This document shows positions 1 through 64,000 of a stretch of 64,000 nt of DNA, one piece after another. A program made the translations under genes and the position numbers. Below the pieces are notes generated by a model that was not told the DNA's origin, made no database searches, and saw only the letters and a list, made by a program, of their open reading frames with translations. Positions within the stretch are counted from its first letter, which is position 1. Every line of letters starts with the position of its first letter. This DNA comes from Stenotrophomonas maltophilia (lineage in GTDB: Bacteria > Pseudomonadota > Gammaproteobacteria > Xanthomonadales > Xanthomonadaceae), in contig NZ_LT906480.1 in assembly GCF_900186865.1 (NCBI RefSeq), positions 2,126,001-2,190,000 on the forward strand. Direction: 5' to 3'.

Positions 1-299
1 GCGAGCAGGCACTGGCTGCGGGCAACTACACCTTTGAACGCGTAGGCTATCTGCTGGCTGACCTGACCGAGCGCAATGCGTTGTCGGTGCACCTGCCGGA
101 AGACCGGCCGGGCTCACTGCGTGAGCTGCTGAACGTGTTCGAGCAGCACCGCATCAGCCTGGCCTCGATCCATTCCTCGCGCACGCCTGGCGGCGAAGTG
201 CATTTCCGGATCGGGTTCGTGGCCGGCAGCGATCCGGGGTCGATCAGCCGTGCGGCCGCCGAAGTGGACGCCAGCGGCATCGGGCGGGTGCTGGGCTGA
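1..299 (+). CDS. ACT-domain protein, C-terminal end (amino-acid metabolism enzyme)
   Basis: The 5' end lies outside the window; the reading frame begins at base 3 and runs to TGA at 297-299. The visible 98 residues end in an ACT-type regulatory fold (LSVHLPEDRPGSLRELL, then a helix and a strand ending EVHFRIGF). ACT domains bind amino acids and feed back on biosynthetic enzymes. The spacing of the PGSL loop and following strand resembles aromatic-pathway enzymes such as prephenate dehydratase or dehydrogenase, but the catalytic part is not visible, so no enzyme is assigned. A small hairpin follows at once (308-326). Confidence 0.7.
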   Translation, partial: EQALAAGNYTFERVGYLLADLTERNALSVHLPEDRPGSLRELLNVFEQHRISLASIHSSRTPGGEVHFRIGFVAGSDPGSISRAAAEVDASGIGRVLG

Positions 300-304
300 G
301 CACA

Positions 305-351
305 TTCATCCACAGGCGGTGTGGATGATTTCTGAGCAAAGGTGTGGATAA
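305..351. promoter_or_regulatory. Hairpin and DnaA-box-like motifs
   Basis: CATCCACA and TGTGGATG form a short inverted repeat just after the ACT-domain gene, followed by ATTTCT, so it may be a weak terminator. The same bases resemble DnaA boxes: TCATCCACA (307-315) and TGTGGATGA (about 320-328) each differ by one base from TTATCCACA or its complement, and TGTGGATAA (343-351) is an exact complement of that box. Three such motifs in 45 bases is unusual, but no origin-like AT-rich region is present. Confidence 0.35.
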
Positions 352-415
352 CCTCGCTCAGCCCTTGGTAGCAAAGGCTGTCAAGATGCTTGGTCAAAAA
401 TTGATCACGCTTTTT

Positions 416-479
416 GTAGGGTCGAGCCATGCTCGACCGCCTTTGGCAAAAGGCGTGTCGACCAAGGTCGACACCCACC
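416..479. repeat. SMAG-type repeat pair (inverted)
   Basis: A GTAG-headed palindrome (GTAG then GGTCGAGC, CAT, GCTCGACC) is followed about 10 bases later by an oppositely oriented palindrome with core GTGTCGACC/GGTCGACAC. This is the paired layout typical of REP-like SMAG repeats of S. maltophilia. The second copy carries GTGG instead of GTAG. Confidence 0.8.
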
Positions 480-506
480 AGAGCGGAGCGGTACGAAATC
501 CGGTGG

Positions 507-525
507 CGCCGGGCCATGCCCGGCG
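507..525. repeat. Short palindrome after a small gene
   Basis: CGCCGGGC, CAT, GCCCGGCG forms a perfect stem. It resembles the body of a SMAG repeat without its GTAG head. It lies just past the stop codon of the small minus-strand gene at 530-724 and could act as a transcript end. Confidence 0.5.
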
Positions 526-529
526 AACC

Positions 530-724
530 TCAGATCGTCAGCCTCAGCTCACCGCCACTGGTGGTGAACTCGCGGCCGTCGCGTACCAGCGGCCGTCCAT
601 CATCCAGTTCGTAGCGTGGCGTGGCTTCGGAATGGTGCCCGCTGCCATTCGCCTCGGGCTTGAACTCGATGATGATGTGGCTTTCGCCGTTGCTGTCGAC
701 GGCGGGGAACTGACGGAACGACAT
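530..724 (-). CDS. Small conserved-looking hypothetical protein (64 aa)
   Basis: The frame encodes 64 residues beginning MSFRQFPAVDSNGESH and rich in polar and charged residues (IIIEFKPEANG, YELDDGRPLVRDGREF). It has no signal peptide or membrane segment. The pattern of short strands separated by turns suggests a small beta-rich cytoplasmic protein. An AGGAGGTG ribosome-binding site (minus strand, bases 728-735) supports the start. It lies 70 bases downstream of the ABC exporter on the same strand, with a GC-rich hairpin between, so it may be read separately. I recognise no family and assign no function. Confidence 0.65.
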   Translation of the reverse strand: MSFRQFPAVDSNGESHIIIEFKPEANGSGHHSEATPRYELDDGRPLVRDGREFTTSGGELRLTI

Positions 725-754
725 CGTGCACCTCCTTCAGCGGATGCTGCTGTT

Positions 755-775
755 GCGCGGCCAGCTTGGCCGCGC
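755..775. other. GC-rich hairpin downstream of ABC exporter
   Basis: A perfect 9-bp stem (GCGCGGCCA, loop GCT, TGGCCGCGC) lies 20 bases past the stop of the minus-strand exporter gene. No T-tract follows on the minus strand, so it is more likely an mRNA 3'-end stabiliser or part of a Rho-dependent end than an intrinsic terminator. Confidence 0.45.
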
Positions 776-794
776 CGATGTTAGGCGGACGTCA

Positions 795-2567
795 TCAATC
801 GATGAACTGCAGGCGTGCAAGTTCAGCGTACAGTCCGCCTTCGGCCAGCAGCTGCGCGTGCGTGCCCTCGGCGACGATGCGGCCCTGGTCCATCACCACG
901 ATGCGGTCGGCCTTGAGCACGGTGGCCAGGCGGTGGGCAATGACCAGCGTGGTGCGGCCCGTCATCAGGCGTTCCAGCGCTTGCTGCACGCTGTGCTCGC
1001 TCTGCGCGTCCAACGCGCTGGTGGCTTCGTCCAGCAGCAGGATCGGCGCATCCTTCAGCAGTGCGCGGGCAATCGCCACACGCTGCTGCTGGCCACCGGA
1101 CAGGCGGGCGCCGCGCTCGCCCAGCTCACTGTCATAGCCCTGCGGCAACGCGCGCAGGAATCCGTCCGCCTCGGCGGCGCGTGCGGCATCTTCCACCTCG
1201 CTGTCGCTGGCCTGCAGGCGGCCATAGCGGATGTTGTCGCGCGCGCTGGCGGCAAACAGCGTCGGCTGCTGCGAAACCAGCGCCAGCTGTCCGCGCAGTT
1301 CGGCCGGGTCGACCTGGCGCACGTCGATGCCATCCACGCAGATGCGGCCACTGGCCGGATCGTGGAAGCGCAGCAGCATCGACAGCACCGTGCTCTTGCC
1401 TGCGCCGGACGGGCCAACCAGGGCCACGGTCTCGCCCGGGCGCACGTGCAGGTTGAAATGGTCCAGCGCCGCCTGGTCCGGCCGCTGCGGGTAATGGAAC
1501 ACCACGTCGTCGAACCGGATCTCGCCCCGCAGCGGCTGCGGCAGCACGTGCGGCTGCGCCGGCGCGCGGATCTCGATGTCTTCCTGCAGCAGTTCGCCGA
1601 TGCGGCCCATGCCGCCGGCCGCGCGCTGCAGTTCGTTCCAGACTTCGGCCAGCGCACCGACCGAGCCACCACCGATCAGCGCGTACAGCACGAACTGGCC
1701 AAGGGTGCCTGCGCTGAGGCGGCCGTCGATGACATCGTGCGCGCCCAGCCACAGCACGCCGACGATGGCGCCGAACACCAGCAGGATGGCGCTGGCGGTG
1801 ACCAGCGACTGCGCACCGATGCGGCGGCGGGCGGCCTTGATGGCATCGCCCAGTGCATGGTCGAAGCGGCCGCGCTCGTAGGGTTCGCGTGCATGCGCCT
1901 GTACCGTCCTTACGGCGCCCAGGGTCTCGCTGGCCAGGCTGTTGGCATCGGCGATGCGGTCCTGGCTGCTGCGCGCGACGGTGCGCAGCTTGCGCGCACC
2001 GATGATGATCGGCAGTACCGCAAGCGGAATGCCCAGCAGCGACCACGCCGCCAGCCGCGGGCTGGTGACGAACAGCATCGCCAGGCTGCCGACCACCGTG
2101 ACGCTGCTGCGCAATGCCACCGACATGGTCGAGCCGACCACGCTGCGCAGCAGCTCACTGTCGGCGGTCAGGCGCGAGACCAGCTCACCGCTGCGGCTGC
2201 GGTCATGGAAGCCGGCACCGAGCTGGATGAGGTGTGCGTAGAGGCGGCTGCGCAGGTCAGCCACGACCTTTTCGCCCAGCAGCGACACGAAGTAGAAGCG
2301 CGCGGCGGTGGCCAGGGCCAGCACCACGGCCACCAGCATCAGCAGGGCGAAGGCACGGTTGATCTGGCCGCCGCTGCTGAAGCCATGGTCGATCATCTGC
2401 TTGACCGCCGGCGGCAGGCTCAGCGTGGCCGCCGAAGACACCGCCAGGGCCATCAGCCAAGCGGTGAACAGGCCACTGTGGCGGCGCACGAACGGCCATA
2501 GCGTGCGCAGGCTGCCAAGGCGGCGCAGCGGCGGGGGCGAGGCGGGGGCGCCGTCCTTGTCAGTCAT
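795..2567 (-). CDS. ABC exporter, fused permease/ATPase (MsbA/multidrug type)
   Basis: The 590-residue half-transporter has an N-terminal six-helix membrane domain (about residues 25-320) and a C-terminal nucleotide-binding domain. Visible motifs are Walker A GPSGAGKS (about 386), signature LSGGQQQRVAIARAL (about 488), Walker B ILLLDEATSALD (about 507) and the H-loop VIAHRL. The single-chain TMD-NBD order is that of homodimeric exporters such as MsbA, which flip lipids or expel drugs at the inner membrane. The substrate cannot be read from sequence. S. maltophilia has a described exporter of this class (SmrA), but identity with it is not shown here. The start overlaps the preceding yigZ-like stop by 8 bases, so the two are cotranscribed. 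Confidence 0.9.
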   Translation of the reverse strand: MTDKDGAPASPPPLRRLGSLRTLWPFVRRHSGLFTAWLMALAVSSAATLSLPPAVKQMIDHGFSSGGQINRAFALLMLVAVVLALATAARFYFVSLLGEKVVADLRSRLYAHLIQLGAGFHDRSRSGELVSRLTADSELLRSVVGSTMSVALRSSVTVVGSLAMLFVTSPRLAAWSLLGIPLAVLPIIIGARKLRTVARSSQDRIADANSLASETLGAVRTVQAHAREPYERGRFDHALGDAIKAARRRIGAQSLVTASAILLVFGAIVGVLWLGAHDVIDGRLSAGTLGQFVLYALIGGGSVGALAEVWNELQRAAGGMGRIGELLQEDIEIRAPAQPHVLPQPLRGEIRFDDVVFHYPQRPDQAALDHFNLHVRPGETVALVGPSGAGKSTVLSMLLRFHDPASGRICVDGIDVRQVDPAELRGQLALVSQQPTLFAASARDNIRYGRLQASDSEVEDAARAAEADGFLRALPQGYDSELGERGARLSGGQQQRVAIARALLKDAPILLLDEATSALDAQSEHSVQQALERLMTGRTTLVIAHRLATVLKADRIVVMDQGRIVAEGTHAQLLAEGGLYAELARLQFID

Positions 2568-3165
2568 CCTGGTGGTCGTCTTCTATGCGGATACGGTCAC
2601 GAGTGGCGTCGCGCAGGCGGATTTTCAATGCGTCGACCTGATCGGCCGGCAATTCGACCCGCAGGCACACCCCGTTCGCGTCGAACTGTTCATCGCGCTT
2701 CTCCGCGCCGAATGCCGGCAGGGCCGCATGCAGGGTGCCCAGGTCTTCGAAGCCGGCCTGCAGCTGCAGCCGTGCCATGGCGACCAGCGCCAGCCGCGGC
2801 GCGGTGCGCAGGCATTCTGCGGCGGCGCCACCGTACGCCCGGACCAAGCCGCCGGCGCCGAGCTTGATGCCACCGAACCAGCGCGTCACCACCACCATCA
2901 CCCGATCGAAGCCCTGCCCGTCGATCGCGGCCAGGATCGGCCGCCCGGCGGTGCCTGCCGGCTCGCCATCATCGCTGGAGCGGTAGTCCTGGCCATGCCG
3001 GTAGGCCCAGCAGTTGTGGGTGGCGTCGGCCACGGCAACCTGTTGCAGGAACGCCAGCGCTGCGGGGGCGCCGTCGATCGGCGCGGCATGGGCGATGAAG
3101 CGGCTGTGTTTGACTTCCAGCGTGTGGCTGACGGGCTGGGCGAGGGTATCGAGCATTCCCGCCAT
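2560..3165 (-). CDS. yigZ: YigZ/IMPACT family protein
   Basis: About 201 residues. The family core is clear: KHSRFIAHAAPI, then THNCWAYRHG, SDDGEPAGTAGRPIL and VTRWFGGIKLGAGGLVRAYG. These match the UPF0029/IMPACT fold, linked in eukaryotes to control of GCN2 and in bacteria to an uncharacterised RNA- or ribosome-associated role. The start is taken at the ATG giving MAGMLDTL; the ATG three codons later (3156) is equally possible. The frame extends further upstream, but that part has unlike composition. The last 8 bases overlap the start of the ABC exporter, implying translational coupling. Confidence 0.85.
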   Translation of the reverse strand: MAGMLDTLAQPVSHTLEVKHSRFIAHAAPIDGAPAALAFLQQVAVADATHNCWAYRHGQDYRSSDDGEPAGTAGRPILAAIDGQGFDRVMVVVTRWFGGIKLGAGGLVRAYGGAAAECLRTAPRLALVAMARLQLQAGFEDLGTLHAALPAFGAEKRDEQFDANGVCLRVELPADQVDALKIRLRDATRDRIRIEDDHQDD

Positions 3166-3196
3166 TCTACGGTGTTGCCGGGTACCCCCGCCCGTT

Positions 3197-4195
3197 TCAG
3201 TCGTCCAGCAGCGGGCGCAGGTCGCGCGGCAGGCGCGCTTCCGGATATTGCTGGATGTAGCGCTCCAGGCTGGCGCGGGCGAGGTCGCGCTGGTCCTGAT
3301 CACGGCGCTCGCGGATTTTCTGCAGCCACTGCCGGCGTGGCAGGCGCGCGTCGGCGTCCACCTCGGCCTGCACGGTATCCGCGCTCAGGCCCGCATCGCT
3401 GCCGCGGCGCATGATGCCCGGAGCCGAACGGCTGGGAGCCTCACGCTTCATCGAGGTGATCTCCACCCGATCCAGCGCCTCCGCCCGCTCGACCTCGGCG
3501 GCATTGGCTGCTGGTGCCGGTGCAGGTGCCGCGGCCGTGCGTGCTTTCAGTGCCCCGGACGCTGCCGGCGCGAATGCCGGTGCAGGTGCCGGTGCCGAGT
3601 AGGCGGCGGGTGCCGGTGGCGCAGGCGGCGCTGCGGACGGTGCTGCCGTCGGCGCTGGCGGAAGGGCCGCAAAGGCGGTATCGGCGGCCGCATCCGCAGC
3701 CATCGATCGTGCAGCCTGGGCCGGCGCCGGCTCGGGCGCGCGTGCGATGGCCGGTGCCGGGGCAGCGGCAACAGGGGCGGCCTCGGGTGCTGCGGGCGCA
3801 GCGCTTGGTTCGGCGGCCGCCACAGCGCTGTCGGCTGCACTGCGGTCAGCGGCCTGATCGGCAGCCGCAACGTCTTCTGCCGCTGCCGGTGCCGCAGCAA
3901 CAGCGGCCTCACCGGCCGGAACCGGCGGAGGTTCCGGACGCAGCTGCCAGGCGATGCCGATGGCAAACACCATCGAGGCGGCGATGCCGAACACCGCCGG
4001 CCAACGCGGGCGTGTGCGCTGCGTGCGCGGCGCCTCGGGAGAGGCGACCGCATCGGCGGCCGGCGCGTCCACGGCAGCGCGGGCCGCGGCCAGGATGGCG
4101 GCGTCCAGTGCGGCGGGCGGAGCCTGCTCGGCGCGACGGCCGAGCAGCCGGGCCAGCTCGCGTTCTTCCGGCGTCAGCGGTTCGTCTCGGTTCAT
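3197..4195 (-). CDS. Probable membrane anti-sigma factor, Ala/Pro-rich
   Basis: This 332-residue protein starts four bases inside the end of the ECF sigma gene (ATGA overlap), the classic position of a cognate anti-sigma factor. The N-terminal part (MNRDEPLTPEERELARLLGR) is an acidic, helical cytoplasmic segment. One membrane helix follows at about residues 67-84 (WPAVFGIAASMVFAIGIAW), then a long low-complexity periplasmic Ala/Pro/Glu stretch to about residue 220. The C-terminal part has charged helices with the motif RLPRRQWLQKIRERRDQ. No zinc-binding ZAS motif (HxxxCxxC) is present. The anti-sigma role rests on gene context and topology. Confidence 0.7.
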   Translation of the reverse strand: MNRDEPLTPEERELARLLGRRAEQAPPAALDAAILAAARAAVDAPAADAVASPEAPRTQRTRPRWPAVFGIAASMVFAIGIAWQLRPEPPPVPAGEAAVAAAPAAAEDVAAADQAADRSAADSAVAAAEPSAAPAAPEAAPVAAAPAPAIARAPEPAPAQAARSMAADAAADTAFAALPPAPTAAPSAAPPAPPAPAAYSAPAPAPAFAPAASGALKARTAAAPAPAPAANAAEVERAEALDRVEITSMKREAPSRSAPGIMRRGSDAGLSADTVQAEVDADARLPRRQWLQKIRERRDQDQRDLARASLERYIQQYPEARLPRDLRPLLDD

Positions 4196-4815
4196 GCGTT
4201 CAATCCCGCACGCAGCTTGTCCATCGCATAGCGCAGCCGCGATTTCACGGTTTCCCGGCCTACGCCGGTGATCTGGCCGATCTCCTCCAGGCTCAGTTCC
4301 TGATCCAGCCGCAGTTGCAGCACTTCGCGCTGCTCAGGCGGCAGTTGTTCCATCGCCAGCTGGATGCGGCGACGTTGTTCGAATTCGGAAAGCTCGCCTT
4401 CCGGGGTCTGCCCATCCTCGATCGCGGCCAGGCGCAGATCGGCATCGGCCGGGGCAGCCGGGCGGTGGCGGGCGGCGCGCCAATGGTCGTTCAGGCGGTT
4501 GTGGGCAATGCGGAACAGCCAGGTGCTGAAGGCCGCGTCTGGTTGCCACCCGGCACGGGCGCTGATCACCCGCTGCCAGACGTCCTGGAAGATCTCCTCG
4601 GCCAGCGCGGTGTCGCGCAGTTGCCGCAGCAGGAAGCCGAACAGGCGCTTGCGGTGGCGCCCATACAGGCTTTCGAACGCGCGCAGGTCGCCACCGGCCC
4701 AGGCCAGCATCAAGGCTTCATCGGTTGGCAGTGCGCTGGCTTCCACGGCGTACAGGGTAAGGCCTGCAGGCGGTGGCGCATAGCCGGTGGCAGGGGCGGG
4801 CAGGGCGAGGTTCAT
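4192..4815 (-). CDS. ECF (sigma-70 family) RNA polymerase sigma factor
   Basis: About 207 residues when started at MNLALPAPATG; a longer in-frame start at 4884 would add an arginine-rich stretch unlike the family. Region 2 is visible as FESLYGRHRKRLFGFLLRQL to AFSTWLFRIAHNRLNDHWR, and region 4 as LPPEQREVLQLRLDQELSLE followed by the helix-turn-helix IGQITGVGRETVKSRL. Such factors direct polymerase to a small regulon, usually for envelope or oxidative stress. The gene overlaps its probable anti-sigma partner by 4 bases. It is transcribed divergently from a c-di-GMP signalling gene, so the region between 4816 and 4957 probably holds promoters for both. Confidence 0.88.
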   Translation of the reverse strand: MNLALPAPATGYAPPPAGLTLYAVEASALPTDEALMLAWAGGDLRAFESLYGRHRKRLFGFLLRQLRDTALAEEIFQDVWQRVISARAGWQPDAAFSTWLFRIAHNRLNDHWRAARHRPAAPADADLRLAAIEDGQTPEGELSEFEQRRRIQLAMEQLPPEQREVLQLRLDQELSLEEIGQITGVGRETVKSRLRYAMDKLRAGLNA

Positions 4816-4957
4816 GGCATGGAAGCAGCTACGGACAGCACGAAAAACGTACGGGCGCACGATTCGGGGTTTACGGGCTTCCATTGCCCCCCGGGTGGCG
4901 CGCTATGCTCGGCGGCTCAGGGGAGGCGACGCACAGACGGCGCCAAGAGATTGTCAT

Positions 4958-7803
4958 TTGTCCACGCATGCTGAATCGGCGGAAGAGCCACTACACGAGG
5001 CCGTGTTGAGCACGGCGCTGGTGCGCGCGTTGCATGCGCTTTTGCCGGAAACGGCCGTGGTCCGCGTTGGCTGGGACGACCCGCAGCTGGGGAGTGGCCG
5101 AGGGGGCTGGCCCTTGCCTGATGCGATTGACAGCGCTGCGTCCGTGGAGCCCGCCACCGGCGATGGCCAGCACGGCTGGGAGTATGACGGTGCGCGGCTG
5201 CTGCTGTCGGTTGCGGGCGCGGTGCCTTCACCCGCGTGGTGGGGGCTGGCCCGGCAGGCGATGGAGCTGGCGCTGCAGCGCGGCCGCCAGGCCGGCCAGA
5301 TCAAGGCACTGGAAGAGGCCGAACGGCTGCAGCAGGCCCTGTTCCAGATTGCAGATCTGGCCGGTGCCGACCTGGAAATGCCCGAGATGCTGCGCCACGT
5401 GCATGGTGTGCTGGGCACGCTGATGTATGCCGAGAACTGCTACATCGTGGAATACGACGATGTGCGCGACCAGATCCGCTTCCTGTACTTCGCCGATCAG
5501 GTCGATGACTTCGTCGCCGATCCCACGCAGAGCCATGACGCCAGCGAGATGCCGCGCAGCCTGACCGTGGCGCTGTTGCGCCATGGCAAGCCGCTCAGTG
5601 GTCCCTCGCGCAGGCTGCTGGCGCAGGTGATGGAACAGGAGCACGACCCGCAGCGTGGGCCCGAAAGCCTGGACTGGCTGGGCGTGCCGATGCTGCGCGA
5701 CGGCCGCGTCTGCGGCGCCATCGTGGTTCAGAGCTATGAACAGGCAGCCCGCTATGGCGAGGCCGAGCGCGCATTGCTGGGCTTCGTTGCGCAGCACGTA
5801 CAGACCGCGATGGACCGGCGCCAGGCGCAGGTGCGGCTGGAGCAGCAGGTGGCGCGGCGCACCCAGGAACTGCAGCGCGCCAACCGCAGCCTGCAGGATG
5901 AGGTGGCCGAGCGTCGCCGTGCCGAACAGTTGCAGACCGCGCTGTACAACATCGCCGAGATGGCGATGTCGGCCGACAGCCTGGACCAGTTCTATGGTCA
6001 GGTGCATGGGGTGGTCGGGCGCCTGCTCGACGCACGCAATTTCTACATCGCCCTGGTCAACCCGGCCGGCAACGGCCTGGACTTCGTGTATTCGGTGGAC
6101 GAGCACAATGCCAGCCGCGCGCCACGGCCGTTCAGCCGGGGCCTGACCGAATACGTGGTGCGCAACCGGCGCCCGCTGCTGGCGTCACGCGCGCAGATCG
6201 ATGCGCTGCTGGCCAGTGGTGAAGTGCGCGAGTCCGGCGCGCGCTCGCATTGCTGGCTGGGCGTGCCGTTGCTGCGCGACGATGAGGTGGTGGGTGCGAT
6301 CGTGGTGCAGAGCTACAGCGAGAACAGCACGTTCAGCGTGCACGATCAGCGGCTGCTGACCTTCGTTGCGCAGAACATCGGAACCGGGCTTGCGCGCCAG
6401 CGCGACCAGCAGCGGCTGCGTTCGGCACATGCCGAGCTGGAAAAGCGCGTTGAGGAACGCACCCGCGAACTGGCCGAGGTCAACGAAAAGCTGCTTGGGC
6501 AGATCGGTGAGCGCCTGCGTGCCGAGCAGCGCCTGACCCACCAGGCCATGCACGATGCGCTGACCGGCCTGCCCAACCGCCTGCACCTGCTGGATCGCCT
6601 GCAGGATTCACTTGCGCTGGCCAAGCGTGAGGGCGGACCGGTGTTCGCCGTGCTGTTCCTCGATCTGGACCGCTTCAAGCTGGTCAACGACAGCATCGGC
6701 CATGCCGCCGGCGACCGCATGCTGGTGGAAGTGGCCAAGCGCATCGTGTCGATGGCAGGTACCGAAGATGTGGTGGCCCGGCTCGGCGGTGATGAGTTTG
6801 CTGTTCTGCTGCAGTGCCCGCAGGGCTTGGCGCAGGCACTGGATTTCGGCCAGCGGCTGCTGCTGGCGTTGCAGGAATCGATGTGGATCGCCGGGCGCGA
6901 ACTGTTTCCGTCCGGCAGCCTGGGCATTGCCCTGTGGAATCCGCGCTACCGCACCGGAGAAGAGCTGCTGCGCGATGCGGATGCGGCCATGTACCGGGCC
7001 AAGGCGCAAGGCCATGACCGCTGTGCGATCTTCGACGAGGACATGCGCGAAGAAGCCATGCGCAGCCTGGACCTGGAAGCCGATCTGCGCCGTGCGATCA
7101 ACAACCGCGATTTCGTACCGTTCTACCAGCCGATCGTGCGCTTGTCCGACGGCGAAGTGGTCGGTCACGAGGCGCTGCTGCGCTGGCAGCATGAGCGCCG
7201 TGGCCTGCTGCTGCCCGGCGCGTTCCTGGAGCTGGGTGAAGAGAGCGGCCTGATCGAACAGGTGGACTGGCTGATCTACGAGCAGGTCATCGCGGGGCTG
7301 GCACGGGGAGGCGAAGGCTACGTCTCGGTGAACGTATCGCCCCGGCATTTCCGCTCGGCAGAGGCAGTGATCGCCTGTTCGGCCTGCTCGACAGCTGTGG
7401 TGCCGATCCGCGCCGGCTGCGCCTGGAAATCACCGAGGTGGCGTTGCTGGACGACGGCCCGCACACGCTGCGTATCCTGCAGGGCCTGCGCGAGCGCGGC
7501 ATCCAGGTGCAGCTGGACGATTTCGGTACCGGGTTCTCCGCGCTGTCCTACCTGCACCGTTTCCCGATCAGCACGCTGAAGATCGACCAGAGCTTCATCG
7601 CCGGCCTGCACGGTCCGGAAGTGCAGAGTACGCGGGCGCTGGTGGAAGGCGTGCTGTCGCTGGCGCGCACGCTGGGCATTGAGACCATCGGCGAAGGCAT
7701 CGAGACCGACGCGCAGCGGCAGACCCTGCGTGAACTGGGCTGTGACTACGGCCAGGGCTACCTGCTGGGGCGGCCCGCGCCGTGGGCGCACGCGGCGGCC
7801 TGA
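4958..7803 (+). pseudogene. GAF-GAF-GGDEF-EAL c-di-GMP protein, frameshifted in EAL domain
   Basis: The first frame encodes two GAF-like sensor modules (about bases 5320-5800 and 5930-6420; both contain SHxWLGVPLLRD-like or LDWLGVPMLRDG motifs), each followed by a coiled-coil stretch, then GGDEF with an intact motif (RLGGDEFAV, motif at 6785) and EAL beginning HEALLRW (7169). Near 7360-7370 the frame shifts by one base. The rest of EAL (LDDFGTGFSALSYL, STLKIDQSF, ETIGEGIETD) continues in the other forward frame to TGA at 7801. The unshifted frame runs on in nonsense to 7579. The TTG at 4958, with AAGAGA upstream, is a plausible start; it is uncertain. As written, the phosphodiesterase half is lost while the cyclase half remains. 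Confidence 0.85.
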
Positions 7804-7822
7804 GCCACCGCGTGCAGCCGCA

Positions 7823-8416
7823 TCATCGCAGGGCGGCGCGGCGCTTCTCGTCGATCCACTTCGAGGCCTGGGCCGGCTGGTAGTTCTTCATCCACTCCAG
7901 CATCTCTTCGATGTCCGAGCCGTACCACAGGTCCTGGCGCTGGTCCGGATGCAGGAAGCGTTCTTCCACCATGCGATCGATCATGCCGATCAGCGGGGCG
8001 TAGAAGCCGTCCACATCGAGGAATGCGCATGGCTTGTTGCCGATGCCCAGCTGGCGCCAGGTCAGCATCTCGAAGATCTCTTCCATGGTGCCGAAGCCGC
8101 CGGGCAGGGCGACGAAACCGTCGGCAAGATCGAACATGCGCGACTTGCGCTCATGCATCGAACCGACGATCTCCAGTTCGGTCAGGCCACGGTGGGCCAC
8201 TTCCCAGTCGGCCAGCTGGCGCGGGATCACGCCGGTCACCTCGCCGCCAGCGGCGAGCACGGCATTGGCCACGGTTCCCATCAGGCCGACGTTGCCGCCG
8301 CCATACACCAGGCGCAGGCCGTCGCGGGCGATGCGGTCACCCAGGGCAATGGCGCGTTCGGTGTAGGCCGGCTTGCTGCCAGCGTTGGAACCACAGTACA
8401 CACAGATCGATTTCAT
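7823..8416 (-). CDS. LOG family protein (nucleotide 5'-monophosphate phosphoribohydrolase type)
   Basis: The 197-residue protein starts MKSICVYCGSNAG, a typical LOG/TIGR00730 N-terminus with a Rossmann-like fold. The diagnostic motif LPGGFGTMEEIFE binds the phosphoribosyl part of the substrate, and SMHERKSRM holds the catalytic arginine and lysine region. Characterised members release cytokinin bases from riboside monophosphates; bacterial members also cleave AMP-like nucleotides. The frame extends upstream of 8416, but that part covers a terminator and a SMAG pair, so the ATG at 8416 is the start. It converges with the c-di-GMP gene, 19 bases apart. Confidence 0.88.
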   Translation of the reverse strand: MKSICVYCGSNAGSKPAYTERAIALGDRIARDGLRLVYGGGNVGLMGTVANAVLAAGGEVTGVIPRQLADWEVAHRGLTELEIVGSMHERKSRMFDLADGFVALPGGFGTMEEIFEMLTWRQLGIGNKPCAFLDVDGFYAPLIGMIDRMVEERFLHPDQRQDLWYGSDIEEMLEWMKNYQPAQASKWIDEKRRAALR

Positions 8417-8440
8417 GGATCTTCCTGTCTCTTGGCCGGA

Positions 8441-8490
8441 AACGAAAACGCCCCGTCGCCAACCGCAGGGCGGTCGGGGACGGGGTGTCC
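8441..8490 (-). terminator. Rho-independent terminator of the aminotransferase gene
   Basis: Read on the minus strand, GGACACCCCGTC pairs with GACGGGGCGTTTTCGTTT, enclosing a smaller CCGCCCTGCGG hairpin. The T-rich tail lies on the minus strand, so it ends transcripts coming from the gene at 8600-10096 before the LOG gene. Confidence 0.7.
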
Positions 8491-8509
8491 TTGGATTATG
8501 AGCCCTTCT

Positions 8510-8583
8510 GTAGAGCCGAGCCATGCTCGGCTGCTCTTCGTTCAGATCGCGGCAAAGGCCGAGTCGAGCACGGCTCGACTCTA
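8510..8583. repeat. SMAG repeat pair (inverted)
   Basis: GTAG followed by AGCCGAGC, CAT, GCTCGGCT on the plus strand, and the mirror copy with core GTCGAGC/GCTCGAC ending CTAC. The two copies face each other across about 25 bases. Confidence 0.85.
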
Positions 8584-8599
8584 CAAACGCCAAGCAGGC

Positions 8600-10096
8600 T
8601 TACGCGGCAGCGGCCTGCTCGCGGCGCGGGCCTTCACGCAGGGCGCGGCCGACCATGCCCACCAGCAGGTCCAGCTCCTCGCTGTCCATGCCGAAGTGCG
8701 GGGTGAAGCGCAGCGAGTTTTCGCCGCCATGGATCACGTTGATGCCGTGCTGGCGCAGCCATTCCTCGGTGGAGTTGGCGCCGTAGCATTTGAACTGCGG
8801 GGCCAGCTCGCAGGAGAACAGCAGACCGGTGCCCTGCACCTTAGTGATCAGCCCGCCCAGCTCGTTCTTCAGCTGTTCAAGCTTGCGCACGGCCTCGGCA
8901 CCACGCTCGGCGATGTTGGCGCGAACCTGCGGGGTCAGCTGGGCCAGGGTGGCGCAGGCCACGTCCAGCGCACGCGGGTTGCTGGTCATGGTATTGCCAT
9001 AGATGCCCTTGCGGTACAGCTGCGCGGCATGCTCGGTCACCGCCAGCACCGACAGCGGGTACTGCGCGGCGTTGAGGGCCTTGGAATAGGTCTCCATGTC
9101 CGGCGGGTCGAGGCCTTCGAAGCCCGGGTAATCGACCACCGACAGCACGCCATGCGCGCGCAGGCCGGCCTGGATCGAGTCGAGCAGCAGCAGGCTGCCG
9201 TGGGCACGGGTCAGTTCGCGGGCAACGGCATAGAACGACGGCGGCACCGAACGCCCCGGATCGCCTTCGCCCATCACCGGTTCCAGGAACACCGCCTCGA
9301 TGAACCACTGGTTGCGTGCGGCGTCCTCGAACACCTTGCGCAGGCCGGCTTCGTCGTACGGCGCCACGGTGATCACCGAGTCCTCACCGCGGTAGCTGGC
9401 CAGGTGCTGCATGTAGCTCTTGCGGCTGGAATCGGAATACAGGGCAGGGCGGTCGGTACGGCCATGGAAGCTGCCCTTGACCACCACGCGCTTGATCGCA
9501 GCGCCAGCGTGGCGCGCACCCGGGTCGGTCTGCAGCTTGGCGTTGACGTCGGCGATGCGCGCGGCCAGGCCAACCGCTTCGGAACCGGAATTCAGGCACA
9601 TGAAACGGGCGAACGGGCAGCCGCCACGGCGGTGGCCGATCTCGGCGCGCAGGGCGGTGATGAAACGCTGCTGCGACAGGCTGGGGGTCATGATGTTGGC
9701 CATCACCTGCGGGCGGGCCATCGCCTCCAGCACGGCGTCAGGGGCGTGCCCGAAGCCGAGCATGCCGTAGCCGCCGGCGTCGTACAGCACGGCGCCCTTC
9801 AGGGTGACCACCCATGGGCCGCGCGCAGCCAGTGCCACGTACGGGGTCACCGCGTCATCGGCATAGAAATTGACGAAACCGTCCTGCATCGCGTCGATCT
9901 GCGCCTGTTCGTCCTGCGCCAGCAGCGGCCCCAGGTCGGCCTGCACGCGCGCGAATTCCTCGGCAGCGGCGTCCACCGCGGCGATCAGCTGCGGGTGGTT
10001 GGCGGACAGGGCGGTCAGGGTGGCATCGTCCAGCCCGGTGGTGAGACGGGTGCCGGGCTGGCTGCGCAGGGGGGCGAGGCGTTCGATGAAGCTCAT
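8600..10096 (-). CDS. Class III pyridoxal-phosphate aminotransferase, substrate unknown
   Basis: The 498-residue protein begins MSFIERLAPLRSQPG. Family landmarks are LNSGSEAVGLAARIA (cofactor phosphate binding), KGSFHGRTDRPAL, EPVMGEGD, the DSIQAG turn and the presumed Schiff-base lysine in TYSKALNAAQYPLSVL. The usual class III motifs are DE(V/I)Q and K-G-x-G-G; here they read DSIQ and KALNAAQ, so this is a divergent branch rather than a standard ornithine, GABA or adenosylmethionine-8-amino-7-oxononanoate enzyme. Upstream in-frame codons to 10339 have unlike composition and cover the queA promoter region. The gene stands alone on the minus strand, divergent from queA. Confidence 0.82.
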   Translation of the reverse strand: MSFIERLAPLRSQPGTRLTTGLDDATLTALSANHPQLIAAVDAAAEEFARVQADLGPLLAQDEQAQIDAMQDGFVNFYADDAVTPYVALAARGPWVVTLKGAVLYDAGGYGMLGFGHAPDAVLEAMARPQVMANIMTPSLSQQRFITALRAEIGHRRGGCPFARFMCLNSGSEAVGLAARIADVNAKLQTDPGARHAGAAIKRVVVKGSFHGRTDRPALYSDSSRKSYMQHLASYRGEDSVITVAPYDEAGLRKVFEDAARNQWFIEAVFLEPVMGEGDPGRSVPPSFYAVARELTRAHGSLLLLDSIQAGLRAHGVLSVVDYPGFEGLDPPDMETYSKALNAAQYPLSVLAVTEHAAQLYRKGIYGNTMTSNPRALDVACATLAQLTPQVRANIAERGAEAVRKLEQLKNELGGLITKVQGTGLLFSCELAPQFKCYGANSTEEWLRQHGINVIHGGENSLRFTPHFGMDSEELDLLVGMVGRALREGPRREQAAAA

Positions 10097-10307
10097 TGCA
10101 GATCTCCTGAAACAATGGGTCGCACGGGTCTTCAAAAGCAAAACGCGCGTCATCACGCGCGCTTGGGGGCAGGCTCGTGCAGCGGACTTCCGGCTCGATG
10201 CTAGCACTTGTTTTTTTGCGCGATAACCCCGCAGAAACCTGCTGCATAGCAGCATTTTCCGCGACGTTCGCCGCGAAGCACGCCGGCTCGCAGACGCTGG
10301 ACGTACA

Positions 10308-11375
10308 ATGCGCGCCATTGTCGACCTGTTGCCGCCCACTGCCTTGAAGAAGTCCGATTTCCATTACGACCTGCCGGCTGAACTGATCGCGCAGGCCCCG
10401 CTGGCCGAACGTTCCGCAAGCCGCCTGCTGCTGGTACCGCCGGCGCCCGATGCCTTCACCGACCTGCAGGTGCGCGACCTGCCGTCGCTGCTGCAGCCGG
10501 GCGACCTGCTGGTGTTCAACGACACCCGGGTGATCCCGGCGCGCCTGTTCGGGCATAAGGCCAGCGGCGGCCGCGTGGAGATACTGATCGAGCGCCTGCT
10601 GGGCGGCCAGCAGGCCCGTGCCCAGGTGGGCGCCAGCAAGTCACCGAAGGCCGGCAGCCGCATTGCGCTGGATGCCGGCGGTGAAGCCGAGGTGCTGGGC
10701 CGCGATGGCGAGTTCTACGTACTGCAGTTCCATGTGCCGGAATCGCTGGAACAGTGGCTGCTGCATGCCGGCCGCCTGCCGCTGCCGCCGTACATCCAGC
10801 GCGAGCCGGGCGTGGACGACCGCGAGCGCTATCAGACTGTGTTCGCGCGCGAAGTGGGGGCGGTGGCGGCGCCGACCGCCGGCCTGCATTTCGACGAACC
10901 GCTGCTGGCCGCACTGAAGGACAAGGGCGTGGAGTTCGGGCACGTCACCCTGCACGTGGGTGCAGGCACCTTCCAGCCGGTGCGTGCCGATGACCTGAAG
11001 GACCACGTGATGCACCGCGAGTGGCTGAACGTGGGTGCCGAGCTGGTGCAGCAGGTGCGGCGCACGCGCGCCGCCGGCGGCCGCGTGATCGGCGTCGGCA
11101 CCACCGTGGTGCGCGCGCTGGAAAGCGCGATGCGCGACGGCGAGCTGCTGCCGTTTGCCGGTGAAACGCAGATCTTCATCACCCCGGGTTACCGCATCCG
11201 CAGCGTCGACGCGATGGTGACCAACTTCCACCTGCCGGAAAGCACGCTGCTGATGATGATCTCCGCGTTCGCCGGCAAGGAGCGCGTGTTCGAGGCCTAC
11301 CAGCACGCGATCGAGCAGCGCTACCGCTTCTTCAGCTACGGCGACGCGATGCTGCTGTTCCCGCAGGCAGGGTAG
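10308..11375 (+). CDS. queA: S-adenosylmethionine:tRNA ribosyltransferase-isomerase
   Basis: QueA transfers and isomerises the ribosyl part of AdoMet onto preQ1 at tRNA position 34, giving epoxyqueuosine. The protein shows family blocks [57 protein letters not shown] and [19 protein letters not shown]. Length (355 aa) is normal. The ATG at 10308 is the first in frame, but the TTG at 10344 begins [11 protein letters not shown], which matches the usual N-terminus better; TACAAT overlapping 10308 would then be a -10 element. tgt, the previous enzyme of the same pathway, follows 177 bases downstream. Confidence 0.95.
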
Positions 11376-11399
11376 GGCGCTGACCTCTGCCTGCTTGTG

Positions 11400-11471
11400 G
11401 TGGGTGCGCACCGTTGGTGCGCACTTGCAGGTGCCTGGAGACCAGGAAAGCCACGCATGGCGTGGCTCTAC
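11400..11471. repeat. SMAG-like repeats between queA and tgt
   Basis: A GTGG-headed palindrome with core GTGCGCACC/GGTGCGCAC is followed by an inverted GTAG copy (read on the minus strand GTAGAGCCACG, CCAT, GCGTGGC). They fill most of the 177-base gap between queA and tgt. Confidence 0.75.
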
Positions 11472-11525
11472 TGCCGTGCCGTTCAGGCCTGAATGGGCGG
11501 TCGAGCCGGTTTTGGGAGACAATGA

Positions 11526-12683
<1,158 letters not shown>

Positions 12684-12816
12684 CCCGAACGCCCCTGCCA
12701 AACGGCCCAAGGACGAACGCCCGGGGCCGTGGCATACTTCAAGGCTGACCCAGATCCGCGGTCGACACCTCGTGCCCGTGAAAGGGCCGAAGCGCCGCCC
12801 AACCAAAGGACCAACG

Positions 12817-13161
12817 ATGAACCTGCTTGCTTTCCTGATTCCCGCCGCCCACGCCCAGGCCGCCGGCGGCCAACCGCAGGGCATGGGCCTGACCACGCTG
12901 CTGTTCCCGGTCATCCTGATCGCCATCATGTACTTCCTGATGATCCGCCCGCAGATGAAGCGGCAGAAGGAGCACAAGGCCATGCTGGAGAAGATCAAGC
13001 GTGGCGATGAAGTGCTGACCAACGGCGGCATCGCCGGCATCGTCACCGACATCGGCGACAACTTCATCACCATTGAAGTGGCTGACAACGTGCGCATCCG
13101 CGTGCAGAAGGGCGCTGTCGGCAACGTGCTGCCGGCCGGTACCCTGAAGTCGGCCCAGTAA
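12817..13161 (+). CDS. yajC: Preprotein translocase subunit YajC
   Basis: YajC is the small inner-membrane partner of the SecDF complex. The 114-residue protein has one membrane helix (LLFPVILIAIMYFLMIRPQ) followed by the family's basic RPQMKRQKEHKAML segment and a small beta domain (VLTNGGIAGIVTDIGDNF). The start at 12817 has AAAGGA six bases upstream; an earlier in-frame ATG would add a lysine-rich stretch not seen in the family. secD follows after 61 bases. Confidence 0.95.
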   Translation: MNLLAFLIPAAHAQAAGGQPQGMGLTTLLFPVILIAIMYFLMIRPQMKRQKEHKAMLEKIKRGDEVLTNGGIAGIVTDIGDNFITIEVADNVRIRVQKGAVGNVLPAGTLKSAQ

Positions 13162-13222
13162 GCCACTCCCTTTCCGATGCACAACCGCGGCGCCGGGGAT
13201 GGCGCCGCGCGGGACCCAAGCA

Positions 13223-15079
13223 ATGCTCGAATTTCCACGCTGGAAGTACGTCGTCATCCTGATCGTACTGGCGCTCAGCGCGCTGTACGCGCTGCCCAAC
13301 ATCTACCAGAAGGACCCGGCCCTCCAGATCACCGCCAACCGTGGCGGGCAGATCGACGATGCGCTGCGCGACCGTGTGCTGGCCGACCTGAAGACGGCCG
13401 GTGTCACCCCCGTCGGTGTCGAGAAGGAAGGGGAAAGCCTGATTGTCCGCCTGCCGGACCTGAAGGCGCAGTCCGCTGCCAGCGACGCCCTGCGCGACAC
13501 GGTCGGCGAAAAGTACACCGTGGCCCTGAACCTGGCCTCGACCGTGCCGGACTGGCTGGCCAACCTCGGCGGTCGCCCGATGGTGCTGGGCCTGGACCTG
13601 CAGGGTGGTGTGCACTTCGTGCTGCAAGTCGACCAGAAGGCCGCCCTCGACAAGCGCCTGGACGCCTACACCGAAGACGTGCGCAGCACCCTGCGTGACG
13701 CGCGCATCGCGTACCAGTCGGTGGAGCGTCGCGCGGACAACAGCATCGTGGCCAACCTCAGCCCGTCCGCCGGTGATGACGCCGCACAGCGTGCCCGTGC
13801 GGCGCTGGTGAAGGCGCAGCCGACGCTCGGCTACGACGTCAGCGGCAACCGAATCACGGTGACCGTGCCGGAGACCGAGATCGCGCAGATCGCCAATGGC
13901 GCCATCGAGCAGAACATCAACACCCTGCGCAACCGCGTGAACCAGCTCGGCGTCGCCGAGCCGATCATCCAGCGCCAGGGTGCCGACCGCGTGGTCGTGC
14001 AGCTGCCCGGCGTGCAGGACACTGCCGAAGCCAAGCGCATGATCGGCGCCACCGCCACCCTGGAATACCGCGCGGTGGTCGAGGGCAATGCCCAGGACGC
14101 CATCGACTCCGGCCGCATCCCGCCGGAAGCGAAGGTCTATCAGCGCCGTGACGGCGGCGGTCCGATCCTGCTGAACAAGCGCGTGATCGTCACCGGCGAC
14201 CAGATGGTCGGCGCGCAGGCGGTGACCGACTCCACCAGCGGTGCCCCGGCGGTCAGCGTGACGCTGAACAACGTCGGCGGCCAGCGCATGTTCGACTTCA
14301 CCAGCGCCAACGTGAACAAGCCGATGGCGGTGGTGTATACCGAACGCGTGCCGACCGTGACCCTGGTTGACGGCCAGGAAGTGCGTGGCTTCAAGGTCAA
14401 CGAGGAAGTGATCTCGGTGGCCAACATCAACGGCGTGTTCGGCAAGAACTTCCAGACCACCGGCCTGCAGAAGAAGGAAGCCGACGACCTGGCCAAGCTG
14501 CTGAAGTCCGGCTCGCTGGCCGCGCCGATGGACTTCGTCGAAGAGCGTGTGGTCGGCCCGAGCCTCGGCGCCGAGAACGTCAAGAACGGCATGCGCGCAG
14601 TGGTGTTCGCGTTCCTGTTCACCCTGGTGTTCTTCAGCGTGTACTACCGCATGTTCGGCGTGATCACCTCGGCAGCGATGCTGTTCAACCTGCTGATCGT
14701 GGTGGCGGTGATGTCGCTGTTTGGCGCGACCATGACCCTGCCGGGCTTCGCCGGCCTGGCGTTGTCGGTGGGCCTGTCGGTGGACGCCAACGTGCTGATC
14801 AACGAGCGTATCCGTGAAGAGCTGCGTGCCGGCGTGCCGGGCAAGACCGCGATTGTGACCGGTTACGAGCGTGCCTCGGGCACCATTCTCGACGCCAACC
14901 TGACCGGCCTGATCGTCGGTGTGGCGCTGTTCGCATTCGGTACCGGTCCGCTGAAGGGCTTCGCACTGACCATGATCATCGGTATTTTCGCCTCCATGTT
15001 CACCGCGATCACCGTGTCGCGTGCGCTGGCGACGCTGATCTACGGCCGTCGCAAGAAGCTCCAGAACGTGGCCATCTGA
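13223..15079 (+). CDS. secD: Protein translocase subunit SecD
   Basis: SecD uses the proton-motive force to help release and fold proteins on the periplasmic side of the Sec channel. The 618-residue protein has an N-terminal helix (WKYVVILIVLALSALYALPN), a large periplasmic part with the P1 domain (GLDLQGGVHFVLQV, TLRNRVNQLGVAEPIIQRQG) and a C-terminal five-helix block with AGLALSVGLSVDANVLINER, the conserved proton-relay aspartate region. It is 16 bases from secF and clearly in one operon. Confidence 0.97.
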   Translation: MLEFPRWKYVVILIVLALSALYALPNIYQKDPALQITANRGGQIDDALRDRVLADLKTAGVTPVGVEKEGESLIVRLPDLKAQSAASDALRDTVGEKYTVALNLASTVPDWLANLGGRPMVLGLDLQGGVHFVLQVDQKAALDKRLDAYTEDVRSTLRDARIAYQSVERRADNSIVANLSPSAGDDAAQRARAALVKAQPTLGYDVSGNRITVTVPETEIAQIANGAIEQNINTLRNRVNQLGVAEPIIQRQGADRVVVQLPGVQDTAEAKRMIGATATLEYRAVVEGNAQDAIDSGRIPPEAKVYQRRDGGGPILLNKRVIVTGDQMVGAQAVTDSTSGAPAVSVTLNNVGGQRMFDFTSANVNKPMAVVYTERVPTVTLVDGQEVRGFKVNEEVISVANINGVFGKNFQTTGLQKKEADDLAKLLKSGSLAAPMDFVEERVVGPSLGAENVKNGMRAVVFAFLFTLVFFSVYYRMFGVITSAAMLFNLLIVVAVMSLFGATMTLPGFAGLALSVGLSVDANVLINERIREELRAGVPGKTAIVTGYERASGTILDANLTGLIVGVALFAFGTGPLKGFALTMIIGIFASMFTAITVSRALATLIYGRRKKLQNVAI

Positions 15080-15095
15080 CGGGACGACACGCACA

Positions 15096-16076
15096 ATGAA
15101 ACTGTTTCCGCTGCACATCCTCCCGAACGACACCAAGATCGACTTCATGCGCTGGCGCCATGTCGCCATGGCAGTCACCATCGTGGTGTTCCTGGCCTCG
15201 GTCGCCATCATCGGCATCAAGGGCTTCAACTACGCGCTGGACTTCACCGGCGGCACCCTGATCGAAGCCCGCTTCGACAAGCCGGTGGACGTCGAGCAGG
15301 TCCGCAACAAGCTCGAGCAGAGTGGCTTCGAAGGCGCCCAGGTCCAGAGCGTCGGTGGCAACACCGACCTGCTGATCCGCCTGGCCCCGCACGGTGAGCA
15401 TGCGCCGGGTACCGGTGACGCCGCCGCCGAGGACAAGGCCACTGCTGCCGCAGTAGTGAAGGCGCTGTCTTCTGCCGACAACCAGGCCACCGTGCTGCGC
15501 AACGAGTTCGTCGGCCCGCAGATCGGCAAGGACCTGGCGATGAATGGCCTGTACGCGACCATCTTCATGCTGGCCGGCTTCCTGATCTACATCGCGGTGC
15601 GCTTCGAGTGGAAGTTCGCGGTCACCGCCAGCATCGTGGCGATGTTCGACCTGATCGTGACGGTCGCTTACGTGTCCCTGCTGGGTCGTGAGTTCGACCT
15701 GACCGTGCTGGCCGGCCTGCTGTCGGTGATGGGCTTTGCGATCAACGACATCATCGTGGTCTTCGACCGCGTCCGCGAGAACTTCCGCAGCCTGCGCGTG
15801 GACTCGATGGAAGTGCTGAACCGTTCGATCAACCAGACGCTGTCGCGTACGGTGATCACCGCGGTGATGTTCTTCCTGTCGGCGCTGGCCCTGTACCTGT
15901 ACGGCGGCAGCTCGATGGAAGGCCTGGCCGAGACGCACATGATCGGTGCGGTGATTGTGGTGCTGTCCTCGATCCTGGTGGCGGTGCCGATGCTGACGAT
16001 CGGTTTCCTGCGTGTCAGCAAGCAGGACCTGCTGCCGAAGGCGAAGGACGTCGAGGCCCTGGCCCGTCGCCCGTAA
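15096..16076 (+). CDS. secF: Protein translocase subunit SecF
   Basis: SecF pairs with SecD in the inner membrane. The 326-residue protein begins MKLFPLHILPNDTKIDFMRW, then a membrane helix, the GG motif region YALDFTGGTLIEAR and the C-terminal helices with GLLSVMGFAINDIIVVFDRV, holding the conserved aspartates. An intrinsic terminator follows 28 bases after the stop, closing the yajC-secDF operon. Confidence 0.97.
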   Translation: MKLFPLHILPNDTKIDFMRWRHVAMAVTIVVFLASVAIIGIKGFNYALDFTGGTLIEARFDKPVDVEQVRNKLEQSGFEGAQVQSVGGNTDLLIRLAPHGEHAPGTGDAAAEDKATAAAVVKALSSADNQATVLRNEFVGPQIGKDLAMNGLYATIFMLAGFLIYIAVRFEWKFAVTASIVAMFDLIVTVAYVSLLGREFDLTVLAGLLSVMGFAINDIIVVFDRVRENFRSLRVDSMEVLNRSINQTLSRTVITAVMFFLSALALYLYGGSSMEGLAETHMIGAVIVVLSSILVAVPMLTIGFLRVSKQDLLPKAKDVEALARRP

Positions 16077-16104
16077 GCGTTCGCGCTGCACGCAATGCAC
16101 AGAG

Positions 16105-16130
16105 AACCCCGCGCAAGCGGGGTTTTTTGT
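16105..16130 (+). terminator. Rho-independent terminator after secF
   Basis: AACCCCGC, loop GCAA, GCGGGGTTTTTT: a strong short hairpin with a six-T tail on the plus strand. It precedes the large repeat cluster, so the repeats are not needed to end the operon. Confidence 0.9.
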
Positions 16131-16197
16131 TGGCAGGGCTTGCAGCCCTGCACCTGCAGAGGCAGCAGCAACAGCAACAGCGGGCATTCCGTGGATT

Positions 16198-16299
16198 GGT
16201 GGGGCGGTGTCGGAGTGCGGGGGCGCCGCAAGTACGTCCCTGTAGGCTTGGCAGCCGCATCCATGCGGCTGACACCCCGCACTCCGACACCGCCCCACC
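16198..16299 (+). repeat. Large palindromic element, copy 1
   Basis: The arms 16198-16222 and 16275-16299 are perfect 25-base reverse complements. Between them lies the family interior CGCCGCAAGTACGTCC, a GGCTTGGC step and an inner hairpin AGCCGCATCCATGCGGCT. Taken as plus orientation. The same interior recurs in five other copies in this window with different arms. Confidence 0.85.
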
Positions 16300-16442
16300 T
16301 TTGACAGATTCCTGCGGCTGTCGGTAGGTGTCGACCTTGGTCGACACATCTGTCAGATATCGAATGAATTCAACCGTGTCGACCAAGGTCGACACCTACC
16401 AAGGCCGCACGCCGTTCCAACAGATCGCGGAAGTCTGTCGAA

Positions 16443-16544
16443 GGCGGGGTGGGTCCGGTTGAGGGGGCGTGAGCCGCATGGATGCGGCGACCGAGCTTAC
16501 ATGGACGTGCTTGCAGCGTCCCCCTCAACCGGACCCACCCCGCC
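16443..16544 (-). repeat. Large palindromic element, copy 2
   Basis: The arms 16443-16467 and 16520-16544 are perfect 25-base reverse complements with a sequence different from copy 1. The interior is the family interior in reverse: GAGCCGCATGGATGCGGC, then GACCGAGCTTAC, then GGACGTGCTTGCAGCGTC. It faces copy 1 across 143 bases that hold two SMAG repeats. Confidence 0.85.
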
Positions 16545-16764
16545 CACCCCCAGGAACCCAGCTTTTGACGTTGCTCTGGCTCTGGCCGTTGCTCAGGCCT
16601 CTGCGGGTGCAGGGTGCAACCCTGCAAAACAAACCCCACCCTACGCCAGCGTCGGTTGTGCATTCGGCCCCCGCGCACTACGATCCTGCGGTTCGCGCGC
16701 GCAGGCGCGCACCCGTATTCCTGCTGAGCGCCCCGTGCGCCGCATCTGCCAACCCGAGGTATCC

Positions 16765-18024
16765 ATGGTCATCAAACCGCGCGTCCGCGGCTTCATCTGC
16801 GTCACCACCCACCCGACCGGCTGCGAAGCCGCGGTCAAGCAGCAGATCGACTACATCCGCGCGCGTCCGCCGATCCAGAACGGCCCCAAGCGCGTGCTGG
16901 TGATCGGCGCCTCCACCGGCTACGGCCTGGCTGCGCGCATCACCGCTGCCTTCGGCAGCGGCGCCGCGACCCTGGGCATCTTCTTCGAGCGCCCGGGCAG
17001 CGAGAGCAAGCCGGGTACTGCGGGCTGGTACAACTCGGCTGCGTTCCACAAGTACGCCGACGAAGCCGGCCTGTACGCCAAGAGCATCAACGGCGATGCC
17101 TTCTCCGATGAAGTGAAGGCGAAGACCATCGAAATGATCAAGGCCGATCTCGGCCAGGTCGATCAGGTCGTCTACAGCCTGGCGGCGCCGCGTCGCAAGC
17201 ACCCCAAGACCGGTGAAGTCATCAGCTCCACGCTGAAGCCGATCGGCGAGCCGATCACCCTGCGCGGCCTGGATACCGACAAGGAAGTAATCACGGAAAC
17301 CACCCTGCAGCCGGCTACCCCGGAAGAGATCGCTGGCACCGTCGCGGTGATGGGTGGCGAAGACTGGCAGATGTGGATCGACGCGCTGGCCGACGCCGGC
17401 GTGCTGGCCAACGGCTGCACCACCACGGCCTTCACCTACGTGGGCGAAGAGATCACCCAGGCGATTTACTGGAACGGCTCGATCGGCGCCGCCAAGAAGG
17501 ACCTGGACACCAAGGTGCTGGGCCTGCGCGAGAAGCTGGCGAAAATCGGCGGCGACGCGCGCGTGTCGGTGCTGAAGGCCGTGGTCACCCAGGCCAGCTC
17601 GGCCATTCCGACCATGCCGCTCTACCTGTCGCTCCTGTTCAAGGTGATGAAGGAAAAGGGCACCCACGAAGGCTGCATCGAGCAGCTGGACGTGCTGTAC
17701 GACATCCTCTACGGCGGCAAGGCCGACGGCGTGGCGATCGATCGCCTGCGCCACGATCTGGTCGATGGCGATGGCCATACCGTCGCGCTGGTCGACGAGG
17801 AAGGCCGCCTGCGTGCCGACTACAAGGAAATGGCGGCAGACGTGCAGGGCAAGGTGGTCGCGCTGTGGCCGCAGGTCACCAACGAGAACCTGTACGAGAT
17901 CAGCGACCTGGCCGGCTACAAGGCCGACTTCCTGCGCCTGTTCGGTTTTGGCGTGGAGGGTGTCGACTACGAGGCCGACGTCAATCCGGACGTGAAGATC
18001 GATAATCTGGTCGACATGACCTGA
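16765..18024 (+). CDS. fabV: Trans-2-enoyl-ACP/CoA reductase FabV
   Basis: FabV performs the last reduction of each fatty-acid elongation round with NADH. The 419-residue protein starts [20 protein letters not shown], has the dinucleotide-binding [16 protein letters not shown] (44-59) and the catalytic pair Y235-X8-K244 in [12 protein letters not shown], exactly the spacing that defines FabV and separates it from FabI. The related P. aeruginosa enzyme is triclosan-insensitive. It stands as a single gene between a repeat cassette and an intrinsic terminator. Confidence 0.97.
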
Positions 18025-18031
18025 TCAATGA

Positions 18032-18062
18032 AAAGGTCGGCGAAAGCCGGCCTTCTCTTTTG
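18032..18062 (+). terminator. Rho-independent terminator after fabV
   Basis: AAGGTCGGC, GAAA, GCCGGCCTT followed by CTCTTTTGG, 8 bases past the fabV stop. The stem has one mismatch and the T-tail is interrupted, but position and form fit an intrinsic terminator. Confidence 0.75.
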
Positions 18063-18126
18063 GTGGGGCCGGCCGCTGGCCGGCAACCCTGGGTACCAAA
18101 GGCTGCCGGCCAGCGGCCGGCACTAC
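18062..18126. repeat. SMAG repeat pair (inverted)
   Basis: Two palindromes with cores GCCGGCCGCTGGCCGGC and its mirror; the second ends CTAC on the plus strand. They sit between the convergent fabV and fimX genes. Confidence 0.85.
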
Positions 18127-18131
18127 CGCGG

Positions 18132-20201
18132 TCACCCGAACTCGAACCCCATCTCCGGCAGCGCCGGGCCGACGAAATCGCCCTGCACGTAATCCACGCC
18201 GGCACTGAACAGCAGGGTCATCGAATTGGCGTCGCTGACGAACTCGGCGATGGTGCGGATGCCGGCCTCCTGCGCGCGTGCGGTGATCTGGCTGATGCGG
18301 TCGATGTTCTCGCGGGTGGCCGCCAGATCGCTGGTGAAACCGCGGTCCAGCTTGAGGAACTGTGGCTGGAAGTGGGCGAGCAGCTGGAACGAGTCCAATC
18401 CCGAACCGAACTGCTCCAGCCCGATGCGGCAGCCCAGTGGCGCCACTTCGGCAAGGAACTGCTGCGCACTGCGCAGGTGGGTGAACACCTTCGCTTCCGG
18501 CGCATGCAGCCACAGCCGTTCGCAGGGCACGCCCTGCGTCTGCAGCTCGCGCCGCAGGGTGGCGATCATCTCGGGGTCGTCGAACGATTCCGGCGTTACC
18601 TTCACCAGTACCTGGGTGGCGTGGCCCTGGCGTGCGCGCTGACCCAGTACGGCGATGGCCTGCGAAACCACCCAGCGGTTGATCTCCGCCAGCAGGCCGT
18701 ACTCCTCGGCGATGCCCAGGAACGCGGTCGGGCTCAGCAGTTCGCCGTTGTGCTCCAGGCGCAGGTAGGCCTCGTACAGCTCCAGCGGCTCGCCCTGCAG
18801 GTTCAGCACCGGCTGGTAGTGCAGCTGGAAGCCGTCGCCGGCCAGTGCTTCACGGATACGGGTGACCCAGCGCAGCACGCGTTCTTCCTCGACGCGGTCG
18901 GCCGCAGCCGGGTCGAAGATGCGGCAGGTATTGCCCAGTTCGGCGGCGGCATGCGTGCACTCGCTGGCGCGTGCGAGCACCTGGCCGATGCTGGCGATCT
19001 TCTCGCCCACCTGCACGCCACCGATGCTGACCGTCACCGTGGCCGAGCGCGCGCCGATGCTGAACACATGCGCTGCATACGCTTCGCGGATGCGCTCGGC
19101 CAGTGCCACGGTCTGCGCGTAGGGCCCGGCCTGCAGCACGGCGAAATTGTGTTCGCCGAAGCGGGCCAGCTGCGCGTCCTCGCCAACGACCTCGGCCAGC
19201 AGGCCGGCAAGGGCGCCGATCAGCGCGTCGGCCGAGGCCAGGCCGATGTCCGGCAGCAGGCGCGCGTAGTGGTCCGGCTCGATCAGCAGCAGGCCGAACT
19301 GGCCTTCGCTGCGCCCGGCCTGTGCCACTGCGCTTTCCAGCTGCAGCATGAAGGTCGGGCGGTTGAGCAGGCCCGTGACCTGATCGCGCTGGCGCAGGTC
19401 CTCGACCTCGCGGGCCAGCTCCGGATCGAACTCCATGCGGCGGCGAAGCACCACCTGCAGGCAGGATTCGCCTTCGTAGGTGGCGGCGGTGAATTCCATG
19501 GTTGCCGCGAACGTACTGCCATCCTCGTGGCGGGCATCGAGCTGGTACTGCGGCGGCGGCGCCTCGCCACGGCTCAGGCCCTTCAGCAGCTGCTTGAAGC
19601 CTTCCACATGCTGCGCGGCGACCATGTCCAGCAGCGAGATGCCTTCGATGTCGTCGAACTGCTCGTAGCCGAACATTTCCAGGTAGGCATCGTTGGCACG
19701 GATGTGCATGCCTTCGTGCACGTAGGCGATGGGATCGCGCGAAGAGGCGATCAGCGCATCGCAGCGGCGCTCGGTCTCGCGCATCTGCGCTTCGATGCGG
19801 CGCAGGCCGCGACGGGCCTGCAGGTCCACCCATTGGTCGCGGACCACGGCCAACAGATGCTCGGAGCGCTGGCGCAGGGCGAGGGCACGGATGCCGTGGC
19901 TGCTGGCCTGCACCAGCTCGTCCTCGTCGATGCGATCGGCCAGCAGCACCAGCGGAATGTCCTTGCCGCTGGCGGCGATGTGCTGGGCCACCAGCGGCAG
20001 CGGGATGCCTTGCGAGGGGGACGCCAGCACCAGGTCGATGGCCTGGCTGGACAGCACCTGGGACAGCTCGGCCGCATCCTGCGGACGCCAAGGGCGCACC
20101 GCGATGCCGCTGTTGCGCAGCGTGCTGACGATGGCTTCGGCATTCTCGCCGCTGTCATCGACGATCAGCAGGCGGATGGTGATGTCGTTCGCGTTCTGCA
20201 T
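18132..20201 (-). CDS. fimX: FimX-like degenerate GGDEF-EAL c-di-GMP receptor
   Basis: The 689-residue protein has, in order, a receiver-like domain (IRLLIVDDSGENAEAIV, residues about 7-125), a PAS domain (about 150-270), a GGDEF domain whose motif is GEHNF (349-353) and an EAL domain whose motif is EAY (477-479), with LEQFGSGLDSF in place of DDFGTGFSS. Both catalytic signatures are lost, so it should bind rather than make or break c-di-GMP. This domain order, degeneracy and length match FimX of Xanthomonas and Pseudomonas, which with PilZ and PilB controls type IV pilus assembly. It starts at the ATG giving MQNAND. The neighbours are unrelated, so the name rests on the protein itself. Confidence 0.85.
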   Translation of the reverse strand: MQNANDITIRLLIVDDSGENAEAIVSTLRNSGIAVRPWRPQDAAELSQVLSSQAIDLVLASPSQGIPLPLVAQHIAASGKDIPLVLLADRIDEDELVQASSHGIRALALRQRSEHLLAVVRDQWVDLQARRGLRRIEAQMRETERRCDALIASSRDPIAYVHEGMHIRANDAYLEMFGYEQFDDIEGISLLDMVAAQHVEGFKQLLKGLSRGEAPPPQYQLDARHEDGSTFAATMEFTAATYEGESCLQVVLRRRMEFDPELAREVEDLRQRDQVTGLLNRPTFMLQLESAVAQAGRSEGQFGLLLIEPDHYARLLPDIGLASADALIGALAGLLAEVVGEDAQLARFGEHNFAVLQAGPYAQTVALAERIREAYAAHVFSIGARSATVTVSIGGVQVGEKIASIGQVLARASECTHAAAELGNTCRIFDPAAADRVEEERVLRWVTRIREALAGDGFQLHYQPVLNLQGEPLELYEAYLRLEHNGELLSPTAFLGIAEEYGLLAEINRWVVSQAIAVLGQRARQGHATQVLVKVTPESFDDPEMIATLRRELQTQGVPCERLWLHAPEAKVFTHLRSAQQFLAEVAPLGCRIGLEQFGSGLDSFQLLAHFQPQFLKLDRGFTSDLAATRENIDRISQITARAQEAGIRTIAEFVSDANSMTLLFSAGVDYVQGDFVGPALPEMGFEFG

Positions 20202-20292
20202 GCACTGCTCCCCAATCTGCGAATCTAGATACACGATGCGCGGCGAACCGTCCATGCGCGCGCCCCTTGCACGCATCGAACGGCGATCTGGT

Positions 20293-21477
20293 TCACACCA
20301 CGCCACCGGCCGCGTGGCCGCTGGCCCAGGCCCACTGGAAGTTGTAGCCGCCCAGCCAGCCGGTCACATCCAGCACCTCGCCGACGAAATGCAGGCCGGG
20401 TACGCGCTTGGATTCCATTGTCGAGGACGACACCTCAGCGGTATCCACGCCGCCCAGGGTGACTTCGGCGGTGCGATAGCCCTCGGTGCCGCTGGCCACC
20501 AGCGGGAACGCGCCCAGCAGCTGCGCGGCCTGGCGCAGCACCGGCTCGTCCAGCTGGCGCACAGGCCGGTCGGGCAGCCAGTGCTCGCACAGGCGCTGCG
20601 CCAGCCGCTTCGGCAGTACCTCGGCCAGCACCGTGCGCAGCTCGGCGGCCGGACGCTCGCGCTTCATCTGGCGCAGCCACTCGCCGGCATCCTGGCCGGG
20701 CAGCAGGTCCAGCTCCAGCGCATCGCCGGGTTGCCAGAACGAGGAGATCTGCAGGATCGCCGGGCCGCTCACGCCGCGATGGGTCAGCAGCATGAAGTTC
20801 TGGAAGCTCTTGCCGTTGCAGCGCGCCTCGATCGGCAGGGCGACACCACTCAGATCAGCCAGCCGTTCCTGGTGCTTGCCGCTGAGCGTCAGCGGCACCA
20901 GCCCGGCGCGGGTCGGCAGCACCTGATGGCCGAACTGGCGGGCAATCTCGTAGCCAAAGCCGGTGGCGCCCATGCTCGGAATCGACAGGCCGCCGGTGGC
21001 AACCACCAGCGAGGCGCAGTGGAACAGGCCCTGCGTGGTGTGCACGCGGAACCCGTCGCTGCCGTGCTCGATGCGCTGCACGCTGCATTCGGTGCGGATC
21101 TGGGCACCGGCCGCCTGGCATTCGTCCACCAGCATCTTCACGATCTGCTTGGACGAGATGTCGCAGAACAGCTGGCCCAGCTCCTTTTCGTGATAGGCGA
21201 TGCCGTGCTTGCTGACCAGCTCGATGAAGTGCCAGGGCGTGTAGCGCGCCAGCGCCGATTTGCAGAAGTGCGGGTTGGCCGACAGGAAGTTGGCCGGGGT
21301 GGTGCCGGTGTTGGTGAAGTTGCAGCGGCCACCGCCGGACATCAGGATCTTCTTGCCGACCTTGTTGGCATGGTCGATCACCTGCACCTGGCGGCCGCGC
21401 TGGCCAGCCGTGATCGCGGTCATCAGCCCGGCCGCGCCGGCGCCGATGACCACCACGTCGCAACGGATCGTGCTCAT
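20293..21477 (-). CDS. BaiN/HI0933-family flavoprotein
   Basis: The 394-residue protein begins with an FAD-binding Rossmann motif (VVVIGAGAAGLMTAITAG) followed by the family signature KVGKKILMSGGGRCNFTNT. The C-terminus carries GGVDTAEVSSSTMESKRVPG and GEVLDVTGWLGGYNFQWAW. Members are NAD(P)/FAD-dependent oxidoreductases; one gut homologue (BaiN) reduces bile acids, others (YhiN) are uncharacterised. The start codon overlaps the yaeQ stop by 4 bases, so it follows yaeQ in one transcript. No substrate can be inferred. Confidence 0.88.
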   Translation of the reverse strand: MSTIRCDVVVIGAGAAGLMTAITAGQRGRQVQVIDHANKVGKKILMSGGGRCNFTNTGTTPANFLSANPHFCKSALARYTPWHFIELVSKHGIAYHEKELGQLFCDISSKQIVKMLVDECQAAGAQIRTECSVQRIEHGSDGFRVHTTQGLFHCASLVVATGGLSIPSMGATGFGYEIARQFGHQVLPTRAGLVPLTLSGKHQERLADLSGVALPIEARCNGKSFQNFMLLTHRGVSGPAILQISSFWQPGDALELDLLPGQDAGEWLRQMKRERPAAELRTVLAEVLPKRLAQRLCEHWLPDRPVRQLDEPVLRQAAQLLGAFPLVASGTEGYRTAEVTLGGVDTAEVSSSTMESKRVPGLHFVGEVLDVTGWLGGYNFQWAWASGHAAGGVV

Positions 21478-22022
21478 GCCTTGGCGCGCTTGCGCCAGTT
21501 CGGGACCACGTCGAGCTGCATCTGATCGTTGAGCAGCTGCACTTCACCGTCCTGGATCAGCACGCTCCAGCGCATCGCGCGCTGGATCTGCTGGCCCCAC
21601 AGTTCGACGAAGGCACCATCGAGGTCAACCACCGACAGGTTGTCGAAGCGCGCCAGGCCCTTGCCCTGCTTGCCCCACCAGATCTCCGAGGCGTTGCCGC
21701 CGTAATTGACCACCTGCACCTGCCGGCTGCGGTTGCTGGCCTTGCGGATGCGGGATTCGTCGGGATGGCCCAGGTCGATCCATTGCAGGATGTCGCCGGT
21801 GTAGTCGTGTTCCCACAGGTCCGGCTCATCGTCGGTACTCAGGCCGCGGCCGAATTCCAGGCGGTCGCCGGCGTTCAGCGCGAAGGCGAGCAGGCGCACC
21901 ATCAATCGTTCGTCGGTCTCGGACGGGTGCTGGGCCAGGGTCAGGTTGTGGGTCGCGTAGTAGCCGCGATCCATGTCGCTGATCTGCAGTTCGGCCTTGC
22001 GGATGGTGGCGGTAAGAGCCAT
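21474..22022 (-). CDS. yaeQ: YaeQ family protein
   Basis: The 182-residue protein begins MALTATIRKAELQISDMDRGYY and shows the YaeQ pattern RLLAFALNAGDRLEFGRGLS, DLWEHDYTGDILQWIDLG and NWRKRAKA at the end. The fold is related to PD-(D/E)XK nucleases. E. coli YaeQ suppresses loss of the RfaH antiterminator by an unclear route. The frame runs far upstream of 22022, but that part is the shadow of the opposite-strand pseudouridine synthase. It is divergent from that gene with 116 bases between, and cotranscribed with the downstream flavoprotein. Confidence 0.88.
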   Translation of the reverse strand: MALTATIRKAELQISDMDRGYYATHNLTLAQHPSETDERLMVRLLAFALNAGDRLEFGRGLSTDDEPDLWEHDYTGDILQWIDLGHPDESRIRKASNRSRQVQVVNYGGNASEIWWGKQGKGLARFDNLSVVDLDGAFVELWGQQIQRAMRWSVLIQDGEVQLLNDQMQLDVVPNWRKRAKA

Positions 22023-22138
22023 GGGGGATCCGTGGACTAAAGACGTCAATGATAGAGGTTTGCTCCAAGGGTGTCCGTTGCCGGGCTGTCTGCGCAGTGT
22101 CAACGGTGGCACTCTTGGCGCTCTTTCCCGTGGCCGGA

Positions 22139-23026
22139 ATGGACGCCATGACCCTGCCCAGCCACCTGCAGCTGCCCCCCGGCCACTGGCCCAGCCTGCT
22201 CGATGGCCTGTGCGCGCGTTTCCCGCGCATCGGTCGCGCGCAATGGCAGGACCGCTTCGCCCGAGGCCGTGTGCAGGATGCGCAGGGCAGGGCACTGGCG
22301 CCGGACATGCCCTGGCAGGTGGGGCTGGAAATCCAGTACTTCCGCGAGGTTGCCGACGAGCCGGTGATTCCCTTCGCCGAGACCATCCTGCATCTGGATG
22401 CGCACCTGCTGGTGGCCGACAAGCCGCACTTCCTACCGGTAACGCCGGCCGGTGGGTATGTGCGCGAAACCCTGCTGTCGCGCCTGGTCGCACGCACCGG
22501 CAACACCGAACTGGCGCCGTTGCACCGCCTGGATCGGCTGACCGCCGGCCTGGTGCTGTTCTCGACCCAGGCGGCCACGCGCGATGCCTATCAGCGGCTG
22601 TTCCGCGAGCGGCGCATCGAGAAGACCTATGAGGCGCTGGCACCGGCGCTGCCCGGGCTGGCGTTTCCGTTGCAGCGGGACAGCCGTCTGGTGCCGGGGG
22701 AGCCGTTCTTCCGCATGGCCGAAGTGCCGGGCGAGCCCAATGCGCGCAGCCTGATCGAGCCGATCGAGGCCGAAGGGCCGATCTGGCGCTACCGGCTGAA
22801 GCCGGAAACCGGTCGCAAGCACCAGCTGCGCGTGCATATGGCCGCGCTGGGCGCACCGATCGAGGGCGACGACCTTTACCCGCAGCTGCAGTCGCGGCCG
22901 GAGGGCAGCGCCGAGCCTGCACTGCAGCTGCTGGCACAGGTGCTGGCCTTCGATGATCCGCTGACCGGGGAACCGCGGCGGTTCAGCAGCCAGCGCCGCC
23001 TGTGCCGAATGGAGCAGGGCGGCTAG
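22139..23026 (+). CDS. RluA-family RNA pseudouridine synthase
   Basis: Started at the ATG giving MDAMTLPSHLQ, the protein has about 295 residues. The catalytic motif is APLHRLDRLTAGLVLF, whose aspartate attacks the uridine ring. Further landmarks are LLVADKPHFLPVTPAGGY, RRIEKTYEAL and GRKHQLRVHMAALGAPI. An N-terminal S4-like segment is replaced by a short YjbO-like domain. Whether the target is rRNA or tRNA cannot be told from sequence. It converges with the DUF188 gene, seven bases apart. Confidence 0.87.
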   Translation: MDAMTLPSHLQLPPGHWPSLLDGLCARFPRIGRAQWQDRFARGRVQDAQGRALAPDMPWQVGLEIQYFREVADEPVIPFAETILHLDAHLLVADKPHFLPVTPAGGYVRETLLSRLVARTGNTELAPLHRLDRLTAGLVLFSTQAATRDAYQRLFRERRIEKTYEALAPALPGLAFPLQRDSRLVPGEPFFRMAEVPGEPNARSLIEPIEAEGPIWRYRLKPETGRKHQLRVHMAALGAPIEGDDLYPQLQSRPEGSAEPALQLLAQVLAFDDPLTGEPRRFSSQRRLCRMEQGG

Positions 23027-23032
23027 CGCGGG

Positions 23033-23521
23033 TCAGCGGGCCGGGCGCCGCGCCAGCCATCGGTCCAGCTCGGCGGCGAACAGCTGCCGGTCGCGCTGGC
23101 CCAGTGGCGGCGGGCCGCCGGTCTGGACCCCGGCGCCGCGCAGTTCTTCCATGAAATTGCGCATCGACAGCCGCTCGGCCATGTTGTTCGGCGTGTACAG
23201 CTGGCCGCGCGGGTTCAGCGCCACGGCCTTCTTCTCCAGCACCAGCGCGGCCAGCGGGATGTCCTGGGTGACGACCAGGTCTCCGGCAGCGACCCGTTCG
23301 ACGATGGCGCTGTCGGCCACGTCCAGGCCCTGGGGCACCTGGATCGAACGCAGCCAGCGTGAGGGCGGGGTCCGGATCCACTGGTTGGCGACCAGGGTCA
23401 GCTCGATGCCAACGCGTTCAGCGGCACGGAACAGGATGTCGCGAATGACGGTGGGGCAGGCGTCCGCGTCCACCCAGATGCGGGGGAGGGCGGGTTCAGC
23501 TTGGGTTTCAGCTTCAGTCAT
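23033..23521 (-). CDS. YaiI/YqxD family protein (DUF188)
   Basis: The 162-residue protein shows the DUF188 pattern: [20 protein letters not shown] near the N-terminus, [17 protein letters not shown] and [19 protein letters not shown], then [12 protein letters not shown]. The arrangement of conserved aspartates resembles PIN-like nucleases, which makes an RNA or DNA cleavage role possible, but no function is proven for the family. It is a single gene on the minus strand. Confidence 0.88.
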
Positions 23522-23822
23522 TTACCCAGTGTAGGGTAGGAAAATCCTGAATGGGGACTCGGGGTTAGCCTCGATCGGCTGCCAGCCCTTGTCACGTCTA
23601 GCGGGCGGGGCCAGCCGATGAACGTCCGGGCTATCGCTTTTTGCAGAAAACACGCGTATCGTTCGTCCCACTGTGTTTGCTAGGGTCACCGTGAATCGTG
23701 GCCTGGTGCAGTTGATCTCACGATCCGCTCATCGATCCGCTTTACCAACGCCTGCAACTCAGTCTCGGCCCCGATACCCGGTGGCTGCGATTTTTTCAAC
23801 ATGTGTTTCAGGAGTTAGTCAA
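23522..23822 (+). promoter_or_regulatory. 301-base gap: long leader of the cold-shock gene
   Basis: No gene is visible here. The stretch is less GC-rich than its surroundings near 23630-23690 and 23790-23810 and ends with CAGGAG (23809-23814) nine bases before the cold-shock ATG. Long 5' leaders that refold with temperature are a known feature of cspA-type genes. TGCTAGGGT (23679-23687) is a possible extended -10 element, which would give a leader of about 130 bases; this is weak evidence. The first part (23522-23600) is the upstream region of the DUF188 gene. Confidence 0.45.
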
Positions 23823-24032
23823 ATGTCTGATCGTCAGACCGGCACCGTCAAGTGGTTCAACGACGCCAAGGGCTTCGGCTTCATCACCCCGGAAAGCGGC
23901 CCGGACCTGTTTGTGCACTTCCGTGCCATCCAGGGCACCGGCTTCAAGACCCTGCAGGAAGGCCAGAAGGTTACCTTCATCGCCGTCCAGGGCCAGAAGG
24001 GTATGCAGGCTGACCAGGTGCAGGCGGTCTAA
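23823..24032 (+). CDS. Cold-shock protein (CspA family)
   Basis: The 69-residue single-domain protein begins [20 protein letters not shown], with both RNA-binding motifs present: KGFGFI (RNP1) and LFVHF (RNP2). Such proteins bind single-stranded RNA and DNA, melt mRNA structure in the cold and act as chaperones or antiterminators. A frame extension upstream to 23673 has unlike composition; CAGGAG supports the ATG at 23823. A strong intrinsic terminator follows, so it is a single-gene unit with a long leader. S. maltophilia has several paralogues, so I give no gene symbol. Confidence 0.95.
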
Positions 24033-24058
24033 TCCGTCTGCTACCGTTTGGTAGCCAG

Positions 24059-24093
24059 AACGCCGGAAGCGAAAGCTTCCGGCGTTTTTTATT
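24059..24093 (+). terminator. Rho-independent terminator after the cold-shock gene
   Basis: CGCCGGAAGC, GAAA tetraloop, GCTTCCGGCG followed by TTTTTTATT: a perfect 10-bp stem and a strong T-tail. Confidence 0.95.
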
Positions 24094-24105
24094 GCCTGCT
24101 GCTTT

Positions 24106-24163
24106 GTCGAGTCGAGATTGCTCGACTGTCTCTGGAAAGCAGTCGAGCACGCTCGACTCTACA
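24106..24163. repeat. SMAG-like repeat pair (inverted)
   Basis: A GTCG-headed copy with core GTCGAG/CTCGAC (24106-24126) faces a canonical copy ending CTAC (24140-24162, read on the minus strand GTAGAGTCGAGCGTGCTCGA). Confidence 0.75.
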
Positions 24164-24215
24164 AAGGGCATGCAGCTGGCGCGGTACGATGCAGGCCTCC
24201 CCAAGGATCATCCCC

Positions 24216-24905
24216 ATGCGCATCGTCCACCACCTGGAAAACTCCCGTTCCCTGCGTGTGCTGTGGATGCTGGAGGAGCTGGGGCTGGACTACGAACTGC
24301 GCCGTTATCCCCGCGATCCGAAGACGCTGCTGGCACCGCCCGAACTGCGTAACGTGCATCCGCTGGGCAAGTCGCCGGTGCTGCAGGATGGCGAGCTGGT
24401 ACTGGCCGAGTCCGGTGCCATCCTCGACTACCTCGCGGATCGCTATGACACCCAACGCCAGCTGTCGCCGTCACCGATGCCGGCCGATGGCGCCGAGCGC
24501 ATTGCCTACCGCTATTGGCTGCACTACGCCGAAGGCTCGGCGATGCCGCCGCTGCTGCTGACCCTGGTGATGGGCCGCATCCGCAACGCGCCGATGCCGT
24601 TCTTCGCCCGCCCGATTGCGCGCAGCATCGCCGACAAGGCCGAGCGTGGCTTCATCGGCCCGCAGCGACAACTGCACCTGGACTGGATGGAGCGCCGCCT
24701 GTCTGAAAGCCCATGGTTCGCCGGCGAACGCTTCAGCGCGGCCGACATCCAGATGAGCTTCCCGATCCAGGCGGCCGCCGCGCGCGGCGGTGGCCTCGAC
24801 GACAAGCCGGCGCTGCGTGGCTTCCTCAAGCGTATCGGCGAGCGCCCGGCCTACCAGCGTGCCGAGGCCCACGGCGGTCATCTGCAGGCGCTCAGCGGCA
24901 ATTGA
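24216..24905 (+). CDS. Glutathione S-transferase family protein
   Basis: The 229-residue protein begins MRIVHHLENSRSLRVLWMLE, a thioredoxin-fold N-terminus whose NSRSLR region places the glutathione-activating serine. NVHPLGKSPVLQDGELVLAESGAIL is the GSH-binding block with the cis-proline and ES pair. The helical C-terminal domain has the N-capping motif FSAADIQMSFPI. The overall pattern fits the beta/theta-like bacterial GSTs, which detoxify electrophiles; the substrate is unknown. AAGGA lies nine bases before the ATG. selO follows 32 bases downstream and is probably cotranscribed. Confidence 0.9.
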   Translation: MRIVHHLENSRSLRVLWMLEELGLDYELRRYPRDPKTLLAPPELRNVHPLGKSPVLQDGELVLAESGAILDYLADRYDTQRQLSPSPMPADGAERIAYRYWLHYAEGSAMPPLLLTLVMGRIRNAPMPFFARPIARSIADKAERGFIGPQRQLHLDWMERRLSESPWFAGERFSAADIQMSFPIQAAAARGGGLDDKPALRGFLKRIGERPAYQRAEAHGGHLQALSGN

Positions 24906-24937
24906 GGCGGGCGGCGGTCGTCCCCATCTTCAGCACC

Positions 24938-26503
24938 ATGGATACCGACAGCCCCCGTTTCGACAACCGCCTGCTGCACACCCTGCCGGGCGACCCCGAA
25001 TCCGGCCCGCGCCGCCGCGAAGTGCTGGGCGCGGCCTGGTCGCCGGTGATGCCGACTCCAGTGGCGGCGCCTACGCTGCTGGCTTGGGCGCCGGACGTCG
25101 CCGCGATGCTCGGCTTCGATACCGCTGAAGTCGAAAGCGAAGGCTTCGCGCGGGTGTTCGGCGGCAATGCGCTGTACGCCGGCATGCAGCCGTGGGCGGC
25201 CAATTACGGTGGCCATCAGTTCGGCCACTGGGCGGGCCAGCTCGGCGACGGCCGCGCGATCTCGCTGGGTGAACTGGTCGCACCGGATGGCCGTCATTGG
25301 GAACTGCAGCTGAAGGGTGCCGGTCCCACGCCGTATTCGCGGGGTGCTGATGGCCGCGCAGTGCTGCGCTCATCCATCCGTGAATTCCTGTGCAGCGAAG
25401 CGATGCATCACCTGGGCGTACCGACCACGCGCGCGCTGTCGCTGGTCGGCACCGGCGAAGACGTGGTACGCGACATGTTCTACGACGGCCACCCGCGTGC
25501 CGAGCCCGGCGCCATCGTGTGCCGGGTATCGCCCTCGTTCCTGCGCTTTGGTTCATTCGAACTGCCAGCGTCACGCGGCGAAACTGCCTTGTTGCGGCAG
25601 CTGGTCGACGCGTGCATCGCCCGCGACTTTCCGGAGCTTGAAGGGCAGGGTGAGGCGCTGTACGGCGACTGGTTCGCGCAGATCGCGGTGCGCACTGCCG
25701 AGATGATCGCGCACTGGATGCGCGTCGGTTTCGTGCATGGCGTGATGAACACCGACAACCTGTCCGTGCTCGGCCTCACGCTCGACTACGGTCCTTATGG
25801 CTGGGTCGAGGACTTCGACCCGGACTGGACGCCGAACACCACCGACGCACAGGGCCGCCGTTATCGTTTCGGTACCCAGCCGCAGGTGGCGTACTGGAAC
25901 CTGAGCCGGTTGGCGCAGGCGCTGTCGCCGTTGTTTGCCGATGTGGCGCCGCTGCAGGCCGGTCTGGCGGCCTACCAGTCCACCTTCGTGGCCTGCACGC
26001 GTCGCGATGCCGCAGCCAAGCTGGGCCTGGCCGCTGCCGACGATGACGACCTGGGGCTCTACCAGCGCTGGCAGCAGCTGATGCAGGACGGCGGCATGGA
26101 TATGACCCTGGCCTGGCGTGCGCTGATGCGGGTTGATCCAGCGGCGCCAGACGTGGGCGTGCTGGATGCGGTGTACTACGACGAGTCGCGCCAGCAGGCG
26201 GTGCAGGCGCCGTTGCAGCAGTGGCTGCAGGACTACGCGGCGCGGTTGCAGGCCGATCCACTTTCGGCCAGTGAGCGCGCGGCGAAGATGGCCAAAGCCA
26301 ATCCGCTGTATGTGCTGCGCAACTGGCTGGCCCAGGAGGCGATCGACCGCGCAGAGCGGGGTGACCTCGGCGGTGTTCACGCACTGCAGGACGTGCTGCG
26401 CGATCCATACACCGAGCGTGCGGGGCTCGATCACTTTGCCGCAAAGCGCCCGGCATGGGCAGACAACCGCGCCGGCTGCTCGATGCTGTCCTGCAGTTCC
26501 TGA
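24938..26503 (+). CDS. selO: Protein adenylyltransferase SelO (YdiU)
   Basis: SelO is a pseudokinase that moves AMP onto Ser, Thr or Tyr of target proteins and is linked to redox homeostasis. The 521-residue protein shows YAGHQFGHW-type block NYGGHQFGHWAGQLGDGRA, the ATP-binding LQLKGAGPTPYSRGADGRA, FCSEAMHHLGVPTTRAL-like segment and the metal-binding MNTDNLSVLGLTLDYG. It ends CSMLSCSS; the cysteine third from the end occupies the position of selenocysteine in some homologues and may pair with the other C-terminal cysteine. It follows the glutathione transferase gene, which fits a redox theme. Confidence 0.95.
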   Translation: MDTDSPRFDNRLLHTLPGDPESGPRRREVLGAAWSPVMPTPVAAPTLLAWAPDVAAMLGFDTAEVESEGFARVFGGNALYAGMQPWAANYGGHQFGHWAGQLGDGRAISLGELVAPDGRHWELQLKGAGPTPYSRGADGRAVLRSSIREFLCSEAMHHLGVPTTRALSLVGTGEDVVRDMFYDGHPRAEPGAIVCRVSPSFLRFGSFELPASRGETALLRQLVDACIARDFPELEGQGEALYGDWFAQIAVRTAEMIAHWMRVGFVHGVMNTDNLSVLGLTLDYGPYGWVEDFDPDWTPNTTDAQGRRYRFGTQPQVAYWNLSRLAQALSPLFADVAPLQAGLAAYQSTFVACTRRDAAAKLGLAAADDDDLGLYQRWQQLMQDGGMDMTLAWRALMRVDPAAPDVGVLDAVYYDESRQQAVQAPLQQWLQDYAARLQADPLSASERAAKMAKANPLYVLRNWLAQEAIDRAERGDLGGVHALQDVLRDPYTERAGLDHFAAKRPAWADNRAGCSMLSCSS

Positions 26504-26596
26504 GGGTGGGTTTCGGCAGGGCTGCGCCCTGCACCTGCAGAGGCCACCGCGCAAGCAACGGCCAAAGCCAAAGCGGCTCTGGATTGCGGATGGTCT

Positions 26597-26700
26597 GGCG
26601 GGACGGTGCGGGGCTGCAGGACACGCCGTAAACCCGTCCATGGGGGCTCGATGGCGCCATCCATGGCGCCAACGGTCCTGCAGCCCCACACCGCCCCACC
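26597..26700 (+). repeat. Large palindromic element, copy 3
   Basis: The arms 26597-26622 and 26675-26700 pair at 23 of 26 positions. The interior reads ACACGCCGTAAACCCGTCC, ATGGGGGCTCGATGG and an inner hairpin GGCGCCATCCATGGCGCC. Compared with copy 1, the inner hairpin stem is changed on both sides while the CATCCATG loop region is kept. Confidence 0.85.
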
Positions 26701-26861
26701 TCCGACAGATTCCCGCGGCTGTGGGTAGGTGTCGACCTTGGTCGACACGGTAGATCCACGCGATGCGTGGATGCTCTTCGTTCAATTCTCGAAATGTTCG
26801 ATTTCGATAGAGATTCATCCACGCATGGCGTGGATCTACGACAGATCGCAGGAAACTATCG

Positions 26862-27042
26862 AAGGTGGGGGGGCCGGTTGCGGGAGTGTCCGCGGCATGG
26901 GCCCGAGGCATGCCTCGGGCGGGTTGGGCAGGACGCCCAACCCCGGTCTTGCCGTGTGCGCAGGACAGCGCACACGAGCAAGCCGCGGCCAAGCCCCCAC
27001 GGACGGGTTTACGGCGTCTCCCGCAACCGGACCCACCCCGTC
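26862..27042 (-). repeat. Large palindromic element, copy 4, multi-branched
   Basis: The outer arms near 26864-26886 and 27018-27042 pair; the innermost 13 bases (CCGGTTGCGGGAG and its complement) are perfect. Inside, CCGCGGC and GCCGCGG close a unit holding three hairpins: CCCGAGG/CCTCGGG (about 26902-26919), GGGTTGGGC/GCCCAACCC (26920-26943) and GTGTGCGC/GCGCACAC (26954-26975). The conserved segment GACGCCGTAAACCCGTCC is present on the minus strand (27001-27018). It faces copy 3. Confidence 0.85.
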
Positions 27043-27216
27043 ATCCCACAGGAAACCCGCTGTTGCCCTTGCTGTTGCCCTTGCTGTTGCCGTTGAGGTT
27101 GCCGGCCAGCGGCCGGCACTACCGCAGGTGCCGGGCGCAGCCCGGCCGAACACCCCCAACAGGCAGGCGGCGCCCGGAACAGGTACCCTATGCCGCCATC
27201 AGATAGCCAATGTGAC

Positions 27217-27753
27217 ATGACCGACGCCCTCGTCGCTCCGCAGTGGGCCTCCCGACTGCGCGACATCGCCGACTTCCCCAAGCCCGGCATCCTCTTCAAG
27301 GACATCATGCCGCTGCTCGCCCATAGCGAGGACTTCCGCGGTGCCATCACCGCGATGGCCGACCGTTGGCGCGACCAGAAGCTGGACGCGGTGATCGGTA
27401 TCGAATCGCGTGGCTTCATCCTCGGCGCCGCGATGGCGCTGGAGCTGGGCGTGGGCTTTGTGCCGGTGCGCAAGCCGGGCAAGCTGCCGGGCCAGGTGCT
27501 GCGCGAGGAATACACGCTGGAATACCGCAGTGACTGCATCGAAGTGCACGCCGATGCGCTGCCGGCCGGGGCCCGCGTGGCGATCATCGACGACGTGCTG
27601 GCCACCGGCGGCACGCTGGTCGCTGCGCTGTCGCTGGTGCGCCGCCTGGGCGTGAACGTGGTCGGTGCCGGTGTACTGGTCGAACTGGACGGCCTGGGTG
27701 GTCGCGCCCGCTGGGAATCGGATCTGCCGCTGCACACCGAACTGGTGTTCTGA
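27217..27753 (+). CDS. apt: Adenine phosphoribosyltransferase
   Basis: Apt salvages adenine to AMP using PRPP. The 178-residue protein starts at the ATG giving [10 protein letters not shown] (an earlier in-frame ATG at 27190 is less likely). It shows [44 protein letters not shown] and the PRPP loop [13 protein letters not shown] (about 119-131), all typical of the enzyme. It is a single gene between a repeat cassette and four SMAG repeats. Confidence 0.96.
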
Positions 27754-27765
27754 TCGAAGGGCAGG

Positions 27766-27917
27766 TGCCAACCAAGGTTGGCATCTACCAGGGCGAATGG
27801 CCGGGAACCGGTAGTTGCCAACCTTGGTTGGCAGCACTTTTCGCGATTGACGCCACGGATGGGCCAACCGAGGTTGGCCACTACCAGGTCAGATCGTTGC
27901 CAACCGTGGTTGGCCAC
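27766..27917. repeat. Four SMAG-type repeats in alternating orientation
   Basis: Four palindromes share a GCCAACC/GGTTGGC core with different central bases: an inverted copy at 27766-27788, a GTAG copy at 27811-27834, an inverted copy at about 27862-27884 and a fourth at about 27897-27917 with no clear GTAG head. They fill the gap between the convergent apt and dbpA genes. Confidence 0.8.
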
Positions 27918-27927
27918 GCTGCTTCAG

Positions 27928-29304
27928 TCACATCATCCGCACGCGGAAACGACGGCCCTTGATCTTGCCGGCTTCCAGCTTGGCCACGGCCTTGTTGGCC
28001 TGCTCACGGGCGATCGCCACGTAGGAGCGGGTCGGGAAGATCGCGATCTTGCCGATGAACTTGCTCGACAGGCCGGCATCACCGGTCAGTGCACCGAGAA
28101 TGTCGCCTGGGCGCAGCTTGTCGGTCTTGCCACCGTCGATCCGCAGCGTGCGCATCGCGGCCTGCGGCAGTTCGGCCGGGCGCGAGGTTGCCAGCGGCGT
28201 CTTCTGCCAGTCCAGCGGCTGCCCCATCTGCGCTTCGATGGCTTCGGCACGGGTCTTCTCGCGACCGGCCACCAGGCTGATCGCCAGGCCGCTGGCACCG
28301 GCACGGCCGGTGCGGCCCACGCGGTGCTGGTAGCTTTCCACGTCGGTCGGCAGCTCGTAGTTGATCACCGCCGCCAGCTCTTCCACGTCCAGGCCACGTG
28401 CGGCCACATCACTGGCCACCAGCACGTTGCAGCTGCGGTTGGCCAGCAGCAACAGCACTTCCTCGCGGTCGCGCTGCTCCATGTCGCCATGCAGGGCCAG
28501 TGCGGAGAAGCCGAACTGCTGCAGCGAGTTGGCAACTTCGTCCACGTCCTTGCGGGTGTTGCAGAACACCACCGCCGATTCCGGGGTGTACTTCAGCAGC
28601 AGGCCGGCCAGCGCCTTCTGGCGGTGCGCCGGTTCCACCTCGCAGAACAGGTGGCGGATCGCCGGTGCCTGGTCGGCGCCTTCCACCGTTACTTCCACCG
28701 CGTCGCGCAGCAGGTCACGCGCCATGGCGCGGATGCTGTCGGGGAAGGTGGCCGAGAACAGCAGGCTCTGGCGGTCCTTGTGGGTGCGGCCGGCGATCTC
28801 GCGGATCGGCTCCTCGAAGCCCATGTCGAGCATGCGGTCGGCCTCGTCCAGCACCAGCGTGCGCACCGCGCCAAGATTCAGCGCGCGCTTGCGTGCCAGC
28901 TCCTGCACGCGGCCGGGCGTGCCGACCACCACGTGCGGGTCATGGCCTTCCAGCGAGGCCAGCTGCGGGCCCAGCGGCACGCCGCCGACCAGCAGCAACA
29001 GCTTCAGGTTCGGGATGCCGGTGGCCAGCTTGCGGATCTGCTTGCCGACCTGGTCGGCCAGTTCGCGGGTCGGGCACAGCACCAGCGCCTGCACGCGGAT
29101 CAGGCTGGGGTCGATGGACTGCAGCAGGCCCAGGCCGAAGGCGGCGGTCTTGCCGCTGCCGGTGGGTGCCTGTGCGATTACATCGCGGCCATCCAGGATG
29201 GCCGGCAGGCTCTGCGCCTGCACGGGGGTGAGGGTGGTATAGCCGAGGGCATCCAGGCCGGGCTGCAGGGCCGGGCTCAGCGGCAGGGTCGAGAAGTCAG
29301 TCAT
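27928..29304 (-). CDS. dbpA: ATP-dependent RNA helicase DbpA
   Basis: DbpA is a DEAD-box helicase that acts on 23S rRNA hairpin 92 during 50S assembly. The 458-residue protein has the Q motif (YTTLTPVQAQSLP), Walker A QAPTGSGKTAAF (about 45-56), VLDEADRMLDMGF (about 148), SATFP and HRVGRTGRAG. The C-terminal 70 residues (LRPGDILGALTGDAGL to GRRFRVRMM) form the RNA-recognition domain that defines DbpA. It is a single minus-strand gene. Downstream lie SMAG hairpins. Confidence 0.95.
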   Translation of the reverse strand: MTDFSTLPLSPALQPGLDALGYTTLTPVQAQSLPAILDGRDVIAQAPTGSGKTAAFGLGLLQSIDPSLIRVQALVLCPTRELADQVGKQIRKLATGIPNLKLLLLVGGVPLGPQLASLEGHDPHVVVGTPGRVQELARKRALNLGAVRTLVLDEADRMLDMGFEEPIREIAGRTHKDRQSLLFSATFPDSIRAMARDLLRDAVEVTVEGADQAPAIRHLFCEVEPAHRQKALAGLLLKYTPESAVVFCNTRKDVDEVANSLQQFGFSALALHGDMEQRDREEVLLLLANRSCNVLVASDVAARGLDVEELAAVINYELPTDVESYQHRVGRTGRAGASGLAISLVAGREKTRAEAIEAQMGQPLDWQKTPLATSRPAELPQAAMRTLRIDGGKTDKLRPGDILGALTGDAGLSSKFIGKIAIFPTRSYVAIAREQANKAVAKLEAGKIKGRRFRVRMM

Positions 29305-29348
29305 GGCGCATTGTACCTGCCTGCACGGCCGGTCCCGCCTAATGGGGT

Positions 29349-29387
29349 GGGGACGGATCCCTTTCCGCAGGAAAGGGCTCTGACCCC
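29349..29387. repeat. GGGG...CCCC interspersed palindrome, copy 1
   Basis: An interrupted palindrome with outer GGGG/CCCC, then GGATCCCTTT and AAAGGGCTCTGA around a CCGCAGG loop. A closely related copy lies at 57227-57265. It sits just upstream of dbpA on the minus strand. Confidence 0.75.
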
Positions 29388-29398
29388 GTCGGAGTCGT

Positions 29399-29446
29399 CA
29401 TCCACGCACGGCGTGAATCTACAGGTGCCGACCCTGGTCGGCACGC
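29399..29446. repeat. SMAG-type repeat pair
   Basis: An inverted copy ending CTAC (29399-29422, core ATCCACGC) is followed directly by a palindrome with core GTGCCGACC/GGTCGGCAC (29426-29446). They separate the yeiH stop from the dbpA upstream region. Confidence 0.7.
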
Positions 29447-29452
29447 TCCTGA

Positions 29453-30532
29453 TCAGCCCAGCACCGCCAGCACACCCTGGTGGATTGCCAGGCCACCGAA
29501 CAGCAGCCAGGCGAACAGGATCAGCGCCAGCAGCAGCGGCTTCAGGCCTGCCTGGCGCAGCGCCGAGACGTGGGTGGTCAGGCCCAGCGCGGCCATCGCC
29601 ATCGCCAACAGCACCGTGTCCAGCTGCACCAGCCCGGCCTGCAGGCCGGCCGGCAGCAGATGCAGCGAGTTGAAACCGGCCACGGCCACGAAACCGAACG
29701 CGAACCACGGCACCACGATGCGCGCCTTGCTGCCATCGGCGCTGGCCTTGCCGCCACGGGCCAGCCACAGTGACAGCGCGATCAGGAACGGCGCCAGCAG
29801 CATCACCCGCACCATCTTGGTGATCACCGCCGTGTCAGCTGCCGCTTCGTTGACCGCACGGCCGGCCGCCACCACCTGTGCCACTTCATGCACCGTCGCA
29901 CCGGTGAACAGGCCGTACTGCCGCGCGTCCATTGCCAGCCAGCCGTGCGACTGCACCAGTGCATACAGCGCCGGGTACAGGAACATCGCCAGCGTGCCGA
30001 ACACCACCACCGTCGAGACCGCGACGGTGACATGCGCAGCGCGGCCACGCACCACCGGCTCGGCGGCCATCACCGCTGCCGCACCGCAGATCGCGCTGCC
30101 AGCGCCGATCAGCATGGCTGCCTCGCGCTCCATCTTGAACACGCGCACGCCCAGCCAGCAGGCCAGGCCGAAGGTGCTGGCAACCACCAGCACGTCCATC
30201 AGCACGCCAGTGACGCCGACATGGCCGATGTCCTGGAAGGTCAGGCGCAACCCGTACAGCACGATGCCGGCGCGCAGCAGCCAGTGCTTGGAAAAGCCGA
30301 CACCGGCCGCGCTGCCCGGTGCCAGCCGCGGGTAGAAGGTGTTGCCGACCACGATGCCGGCGACGATCGCCACGGTCAGCGCGCTCAAGCCATGTGCCTG
30401 CAGCCACGGAAGCTCGGCCAGATACAGCGACGCCGCCGCGATCAGGCCCACCAGCAGCAGGCCGGGCAGGCGCGGCTGCCAGCGCTGGCGCAGGGCGGGC
30501 AGGGACCAGGGGGAGAGAGCGGGGGCATTCAT
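29453..30532 (-). CDS. yeiH: YeiH family membrane protein (putative sulfate exporter, UPF0324)
   Basis: The 359-residue protein starting MNAPALSPWSLP has about ten membrane helices. Family blocks are YLAELPWLQAHGLSALTVAI, GIVVGNTFYPRL, LLRAGIVLYGLRLTFQDI and the re-entrant-like IGAGSAICGAAAVMAAEPVV, with FTGATVHEVAQVVAAG in the second half. This is the TIGR00698 family, annotated as sulfate exporters without firm proof. An in-frame start ten codons earlier exists but is less likely. It is divergent from a LysR regulator, as in the E. coli yeiE-yeiH pair, so that regulator probably controls it. Confidence 0.88.
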   Translation of the reverse strand: MNAPALSPWSLPALRQRWQPRLPGLLLVGLIAAASLYLAELPWLQAHGLSALTVAIVAGIVVGNTFYPRLAPGSAAGVGFSKHWLLRAGIVLYGLRLTFQDIGHVGVTGVLMDVLVVASTFGLACWLGVRVFKMEREAAMLIGAGSAICGAAAVMAAEPVVRGRAAHVTVAVSTVVVFGTLAMFLYPALYALVQSHGWLAMDARQYGLFTGATVHEVAQVVAAGRAVNEAAADTAVITKMVRVMLLAPFLIALSLWLARGGKASADGSKARIVVPWFAFGFVAVAGFNSLHLLPAGLQAGLVQLDTVLLAMAMAALGLTTHVSALRQAGLKPLLLALILFAWLLFGGLAIHQGVLAVLG

Positions 30533-30599
30533 GGCAGGGGCAGGGCTGGAGTGATGGGGCAAGCGTGCGCGTCTGTCGCTGACCTGTAAAACGAATAAT

Positions 30600-30618
30600 A
30601 TGGGTGAAACCTACCCAT
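30600..30618. promoter_or_regulatory. LysR-type dyad between yeiH and its regulator
   Basis: ATGGGTGAAACCTACCCAT is a 6+6 inverted repeat with a 7-base centre and contains the T-N11-A pattern of LysR-type binding sites. It lies 17 bases before the regulator's ATG and just after TAATAT (30596-30601), a possible -10 element. Confidence 0.65.
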
Positions 30619-30634
30619 CAAGAAGGTAAGTGCC

Positions 30635-31510
30635 ATGCGCCTGACCTTGCGCCAGCTGCAGGTTTTCGTCGCCATCGCCGACCATGGCAGCACCACCGCT
30701 GCCGGCCAGGCCATTGCGCTCTCGCAGTCGGCCAGCAGCGCGGCCCTGCAGGAGCTGGAGGCACACTTCGGCACCCCGCTGTTCGACCGCATCGGCCGCC
30801 GCCTGGCGCTGAACGGGCATGGCCGCGCACTGCTGGAGCCGGCGCGCACCTTGCTGGTCAACGCCGCCGACCTGGAGCGTCAGCTGGCCGCCGGCGGCGA
30901 CCCATCGCAGGGGGCACCGCTGCGGCTGGTGCTGGCCGCCAGTACCACCATCGGCAATTACCTGCTGCCGCCACGCATCGCCGAACTGCTGCGGCAGGCG
31001 CCGCAGGCCGAGGTCGACCTGCGCATCGACAACAGTGCCGGCGTGGTCGCTGCCGTGCAGCGCCTGGACGTGGACGCCGGCCTGATCGAAGGCCCGTGCC
31101 ACGAGCGCGGCCTGCAGGTGACCGCCTGGCAGCAGGACCCGCTGGTGATCGTGGCTGCCGCCGATGCCCCCGCCAGCTGGTCGCTGGACGAACTGCGCCG
31201 CGCACGCTGGCTGCTGCGCGAGCCAGGCTCCGGCACCCGCGAAGCCGTCGAACAGGCGCTGCTGCCGCACCTGCGTGGCTTCGCCCAGACCCTGCAGCTG
31301 GGCAATACCGAAGCAATCAAGCAGGCCGCCATCGCCGGCCTCGGCCTGGCCTGTCTTTCGCGTCACGCGCTGGAAGAGCCATTGGCCCTGGGCCGCCTGC
31401 GCGTGCTCGAAACCCCGCTGCCGGCCCTGCAGCGCACGCTGTGGCTGGTACGGCATCCCGGCAAGCAGTGGCTGCCGGGGTTGCAGGCGCTGCTGGGGGA
31501 CGTGGAATAA
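30635..31510 (+). CDS. LysR-family transcriptional regulator (YeiE-like)
   Basis: The 291-residue protein has the N-terminal winged helix (LTLRQLQVFVAIADHGSTTA, then SQSASSAALQELEAHFG and PLFDRIGRRLALNGHG) and a periplasmic-binding-like effector domain from about residue 90 (LRLVLAASTTIGNYLLPPRI). The effector part resembles CysB/YeiE-type members. It is transcribed away from yeiH with a 102-base gap that holds an operator-like dyad, so the likely role is control of yeiH and of itself. AGAAGG precedes the ATG. Confidence 0.9.
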   Translation: MRLTLRQLQVFVAIADHGSTTAAGQAIALSQSASSAALQELEAHFGTPLFDRIGRRLALNGHGRALLEPARTLLVNAADLERQLAAGGDPSQGAPLRLVLAASTTIGNYLLPPRIAELLRQAPQAEVDLRIDNSAGVVAAVQRLDVDAGLIEGPCHERGLQVTAWQQDPLVIVAAADAPASWSLDELRRARWLLREPGSGTREAVEQALLPHLRGFAQTLQLGNTEAIKQAAIAGLGLACLSRHALEEPLALGRLRVLETPLPALQRTLWLVRHPGKQWLPGLQALLGDVE

Positions 31511-31529
31511 GCCATCAGATCCCCAGTCG

Positions 31530-31650
31530 ATTCCAACCATCCCGCCATCCCACAGGAAACCAGCTTTTGACGTTGCCGTTGAAGTTGCCGGCCAGCGGCC
31601 GGCACTACCGCGGGTGCCGGGTGCAACCCGGCCGACGCCCCCAACCCGTA
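31530..31650. repeat. Orphan flank of the large-palindrome cassette
   Basis: CATCCCACAGGAAACC, then GCTTTTGACGTTGCC with GTTGAAGTTGCC units, then hairpins GCCGGCCAGCGGCCGGC and GTGCCGGGTGCAACCCGGC. The order and sequence match the right flank at 27041-27145, but no large palindrome is present here. It occupies the gap between the LysR gene and the ABC-F gene. Confidence 0.7.
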
Positions 31651-31660
31651 CAATATCCGG

Positions 31661-33544
<1,884 letters not shown>

Positions 33545-33589
33545 GTATCGGTCGGCGCCAGCAGTGCGCCGATTGATCGAGTCGGGAAT

Positions 33590-33705
33590 CAGTAGATCCA
33601 CGCCATGCGTGGATGGTGGCATCAGTGCGGACCAAGGTCCGCACCCACCGAAGCCGGTTACACCTCCGTACGGACCAACGGTCCGCACCTACCAATCAAC
33701 GATCC
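33590..33705. repeat. SMAG-type repeats between uup and cytochrome gene
   Basis: A GTAG copy with core ATCCACGC, CAT, GCGTGGAT (33592-33615) is followed by palindromes with core GTGCGGACC/GGTCCGCAC (33627-33645) and CGGACCAACGGTCCG (33670-33690). The last two end CCACC and CTACC on the plus strand, so they are inverted copies. The rest of the 182-base gap holds nothing recognisable. Confidence 0.7.
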
Positions 33706-33726
33706 GCACCCACCGGGGGCCTGCGG

Positions 33727-34188
33727 TCATTTGACCCCGTGCAGATCCCGCAGCTGGCTCGGCCGGCTGCCGAAATACGCCGCCAGATCGGCGATGTCCT
33801 GATCACTCAGGTCCTTCGCCTGTGGCGTCATCAACATGTGCTGGCGGTCACCGGCGCGGTAGGCCTGCAGCGCATGCGCCAGGTAGTCACCGTACTGCCC
33901 ACCCAGCTTCGGATAGGTCGGATCGATCGGCGCATTGCCATCGGCCCCGTGGCAGTCGATGCAGCTCTGGTTGGTGGCCTTGCCCTTCACCTTGGCGCGG
34001 GCTTCACCGGCGGCCTCGCGACCTGCAGGCAGGCCAGCCGAAGAAGAAGAGCCGTGTTCGCCACTGGCATGGCCCGGATCGGCGGCGGATGTCTCGCTGT
34101 TTTCCACCTGCGACTGTGAACAGGCCGCCAGCAGCAGGGCAACGGACAGGGCGATGGCGTGACGCAGCGGATGCGCGGCTTTCGACAT
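33727..34188 (-). CDS. Monoheme c-type cytochrome, lipoprotein
   Basis: The 153-residue protein has a lipoprotein signal (ALSVALLLAACS, lipobox LAAC), a Ser/Glu/Ala-rich linker (ENSETSAADPGHASGEHG) and a class I cytochrome domain with heme motif CIDCH and the sixth-ligand methionine in MLMTPQAKDLSDQDI. It should sit on the periplasmic face of a membrane and pass single electrons. The next gene upstream on the same strand encodes a second small cytochrome nine bases away, so the two form an operon. The oxidase or reductase they serve is not in the window. Confidence 0.88.
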   Translation of the reverse strand: MSKAAHPLRHAIALSVALLLAACSQSQVENSETSAADPGHASGEHGSSSSAGLPAGREAAGEARAKVKGKATNQSCIDCHGADGNAPIDPTYPKLGGQYGDYLAHALQAYRAGDRQHMLMTPQAKDLSDQDIADLAAYFGSRPSQLRDLHGVK

Positions 34189-34197
34189 GGGCGGGCC

Positions 34198-34587
34198 TTA
34201 CTTGACGGTGGACAGGTAAACAGAGAGATCGGCGATCTCCTGTTCGCTGAAACTCATCGACTGCGCCTGCATCGTCGGATGCCGGCGCTTGCCCTGGCGG
34301 TACTCGGTCAGGGCCTGGGCCAGGTACTGCTGGGTCTGGCCGCCGATCTTCGGCACCCGGTAGCTGGGGTAGGCGTTCTTGTAGCCGGTGATGCCGTGGC
34401 ACCCTTGGCAGGTGTAGGCCAGCACGCGGCCATTGTCGAAGTTGCCGGTGGGCGCGGCAGGCGCCGGCGCGGCGGCAGGAGCCGGGGCCGGAGCGGGTGT
34501 GGCAGGAGCAGGAGCGGGCTGTGCGGCGGCCCCAAGGGGCAGGAGGACGGCCAGAGCGAGACAAGCGGCGAGCGGCTGCGGGCGCAT
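34198..34587 (-). CDS. Monoheme c-type cytochrome, periplasmic
   Basis: The 129-residue protein starting MRPQPLAACLAL has a cleavable signal peptide (ending near AAAQP), an Ala/Pro linker (about 30 residues of A-P repeats) and a cytochrome domain with heme motif CQGCH and a distal methionine in TMQAQSMSFSEQEI. It shares the pattern GGQ-x-YLA-ALxxYRxGxR with the neighbouring cytochrome, so the pair probably arose by duplication. The Ala/Pro spacer suggests a mobile electron shuttle. An upstream ATG at 34665 would put a non-signal segment first and is rejected. Confidence 0.88.
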   Translation of the reverse strand: MRPQPLAACLALAVLLPLGAAAQPAPAPATPAPAPAPAAAPAPAAPTGNFDNGRVLAYTCQGCHGITGYKNAYPSYRVPKIGGQTQQYLAQALTEYRQGKRRHPTMQAQSMSFSEQEIADLSVYLSTVK

Positions 34588-34792
34588 GGTGTCGTTTCCG
34601 GGGATTCGGGTCTGGTCGTTCCGGCGTGGGGTACGGAACGCCCCGAGTATAGCCTCAGGTTTCATCTAGCTGAAATGGGGTCGGGCCGACCAGCGGCGTG
34701 AAGACACCATGACCTTTGGGATATGGTGTTGCCGTGAAGTGGTGCATTACTTTGCTACCACACCTGTCCACGCATCCTCCAGGGACCTGACG

Positions 34793-35944
34793 ATGTCGCA
34801 CCCAACCTTCCTGTCCGGCCGTCGCAGCGGAATCTGCGCTGCCGCACTGCTGATCTCCACCTCCCTGTTGCTGGGCGGTTGCGCCGCAGGGCCCAATTCC
34901 GAAGCCAAGGCCGCCGAGACCAAGGAGGAGAAGAAGGTCGATGCGGTCCCGGTCGAAGTGGCCGTGGCAAGCCATCGCGCGGTCGCGGCCAGTTACACAG
35001 GCACCGCCGCGCTGGAACCACGCGCCGAGTCGCAGGTGGTGGCCAAGACCTCCGGTGTGGCGCTGGCGGTGCTGGTCGAGGAAGGCCAGCGGGTCACCGC
35101 CGGCCAGCCGCTGGTGCGCCTGGACCCGGACCGCGCACGCTTGGCCGTAGCCCAGAGCGAAGCGCAGATGCGCAAGCTGGAAAACAACTACCAGCGTGCA
35201 CAGAAACTGGTTGGCCAGCAGATGGTCAGTGCTGCCGATGTCGACCAGCTGCGCTTTGATCTGGAAAACGTCCGTGCGCAGTACCGCCTGGCCACGCTGG
35301 AACTGTCCTACACCACGGTGGTGGCACCGATCTCCGGCGTGATCGCATCGCGCTCGATCAAGACCGGCAACTTCGTGCAGATCAACACGCCGATCTTCCG
35401 CATCGTCGACAACTCGCGCCTGGAAGCCACCCTCAACGTGCCCGAACGCGAGCTGGCCACGCTGCGTGCCGGCCAGCCGGTGACGTTGGCCGCCGATGCG
35501 CTGCCGGGCCAGAGCTTCACCGGCACCGTCGATCGCATCGCGCCGGTGGTGGATTCGGGCAGTGGCACGTTTCGCGTGGTCAGCGCCTTCGATGGCGCCG
35601 CGCACGCGCTGCAGCCCGGCATGTTCGGGCGCATCCGCATCGATTACGACCAGCGTGCCGATGCGCTCGTGGTGCCGCGCCTGGCGCTGCTCGACGACGG
35701 TGAGCCGGCGGTGTTCCGGGTGCGCGAAGGCAAGGTCGCACGTGTTCCGGTCAAGCTGGGTTACGCCGAGGGCCCGTGGGTGGAGATCCGTGATGGCCTG
35801 GCGGCCGGTGATCAGGTGGTCACCGCCGGCAAGGTCGCGCTGCGCGACGGTACCGCGGTGCAGGTGATCGCCGATCCGAAGGCAAAGGCGAAGACGGTCG
35901 CAGCGGCCGCCAAGCCGGCAGACAAGGCCGGGAGCAAGCAATGA
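34793..35944 (+). CDS. RND efflux periplasmic adaptor (membrane fusion protein)
   Basis: The 383-residue lipoprotein has signal STSLLLGGC (lipobox LGGC), then barrel-sandwich halves (TGTAALEPRAESQVVAKTSG and LSYTTVVAPISGVIASRSI) around a helical hairpin (RLAVAQSEAQMRKLENNYQR), a beta-barrel and a membrane-proximal domain. It links an inner-membrane RND pump to an outer-membrane channel. Its stop overlaps the first pump gene by 4 bases. No TolC-like gene follows, so the channel must be encoded elsewhere. The start at 34793 is chosen because it gives a clean lipoprotein signal. Confidence 0.92.
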   Translation: MSHPTFLSGRRSGICAAALLISTSLLLGGCAAGPNSEAKAAETKEEKKVDAVPVEVAVASHRAVAASYTGTAALEPRAESQVVAKTSGVALAVLVEEGQRVTAGQPLVRLDPDRARLAVAQSEAQMRKLENNYQRAQKLVGQQMVSAADVDQLRFDLENVRAQYRLATLELSYTTVVAPISGVIASRSIKTGNFVQINTPIFRIVDNSRLEATLNVPERELATLRAGQPVTLAADALPGQSFTGTVDRIAPVVDSGSGTFRVVSAFDGAAHALQPGMFGRIRIDYDQRADALVVPRLALLDDGEPAVFRVREGKVARVPVKLGYAEGPWVEIRDGLAAGDQVVTAGKVALRDGTAVQVIADPKAKAKTVAAAAKPADKAGSKQ

Positions 35945-38900
35945 CCGCCCCGGGCCACGACCACGGTGCCTCGCCGGCGAGCGATGGCGCCGCCGCCGGC
36001 ATGCGCGGCGGCCTGGTGGAGTTCGCCACCCGCCGCCGCGTGACCATCGCCATGTGCACGGTCACCCTGCTGCTGTTCGGCCTGATCGCGCTGGGCAACC
36101 TCAAGGTCAACCTGTTGCCCGACCTGAGCTACCCGACGCTGACCGTGCGCACCGAGTACACCGGTTCGGCGCCGACCGAAATCGAAACCCTGATCACCCA
36201 GCCGGTCGAAGAGGCGGTCGGCGTGGTCAAGAACCTGCGCAAGCTGAAGTCGGTCTCGCGAACCGGCCAGAGCGACGTGGTGCTGGAGTTCGCCTGGGGC
36301 ACCAATATGGACCAGGCCAGTCTGGAGGTGCGTGACAAGATGGAAGCGCTGAACCTGCCACTGGAGGCCAAGGCCCCGGTGCTGCTGCGCTTCAATCCGT
36401 CCACCGAGCCGATCATGCGCCTGGTGCTGTCGAACAAGGTGGCGCCGACCAGCGATGCCGATGCGGTCCGCGAGCTGACCGGCCTGCGCCGCTATGCCGA
36501 TGAAGACCTGAAGAAGAAGCTGGAGCCGGTTGCCGGCGTGGCAGCGGTCAAGGTCGGTGGCGGTCTGGAAGATGAGATCCAGGTCGACATCGACCAGCAG
36601 AAGCTGGCACAGCTGAACCTGCCGATCGACACCGTCATCAAGCGCCTGAAGGACGAGAACATCAACATCTCCGGCGGCCGTCTGGAGGAGGGGTCGCAGC
36701 GCTTCCTGGTGCGCACCGTCAACCAGTTCGCTGACCTGGAGGAGATCCGCAACCTGCTGGTCACCACCCAGGGCTCGAACGGAAGTGCAGCCGACTCGGC
36801 ATTGCAGCAGATGTTCAACATCGCCGCCTCGACCGGTTCGGCCGCAGCCATCGCGGCGGCTTCGGCGGCGCAGAGCGCATCGTCCGGTGCTGGCTCCAGC
36901 GTGGTCGCCAATGGCGTGCCGGTGCGCCTGAAGGACGTGGCCACCGTTCGCCAGGGTTACAAGGAACGCGAAGCGGTGATCCGCCTGGGCGGCAAGGAAT
37001 CGGTTGAACTGGCCATCTACAAGGAAGGCGACGCCAACACCGTGTCCACCGCCGAAGCGCTGCGCAAGCGCCTGGAGCAGATCAAGGGCACGTTCCCGTC
37101 CGACGTCGAGATGACCACCATCGAGGACCAGTCGCGCTTCATCGAGCACGCCATCGCCGACGTCAAGAAGGATGCGGTGATCGGTGGCCTGCTGGCGATC
37201 CTGATCATCTTCCTGTTCCTGCGTGATGGCTGGAGCACGTTCGTGATCAGCCTGTCCTTGCCGGTCTCGATCATCGCCACGTTCTTCTTCATGGGCCAGC
37301 TCGGCCTCAGCTTGAACGTGATGTCGCTGGGCGGCCTGGCATTGGCCACCGGCCTGGTGGTGGACGACTCGATCGTGGTGCTGGAGAGCATTGCCAAGGC
37401 CCGCGAGCGTGGCCTGGGCATCCTGCAGGCAGCGATCGTCGGTACCCGCGAAGTGAGCATGGCGGTGGTCGCCTCGACCCTGACCACCATCGCGGTGTTC
37501 CTGCCGCTGGTGTTCGTCGATGGCATCGCCGGCCAGCTGTTCCGCGACCAGGCATTGACCGTGGCGATCGCCATCGCGATCTCGCTGCTGGTATCGATGA
37601 CGCTGATCCCGATGCTGAGCTCGCTGAAGGGCCGGCCGCCGCTGGCATTCCCGGAAGAGGCGCCGAACGAACCGTGGCAGCCGCAGAACCGCTGGCAGAA
37701 GCCGGTGGCGCTGGGCCGTCGTGGTGCCGTCGCAACCGCGCGCTGGAGCTTCTATGCGCTGGCCTGGCTGGTCGTACGTGCGTGGCGGGGCGTCGTGGCA
37801 GTGGTCGGCCCGGTGATGCGCAAGGCCAGCGACCTGGCAATGAAGCCCTACGCCGGTGCCGAGCGCGGCTATCTGCGCCTGTTGCCGAGCGCGCTGGCCC
37901 ATCCGGGCAAGGTGCTCGGCGTGGCCACGATCATCTTCGTGGCGACCATGGCGCTGGTGCCGATGCTCGGTGCCGACCTGATCCCGCAGCTGGCGCAGGA
38001 CCGTTTCGAGATGACGGTGAAGCTGCCGGCCGGCACACCGCTCAAGCAGACCGATGCGCTGGTGCGTGAGCTGCAGCTGGCCCACGGCAACGGCGAGGGC
38101 GTGGCCTCGCTGTACGGTGTCAGTGGCAGCGGCACCCGCCTGGATGCCAGCCCGACCGAGAGCGGCGAGAACATCGGCAAGCTGACCGTGGTGATGGAAG
38201 GCGGTGGCAATGCACGCACTGAAGCCGAGATCACCGAGCGCCTGCGCGACAGCATGGGCCAGCATCCGGGGGCACAGGTCGACTTCGCGCGGCCGGCGTT
38301 GTTCAGCTTCTCCACGCCGCTGGAAATCGAGCTGCGCGGGCAGGACATGGCGACGTTGGAAGTGGCTGGCCAGCGCCTGGCGGCGATGCTGCGCGGCAAT
38401 GCGCACTACGCCGACGTGAAGTCCACGGTGGAAGAGGGCTTCCCGGAAATCCAGATCCGCTTCGACCAGGAACGTGCCGGTGCGCTGGGCCTGACCACCC
38501 GCCAGATCGCCGACGTGGTGGTGAAGAAGGTGCGCGGCGACGTGGCCACCCGCTACAGCTTCCGCGACCGCAAGATCGACGTGCTGGTGCGTGCCCAGGA
38601 AGGCGACCGCGCCAGCGTGGAGAGCATCCGCCGGCTGATCGTCAACCCGGGCAGCACCCGGCCGGTCACCCTGGACGCGGTGGCTGACGTGGTTGCCACC
38701 ACTGGCCCCAGCGAGATCCATCGTGCCGACCAGACCCGCGTTGCGGTGGTGTCGGCCAACCTGCGCGATATCGATCTTGGCGCGGCCATGCGTGAAGTGC
38801 AGCAGATGGTGGCCGAGCAGCCACTGGGCGCCGGCGTCGGCCTGCATATCGGCGGCCAGGGCGAGGAACTGGCACAGGCGGCGAAGTCGCTGATCTTCGC

Positions 38901-39462
38901 CTTCGGCCTGGCGATCTTCCTGGTCTACCTGGTGATGGCCTCGCAGTTCGAATCGCTGCTGCATCCGTTCGTGATCCTGTTCACCATCCCGCTGGCGCTG
39001 GTCGGCGCGATCCTGGCACTGATGCTGACCGGCAAGCCCATCTCGGTGGTGGTGTTCATCGGCCTGATCCTGCTGGTCGGCCTGGTCACCAAGAACGCGA
39101 TCATCCTGATCGACAAGGTCAACCAGCTGCGCGAGGCCGGCGTGGCCAAGCACGAGGCCCTGGTGGAAGGTGCACGTTCGCGTCTGCGGCCGATCATCAT
39201 GACCACGCTATGCACGCTGTTCGGCTTCCTGCCGCTGGCGGTGGCGATGGGCGAGGGCGCCGAAGTACGCGCGCCGATGGCGATCACTGTGATCGGTGGC
39301 CTGCTGGTGTCGACCCTGCTGACCCTGCTGGTGATCCCGGTGGTCTATGACCTGATGGACCGCCGTGGTGACGCCTACTACCGCGAGCGTGGCCGCAAGC
39401 ACGCCGGCGAGATCGAGCCGGGCGCAGCAGGCAGCGCGGCGGGTGCGGAGGAGCCGGCATGA
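35941..39462 (+). CDS. RND efflux pump subunit 1 (AcrB superfamily)
   Basis: The 1173-residue inner-membrane transporter has twelve helices and two large periplasmic loops. TM1 is preceded by a 23-residue cytoplasmic segment (EFATRRRVTIAMCTVTLLLF). The proton-relay helix 4 reads ALATGLVVDDSIVVLESI with both aspartates; the second half has VLVGLVTKNAIILIDKV-like block. It is about 130 residues longer than usual, partly from an Ala/Ser-rich insertion (SAADSALQQMFNIAASTGSA) in the first loop and a basic cytoplasmic segment near 37660-37800. It overlaps the adaptor and the second pump gene by 4 bases each. Confidence 0.92.
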   Translation: MTAPGHDHGASPASDGAAAGMRGGLVEFATRRRVTIAMCTVTLLLFGLIALGNLKVNLLPDLSYPTLTVRTEYTGSAPTEIETLITQPVEEAVGVVKNLRKLKSVSRTGQSDVVLEFAWGTNMDQASLEVRDKMEALNLPLEAKAPVLLRFNPSTEPIMRLVLSNKVAPTSDADAVRELTGLRRYADEDLKKKLEPVAGVAAVKVGGGLEDEIQVDIDQQKLAQLNLPIDTVIKRLKDENINISGGRLEEGSQRFLVRTVNQFADLEEIRNLLVTTQGSNGSAADSALQQMFNIAASTGSAAAIAAASAAQSASSGAGSSVVANGVPVRLKDVATVRQGYKEREAVIRLGGKESVELAIYKEGDANTVSTAEALRKRLEQIKGTFPSDVEMTTIEDQSRFIEHAIADVKKDAVIGGLLAILIIFLFLRDGWSTFVISLSLPVSIIATFFFMGQLGLSLNVMSLGGLALATGLVVDDSIVVLESIAKARERGLGILQAAIVGTREVSMAVVASTLTTIAVFLPLVFVDGIAGQLFRDQALTVAIAIAISLLVSMTLIPMLSSLKGRPPLAFPEEAPNEPWQPQNRWQKPVALGRRGAVATARWSFYALAWLVVRAWRGVVAVVGPVMRKASDLAMKPYAGAERGYLRLLPSALAHPGKVLGVATIIFVATMALVPMLGADLIPQLAQDRFEMTVKLPAGTPLKQTDALVRELQLAHGNGEGVASLYGVSGSGTRLDASPTESGENIGKLTVVMEGGGNARTEAEITERLRDSMGQHPGAQVDFARPALFSFSTPLEIELRGQDMATLEVAGQRLAAMLRGNAHYADVKSTVEEGFPEIQIRFDQERAGALGLTTRQIADVVVKKVRGDVATRYSFRDRKIDVLVRAQEGDRASVESIRRLIVNPGSTRPVTLDAVADVVATTGPSEIHRADQTRVAVVSANLRDIDLGAAMREVQQMVAEQPLGAGVGLHIGGQGEELAQAAKSLIFAFGLAIFLVYLVMASQFESLLHPFVILFTIPLALVGAILALMLTGKPISVVVFIGLILLVGLVTKNAIILIDKVNQLREAGVAKHEALVEGARSRLRPIIMTTLCTLFGFLPLAVAMGEGAEVRAPMAITVIGGLLVSTLLTLLVIPVVYDLMDRRGDAYYRERGRKHAGEIEPGAAGSAAGAEEPA

Positions 39463-42400
39463 GTGTTGCCGAGTTCTCCATCCGCCGCCCGGTCACCACC
39501 ATCATGTGCTTCGTGTCACTGGTGGTGATCGGCCTGATCGCCTCGTTCCGGTTGCCGCTGGAAGCGTTGCCGGACATTTCCGCGCCCTTCCTGTTCGTGC
39601 AGATTCCGTACACCGGTTCAACCCCGGAGGAAGTGGAGCGGACCATCATCCGCCCGGTGGAGGAATCGCTGGCGACGATGACCGGCATCAAGCGCATGCG
39701 CTCGTCGGCCACCTCCGAGGCGGCGCTGATCTTCATCGAGTTCAGCGACTGGGACCGCGACATCGCCATCGCCGCCTCCGATGCACGCGAACGCATCGAC
39801 GCGATCCGCAGCGATCTGCCGGACGACCTGCAGCGCTACAACGTGTTCAAGTGGTCCAGCAGCGACCAGCCGGTGCTGAAGGTGCGCCTGGCCAGCACCA
39901 GCGACCTGACCACCGCTTACGACATGCTCGACCGCGAGTTCAAGCGGCGCATCGAGCGTATCCCCGGCGTGGCCCGCGTCGACATTACCGGCGCGCCGCC
40001 GAACGAGGTGGAGATCGCCATTGATCCGAACCGGCTCAACGCGCATGGGCTGAGCATCAACGAGCTGAGTGACCGCCTGCGCACGCTGAACTTCTCGATC
40101 TCGGCCGGGCAGATCGACGACAACGGCCAGCGCGTGCGCGTGCAGCCGGTGGGCGAGATCACCGACCTGCAGGAAATGCGCGACCTGGTGATCAACGCCA
40201 AGGGCCTGCGCCTGGGCGACATCGCCGACGTGCGCCTGAAGCCGGCGCGGATGAACTACGGGCGCCGCCTGGACGGCAACCCGGCGGTCGGGCTGGATAT
40301 CTTCAAGGAGCGCAGTGCCAACCTGGTGGAGGTGTCGCGCGCGGCGCTGGCCGAGGTTGAAGCGATCCGTGCCGAAGCGTCGATGCGCGACGTGCAGATC
40401 AAGGTGATCGACAACCAGGGCAAGGCGGTGACCTCCTCGCTGCTGGAACTGGCCGAGGCCGGTGCGGTCGGCCTGATCCTGTCGATCACGGTGCTGTTCT
40501 TCTTCCTGCGCCATTGGCCGTCCACGCTGATGGTGACCCTGGCCATTCCGATCTGCTTCACCATCACCCTGGGTTTCATGTACTTCGTCGGGGTGACGCT
40601 GAACATCCTGACCATGATGGGCCTGCTGTTGGCGGTGGGCATGCTGGTCGACAACGCCGTGGTGGTGGTGGAGAGCATCTACCAGGAGCGCGAGCGCATG
40701 CCGGGACAGCCGCGCCTGGCCTCGATCATCGGCACCCGCAACGTGGCCATCGCGCTCAGTGCTGGCACCTTGTGCCACTGCATCGTGTTCGTGCCGAACC
40801 TGTTTGGCGAGACCAACAACATCAGCATCTTCATGGCGCAGATCGCGATCACCATCTCGGTCTCGCTGCTGGCCTCCTGGCTGGTCGCGGTCAGCCTGAT
40901 CCCGATGCTGTCCGCGCGCATGGCCACGCCCAAGCTGGTGCACTCGCAGACCGGACTGATCGCGCGGCTGCAGCGCCGCTACGCCAGGCTGCTGGACTGG
41001 TCGCTGCACCATCGCGGCTGGAGCCTGCTCGGCATCGTGCTGGTGGTGCTGGTCAGCCTGGTGCCGATGAAGCTGACCAAGGTCGACATGTTCGGTGGGG
41101 ATGGCGGCAAGGACATCTTCATCGGCTACATGTGGAAGGGCGCCTACACCTATCGGCAGATGTCCGAGGAGGTGGCGCGCGTGGAGAACTGGATCGACGC
41201 CAACCGCGAGCGCCTGCACGTCAAGCAGGTGTACTCCTGGTACAGCGAGCAGGAAGGCAGCTCGACCGTGGTCACCCTGGACGAGAAGTACGCCAAGGAC
41301 ATCAAGGCGCTGCAGGAAGAGCTGCGCAAGGGCCTGCCGAAGTCGGCCCGCACCGACTACTTCGTTGGCAACCAGGGCGGTGATGGCGGCGGTGGCGGCA
41401 ACCAGGGCGTGCAGGTGCAGCTGGTGGGCGACTCCAGTTCGATGCTGCAGGAGATCGGCCAGGAGGTGGTGCCGCTGCTGGCCCAGCGTGCCGAGCTGCG
41501 CGACGTGCGCATCGACAACGGCGAGAAGGGCGGCGAGCTGAAGGTACGCGTCGACCGCGAGCGTGCCGCCGCATTCGGCTTCAATGCCGAGCAGGTCGCC
41601 AGCTTCGTCGGCCTGGCCCTGCGCGGTGCGCCGATGCGCGAGTTCCGCCGCGGCGACAATGAAGTACCGGTATGGGTGCGCTTCGCTGGCGCCGAGCAGA
41701 GCAGCCCGGAAGACCTGGCCGGCTTCAGCGTGCGCACCGGCGACGGTCGCAGCGTGCCACTGCTGAGCCTGGTCACCGTTGACGTCGGTTCATCGGCGAC
41801 CCAGATCGGTCGTACCAACCGCCAGACCACGCTCACCATCAAGGCCAACCTGGCCGAGAAGGTCACCGCGCCCGATGGCCGCAAGGCGATGGAATCGGTG
41901 CTCAAGCCGATGAACTTCCCGGCCGGCTATGGCTTCACCTTCGATGGCGGCGACTACGGCAACGACGACGAAGCGATGCAGCAGATGGTGTTCAACCTGC
42001 TGATCGCGCTGGTGATGATCTACGTGGTGATGGCGGCGGTGTTCGAGTCGCTGCTGTTCCCGGCGGCGATCATGAGCGGCGTGCTGTTCTCGATCTTCGG
42101 CGTGTTCTGGCTGTTCTGGATCACCGGTACCTCGTTCGGGATCATGTCCTTCATCGGCATCCTGGTGCTGATGGGCGTGGTGGTGAACAACGGCATCGTG
42201 ATGATCGAGCACATCAACAACCTGCGGCGCGGCGGCATGGGACGCACGCAGGCGCTGGTGGAGGGTTCACGCGAGCGATTGCGCCCGATCATGATGACCA
42301 TGGGCACGGCGATCCTGGCGATGGTGCCGATCTCGCTGACCAATACGCAGATGTTCGGCAACGGCCCGGAGTACGCGCCGATGGCGCGCGCGATTGCCGG

Positions 42401-42545
42401 CGGCCTGGCGTTCTCCACGGTGGTCAGCCTGCTGTTCCTGCCGACCATCTATGCGGTGCTGGATGACCTGCGCAATGCCGTGACGCGGTTGATCCGCCGC
42501 GCGCGTGGAGTGGAAATGGTAGAGCCGGGCGCTGCCCGGCTGTAA
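39459..42545 (+). CDS. RND efflux pump subunit 2 (AcrB superfamily)
   Basis: The 1028-residue transporter begins MSVAEFSIRRPVTTIMCFVS, the usual RND N-terminus. Helix 4 reads LAVGMLVDNAVVVVES, so the second relay aspartate is asparagine. Other landmarks are PYTGSTPEEVERTIIRPVEE and VLMGVVVNNGIVMIEHINNL. A Gly-rich loop (GDGGGGGNQG) lies near 41390. Two different RND pumps behind one adaptor recalls MdtABC and MuxABC, where both are needed as a mixed trimer. S. maltophilia SmeIJK has this layout too, but I cannot show identity. The last codons are made by a SMAG repeat (42519-42542). Confidence 0.92.
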   Translation: MSVAEFSIRRPVTTIMCFVSLVVIGLIASFRLPLEALPDISAPFLFVQIPYTGSTPEEVERTIIRPVEESLATMTGIKRMRSSATSEAALIFIEFSDWDRDIAIAASDARERIDAIRSDLPDDLQRYNVFKWSSSDQPVLKVRLASTSDLTTAYDMLDREFKRRIERIPGVARVDITGAPPNEVEIAIDPNRLNAHGLSINELSDRLRTLNFSISAGQIDDNGQRVRVQPVGEITDLQEMRDLVINAKGLRLGDIADVRLKPARMNYGRRLDGNPAVGLDIFKERSANLVEVSRAALAEVEAIRAEASMRDVQIKVIDNQGKAVTSSLLELAEAGAVGLILSITVLFFFLRHWPSTLMVTLAIPICFTITLGFMYFVGVTLNILTMMGLLLAVGMLVDNAVVVVESIYQERERMPGQPRLASIIGTRNVAIALSAGTLCHCIVFVPNLFGETNNISIFMAQIAITISVSLLASWLVAVSLIPMLSARMATPKLVHSQTGLIARLQRRYARLLDWSLHHRGWSLLGIVLVVLVSLVPMKLTKVDMFGGDGGKDIFIGYMWKGAYTYRQMSEEVARVENWIDANRERLHVKQVYSWYSEQEGSSTVVTLDEKYAKDIKALQEELRKGLPKSARTDYFVGNQGGDGGGGGNQGVQVQLVGDSSSMLQEIGQEVVPLLAQRAELRDVRIDNGEKGGELKVRVDRERAAAFGFNAEQVASFVGLALRGAPMREFRRGDNEVPVWVRFAGAEQSSPEDLAGFSVRTGDGRSVPLLSLVTVDVGSSATQIGRTNRQTTLTIKANLAEKVTAPDGRKAMESVLKPMNFPAGYGFTFDGGDYGNDDEAMQQMVFNLLIALVMIYVVMAAVFESLLFPAAIMSGVLFSIFGVFWLFWITGTSFGIMSFIGILVLMGVVVNNGIVMIEHINNLRRGGMGRTQALVEGSRERLRPIMMTMGTAILAMVPISLTNTQMFGNGPEYAPMARAIAGGLAFSTVVSLLFLPTIYAVLDDLRNAVTRLIRRARGVEMVEPGAARL
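42519..42542 (+). repeat. SMAG repeat inside the 3' end of the RND gene
   Basis: GTAG then AGCCGGGC, GCT, GCCCGGCT. It encodes the last eight residues (VEPGAARL) of pump subunit 2, so the repeat has become coding sequence. Confidence 0.8.
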
Positions 42546-42568
42546 TGCACATCAACGTGTTGTGGTGT

Positions 42569-42609
42569 GGGGGAGGCCGGTCGTAGTGGGGCGGCCTCCC
42601 CCTTTTTTT
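42569..42609 (+). terminator. Rho-independent terminator of the RND operon
   Basis: GGGGGAGGCC and GGCCTCCCCC form a 10-bp stem around a 14-base loop, followed by seven Ts. The insertion sequence begins at the next base. The first copy of the duplicated target (CTTTTTTT, 42602-42609) is the T-tract itself, so the terminator is probably still active. Confidence 0.9.
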
Positions 42610-43917
42610 GGTTCTTCACCCAAGTCCGGGGAAGGCTGCACGGATTTTGAGGAAGAAATAGGCGTCGTCTCGGTATCCGTAGGCGACGCGCTTGATGACC
42701 TTGATCTTGTTGTTGATTCCCTCGACCAGATTCGTTCCAAGGGGCCATCGGCAATGAGCCAGGATGCCTGGCAGATAGGGCTGTAGGCGACGGACAAACG
42801 TTCGCAGGGGCTCCAGGCGGCTACGCAATGCGCGCTGTCGCCAGCTCTTCCACGCTTTTGCTGCCCAGGCCTGGCTACGGTAGCGCCAGAGCTGCTTCAA
42901 GTCGTCTTTCAGCACATAGCTCGTCAATAGGGCCTTGTTGGCAGCCAGCAGCTCCTTGAGCTTCACTCGTTGATCGGCCGGGACGTTCTGCCGGTTGCCC
43001 AGCAAGAGCCAGCGAGAGGTCTTCACCACACGCCGGGCAGGTTTGTCCTGACGCAGCCTGTTGGCTTCATCCACGCGGACCCGGTCGATGACCTCCCGAC
43101 CGTATTTGGCCACCACATGAAACAGGTCGTAGACCACTTCGGCGTTTGGGCATTGGGCTTTCACTTCCAGGTCGAATGCCGAATTCATGTCCATAGCAAC
43201 CGCCTGGATGCGTTCGCAGCCGTCCTTTCCGAGTAGCTCAAAGAAGGGACGTACGTCTGCGCGGCTGCGTCCTCGACCGACCCAAAGCACGCGCTTGCGT
43301 GATGGTTCGACCACCACCGTGGCGTAGCGATGCCCCTTTTGGATCGCAAACTCATCCATCGCGATCACCCGGACGTTCGATAGGTCCACCGGACCCAGCG
43401 TCCGCACCAGATGCCTGAAATCAAGCGCCTTGACCGTCTTCCAGTCCAGGCCATGCCACTTTGCGGTGGCATGGATGGAGGCCGTGGCACACATGCGTGC
43501 CACGCTCTGCGCCAGCCGTTGTGTTACCCGGGCATGTCGCTCCAGCCAATCCAGATGCTCAAGTTTTGGCCCGCAGCGAGGACAGGCCAGCCGCTGGCGC
43601 TGGACTTCCAGCTCGACCGGCTCATCGAACACGGGTAGATCACGGACCCGCCGGAGCGTCTGGTCATGGATGGCCACCACCCACTTGCCACATCCGCTAC
43701 AGCGTCGGCGGCGGCGTGAATCAGGCAGCAGCGAAAGCACCAGCCAAGTGGCTCCTCCACGCGCCTCCCGGCGCCATCCATCCAAGCGATATCCCGCCCA
43801 GCATCCCAGCAACGGCATACAATCCAGCTTGGCCACGGCCGGCCCCAGTTTGTAGTCTCGACAACCACAATCTAGCGGGTCGGCCGTGAGCCTCTCCCCT
43901 CAGATGGGAGAAGAACC
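42610..43917. mobile_element. Complete ISL3-family insertion sequence
   Basis: The element spans 1308 bases. Its ends are imperfect inverted repeats of about 26 bases: GGTTCTTCACCCAAGTC at the left and GGTTCTTCTCCCATCTG (read on the minus strand) at the right. It is flanked by a perfect 8-base direct repeat CTTTTTTT (42602-42609 and 43918-43925), the target-duplication size of the ISL3 family. The one gene inside is intact, so the element may be mobile and recently inserted. Confidence 0.93.
42616..43836 (-). CDS. ISL3-family transposase
   Basis: The 406-residue protein has an N-terminal zinc-finger (CSGCGKWV, later CPRCG), a helix-turn-helix region (ATAKWHGLDWKTVKALD) and the DDE catalytic core: D in VIAMDEFAIQKG, D in VAMDMNSAFD with the following VVYDLFHVV, and E in NLVEGINNKIKVIKR. 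This arrangement is typical of ISL3 (DUF164-like, transposase_20 excluded). It starts at MAKLDCMPLLGC and its stop codon lies inside the left inverted repeat. No frameshift or stop interrupts it. Confidence 0.93.
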   Translation of the reverse strand: MAKLDCMPLLGCWAGYRLDGWRREARGGATWLVLSLLPDSRRRRRCSGCGKWVVAIHDQTLRRVRDLPVFDEPVELEVQRQRLACPRCGPKLEHLDWLERHARVTQRLAQSVARMCATASIHATAKWHGLDWKTVKALDFRHLVRTLGPVDLSNVRVIAMDEFAIQKGHRYATVVVEPSRKRVLWVGRGRSRADVRPFFELLGKDGCERIQAVAMDMNSAFDLEVKAQCPNAEVVYDLFHVVAKYGREVIDRVRVDEANRLRQDKPARRVVKTSRWLLLGNRQNVPADQRVKLKELLAANKALLTSYVLKDDLKQLWRYRSQAWAAKAWKSWRQRALRSRLEPLRTFVRRLQPYLPGILAHCRWPLGTNLVEGINNKIKVIKRVAYGYRDDAYFFLKIRAAFPGLG

Positions 43918-43937
43918 CTTTTTTTGCCGGGCATGGC

Positions 43938-43992
43938 GTGCCAACCAAGGTTGGCACCTACCAGAGCGCAGTCGAGCTTGGCTCGACGCTAC
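43938..43992. repeat. SMAG repeats beside the insertion sequence
   Basis: Two inverted copies ending CTAC: core GTGCCAACC/GGTTGGCAC (43938-43961) and core GTCGAGC/GCTCGAC (43969-43992). Both face the TraB-family gene. Confidence 0.8.
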
Positions 43993-44001
43993 ACGGAACA
44001 A

Positions 44002-45234
44002 TCAACCCGCCACCTTGCCCCACACCTTGAAGGTGGTCAGCCACAGGCCGAGCATGCTGCCGATGTTGGTCAGCATGAACGTCAGCACCACGCGCGTGAC
44101 CCGATTGCGGTACCAGCCCTTCAGGCTCTGCGCGTCGTCGCGCAGCTTGAGGAAGTCTTCGTACGCCGGCTTGCGCAGGCGCGCTTCCACCAGCGCCGAG
44201 AATGCGCCGGTCGGGATGCTCAGGCGGAACGGCTTGAACGGGGCCACCGCGATCGCGGTGAGGATGCTCAGCGGGTGACCGCCTGCCAGCAGGCAGCCCA
44301 GGCCCGCCAGGCCGCCGGTATACATCGCCCAGGTCGCCAGCAGTTCGGTCCCCACGCCCAGACCACCGCGGTAGAAGCCCACGCCGATGCCGGTCGCCAC
44401 GATGGCCAGGATGCCCAGCGTGAACCACGGAATGTTGCGCTTCTTCGGCACCGTCTCCAGCTCGGCGCGCAGCGGTGCCGGTGCCTCGGTGTCGGTTTCC
44501 AGGTAACGCGCCAGGCCTGCCAGATGACCCGCACCGACAACCGCCAGCACTTCACGCTGCTGCGGGTTGTGTTCCTCGCGCAGGCGCGTGGCCATGTAGC
44601 GGTCGCGCTCGCCGATGATGGTCTCGTACAGTGCCGGGCTCTCGCTGGCAAACTCGCCGAAGCTCGATTCCAGCATGTCGCCCTGCTTGAGCTTCTCGAT
44701 CTCGTTCTCGCCCACTTCCTCGGACGAGAACAGGCCGGCGCCGAGACCGGCAACCAGCTTCAGCTTGCCGAAGAAGCCCAACCGCTGCGAGGCGCGGCGG
44801 AAGGTCAGGCCGACCTCGCGGTCGATCAGGTGCACCGGCAGGTCGCGTTCGCGCGCCAGTTCCACCGCGCGCTTCAGTTCCGCGCCCGGCTCGATGTCGA
44901 GCTGTTCGGCCAGGCGGCGCTGGTAGGCGGACAGGGCCAGGTTGGCGGCGAACAGGGCGACGCGGCCCTTGCGGATCACCTCGACCAGGTCGAGCTTGGC
45001 CAGCGTGTCCGGGTCGCTCAGCGCCTGCAGGCGCTGCGGGTCCAGTTCAACGGCCACGGCGTCGAAGCGACCGCTGTCGATGGCTTTCTCCACCGCCTCG
45101 ACGCTGGCGCGTGAGACATGGGCAGTGCCCAGCAGGGTGTAGCGCACGCCGTCGCGTTCAACAACGCGTACCGGCTGGCCGGCGAACAGGTCGTCGCCGG
45201 TCTCGGGAAGGGTTTCGGTCATGGGTTCATTCAT
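44002..45234 (-). CDS. TraB/PrgY family membrane protein
   Basis: The 410-residue protein has the soluble TraB domain first (YTLLGTAHVSRASVEAV, VAVELDPQRLQAL, DREVGLTFRRA, VVGAGHLAGLARYL), with conserved glycine, histidine and glutamate residues seen in Tiki/TraB-type proteases. Three or four membrane helices follow (FTLGILAIVATGIGVGFY onward). Enterococcal homologues shut down pheromone signalling; the role in proteobacteria is unknown. The ATG at 45234 overlaps the preceding acetyltransferase stop by 8 bases; the ATG at 45222 is an alternative. It is probably the last gene of the aguA-aguB transcript. Confidence 0.87.
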   Translation of the reverse strand: MNEPMTETLPETGDDLFAGQPVRVVERDGVRYTLLGTAHVSRASVEAVEKAIDSGRFDAVAVELDPQRLQALSDPDTLAKLDLVEVIRKGRVALFAANLALSAYQRRLAEQLDIEPGAELKRAVELARERDLPVHLIDREVGLTFRRASQRLGFFGKLKLVAGLGAGLFSSEEVGENEIEKLKQGDMLESSFGEFASESPALYETIIGERDRYMATRLREEHNPQQREVLAVVGAGHLAGLARYLETDTEAPAPLRAELETVPKKRNIPWFTLGILAIVATGIGVGFYRGGLGVGTELLATWAMYTGGLAGLGCLLAGGHPLSILTAIAVAPFKPFRLSIPTGAFSALVEARLRKPAYEDFLKLRDDAQSLKGWYRNRVTRVVLTFMLTNIGSMLGLWLTTFKVWGKVAG

Positions 45235-45757
45235 TGGAAGGTGCAGTGTCGGCGCCATCGCCGAGTGCGCGCTGCATCTGCACGGTATCCAGCCAGCGGC
45301 CATGCTTGCGGCCGAGGCCACGGAACACGCCGACCAGCTCGAAGCCGAAGCGTTCGTGCAGCTTGATTGAAGCGGTATTGGTCGGTTCGCCGATCACCGC
45401 CACCATCTGCCGGTAGCCACGCGCCACGCAGGCGTCGATCAACGCCTGCAGCAGGCCGGTGCCAACGCCCTTGCCCTGGAACGCAGCATCGACGTAGACC
45501 GAGTTTTCCACGGTCCACTGGTAGGCAACGCGGGTGCGGTAGGTGTTGGCGTAGGCATAGCCGGCCACCTGGCCGTCAATCTCGGCGACCAGGTAGGGGA
45601 AGCCGCGGTCGATGATGTCGCGCATGCGGCGCAGCATCTCGGACGCGTCCGGGATGTCGTACTCGTAAGTGTTGACGAAGTCGGTCACTTCCACCGCGTA
45701 GATCGCGGTGATCGCGGCGATGTCGGCCGGGCCGGCATCACGGATGAGGACGGCCAT
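45227..45757 (-). CDS. GNAT acetyltransferase (phosphinothricin-type)
   Basis: The 176-residue protein begins MAVLIRDAGPADIAAITAIY. The acetyl-CoA site is visible as VYVDAAFQGKGVGTGLLQAL (Q/RxxGxG/A motif). ETIVEN-like strand AYQWTVENSVYV and the C-terminal KLHERFGFELVGVFRGLGRKHGRW match the phosphinothricin/methionine-sulfoximine N-acetyltransferase subgroup, which acetylates amino-acid analogues. The natural substrate here is unknown. The frame continues far upstream to 46195 with unlike composition, so the ATG at 45757 is used. It lies 14 bases after aguB and overlaps the TraB-family gene. Confidence 0.88.
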   Translation of the reverse strand: MAVLIRDAGPADIAAITAIYAVEVTDFVNTYEYDIPDASEMLRRMRDIIDRGFPYLVAEIDGQVAGYAYANTYRTRVAYQWTVENSVYVDAAFQGKGVGTGLLQALIDACVARGYRQMVAVIGEPTNTASIKLHERFGFELVGVFRGLGRKHGRWLDTVQMQRALGDGADTAPSNE

Positions 45758-45771
45758 GCGCGGGCTCCGGC

Positions 45772-46659
45772 TCAGTCGATGTAGCGCTTGAGCAGGTCGC
45801 CGTAGGCATCGATGCGGCGGTCGCGCAGGAACGGCCAGATGCGGCGCACATGCTCGCTGCGCTGCAGGTCGACATCGCACAGCAGAACCGTGGCATCGGT
45901 GCCGGCTTCGGCCAGGAATTCGCCCTGCGGGCCCAGCACGTGGCTGTTGCCCCAGAACTGGATGCCGGAGGCGCCCAGCGGCGAGGCCTCGTGGCCGACG
46001 CGGTTGCAGCTCAGCACCGGCAGGCCGTTGGCCACGGCGTGGCCGCGGTGGCTCAGCACCCAGGCGTCGCGCTGGCGGGTCTTCTCGTCCTGCACGTCGT
46101 CCGGGTCCCAGCCGATCGCGGTCGGGTAGAGCAGCAGTTCGGCACCGGCCAGCGCCATCAGGCGCGCCGCTTCCGGGTACCACTGGTCCCAGCACACCAG
46201 CACGCCAAGGCGACCCACCGAGGTATCGATCGGCTTGAAGCCGATGTCGCCCGGGGTGAAGTAGAACTTCTCGTAGAAGCCCGGATCGTCCGGAATATGC
46301 ATCTTGCGGTACTTGCCCAGCAGCGTACCGTCCTTTTCGAACACCACGGCGGTGTTGTGGTACAGGCCGGCAGCGCGGCGTTCGAACAGCGAGCCGACCA
46401 GCACCACGCCATGCTTCTTCGCCAGTGCGCCCAGGCGCTCGGTGCTGGGGCCCGGAATCGGCTCGGCCAGGTCGAATTCGTCCACCGATTCGTGCTGGCA
46501 GAAGTACGGACCGTTATGCAGTTCCTGCAGCAGCACCAGCTTGGCACCCTGCGCAGCCGCCTCGGCCACGCGTGCTTCGATCACCGCCAGGTTGGCGGCG
46601 GCATCACCGTGGTTGCGCTCCTGGATCAGGGCGACGGTAAGGGGGCTGCGCGAGTTCAT
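45772..46659 (-). CDS. aguB: N-carbamoylputrescine amidase
   Basis: AguB hydrolyses N-carbamoylputrescine to putrescine, CO2 and ammonia. The 295-residue nitrilase-superfamily enzyme has the catalytic triad E46 (LLQELH), K119 (KYRKMH) and C156 (VLVCWDQW). The N-terminus LTVALIQERNHGDA and the segment IPDDPGFYEKFYF are diagnostic of this subgroup. The previous pathway enzyme, aguA, lies upstream on the same strand, separated by a SMAG pair, which supports the assignment. Confidence 0.95.
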   Translation of the reverse strand: MNSRSPLTVALIQERNHGDAAANLAVIEARVAEAAAQGAKLVLLQELHNGPYFCQHESVDEFDLAEPIPGPSTERLGALAKKHGVVLVGSLFERRAAGLYHNTAVVFEKDGTLLGKYRKMHIPDDPGFYEKFYFTPGDIGFKPIDTSVGRLGVLVCWDQWYPEAARLMALAGAELLLYPTAIGWDPDDVQDEKTRQRDAWVLSHRGHAVANGLPVLSCNRVGHEASPLGASGIQFWGNSHVLGPQGEFLAEAGTDATVLLCDVDLQRSEHVRRIWPFLRDRRIDAYGDLLKRYID

Positions 46660-46742
46660 GCGGGGCGTTCCTGCGGGGGAAAACCAGCATGTTAGCGCGG
46701 ATGGACGGCGACGGCGTGTCGCGCGCTGAATGGGTGCGATCG

Positions 46743-46816
46743 GTAGTGCCGGCCGCGGGCCGGCAATCCCGTGGATCCATCAGGCAGTGCGGGGTTGCCG
46801 GCCCGCGGCCGGCACT
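46743..46816. repeat. SMAG repeat pair (inverted) between aguA and aguB
   Basis: GTAG then TGCCGGCC, GCG, GGCCGGCA, and a mirror copy ending CTAA at 46816. The pair sits in the 161-base gap between two genes of one pathway and could adjust their relative mRNA levels. Confidence 0.85.
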
Positions 46817-46820
46817 AACG

Positions 46821-47858
46821 TCATGCCTTCAACAGCCCTTCCGGCAGCTGCATGGTGATGCAGTGCAGGCTGCCGTTCTGCCAGATCAGCGAGCGGCAGG
46901 GCACCTGCACGATCTCGCGGCCCGGGTGCGCCTGCGCCAGCACGTCGCGGGCCAGGTCATCGGCCGGATCGCCATAGGCCGGCATCAGCACTGCACCATT
47001 GACGATCAGGTAGTTGGCGTACGACGCAGCCAGGCGGCGGCCTTCGTCGATCACCGGCTGTGCCCACGGCAGCGGGAACAGGCGGTACGGCTGCCCATCC
47101 TTGGTGCGCAGTGCGGCCAGCTCGTTGCCCATCGCCTGCAGTTCGGCGTAGTGCGAGTCGCTCTCGTCGTCACAGGCCTGGTAGACGATGCTGTCGGCCG
47201 AGGCGAAGCGGGCGAGGGTGTCGATGTGCGCGTCGGTGTCGTCGCCTTCCAGGTAGCCGTGGTCCAGCCACAGCACGCGGTCCTGCTGCAGCCAGTCGGC
47301 CAGGTCGGCACTCAGGCTGGCGCGGTCGCGGTCCGGATGGCGCTCGTGCAGGCACTTCCAGGTGGTCAGCAGGGTGCCTTCGCCATCGGTCTCGATGCCG
47401 CCGCCTTCCAGCGCGAACGGGATGCTGCGCACCGGCGCGTCGTTGAACACGCCGGCGTGGTCCAGCACGCCCACCAGCTGGTCATCCAGGGTGGCGTCGA
47501 ACTTGCCGCCCCAACCGGTGAAGCGGAAATCCAGCAGCTGGAAACCGCCGTCGGCACGGCGCAGGGTGATCGGGCCGGAGTCGCGCAGCCAGGTATCGTC
47601 GTAGGCGGCCGTGGTGAAGTGGACCTTGTCCATGTCGATGCGGTTGGAGCGCAGTCGCATTTCGGCATAGGTCTCCACATCGTCGTCGGCCACGCAGATC
47701 AGCACCGGCTGGAAGCGGGTGATGGCCGCGACCAGGGCGATGTAGGTCTCTTCCACCTGGCCCAGGCGGTCGGCCCAGTCGGTGTCGGCGGTGGGCCAGG
47801 CAATCAGGACGCCGCTCTGGGCTTCCCACTCGGCAGGAAAACGAAGGGTCTGGTTCAT
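46821..47858 (-). CDS. aguA: Agmatine deiminase
   Basis: AguA converts agmatine to N-carbamoylputrescine and ammonia, the step before AguB. The 345-residue enzyme of the guanidine-modifying superfamily shows DDTWLRDSGPI, FRFTGWGGKFDATLDD, the EGGGIETDG block, HIDTLARF with the catalytic histidine and the nucleophile C333 (NGSLHCITMQ). Together with aguB it gives an arginine-agmatine-putrescine route; the arginine decarboxylase is not in this window. The stop codon is followed within a few bases by the SMAG pair. Confidence 0.96.
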   Translation of the reverse strand: MNQTLRFPAEWEAQSGVLIAWPTADTDWADRLGQVEETYIALVAAITRFQPVLICVADDDVETYAEMRLRSNRIDMDKVHFTTAAYDDTWLRDSGPITLRRADGGFQLLDFRFTGWGGKFDATLDDQLVGVLDHAGVFNDAPVRSIPFALEGGGIETDGEGTLLTTWKCLHERHPDRDRASLSADLADWLQQDRVLWLDHGYLEGDDTDAHIDTLARFASADSIVYQACDDESDSHYAELQAMGNELAALRTKDGQPYRLFPLPWAQPVIDEGRRLAASYANYLIVNGAVLMPAYGDPADDLARDVLAQAHPGREIVQVPCRSLIWQNGSLHCITMQLPEGLLKA

Positions 47859-47897
47859 GGTCTCGCTACACAGGCCCGCCCACGGCGGGTAAAGGGA

Positions 47898-48227
47898 TCA
47901 ACGGATCGGCGGTTTCGGGCCGATTTCGTTCGGGTCCGCCTGGTTGGCCACCACGTCGATCACCTTCTGCTTCTCGAAGTAGACGGTGAACTGCGGGTAC
48001 ACCCAGCGGTTGATGGTCGGCCATTGCCGCTTCTGCCCGCCGCGCGGCTGCAGCTGTTCGCTCGGCGTGCCGAACTGCGCCTGTACCTGCTGCATGCTCT
48101 GGCCGCGCACGGGCAGGGCACCAGCCGGCTTCTCGCGGGCGCGGTCAACAAGCAGGGTATCGGCCAGCGCCGGTGTGGCGGCGGCCAGGGTGGCCATCAC
48201 GGCCAGGGCGGACAGGTAACGCTTCAT
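47898..48227 (-). CDS. Small exported protein, SmpA/OmlA-like fold
   Basis: The 109-residue protein has a clear signal peptide (MKRYLSALAVMATLAAATPALA) and a mature part of about 85 residues. RGQSMQQVQAQFGTPSEQ has the G-x-S-xx-x-V-xx-x-x-G-x-P pattern of BamE/OmlA-type domains, followed by WVYPQFTVYFEKQKVIDVV. Such domains bind outer-membrane assembly partners, but no lipobox cysteine is present, so it is probably a soluble periplasmic protein. The role is unknown. It precedes aguA by 39 bases on the same strand. Confidence 0.75.
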   Translation of the reverse strand: MKRYLSALAVMATLAAATPALADTLLVDRAREKPAGALPVRGQSMQQVQAQFGTPSEQLQPRGGQKRQWPTINRWVYPQFTVYFEKQKVIDVVANQADPNEIGPKPPIR

Positions 48228-48291
48228 CTCGATCTACTCCCCAGTGGTCAAGAAAGGCGATTACAGCAAAATCAGCAGGAAAAAGCCGCAT

Positions 48292-48325
48292 AAACAAAAA
48301 ACCGCCCGAAGGCGGTTTCTTGCAT
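48292..48325 (-). terminator. Rho-independent terminator after rpmJ2
   Basis: On the minus strand: AAACCGCC, TTCG tetraloop, GGGCGGTTTTTTG. A perfect short stem with a six-T tail, about 50 bases past the rpmJ2 stop. Confidence 0.92.
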
Positions 48326-48373
48326 CGGGTCGGCCCCGCGCAGGGCCAGCCGCAGCCGTGAAGGCTGTTGGGC

Positions 48374-48499
48374 TTAGCGCTGACGCGCCTTGAAACGCGG
48401 GTTCGACTTGCAGATGACGAAGATCTTGCCGCGACGACGGACGACCTTGCAGTCGCGGTGACGGGCCTTCGCCGACTTCAGGGAGGACAGGACTTTCAT
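48374..48499 (-). CDS. rpmJ: Ribosomal protein bL36, C-minus type
   Basis: The 41-residue protein [20 protein letters not shown] onward is highly basic ([20 protein letters not shown]) and matches the alternative L36 (YkgO type). The standard L36 is 37-38 residues with a zinc site of three cysteines and a histidine; here only two separated cysteines remain, so zinc is not bound. In many bacteria the C-minus paralogue replaces the zinc form under zinc starvation; in xanthomonads it can be the main copy. It is a single gene with its own terminator, divergent from cmk. Confidence 0.93.
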
Positions 48500-48696
48500 G
48501 GCATACCTCGGCGTAAACAGTAGTTGTTCGGGTGGAGCGTGGCCGCGATATGCGAAAGACAATCGGCAGTTGACGCTCGTTCAAGCCCGCCATTCTACCG
48601 GGCTTTTCCTCGTGGTTTCAAGTGGTTGCACAAAAGATCCCGCTGGGGGTGTCTGGCAGGGGCTAGAATGACCCCTTCACACGCTCTGGGAACCCC

Positions 48697-49374
48697 ATGA
48701 ATCCACTCGCTCCCGTCCTGACCATCGACGGCCCTTCCGGGGCCGGCAAGGGTACCATCAGCCGCATCATCGCGCGCCGGATGGGCTGGCATTACCTGGA
48801 TTCGGGGGCGCTGTACCGCGCGGTGGGCGTGGCCGCGAGCTGGGCCGACATCGACACCTCTGACGCCTCGGCGCTGGTGCGCTGCACCTTCGACACCCAT
48901 GTTCAGTTTGTTGAACAGGGCGAGTCGATGCGGGTCATGGTCAACGGCACCGATGCCACCGACGAGCTGCGCCTGGAGACCACCGGCGCGCTGGCCTCGG
49001 CCATTGCCGCAATTCCTGAGGTCCGGGCCGCGCTGAAGGAGCGCCAGCGCGCATTCAGGGAGCTGCCCGGCCTGGTTGCCGACGGCCGCGACATGGGCAC
49101 GGTGATCTTCAAGGACGCCCCCTACAAGGTCTTCCTGACCGCCAGTGCCGAGGAGCGCGCCGAGCGCCGGCATAAGCAGTTGAAAGACAAGGGGGTTTCT
49201 GTTAACTTTGATGACCTCCTGCGCGAGATCATGGCCCGCGACGCCCGTGATGCCCAGCGTACCGTGGCGCCCCTGAAGCCGGCAGACGATGCTGTCCTCA
49301 TCGACACCACAGGCATCGGCATCGATGATGTCGTTGCCCGAGTGATGGATCTGCTTCCGGTTCCGGCTGCCTGA
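48697..49374 (+). CDS. cmk: Cytidylate kinase
   Basis: Cmk phosphorylates CMP and dCMP. The 225-residue protein begins [20 protein letters not shown] with the P-loop at 12-20, followed by [11 protein letters not shown], the CMP-binding [14 protein letters not shown], the LID region [10 protein letters not shown] and [20 protein letters not shown]. Length and motifs are standard. TAGAAT (48664-48669) about 30 bases before the start may be a -10 element. It is followed by rpsA, the usual gammaproteobacterial order. Confidence 0.96.
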
Positions 49375-49569
49375 TCCGTTCGCGCGGGAGCACTGCCAGC
49401 TGCATCGGTGGTCGCGCAAAGCAGTGCTGTACCAGCTCCGTCGCGCAATGATGCGTGGCGGTTTTCCTACTACACACGACCTGCGTTTCCGGGGTCGACC
49501 AACAGGCGGGCGGTCGCCATTCCCCTGAAGGGGACGCCACCGACCCATGTGTCCAACAGAGTAAATCTA
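49375..49569 (+). promoter_or_regulatory. cmk-rpsA intergenic leader
   Basis: 195 bases without a gene. The sequence falls in GC content near 49440-49475 and just before the rpsA ATG (AGAGTAAATCTA). There is no strong GGAGG; rpsA genes typically have an atypical start region because S1 controls its own translation. No terminator is seen after cmk, so read-through from cmk plus an internal promoter are both possible. Confidence 0.45.
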
Positions 49570-51255
49570 ATGACCGAATCATTTGCCGAACTGTTTGAAG
49601 CCAGCCAGGCCAATCTGGCCAAGCTGAAGCCGGGCGCCATCGTCAGCGGTACCGTTGTTGAAGTCCGCGGCGACGTCGTGGTGATCAACGCTGGCCTGAA
49701 GTCCGAAGGCATCGTGCCGATCGAACAGTTCCGTAACGACGCTGGCGAAATCGACGTCGCCGAAGGCGACATCGTCAAGGTCGCCCTCGACTCGATCGAG
49801 AACGGCTTCGGCGAAACCGTCCTGTCGCGCGAGAAGGCCAAGCGCGCGATGGTGTGGGACGAGCTGGAAGAAGCGTTGGAAAAGAACGAAACCATCACCG
49901 GCCGCATCAGCGGCAAGGTCAAGGGTGGTTTCACCGTGGACATCAAGGATGTCCGCGCCTTCCTGCCGGGTTCCCTGGTCGATGTGCGCCCGGTGCGCGA
50001 TCCGGCCTACCTGGAAGGCAAGGAACTCGAGTTCAAGCTCATCAAGCTGGACCGCAAGCGTAACAACGTCGTGGTCTCGCGCCGCGCTGTCGTCGAAAGC
50101 GAGCACTCGGAAGAGCGCGAGCAGCTGATGGACAAGCTGCAGGAAGGCGCGATCCTGAAGGGTGTCGTCAAGAACCTGACCGATTACGGCGCGTTCGTGG
50201 ACCTGGGCGGCATCGACGGCCTGCTGCACATCACCGACATGGCGTGGAAGCGCGTGCGTCACCCGTCGGAAGTCGTGAACGTCGGCGACGAGCTGGACGT
50301 CCGCGTGCTGAAGTTCGACCGCGAGCGCAACCGCGTTTCGCTGGGCCTGAAGCAGCTGGGCGAGGATCCGTGGGACAACATCGGCCGTCGTTACCCGGCC
50401 AACAGCCGCGTCTTCGGCAAGGTCTCCAACGTCACCGATTACGGTGCGTTCGTTGAGATCGAGCCGGGCGTCGAAGGCCTGGTGCACGTCTCCGAGATGG
50501 ATTGGACCAACAAGAACGTCAACCCGTCCAAGGTTGTGCAGGTTGGTGATGAAGTCGAAGTGATGGTGCTGGACGTCGATGAAGAGCGTCGCCGTATCTC
50601 GCTGGGCATGAAGCAGGTTGCCGCCAATCCGTGGGAAACCTTCGCTGCCACCCACAAGAAGGGTGACAAGGTGTCGGGCCAGATCAAGTCGATCACCGAC
50701 TTCGGCATCTTCATCGGCCTGGACGGCGGCATCGACGGCCTGGTCCACCTGTCCGACATCAGCTGGAACACCACCGGCGAAGACGTCGTTCGCAACTTCA
50801 AGAAGGGCGATACCCTGGACGCCGTCGTCCTGGCCGTCGATCCGGAGCGCGAGCGCATCTCCCTGGGCGTGAAGCAGCTGGAGCAGGATCCGTTCGGCCA
50901 GTACATGGCTGCCAATCCGAAGGGCTCCAAGGTCGAAGGCGTGGTGAAGGAAGTCGACGCCAAGGGCGCGATCATCGAGCTGGCTGACGGCATCGAGGGT
51001 TACGTTTCGGCTCGCGACATCGCCAACGAGCGCGTTGACGACGCCACCCAGCACCTGAAGGTCGGCGACAAGATCGAAGCCAAGTTCGTGGGCATGGACC
51101 GCAAGGGCCGCACCCTGCAGCTGTCGATCAAGGCCAAGGACGACGCGGAAATGCGCGAAGTGCTGGAGGAATACCAGTCCTCTTCGGCTTCCAGCGGCAC
51201 CACCCAGCTGGGCGCGCTGCTGCGTGCACAGCTGAACGGCAACAAGTCCGAGTAA
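49570..51255 (+). CDS. rpsA: 30S ribosomal protein S1
   Basis: S1 captures structured or SD-poor mRNAs on the 30S subunit. The 561-residue protein starts [20 protein letters not shown] and contains six S1 (OB-fold) repeats. Repeats 3-5 carry near-identical signatures ([60 protein letters not shown]), repeats 1, 2 and 6 are more divergent. Length is standard. The codon use is more biased than in neighbours (mostly C-ending preferred codons), as expected for a highly expressed gene. Confidence 0.98.
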
Positions 51256-51284
51256 TCGGCCTTACGCTGTTTGTTGTTTCCTGG

Positions 51285-51310
51285 ACGGCCCGGGCTTCTG
51301 CCCGGGCCGT
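51285..51310 (+). terminator. Hairpin between rpsA and ihfB
   Basis: ACGGCCCGGGC, TTCT, GCCCGGGCCGT is an 11-bp perfect stem followed only by TTC. The T-tail is too short for a strong intrinsic terminator; it may lower read-through from the very active rpsA into ihfB. Confidence 0.65.
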
Positions 51311-51343
51311 TTCAGGCTGAGATGCCCCTGATGTGAGCCGGTA

Positions 51344-51649
51344 ATGACCAAATCCGAACTGATCGAAATCCTTGCGCGCCGCCAGGCGCACCTGAAGGCC
51401 GATGATGTCGATCTGGCGGTGAAGTCGTTGCTGGAGATGATGGGCGGATCGCTGTCCGCCGGGGATCGCATCGAAATCCGTGGTTTTGGCAGCTTCTCGC
51501 TGCACTATCGTCCGCCGCGCCTGGGTCGCAACCCGAAGACCGGCGAATCGGTTGCCCTGCCGGGCAAGCACGTCCCCCATTTCAAGCCGGGCAAGGAACT
51601 GCGCGAGCGGGTCAGCAGTGTGCTGCCGCTGGACGCCGATCCGGCCTGA
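51344..51649 (+). CDS. ihfB: Integration host factor subunit beta
   Basis: IhfB forms a heterodimer with IhfA that bends DNA at specific sites. The 101-residue protein begins [14 protein letters not shown] and shows the HU/IHF signature [20 protein letters not shown] and GRNPKTGE, with the intercalating proline in RNPKTG. The position directly after rpsA is the classic ihfB location. It lies between the attenuating hairpin and the lapAB genes. Confidence 0.97.
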
Positions 51650-51725
51650 GCCCCCGTCGCGCCACCGCGTGCGAATCCAGCCGCGGGTCGGATAAGCTAC
51701 GGACTCCTGCCACTGGAGCTGTCGC

Positions 51726-52010
51726 ATGAAGGTCTTTCGTCTGCTGGTCCTGCTGGCGGTCCTGATTCTTGGGCTGATCATTGGTGCGGTCAACATGACC
51801 GCGATGTCGATCAACCTGCTTTTCACTCAATTGCACACCTCGGTGGGCGTGGCGCTGATCGCTGCACTGCTGGTGGGTGTCGTGGTCGGTGCCGGCCTGG
51901 TACTGGTGAGCGTGGTCATTCCGCTCTACAGCCAGCTGCGCCGTGCCAACAAGTCCGTGGCGGCAACGCCGGCCGCGGGTGTTTCCCCCCAATCTTTTGA
52001 TGGACGCTGA
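51726..52010 (+). CDS. lapA: LapA family inner-membrane protein (DUF1049)
   Basis: The 94-residue protein has two membrane helices: FRLLVLLAVLILGLIIGAVN and LIAALLVGVVVGAGLVLVSV, with the family's N-x-x-x-V turn between and a short polar tail. LapA (YciS) pairs with LapB, which controls LpxC turnover and LPS supply. lapB follows after 6 bases, and ihfB precedes by 76, as in E. coli relatives. Confidence 0.9.
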   Translation: MKVFRLLVLLAVLILGLIIGAVNMTAMSINLLFTQLHTSVGVALIAALLVGVVVGAGLVLVSVVIPLYSQLRRANKSVAATPAAGVSPQSFDGR

Positions 52011-52016
52011 TCGAAG

Positions 52017-53195
52017 ATGGATTTCGTCACCGAGTGGCTTTGGTTTTTCCTGTTCGTTCCGCTGGCCGCACTGGCCGGGTGGGTGATCGGCCGGCGCGGT
52101 GGCCAGCGCCACGGTGACAACCAGGTCAGCCGCCTGTCCAGCACCTACTTCCGTGGCCTGAATTACCTGCTCAACGAGCAGCCGGACAAGGCCATCGAAC
52201 TGTTCCTGCACATCGCCGAACTGGACAAGGAAACCTTCGAGACCCAGGTCGCGCTGGGCCACCTGTTCCGCCGCCGCGGTGAAGTCGACCGCGCCATCCG
52301 CCTGCACCAGGGGCTGGTCAACCGCCACGACCTGAGCGACGCGCAGCGCGTGCAGGCCCTGCTGGCGCTGGGCGAGGACTATATGAAGTCCGGCCTGCTG
52401 GACCGTGCAGAAACCGTGTTCACCGAGCTGGCGCAGCTGGACCAGCGCGCCCCGCAGGCGCTCAAGCACCTGATCGGCATCTACCAGGCTGAGCGTGACT
52501 GGGAAAAGGCGATCGACAACGCCACCCGTTTCGAAGACGTCACCGGCGAGCCGATGGGCAAGCTGATCGGGCAGTTCGAGTGCGAACTGGCCGAACGTTT
52601 CCGCGGCGCCGGCAAGCTGGAAGAGGCGAGGGCAGCGATTGCCCGGGCCTACCAGGCCGATGCGATGTCGGTGCGTGCCGGCATCATTGAGGGTCGCCTG
52701 GAAACCGATGCCGGCAATCCGGAAGCGGCCGTGCGCGCCTTCGAGCGCGCCGCGCGCAACGATCCGGAGTACCTGCCGGAGCTGCTGCCGGCGCTGATGC
52801 AGAACTATCGCAAGGTGGGCGATCTGGCAGGCGCACGTGCGTTCCTGTCGGAAATGACCGAGCACTACCGTGGCATCGCCCCGGTGCTGGCCCTGACCCG
52901 GCTGATGGAAGAGCAGGAGGGCGTGGCTCCGGCCCGAGCCTACCTTGGCCGCCAGCTCAAGGATCGTCCGTCGGTGCGTGGCGAATCGGCGCTGATCGAC
53001 CTGACCCTGGCCGAGGGCGCCGATTCCACGGCGACCCTGCATGACCTCAAGCACATCACCGACCAGCTGCTGGTGCGCAATCCCGCTTATCGCTGCACCC
53101 GTTGCGGGTTCGGTGCACGTACCCACCATTGGCAGTGCCCGAGCTGCAAGGAATGGGGCACGGTCAAGCCACTGCTGAACTACGCGGTGCTCTGA
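52017..53195 (+). CDS. lapB: LPS assembly protein LapB (YciM)
   Basis: LapB presents LpxC to FtsH and so sets the LPS synthesis rate. The 392-residue protein has one N-terminal membrane helix (WLWFFLFVPLAALAGWVIG), then about nine TPR repeats from residue 40 (RGLNYLLNEQPDKAIELFLH, ALGHLFRRRGEVDRAIRLHQ, and so on) and a C-terminal rubredoxin-like zinc finger (CTRCGFGAR, CPSCKEW). Length and order match the family. The glycosyltransferase gene starts three bases after its stop. Confidence 0.96.
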   Translation: MDFVTEWLWFFLFVPLAALAGWVIGRRGGQRHGDNQVSRLSSTYFRGLNYLLNEQPDKAIELFLHIAELDKETFETQVALGHLFRRRGEVDRAIRLHQGLVNRHDLSDAQRVQALLALGEDYMKSGLLDRAETVFTELAQLDQRAPQALKHLIGIYQAERDWEKAIDNATRFEDVTGEPMGKLIGQFECELAERFRGAGKLEEARAAIARAYQADAMSVRAGIIEGRLETDAGNPEAAVRAFERAARNDPEYLPELLPALMQNYRKVGDLAGARAFLSEMTEHYRGIAPVLALTRLMEEQEGVAPARAYLGRQLKDRPSVRGESALIDLTLAEGADSTATLHDLKHITDQLLVRNPAYRCTRCGFGARTHHWQCPSCKEWGTVKPLLNYAVL

Positions 53196-53198
53196 TCC

Positions 53199-54188
53199 AT
53201 GCCGTGGCTCGTGATGGGCGCGCTGCTGGGGCTGGCCCTGCTGAGTGCGGGCTTGACCTGGGCGGCACGGGGTTATGCCCTGCGCCAGCAACTGCTGGAC
53301 CAGCCCGGCGAGCGTCGCAGCCATAGCGTGGCAACGCCGCGCGGTGGTGGCATCGCCATCGTCATCAGCCTGCTGGTCACCGCCGGTGCAGCGATGTGGG
53401 TCTGGCCTGAATCGACACCGAGCCTGCTGGTGGCCAGCGTGGGCCTGGTGCTGGTGGCGGGCATCGGCTGGTGGGACGACCACCGGCCGTTGCCGGCCAT
53501 GCGCCGCCTGCTGGTGCACTTCATTGCCGCCGCGCTGCTGGCCGCCCTGGTCAAGGTGCATGGTGGAAGCTGGTTGCTGGCCGGGCTGGTGCTGGTATTC
53601 ACCGCCTCGTTGATCAACATCTGGAACTTCATGGATGGCATCAACGGTATTGCCGCCAGCCAGGCCATTGTTGTTGCGCTGGGCCTGGCGCCGGTGCTGC
53701 CCTGGCCGTATTCGCTGGCCGCGGTGGCGCTGGGCCTGGCCTGCCTGGGCTTCCTGCCGTTCAATTTCCCGCGGGCCCGGATCTTCATGGGTGATGTCGG
53801 AAGTGGCGCGCTGGGCTATGCAGTCGCCGTCGTCCTGGCCATCGCTGCGGTGCGTACCGATATCAACTGGATCCTGCTGCTGGTCCCGGCTTCGGCGTTC
53901 CTCGTGGACGCGGGCTTCACACTGGCGGCGCGCATCATCTCCGGACAACGCTGGATGGAACCCCATACCCAGCACGTCTACCAGCGGGCGGTGCAGGCAG
54001 GAGCCGGCCACGCCCAGGTGACAGGGATGTACTTTGCTTTGGGCCTGTTCAGTATTACAGTGCTTAATGTCTGCTCCAATTTGCAGCCGAGGTGGGAGGC
54101 TGTCCTGGCGGTCGCGTGGTTTCTCGCGCTGAGCGTCCTCTGGATCCTCCTGCGCAATGGATTGCGTCACCGACAAGGAAATACCTGA
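53199..54188 (+). CDS. MraY/WecA-family glycosyl-1-phosphate transferase
   Basis: The 329-residue integral membrane protein has about ten helices and the polyprenyl-phosphate phospho-sugar transferase landmarks: DQPGERRSHSVATPRGGGIA, WWDDHRPLPAMRRL with the double aspartate, NIWNFMDGINGIAASQ and FNFPRARIFMGDVGSGALGY. HxxxRR-like sugar-binding motif QHVYQRAVQAGAGH near the C-terminus suggests a WbpL/WecA type acting on an N-acetylated hexosamine or fucosamine donor. Such enzymes start O-antigen chains on undecaprenyl phosphate. The next gene, a UDP-sugar dehydratase, fits that role. Confidence 0.88.
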   Translation: MPWLVMGALLGLALLSAGLTWAARGYALRQQLLDQPGERRSHSVATPRGGGIAIVISLLVTAGAAMWVWPESTPSLLVASVGLVLVAGIGWWDDHRPLPAMRRLLVHFIAAALLAALVKVHGGSWLLAGLVLVFTASLINIWNFMDGINGIAASQAIVVALGLAPVLPWPYSLAAVALGLACLGFLPFNFPRARIFMGDVGSGALGYAVAVVLAIAAVRTDINWILLLVPASAFLVDAGFTLAARIISGQRWMEPHTQHVYQRAVQAGAGHAQVTGMYFALGLFSITVLNVCSNLQPRWEAVLAVAWFLALSVLWILLRNGLRHRQGNT

Positions 54189-54191
54189 CTT

Positions 54192-56105
54192 ATGGCTTCA
54201 CCCTGGCGGGACAGAATCCTCGGCCTGATGCCGCGTTCGGCCATCGTCTGCCACGACCTGTTCATGGTCTGGGCATGCTGGCAGCTGCTCCACGCCGGGC
54301 GGTACTCGATCCTCCCCAACGCGCCCTCGCTTCCGCTCTGGAATGTCGACACCACCCTGGTGCTGCTGCTGCAGGGCCTGGTGTTCTGGCGCGTGGGCCT
54401 GTATCGCGGGCTGTGGCGTTTCGCCAGCGTCAGCGACCTGCTGAACATCTTCAAGGCCAGCTTCATCGGCCTGGTCGGCATCGTGCTGGTGCTGATGTGG
54501 AAGCGTTTCGACGGCGTGCCGATGTCGGTGCTGGTGATCTATCCGTTCGCGCTGTCGGCGCTGCTGGGCGCGCCGCGCCTGCTGTACCGGGCCTGGAAGG
54601 ATTACCAGGCACTGCAGTCGGATTCGAGCGCGCGCCGCGTGCTGATCCTCGGTGCCGGGCAAGCCGCCGAAACGCTGGTCCGCGATCTGCGCCGCTCCGG
54701 CAACTTCGAACCGGTCGGCCTGCTGGACGACGCACCGCACCTGCGCGGCGCCAAGCTGCAGGGCCTGCCGATCCTGGGCAGCCTCGATGATGCCCCGGCG
54801 GTGGTCCGCGAGACTGCGGCCAAGTTGCTGGTGATCGCCATGCCCTCGCTGGATGCCGCAGGCATGCAGCGGGTGGTCGCCATCTGCGAAAGCACCGGCG
54901 TGCCGTTCCGCACCGTGCCCAAGCTGAGCGACATCCTGCAGGGGCAGTCGCTGCCCGGCCAACTGAAGGAAGTGGCGATCGAGGACCTGCTCGGCCGCAA
55001 GCCGATCACCCCGGACTGGAACCTGATCCGTGGCTGGTTGGGCGGTCGCACCGTGATGGTTACCGGTGCTGGTGGCTCGATCGGTTCGGAGCTGTGCCGC
55101 CAGTGCGCGCGCCACGGTGCCGGCCGCATCATCCTGCTGGAGATCAGCGAACTGCTGCTGCTGACCATCGAGGGTGAGCTGCGTCGCAGCTTCCCCGATA
55201 TCGAGATCGAAGCGGTGCTGGGCGACTGTGGCGATCCTGCGGTGATCCGCCATGCGCTGTCGCTGCATCCGGTCGACACCGCGTTCCATGCCGCAGCGTA
55301 CAAGCATGTACCGGTGCTGGAACGGCAGCTGCGCGAAGCTGTGCGCAACAACATCCTGGCGACCGAGAACGTGGCCCGCGCCTGCCTGGAAGCGCGCGTC
55401 GAGCATTTCGTGTTCATCTCCACCGACAAGGCGGTCGATCCGGTCAACGCGCTGGGTGCCAGCAAGCGCTATGCCGAGATGATCTGCCAGAGCCTTGACC
55501 AGAAGTCCACGCACACCCGTTTCGTTACCGTGCGCTTCGGCAACGTGCTGGCCTCGGCCGGCAGCGTGGTGCCGCTGTTCCGCGAGCAGATCCTGCGCGG
55601 TGGTCCGGTCACGGTCACCGATCCGGAAGTCACCCGCTACTTCATGACCATCCCCGAGGCCTGCCAGTTGATCCTGCAGGCCGCAGCCTCGGCCTCGCAC
55701 GGTGCGATCTACACGCTCGACATGGGCGAGCCGGTGCCGATCCGGCTGCTGGCCGAGCAGATGATCCGTCTGGCGGGCAAGCAGCCGTACAAGGATGTGC
55801 AGATCATCTATACCGGCCTGCGTCCGGGCGAGAAGCTGCACGAGACGCTGTTCTATTCGGACGAGGACTACCGCGCAACCGCGCATCCGAAGGTCCTCGA
55901 GGCCGGCGTGCGCATGTTCTCGCGCGATCTGGTGCTGGGCAACGTCCCGCGCCTGCGCGAGGCGGTGTGCAGCTACGACACCGAAACCATCAAGGAAGTC
56001 CTGTTCGCGACGATGCCCGAGTTCTCGCCAATCGAACAGGATGCTTACATTTCATCCGCTAAAGTCGTGCCCTTTCCCGCACGCGAGGCCAACAGGCACC
56101 AATGA
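54192..56105 (+). CDS. Membrane UDP-N-acetylglucosamine 4,6-dehydratase (WbpM/CapD family)
   Basis: The 637-residue protein has four N-terminal membrane helices, a first Rossmann-like domain (VLILGAGQAAETLVRDLRRS, about residue 150) and the short-chain dehydratase domain with the dinucleotide motif VMVTGAGGSIGSELCRQ (about 290). The catalytic region reads FVFISTDKAVDPVNALGASK. Domain order and length match WbpM of Pseudomonas, which makes the UDP-QuiNAc/FucNAc precursors for B-band O-antigen. It lies three bases after the glycosyltransferase and overlaps galU by four, so O-antigen initiation and precursor supply are in one transcript. Confidence 0.9.
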   Translation: MASPWRDRILGLMPRSAIVCHDLFMVWACWQLLHAGRYSILPNAPSLPLWNVDTTLVLLLQGLVFWRVGLYRGLWRFASVSDLLNIFKASFIGLVGIVLVLMWKRFDGVPMSVLVIYPFALSALLGAPRLLYRAWKDYQALQSDSSARRVLILGAGQAAETLVRDLRRSGNFEPVGLLDDAPHLRGAKLQGLPILGSLDDAPAVVRETAAKLLVIAMPSLDAAGMQRVVAICESTGVPFRTVPKLSDILQGQSLPGQLKEVAIEDLLGRKPITPDWNLIRGWLGGRTVMVTGAGGSIGSELCRQCARHGAGRIILLEISELLLLTIEGELRRSFPDIEIEAVLGDCGDPAVIRHALSLHPVDTAFHAAAYKHVPVLERQLREAVRNNILATENVARACLEARVEHFVFISTDKAVDPVNALGASKRYAEMICQSLDQKSTHTRFVTVRFGNVLASAGSVVPLFREQILRGGPVTVTDPEVTRYFMTIPEACQLILQAAASASHGAIYTLDMGEPVPIRLLAEQMIRLAGKQPYKDVQIIYTGLRPGEKLHETLFYSDEDYRATAHPKVLEAGVRMFSRDLVLGNVPRLREAVCSYDTETIKEVLFATMPEFSPIEQDAYISSAKVVPFPAREANRHQ

Positions 56106-56980
56106 GCAAGCGAATTCGCAAAGCAGTTTTCCCCGTAGCGGGTTTGGGGACGCGTTTTTTGCCAGCAACCAAGACCGTGCCGAAGGAGATGCTGCCGATC
56201 ATTGACCGGCCGCTGATCCAGTACGCAGTGGACGAAGCAATCGAGGCCGGCTGTGACACGCTGGTGTTCATCACCAACCGCTACAAGCACGCGGTCGCCG
56301 ACTACTTCGACAAGGCCTACGAGCTGGAGCAGAAGCTCGAGCGCGCCGGCAAGCAGGAGCAGCTGGAGCTGATCCGTCACGTGCTGCCCAATGGCGTGCG
56401 CGCGATCTTCGTGACCCAGGCCGAGGCGCTGGGCCTGGGCCATGCGGTGCTGTGTGCCAAGGCCGTGATCGGTGACGAACCGTTTGCGGTGCTGCTGCCG
56501 GACGACCTGATCTGGAACCGCGGCGACGGTGCGCTGAAGCAGATGGCCGATCTCAACGAAGCCAGTGGCGCCAGCGTCATTGCCGTTGAAGATGTGCCGC
56601 ACGACAAGACCGCCAGTTACGGCATCGTTGCGACCGAGGCCTTTGATGGCCGCAAGGGCCGTATTTCGCAGATCGTGGAGAAGCCGAAGCCGGAGGACGC
56701 GCCGAGCGACCTGGCCGTGGTCGGCCGCTACGTGCTGAGCCCGAAGATCTTCGAGCTGCTGGAGCAGACCGGCAGCGGTGCCGGCGGCGAGATCCAGCTG
56801 ACCGATGCGATCGCGCAGCTGCTGAAGACCGAAGAGGTGGATGCCTACCGTTTCGAGGGCACTCGTTTCGACTGCGGTACGCACCTGGGGCTGGTGGAAG
56901 CGACGATCCGCTTCGCGCTGGACAACCCGAAGCTGGCAGGGCCGGCGCGGGAGAAGCTGACGGCGATGTTGGCGGAATAA
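56102..56980 (+). CDS. galU: UTP-glucose-1-phosphate uridylyltransferase
   Basis: GalU makes UDP-glucose for LPS, exopolysaccharide and sugar interconversion. The 292-residue enzyme has the nucleotide-binding start KAVFPVAGLGTRFLPATK, PKEMLPIIDRPLIQYAVDEA, GLGHAVLCAK, VLLPDDLIW and the sugar-binding FEGTRFDCGTHLG. It begins with an ATGA overlap on the dehydratase and ends the run cmk to galU. A repeat-rich gap with a bidirectional terminator follows. Confidence 0.97.
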   Translation: MSKRIRKAVFPVAGLGTRFLPATKTVPKEMLPIIDRPLIQYAVDEAIEAGCDTLVFITNRYKHAVADYFDKAYELEQKLERAGKQEQLELIRHVLPNGVRAIFVTQAEALGLGHAVLCAKAVIGDEPFAVLLPDDLIWNRGDGALKQMADLNEASGASVIAVEDVPHDKTASYGIVATEAFDGRKGRISQIVEKPKPEDAPSDLAVVGRYVLSPKIFELLEQTGSGAGGEIQLTDAIAQLLKTEEVDAYRFEGTRFDCGTHLGLVEATIRFALDNPKLAGPAREKLTAMLAE

Positions 56981-57026
56981 GGTTTATCAAGCGCTCCGTT
57001 CGCGGCGCCTTGATTGATACGTGGTG

Positions 57027-57132
57027 GGCGGTACGGGTGGGCCTTTGCAGGACACGCCGTAAACCCATCCATGGGGGCTCGATGGCGCCATCCATGGCGC
57101 CAACGGTCCTGCAAAGGCCCACCCGTACCGCC
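57027..57132 (+). repeat. Large palindromic element, copy 5
   Basis: Arms 57027-57053 and 57106-57132 are perfect 27-base reverse complements, different in sequence from the other copies apart from the innermost GCAGGAC shared with copy 3. The interior is nearly identical to copy 3 (ACGCCGTAAACCCATCC, ATGGGGGCTCGATGG, GGCGCCATCCATGGCGCC). Confidence 0.88.
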
Positions 57133-57190
57133 TGCTAGGTTTCCTGCGGGCGCGGACGGGAAGGGCGGAATCAAGGGCGGGAGCACAAGC

Positions 57191-57220
57191 AAAAAAGGCA
57201 GCCTATGGCTGCCTTTTTTG
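57191..57220. terminator. Bidirectional terminator between galU and fadA
   Basis: AAAAAAGGCAGCC, TAT, GGCTGCCTTTTTTG: a 7-bp GC stem with six or more A/T on each side, so it can end transcripts from galU on the plus strand and from fadA on the minus strand. Confidence 0.93.
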
Positions 57221-57226
57221 ATTGTT

Positions 57227-57265
57227 GGGGTCAGATCCCTTTGCGTAGCAAAGGGCTCTGACCCC
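57227..57265. repeat. GGGG...CCCC interspersed palindrome, copy 2
   Basis: Outer GGGGTCAGA/TCTGACCCC and inner TCCCTTTG/CAAAGGG around GCGTAG. It matches the element at 29349-29387 at most positions, with the loop and one arm changed. Confidence 0.8.
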
Positions 57266-57319
57266 AGCTTTTGACCTTGCTTTTGCTAAACCCTCCGCCG
57301 CGCGGAATGTTGGGTGGCG

Positions 57320-57572
57320 CGGGTGGGTGAGGCTGACCGGGACTGTCAGCGGCATGGGCCAGGCGCATGCGCCTGGCGGGTTGGGCAGGACGCCCAACCC
57401 CGGCCTTGCTGCGTGCGCAGGATTGCGCACGCTAGCAAGCCGCTGCCAAGCCCCCATGGGTGAGGGCGCTTTGCTTGCGAAGCACTGCTTCGCAAGCGCC
57501 CGAACGCACAGCCGCCAGCGGCTGGGCCGGTCTGGGGGTTCACGGCGTGTCCCGGGCAGCCTCACCCACCCG
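57320..57572 (-). repeat. Large palindromic element, copy 6, multi-branched and expanded
   Basis: Arms 57320-57343 and 57549-57572 pair at 23 of 24 positions. Inside, CAGCGGC and GCCGCTG close a unit with hairpins CCAGGCG/CGCCTGG, GGGTTGGGC/GCCCAACCC (57378-57401) and GCGTGCGC/GCGCACGC (57411-57432). A further hairpin, GCTTGCGAAGCA/TGCTTCGCAAGC (about 57473-57498), and more sequence are inserted before the conserved minus-strand GGACACGCCGTGAACCCCC. It faces copy 5. Confidence 0.85.
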
Positions 57573-57615
57573 GGCCCCACAGCCAACCAACAATCAGCCG
57601 GCAACGCCTTGATCC

Positions 57616-58824
57616 TTACAGCGCCTCGAAAATACCCGCTGCGCCCATGCCGGTGCCGATGCACATCGTCACCATGCCGTACTTCTGCTGGCGACGACGC
57701 AGGCCGTGCAGCAGGGTGGCGGTACGGATCGCGCCGGTCGCACCCAGCGGGTGGCCCAGGGCAATCGCGCCACCCAGCGGGTTGACCTTGCTCGGGTCCA
57801 GGCCGCAATCGCGGATCACCGCCAGCGACTGCGCGGCGAACGCTTCGTTCAGTTCAATCCAATCCAGCTGGTCCTGGGTCAGGCCGGCCTGCTTCAGTGC
57901 CTTCGGGATCGCAGCGATCGGGCCGATGCCCATCACTTCCGGGCGCACGCCGGCCACCGAGAAACTGACGAAACGGGCAAGCGGGGTCAGGCCGTAGTCC
58001 TTGATCGCCTGTTCCGAGGCCAGCAGCACGGCACCGGCGCCGTCGCTCATCTGCGACGAGTTGCCGGCGGTCACAGTGCCGCCGAACTGGCCATTGCGGA
58101 ACACCGGGCGCAGCTTGGCCAGGCCTTCAGCCGAGGAATCCGGGCGCGGGCCTTCGTCGGTGTCGGCGATCTTGTTGCGGGTGATGATGCGCTGGCCGTC
58201 GGCCAGGTCCGGCAGGTGCGAGACGATCTCGTACGGGCTGATCTCGTCCTTGAACTCGCCGTTCTGGATCGCGGCCATGGCCTTCTGGTGCGAGGCGAGG
58301 GCGAAGGCGTCCTGGTCTTCGCGCGAGACCTTCCACTCTTCGGCCACCTTCTCGGCAGTGATGCCCATGCCGTAGGCGATGGCCACGTGGTCGTTGTCGA
58401 ACACGCTCGGCGCCATCGCGATCTTGTTGCCCATCATCGGCACCATCGACATCGACTCGGTGCCGCCGGCCAGCATCAGGTCGGCATTGCCCAGGCGGAT
58501 CGCGTCGGCGGCCTGCGCCACGGCCTGCAGGCCGGAGGAGCAGAAGCGGTTCACGGTCTGTGCGGCGATGGTGTTGGGCAGGCCGGCCAGCAGCACGCCG
58601 ATGCGCGCCACGTTCATGCCCTGCTCGGCTTCCGGCATGGCGCAGCCGATGATCGCGTCATCGATGCGGTTGACGTCCACGCCCGGGGCCTGGGCGACGA
58701 CGCTGCGCAGCACGTGCGCAAGCATGTCGTCGGGGCGGGTGTTGCGGAACATGCCCTTGGGCGCCTTGCCGACCGGGGTGCGGGTGGCGGCGACGATGTA
58801 GGCGTCCTGGATTTGCTTGGTCAT
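57616..58824 (-). CDS. fadA: Acetyl-CoA acyltransferase (3-ketoacyl-CoA thiolase)
   Basis: FadA cleaves 3-ketoacyl-CoA with CoA, the last step of each beta-oxidation round. The 402-residue thiolase begins MTKQIQDAYIVAATRTPVGK. Catalytic residues are visible as C95 (VNRFCSSGLQ), the histidine in VNPLGGAIALGHPLGATG and the second cysteine in MCIGTGMGAAGIFEAL. It follows fadN by 99 bases on the same strand; the gap holds two SMAG-like palindromes. It is the last gene of the regulator-fadN-fadA operon. Confidence 0.95.
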   Translation of the reverse strand: MTKQIQDAYIVAATRTPVGKAPKGMFRNTRPDDMLAHVLRSVVAQAPGVDVNRIDDAIIGCAMPEAEQGMNVARIGVLLAGLPNTIAAQTVNRFCSSGLQAVAQAADAIRLGNADLMLAGGTESMSMVPMMGNKIAMAPSVFDNDHVAIAYGMGITAEKVAEEWKVSREDQDAFALASHQKAMAAIQNGEFKDEISPYEIVSHLPDLADGQRIITRNKIADTDEGPRPDSSAEGLAKLRPVFRNGQFGGTVTAGNSSQMSDGAGAVLLASEQAIKDYGLTPLARFVSFSVAGVRPEVMGIGPIAAIPKALKQAGLTQDQLDWIELNEAFAAQSLAVIRDCGLDPSKVNPLGGAIALGHPLGATGAIRTATLLHGLRRRQQKYGMVTMCIGTGMGAAGIFEAL

Positions 58825-58851
58825 TGCAGTGATCTCTCGAATTTTTTAGCC

Positions 58852-58918
58852 GGGGTGCCGACCAACGGTCGGCACCCACCAGAGGCAGAGGAGTGCCAAC
58901 CAGGGGTCGGCACCCGCC
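58852..58918. repeat. SMAG-like palindromes between fadN and fadA
   Basis: Two degenerate copies: GTGCCGACC/GGTCGGCAC ending CCACC (58857-58881) and a less regular copy with GTGCCAACC/GGTCGGCAC ending CCGCC (58891-58917). The second has a mismatched stem. Confidence 0.65.
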
Positions 58919-58923
58919 ATCAA

Positions 58924-61296
58924 TCAGTTGCGCAGCGGCTTGCCGGTCTTCAGCATGTGCGCGATGCGGGCCTGGGTCTTTTCCTGCTGGGCCAGTTCGA
59001 CGAAGTGCTTGCGCTCCAGGGTCAGCAGCCACTCTTCGTCCACCAGGGTGCCGCGGTCGACCTTGCCACCGCACAGCACGGTGGCGATGCGTTCGGCGAT
59101 CTCGTAGTCGTACGGGCTGATGAAACGGCCTTCCAGCATGTTGACCAGCATCATCTTGAAGGTGGCGATGCCCACGTCACCGGCCACCTGGATGCGGCGT
59201 GCCGGCAGCGGCGGACGGTAGCCCGCTTCGGCCAGTGCACGGGCTTCGGCCTTGGCGATGTGCAGGGCCTCGTAGCTGTTGAACACCACCTTGTCGGTAC
59301 TGCGCAGCAGGCCCAGTTCCTTGGCGTTGACCGCCGAGTTGGACACCTTGGCCATCGCCACGGTCTCGAAGGTCTTCTTCAGTTCGGCGAACACGTCACC
59401 GCCCGGGCCCGCGGCCTGCGAGGCACGCACGGCCAGTTCCTTCAGGCCGCCACCGGCTGGCAGCAGGCCGACACCGGCCTCGACCAGGCCGATGTAGCTT
59501 TCCAGGAAGGCCACGGTCTTGGCGCTGTGCATCTGGAACTCGCAGCCGCCACCCAGGGCCAGGCCACGCACCGCAGCCACCACCGGCACCAGCGAGTACT
59601 TGATGCGCTGGCTGGTGCGCTGGAAGTTGGCGACCATCTCCTCGAACTGGTCGACCTTGCCGGCCTGCAGCAGGCCGAGTGCACCGGCCAGGTCGGCACC
59701 GGCGGAGAAGGGTTCCTTCTGCTGCCAGATCACCAGGCCCTGGAAGTCCTTCTCGGCGCGGCTCACGCATTCCTGCAGGCCGTCCAGTACCTGGTCGGAC
59801 ACGGTGTTCATCTTGGTCTTGAAGCTGACCACGGCGATGCCATCACCGTCGTGCCACATGCGCAGACCGTCGTTCTCGAACACGGTCTCGCCCGGCGCGA
59901 ACTTCTCGCCCAGCAGCGGGTCCGGGAAGCGCTGGCGCTGGTACACCGGCAGCGACGAGCGCGGCAGCTTGGCGTTGCGCGACGGGCTGTAGCTGCCCTC
60001 GGCGGCGTGCACGCCGTCGCGGCCGTCGAAGACCCAATCCGGCAGCGGGGCATTGCTCATGCTCTTGCCGGCGACGATGTCATCGGCGATCCACTGCGCG
60101 ACCTGCTTCCAGCCGGCGGCCTGCCAGGTTTCGAACGGGCCCAGCGACCAGCCGTAGCCCCAGCGGATGGCCAGGTCGACATCGCGCGCGGTCTCGGCAA
60201 TGTCGGCCAGGTGGTAGGCGCTGTAGTGGAACAGGTCGCGGAAGGTCGCCCACAGGAACTGCGCCTGCGGATGCTGGCTCTCGCGCAGCTTGGCGAACTT
60301 CTCGGCCGGGTTCTTGATCTTCAGGATCTCGACCACTTCCGGTGCGGCAGTGCGGTCGGCCGGGCGGTAGTCCTGCTTCTCCAGGTCCAGCACGACGATG
60401 TCCTTGCCGACCTTGCGGAAGATGCCGGCGCCGGTCTTCTGGCCCAGCGCGCCCTTGGAAATCAGCGCGTCCAGCCACTTCGGCGACTTGAAGAATTCAT
60501 GCCACGGGTCATTCGGCAGGGTGTCGCCCATGGTCTTGATGACGTGGGCCATGGTGTCCAGGCCGACCACGTCGGAGGTGCGGTAGGTGGCCGACTTCGG
60601 GCGGCCGACCAGCGGGCCGGTCAGGCCGTCCACTTCATCGAAGCCCAGGCCGAACTGCTGGGTGTGGTGGATGGTGGACAGGATCGAGAACACGCCGATG
60701 CGGTTGCCGATGAAGTTCGGGGTGTCCTTGGCGTACACCACGCCCTTGCCCAGGGTGGTGACCAGGAATGCTTCCAGTCCTTCCAGCACGGCGGCATCGG
60801 TGGTGCTGGCCGGGATCAGCTCGGCCAGGTGCATGTAGCGCGGCGGGTTGAAGAAGTGCACGCCGCAGAAGCGGTGGCGCAGCTGCTCGGGCAGCACGTC
60901 GGCCAGCTTGTTGATGCCCAGGCCCGAGGTGTTGGAGGCCAGCACCGCGTGGTCGGCCACGAACGGGGCGATCTTCTTGTACAGGTCCTGCTTCCAGTCC
61001 ATGCGCTCGGCGATGGCCTCGATGATCAGGTCGCAGTCCTTCAGCTGCTCCAGGCCGGACTCGTAGTTGGCCGGGGTGATGGCTTCGGCCAGCGACTTGC
61101 TGGCCAGCGGCGCCGGGCTCAGCTTGCCCAGGTTGGCGATCGCCTTCAGCACGATGCCGTCGGCCGGACCTTCCTTGGCAGGCAGGTCGAACAGCACGGT
61201 GTCGACGCCAGCGTTGGTGAGGTGGGCGGCGATCTGGGCACCCATGACGCCGGCACCCAGCACGGCGGCGCGGCGGACTAGCAGGGAATTGGACAT
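58924..61296 (-). CDS. fadN: 3-hydroxyacyl-CoA dehydrogenase/enoyl-CoA hydratase, FadN type
   Basis: The 790-residue bifunctional enzyme carries the NAD-binding dehydrogenase domain first (AAVLGAGVMGAQIAAHLTNA, residues about 9-28; SNTSGLGINKLADVL; HFFNPPRYMHLAELI) and the hydratase domain last (FSAGADLAGALGLL, VRGLALGGGCEFQMH, VGLLPAGGGLKEL). This order is that of Bacillus FadN and the reverse of E. coli FadB. It performs the hydration and oxidation steps of beta-oxidation. It starts 26 bases after the TetR regulator and precedes fadA. Confidence 0.93.
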   Translation of the reverse strand: MSNSLLVRRAAVLGAGVMGAQIAAHLTNAGVDTVLFDLPAKEGPADGIVLKAIANLGKLSPAPLASKSLAEAITPANYESGLEQLKDCDLIIEAIAERMDWKQDLYKKIAPFVADHAVLASNTSGLGINKLADVLPEQLRHRFCGVHFFNPPRYMHLAELIPASTTDAAVLEGLEAFLVTTLGKGVVYAKDTPNFIGNRIGVFSILSTIHHTQQFGLGFDEVDGLTGPLVGRPKSATYRTSDVVGLDTMAHVIKTMGDTLPNDPWHEFFKSPKWLDALISKGALGQKTGAGIFRKVGKDIVVLDLEKQDYRPADRTAAPEVVEILKIKNPAEKFAKLRESQHPQAQFLWATFRDLFHYSAYHLADIAETARDVDLAIRWGYGWSLGPFETWQAAGWKQVAQWIADDIVAGKSMSNAPLPDWVFDGRDGVHAAEGSYSPSRNAKLPRSSLPVYQRQRFPDPLLGEKFAPGETVFENDGLRMWHDGDGIAVVSFKTKMNTVSDQVLDGLQECVSRAEKDFQGLVIWQQKEPFSAGADLAGALGLLQAGKVDQFEEMVANFQRTSQRIKYSLVPVVAAVRGLALGGGCEFQMHSAKTVAFLESYIGLVEAGVGLLPAGGGLKELAVRASQAAGPGGDVFAELKKTFETVAMAKVSNSAVNAKELGLLRSTDKVVFNSYEALHIAKAEARALAEAGYRPPLPARRIQVAGDVGIATFKMMLVNMLEGRFISPYDYEIAERIATVLCGGKVDRGTLVDEEWLLTLERKHFVELAQQEKTQARIAHMLKTGKPLRN

Positions 61297-61322
61297 GGTG
61301 TAGGGCCTTTGTTGGTCAGCAG

Positions 61323-61988
61323 TTACTGGGTGGAATCAAGGGAAGCGGGCAGGGCGCTGGCGCGTGCGGCGGCGCGGAACCCGGCTTCGGCGAAATGGAT
61401 CAGTTCGTGGGCGGCATGGGCACGATGCGCCGCTTCGGTGACACCGGCGGGACGCTTGATCAGCCCGAAGTCGGCCATCGCATAGGTCAGCGAGCCGGCC
61501 AGGAAGTCGAGGCGCCAGTACAGCTCCTCCTTGCTCAGGTCCGGCACGCACTCGCCGATGGCCTTGCCGAACGCACGCAGCACGTGGCCGTAGTGGTCGG
61601 ACAGGAACTTGCGCAGGTTGTCGTTCTTCTCGGCGTAGGCGCGGGCGATCACGCGCACGAAGGCGCCGCCGTTCTGGCGGTCCTGGGCCAGCGCCAGGGC
61701 CGGCTCGACGAAGGCAGCCAGCACCGGGCGCAGTTCACCCGGGTGCTCGGCGCGGGCGCGCTCGAGCTGCGACAGGCGGGCACCGGTCATCTCGTCCATG
61801 CGGCGGCGGAACACCTCGTTGACCAGGTTTTCCTTGGAGCCGAAGTGGTAGTTGACCGCGGCGATGTTGACGTCGGCCTGGCTGGTCACCTGGCGCAGCG
61901 AGGTGCCGGCGAAGCCGTGCTGGGCGAACAGCTCCTCGGCCGCGCCGAGGATCCGGTCCTTGGTCGAGAAGTGGGCGGGCTTGGCCAT
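61323..61988 (-). CDS. TetR-family regulator of fatty-acid degradation (PsrA-like)
   Basis: The 221-residue protein starting MAKPAHFSTKDRIL has the TetR helix-turn-helix (ILGAAEELFAQHGFAGTSLR, then VNIAAVNYHFGSKENLVNEV) and a helical ligand domain. It is the first gene of a transcript with fadN and fadA. A 7-4-7 palindrome of PsrA type overlaps its upstream region, so self-repression released by long-chain acyl-CoA or fatty acid is a reasonable inference. An in-frame ATG at 62009 lies within that operator and is rejected as the start. Confidence 0.88.
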   Translation of the reverse strand: MAKPAHFSTKDRILGAAEELFAQHGFAGTSLRQVTSQADVNIAAVNYHFGSKENLVNEVFRRRMDEMTGARLSQLERARAEHPGELRPVLAAFVEPALALAQDRQNGGAFVRVIARAYAEKNDNLRKFLSDHYGHVLRAFGKAIGECVPDLSKEELYWRLDFLAGSLTYAMADFGLIKRPAGVTEAAHRAHAAHELIHFAEAGFRAAARASALPASLDSTQ

Positions 61989-62004
61989 CGGTGGGCGGAC
62001 CTTA

Positions 62005-62022
62005 ATCAAACGATTGTTTGAT
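62005..62022. promoter_or_regulatory. PsrA-type operator upstream of the fatty-acid operon
   Basis: ATCAAACGATTGTTTGAT is a 7-4-7 inverted repeat. It contains CAAAC-N4-GTTTG, the consensus described for PsrA in Pseudomonas. It lies 17 bases before the regulator's start codon (minus strand), a typical place for autoregulation. Confidence 0.8.
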
Positions 62023-62108
62023 ACTAGGACCAGACGGTACCGTATGGCATTTTGCAGTGCAGCAAAATCGGCCGGTCCGGTCAGATTTCACTCAGGTCGG
62101 TGAATGGG

Positions 62109-62177
62109 GTAGTGCCGGCCGCTGGCCGGCAGCTCCTAGGTTGAATGGCGCCCAATGCCGGCCAGCGGCCGGCACTA
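62109..62177. repeat. SMAG repeat pair (inverted)
   Basis: GTAG then TGCCGGCC, GCT, GGCCGGCA, and the mirror copy ending CTAC. The core is the same as in the pair at 18062-18126. Confidence 0.88.
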
Positions 62178-62190
62178 CCATGCCGCCGCT

Positions 62191-62252
62191 TTATCTTTTA
62201 CAATTCGCCTACGTTTATCAGGCTAAGCCCGCGTCCCGACGCGGGTTTTTTT
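62191..62252 (+). terminator. Terminator in the ndk leader, preceded by a -10-like box
   Basis: CCCGCGTC, CC, GACGCGGG followed by TTTTTTT (62228-62252) is a strong plus-strand intrinsic terminator. No plus-strand gene precedes it; the genes to the left run the other way. TACAAT (62199-62204) just upstream could be a -10 element, which would give a transcript of about 40 bases ending here, or an attenuated ndk leader. No good -35 is seen. Confidence 0.65.
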
Positions 62253-62301
62253 CATGTTACCCTTCGGGCCATCAGCGGCCCGATTCCATTGGAGACATCC
62301 C

Positions 62302-62727
62302 ATGGCGCTGGAGCGCACCCTTTCGATCATCAAGCCGGACGCCGTTGCCAAGAACGTCATCGGCGAAATCTACGCCCGCTTCGAGAAGGCCGGCCTGAAG
62401 GTCGTGGCCGCCAAGTACAAGCAGCTGTCGCGTCGTGAAGCCGAAGGCTTCTACGCCGTGCACCGCGAGCGTCCGTTCTTCAACGCGCTGGTCGAGTTCA
62501 TGATCTCCGGCCCGGTGATGATCCAGGCCCTGGAAGGCGAGAACGCCGTCCTGGCCCACCGCGACCTGCTGGGCGCCACCAACCCGAAGGAAGCCGCGCC
62601 GGGCACCATCCGCGCCGACTTCGCCGAATCCATCGATGCCAACGCCGCCCACGGCTCGGACTCGGTCGAGAATGCCGCGATTGAAATCGCCTACTTCTTC
62701 GCCGCCACCGAAGTCGTTTCGCGCTGA
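62302..62727 (+). CDS. ndk: Nucleoside diphosphate kinase
   Basis: Ndk balances NTP and dNTP pools. The 141-residue protein begins [20 protein letters not shown] and has the catalytic histidine in [12 protein letters not shown], plus [25 protein letters not shown] lies six bases before the ATG; the upstream in-frame ATG at 62254 would start inside a terminator tail. rlmN follows ten bases after the stop, the frequent gammaproteobacterial order ndk-rlmN-pilF. Confidence 0.97.
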
Positions 62728-62737
62728 GAGTAATGCC

Positions 62738-63943
62738 GTGAACGAGGTCGTACAGTCCCCCGCCATCCAGCCGCTGCCGAAGTCGGCACCCACGGCTGGC
62801 AAGCAGAACCTGCTCGACCTCGATCGCGCGGGCCTGGAGAAGTTCTTCGTCGAGGTTCTCGGCGAAAAGAAGTTCCGTGCCCATCAGGTGATGAAGTGGA
62901 TCCACCATCGCTACGTCACCGACTTCGATGAAATGACCGACCTCGGCAAGGTCCTGCGCGCCAAGCTGCAGGCCCATGCCGAGGTGCTGGTTCCCAACAT
63001 CGTGTTCGACAAGCCCTCCGCCGACGGCACCCACAAGTGGCTGCTGGCGATGGGCGTGGATGGCAAGAACGCCATCGAGACCGTGTACATCCCGGACAAG
63101 ACCCGCGGCACGCTGTGCGTGTCCTCGCAGGTCGGTTGCGGCCTGAACTGCACGTTCTGCTCCACTGCTACCCAGGGCTTCAACCGCAACCTGACCACCG
63201 CCGAGATCATCGGCCAGGTGTGGGTTGCCGCGCGCCACCTGGGCAACGTCCCGCACCAGATGCGCCGCCTCACCAACGTGGTGATGATGGGCATGGGCGA
63301 GCCGCTGATGAATTTCGACAACGTCGTGCGCGCCATGAGCGTGATGCGCGACGACCTGGGCTACGGCCTGGCCAACAAGCGCGTGACCCTGTCGACCTCC
63401 GGCCTGGTGCCGCAGATCGACCGCCTGTCTGCCGAAAGCGACGTGTCGCTGGCGGTGTCGCTGCATGCGCCGAACGACGCGCTGCGCGAGACCCTGGTGC
63501 CGCTCAACAAGAAGTACCCGATCGCCGAGCTGATGGCCTCGTGCGCACGCTACCTGCGCGCCAACAAGCGCCGCGAATCGGTCACCTTCGAATACACCCT
63601 GATGAAGGGCATCAACGACAAGCCCGAGCATGCCCGCGAGCTGGCCCGCCTGATGCGCCAGTTCGACAACGCGGTGCAGGCCAAGGATTCGGGCAAGGTC
63701 AACCTGATCCCCTTCAACCCGTTCCCGGGTACCCGCTACGAGCGTTCGGAAGAGGCTCACATCCGCGCCTTCCAGAAGATCCTGCTCGACAGCAACGTGC
63801 TGACCATGGTCCGCCGTACCCGTGGCGACGACATCGACGCCGCCTGTGGCCAGCTCAAGGGCCAGGTGATGGACCGCACCCGCCGCCAGGCGGAGTTCAA
63901 CAAGACGCTGCAGGCGGGGAAGGGGAGCGATGCCGCGGCCTGA
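62738..63943 (+). CDS. rlmN: Dual-specificity RNA methyltransferase RlmN
   Basis: RlmN is a radical-SAM enzyme that methylates C2 of A2503 in 23S rRNA and A37 in some tRNAs. The 401-residue protein has the CxxxCxxC cluster site C134, C138, C141 ([14 protein letters not shown]), [12 protein letters not shown] and the C-terminal [13 protein letters not shown] cysteine region used in the thioether mechanism. The GTG at 62738 ([11 protein letters not shown]) is taken as the start because it follows the ndk stop; upstream codons overlap ndk. The pilF-like gene starts inside its last 14 bases. Confidence 0.96.
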
Positions 63944-64000
63944 CCGCCTCTGGCTGGTTCTGCTCGCAGGCACGCTGGCCCTCGCGGTCGGCGGCTGCAA
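63930..64000 (+). CDS. Start of a lipoprotein gene, probably PilF-like pilotin
   Basis: Only 23 codons are visible: [20 protein letters not shown] then GGC. This is a lipoprotein signal with lipobox VGGC. GGGGAAGGGGAG precedes the ATG, which overlaps the end of rlmN by 14 bases. In many gammaproteobacteria the gene after ndk-rlmN is pilF, encoding the TPR lipoprotein that places the PilQ secretin. The identification is by context only; the domain part is beyond the window. Confidence 0.55.

Follow-up and report, generated by a model that had tools for sequence, protein, structure and literature searches.

Large palindromes that keep one interior and change their arms from copy to copy raise the question of what is being conserved, and on which nucleic acid. 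Six such elements had been predicted in the window, by which we mean the whole 64,000-nt stretch of Stenotrophomonas maltophilia DNA that was analysed. All six were located where they had been placed (16198, 16443, 26597, 26862, 57027 and 57320), and the perfect arm pairs of 25, 25 and 27 bp were found again. The elements form three convergent pairs, 16198/16443, 26597/26862 and 57027/57320, an arrangement that the original prediction did not contain (Table 1).

A covariance model recovered five of the six elements, with E values of 1.2e-20, 2.2e-20, 4.9e-19, 1.3e-17 and 3.2e-5, where the three lowest values belong to elements that were among the training copies of the model. The value of 3.2e-5 was obtained with the insert-bearing copy at 26862. 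The copy at 57320, which carries two inserts, gave no match to the model; its identification is based on visual inspection and folding.

Table 1. Positions of the elements and associated features in the window, and of the IS3-type guest copies in the own genome (G000:C1). H1 and H2 are the two short hairpins; the GGA strand is the one opposite to CGCCG.
Feature	Position	Strand	Remarks
Element 1	16198..16299	+	CGCCG on +; arms 25 bp (16198-16222, 16275-16299); interior 16223-16274
Element 1 loops	H1 16236-16241, H2 16259-16264	GGA strand -	
Element 2	16443..16544	-	CGCTG on -; convergent partner of element 1
Element 2 loops	H2 16478-16483, H1 16501-16506	GGA strand +	
Element 3	26597..26699	+	interior 26623-26674; loops 26636-26641, 26659-26664; mismatched arms
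Element 4	26862..27042	-	convergent partner of element 3; 131-nt interior (26887-27017) with 79-nt insert in H2
Element 4, H1 loop	26999-27004	+	ACGGAC
Element 4, AGGA-bearing hairpin loops of the insert	26930-26934, 26962-26967	+	
Element 5	57022..57137	+	perfect 27-bp arms inside a longer stem; interior 57054-57105; loops 57067-57072, 57090-57095
GGGGTCAGATCCC...GGGCTCTGACCCC palindrome	57228-57268		in the gap from element 5 to element 6; palindromes of this type border subclass-2.1-like Y1 transposase genes in the genus
Element 6	57312..57574	-	convergent partner of element 5; inserts in both hairpins; assigned on arms, ends and fold only
IS3-type guest copies	near 671330, 697759, 3263551, 4111704		G000:C1

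The elements are dispersed through the genome

The pattern CGYCGYRARYNYRTCC had 86 exact matches in the 5,004,261 bases of the own genome (47 forward, 39 reverse), whereas the reversed pattern, used as a control, had five in the same genome. Since the pattern misses elements 2 and 6, there are at least 86 copies, and the family is not confined to the six of the window. Each of the 86 matches was read individually. A 52-nt interior was common to 74 of them. The best stem had a median length of 25 bp and was free of mismatches in 45 of the 86, a few of these being the short stems of broken copies. Nineteen convergent close pairs were observed with members 273-426 bp apart, and no other arrangement of two matches within 600 bp occurred among the 86. 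The copies are dispersed and intergenic, as judged with a simple ORF caller, and number tens per genome, as do YPAL/RU-2. The regions at about 0.94-1.75 Mb and 2.44-3.09 Mb of the own genome are without pattern matches.

Two types of flank recur in G000. In the first, (CAACAG)n CGGGxATTCCGTGGGATGGC precedes the element and TTCGACAG follows it; in the second, GAGCCCCTCGTGG precedes and CCACGGAAAAGAAAA follows. The flanks may form additional hairpins. The 79-nt insert in H2 consists of three hairpins, two of them with AGGA loops, and was seen in three pattern-match copies (window 26887-27017, G000:C1 3672380 and G000:C1 3846901); a similar insert is present in element 6.

In four copies of the own genome, the H1 loop hosts an IS3-type element, classified by its rve and HTH domains. 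It starts within a few bases past the GTCC of the loop, as if the loop were its target, and the copy at 246138 holds a short remnant of its end. Pairs spaced by 1.7 kb were considered and set aside as having an IS inside (ORFs were seen at two pairs, Pfam domains on one copy). The 1.04-kb pair 2001254/2002296 was considered as an autonomous copy and was likewise rejected; it encloses an apparent KDPG aldolase gene.

A single strand can fold as a three-way junction

Covariation was analysed in two sets of copies. In the own-genome set of 46 copies, hand-picked for variety out of 69 distinct ones, paired cells amounted to 95.8%, compared with 70.4% after shuffling and 40.4-47.0% when the partners were slid, and both-sided changes were found at 24 of 31 pairs. 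The distant set comprised 36 copies from 28 other genomes and 26 genera. Here, paired cells amounted to 97.6%, compared with 63.9% in shuffles and 33.9-41.7% with slid partners, and both-sided changes were found at 27 of 31 pairs, in a set that is biased towards the fold since it holds mostly top-ranking matches of the class search aligned by the model itself. These data strongly support that a single strand can fold as a three-way junction, in which a long stem encloses two short hairpins. The predicted combination of a conserved core, compensated stems and a folded strand is thereby borne out, and the two readings given for it, selection on the fold or copying from arm to arm, are indeed hard to tell apart.

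In the 36 distant copies the sequence information is concentrated in the junction and the loops. The outer 13 columns of the arms hold 0-0.7 bits and the innermost three 0.6-1.2 bits. In columns 23 and 26 of alignment A1, which lie in the GTAAA/GCAAG bulge of hairpin H1, T..A changes jointly to C..G; the two bases are unable to form an ordinary helix and are perhaps in tertiary contact.

The core is homologous to YPAL/RU-2 and Ysr224

The original prediction knew of no described repeat with this architecture, a statement that fails, since homologues of the interior exist in Yersinia YPAL/RU-2 and, below its cut-off, in the Rfam family Ysr224. The RU-2 sequence is printed in Table 1b of PMC2759123, and a passage of that paper equates RU-2 with YPAL. 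The core lies in the reverse complement of Y. pestis RU-2; out of 53 letters, 43 agree with element 5 and 38 with element 1. RU-2 scored 32 against element 5, and the maximum of 2000 shuffles was 7. Ysr224 (Rfam RF02770), whose consensus contains the same core, matched the core in the window at 25.8 bits with a cut-off of 70; at the Rfam gathering score it was found in none of the 369 class genomes, and no Rfam family exceeded its cut-off in the 64,000-nt window. Matches to plant and animal microRNAs in Rfam were far under the cut-off and were discarded as generic long-hairpin matches. Integron attC sites were set aside as an identity on what we take to be their box sequences. That the elements belong to the YPAL/RU-2 superfamily is well supported by their core.

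The likeness to YPAL/RU-2 includes the homologous core, both CANGGANG sites (see below), the intergenic position, tens of copies per genome and the reported mobility. According to PMC2229807, YPALs were recently mobile, are accompanied by target duplications of 3-26 bp close to dyad symmetry and possibly influence the stability of upstream transcripts; PMC2847712 gives 2-144 copies per Yersinia species. RU-2 is 168 bp long, in a superfamily with units of about 167 bp, and has inverted repeats that are described as internal; the comparison made here is of the core alone. The present elements differ by arms of about 25 bp that are often perfect and have differing sequences, and by copies that often stand in convergent pairs. 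Rfam files Ysr224 on the CGCCG strand, opposite the GGA loops. A 2022 survey ranks Ysr224 among the most prevalent bacterial sRNAs, and this prevalence may reflect its being a dispersed repeat.

The SMAG/GTAG REPs and the TIR repeats of S. maltophilia that go with Y1 transposases are likewise palindromic, intergenic and numerous and occur in the same genus, but their sequences are different, and the view that the elements are not SMAG repeats holds. At the loci inspected, Y1 genes are bordered by repeats of the SMAG, GGGGTCAG or AAAAGGGGACGG type and not by the present element. By eye, the three Y1 genes of the own genome had SMAG-type flanking repeats. The inverted repeats at 20 Y1 loci were of the GGGGTCAG type in eight cases and of the AAAAGGGGACGG type in seven, and five loci had none; the two types probably correspond to the 1152 and 4509 families of Di Nocera. 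The self-complementary 1152 TIR family, as described in passages of Di Nocera 2013, had been tried first as an identity for the elements and was dropped for want of a link to Y1 loci.

Both hairpin loops match the CsrA/RsmA consensus

On the CGCCG strand, the sequence of each loop including its closing pair is C[NTCCNT]G; on the opposite strand it is C[ANGGAN]G (CANGGANG), the CsrA/RsmE consensus. The shared interior had been recognised correctly in the original prediction, which missed that the two loops have a common motif and that this is the CsrA/RsmA consensus on the other strand. CANGGANG was present in H1 of all 82 copies (46/46 in the own genome, 36/36 in the distant set) and in H2 of 77 (45/46 and 32/36, respectively). 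The misses in H2 of the distant set were one base change and three length changes. Altogether, 159 of 164 loops had CANGGANG as a hairpin hexaloop closed by a C-G pair, and the start-to-start spacing of the two sites was 23 nt in all 76 two-site copies. Information in the distant set is 1.8-2.0 bits at the closing pairs and at A, G, G and A of the motif, and 0.4-0.7 bits at its two N positions. Yersinia RU-2 also has both sites, 24 nt apart, and the 79-nt insert adds two further AGGA-loop hairpins on the same strand in three of three copies.

PMC6849547 identifies the Rsm motif as CANGGANG, and PMC4894983 describes a CsrA-titrating leader with two adjacent hexaloops like CANGGANG that are 21 nt apart, the optimum being 18. 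CsrB, RsmZ and the Campylobacter flaA leader likewise present GGA in adjacent hexaloops at a spacing fit for one CsrA dimer; the present elements differ in having two sites per unit and many dispersed copies. Two C[ANGGAN]G loops 23 nt apart have the form of a two-site ligand, which one CsrA/RsmA dimer would be predicted to bind. This suggests that some genomes may carry dozens of movable CsrA/RsmA docking sites. In the literature searched, no CsrA reading of the YPAL family was found, and CsrA was unmentioned where YPAL and Yersinia are treated there. The CsrA match of the loops is apparently new.

The own genome has csrA (PF02599). Of the class genomes, 66 of the 71 with elements and 247 of the 298 others had a csrA match (p=0.041, lists intersected by eye); with a completeness of 90% or more and a contamination of 5% or less, the numbers were 58 of 59 and 222 of 255, respectively (p=0.009). 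This co-occurrence is weak support since CsrA is near-universal in the class. No csrA match was obtained in the five element-bearing genomes G068, G129, G160, G255 and G401; G255 is 98% complete and has nine elements, and the other four are less complete. The CsrB and RsmZ families exceeded the cut-off in none of the 37 genus genomes, where the RsmZ search had no control over the cut-off. RNAs of the CsrB/RsmZ type are poorly conserved.

The family extends through the Gammaproteobacteria

When the genome and its relatives were searched with the covariance model, the family was found well beyond Stenotrophomonas. Matches occurred in 28 of 37 genus genomes (up to 74 counted per genome), in four of 24 other genomes of the order and in 71 of 369 class genomes, where 12 were scored per genome; these 71 represent 62 of the 271 genera. 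In a phylum-wide draw of 398 genomes, which is listed with no number of genomes from other classes, 34 had matches and all 34 lay within the same class. Thioalkalivibrio, Methylocucumis, Saccharospirillum, Parahaliea, Allochromatium and Aliidiomarina are among the matches listed. A search of 72,556 plasmid and 50,697 phage records with one 58-nt core query gave no match.

Presence, absence and arm change at single loci

A comparison of the same locus among species showed that elements are present or absent. Between secF and fabV, 30 loci had a pair in five cases, a single element in 10 and none found in 15, the last being a class in which short contigs conceal some elements and in which L329, with an insert-bearing copy, was counted. 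At L333 the flanking gene is 97% identical and the gap of 214 bp is without an element.

Both arms can change together at such a locus. The arms of the 57k left element differ at three separate places among six orthologues, and all three differences were paired; pairwise, 41 differences were both-sided Watson-Crick and 10 one-sided, with related sequences counted repeatedly. The secF left element had 55 both-sided and three one-sided differences, and different subfamilies occupy this site. One-sided differences prevailed at secF right (152 versus 90 both-sided) and at 57k right (211 versus 26). At secF right, L332 shows a mixed, intermediate state.

A link to Y1 transposases was not observed: at 72 of the 107 Y1 loci in the 37 genus genomes, model R1 gave a best E of 0.07 and three chance-level matches only (E 0.074-0.098), and no copies flanked the Y1 gene as RAYT-mobilised GTAG repeats and the TIRs of TIRYTs do.

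Strand and gene context

The arm cells of 73 own copies were Watson-Crick in 1677 of 1726 cases, with 10 GT/TG, 21 AC/CA and 18 other cells. The 36 distant copies add five and 12 to the two mismatch classes. The mismatches favour the class that wobbles only in GGA-strand RNA (33 versus 15, p=0.013 pooled; p=0.071 and 0.143 for the own and distant sets taken apart), a lean that could stem from strand-biased mutation. Wobble pairs are rare on either strand, which suggests that the arms are kept up at the DNA level, and their scarcity is unlike typical RNA under selection.

With a simple ORF caller and some loci repeated, 19 of 182 copies were found between divergent genes and 68 between convergent genes. 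In codirectional contexts the GGA strand was sense in 38 cases and antisense in 57, which gives no sign that it is preferred as message. A scan of the first pair found no promoter-like site; the same scan overlooked a terminator that can be seen by eye. The left element at secF stands past an intrinsic terminator that is evident on visual inspection.

Possible functions of the element

We are inclined, with some reserve, to see the element as a mobile two-site CsrA-binding hairpin of the YPAL/RU-2 superfamily that is a dispersed decoy or a transcript tag. The GGA strand would be transcribed from a nearby promoter, the two loops of this RNA would capture one CsrA dimer and the long stem would protect the RNA. 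The element would then act as a small dispersed CsrA decoy or as a CsrA-bound tag on its transcript. Copies may spread through a trans-acting enzyme, and the arms may stay alike either because the hairpin is under selection or because template switches copy one arm onto the other. The core homology and the fold are well supported, whereas the role of CsrA is deduced from the motif. It is favoured by the loop motif, the 23-nt spacing, the AGGA loops of the insert, the RU-2 sites, the wobble lean and the csrA co-occurrence, and weakened by the Ysr224 strand, the orientation of the genes, the rarity of wobble, the csrA-less genomes and the lack of a promoter-like site in the scan of the first pair.

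Hairpins with the same loop could also dock a dimeric transposase on single-stranded DNA, as in REP/RAYT and IS200/IS605, and the CsrA likeness would then be coincidental. The nearly pure Watson-Crick arms with few wobbles (1677/1726 cells), the presence or absence between species at one locus, the small strand preference relative to genes and the recent mobility of YPALs described in PMC2229807 all fit such a mobile element. We nevertheless regard it as rather unlikely: the Y1 transposase is unlinked at the 72 of 107 genus loci, where the best E of R1 is 0.07, and the degeneracy of the loops coincides exactly with the N positions of the CsrA consensus. An RNA hairpin at gene ends that stabilises mRNA or is a processing site or attenuator, as has been suggested for YPAL, without a role of CsrA, would agree with the copy numbers between divergent (only 19/182) and convergent (68/182) genes and with the influence on upstream transcripts that PMC2229807 considers possible. 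We think this improbable, as it leaves the invariant motif in both loops across 26 genera unexplained, and the left secF element stands past the terminator.

More doubtful still is that the arms are compensated without selection, by template switching in replication that copies one arm from the other and keeps the palindrome halves alike. The three paired differences among six orthologues at 57k left, the 41 both-sided against 10 one-sided differences there and the few mismatch intermediates are what such copying would produce, but it accounts for the arms only and leaves over the conserved junction and loops, and one-sided differences exceed paired ones at secF right (152 versus 90) and 57k right (211 versus 26).

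Implications

Our results join YPAL/RU-2, the Yersinia sRNA family Ysr224 and the Stenotrophomonas palindrome as one family, present in 62 of the 271 genera sampled in the class. In the literature searched, no description of the Stenotrophomonas palindrome was found. With a CsrA/RsmA-like motif in both loops, the family gains a concrete ligand hypothesis. A further and tentative idea, of which we are doubtful, is that a mobile DNA repeat has distributed a preformed two-site ligand of CsrA across the Gammaproteobacteria and forms, in some genomes, a distributed decoy pool that tracks copy number; in Stenotrophomonas, where the CsrB and RsmZ families were undetected, it may replace the usual antagonist RNAs. 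Were CsrA to bind, the amount of a global regulator that is left free could be set by how many copies of a mobile repeat a genome holds, and the antagonist of RsmA in this group would become open to direct test.
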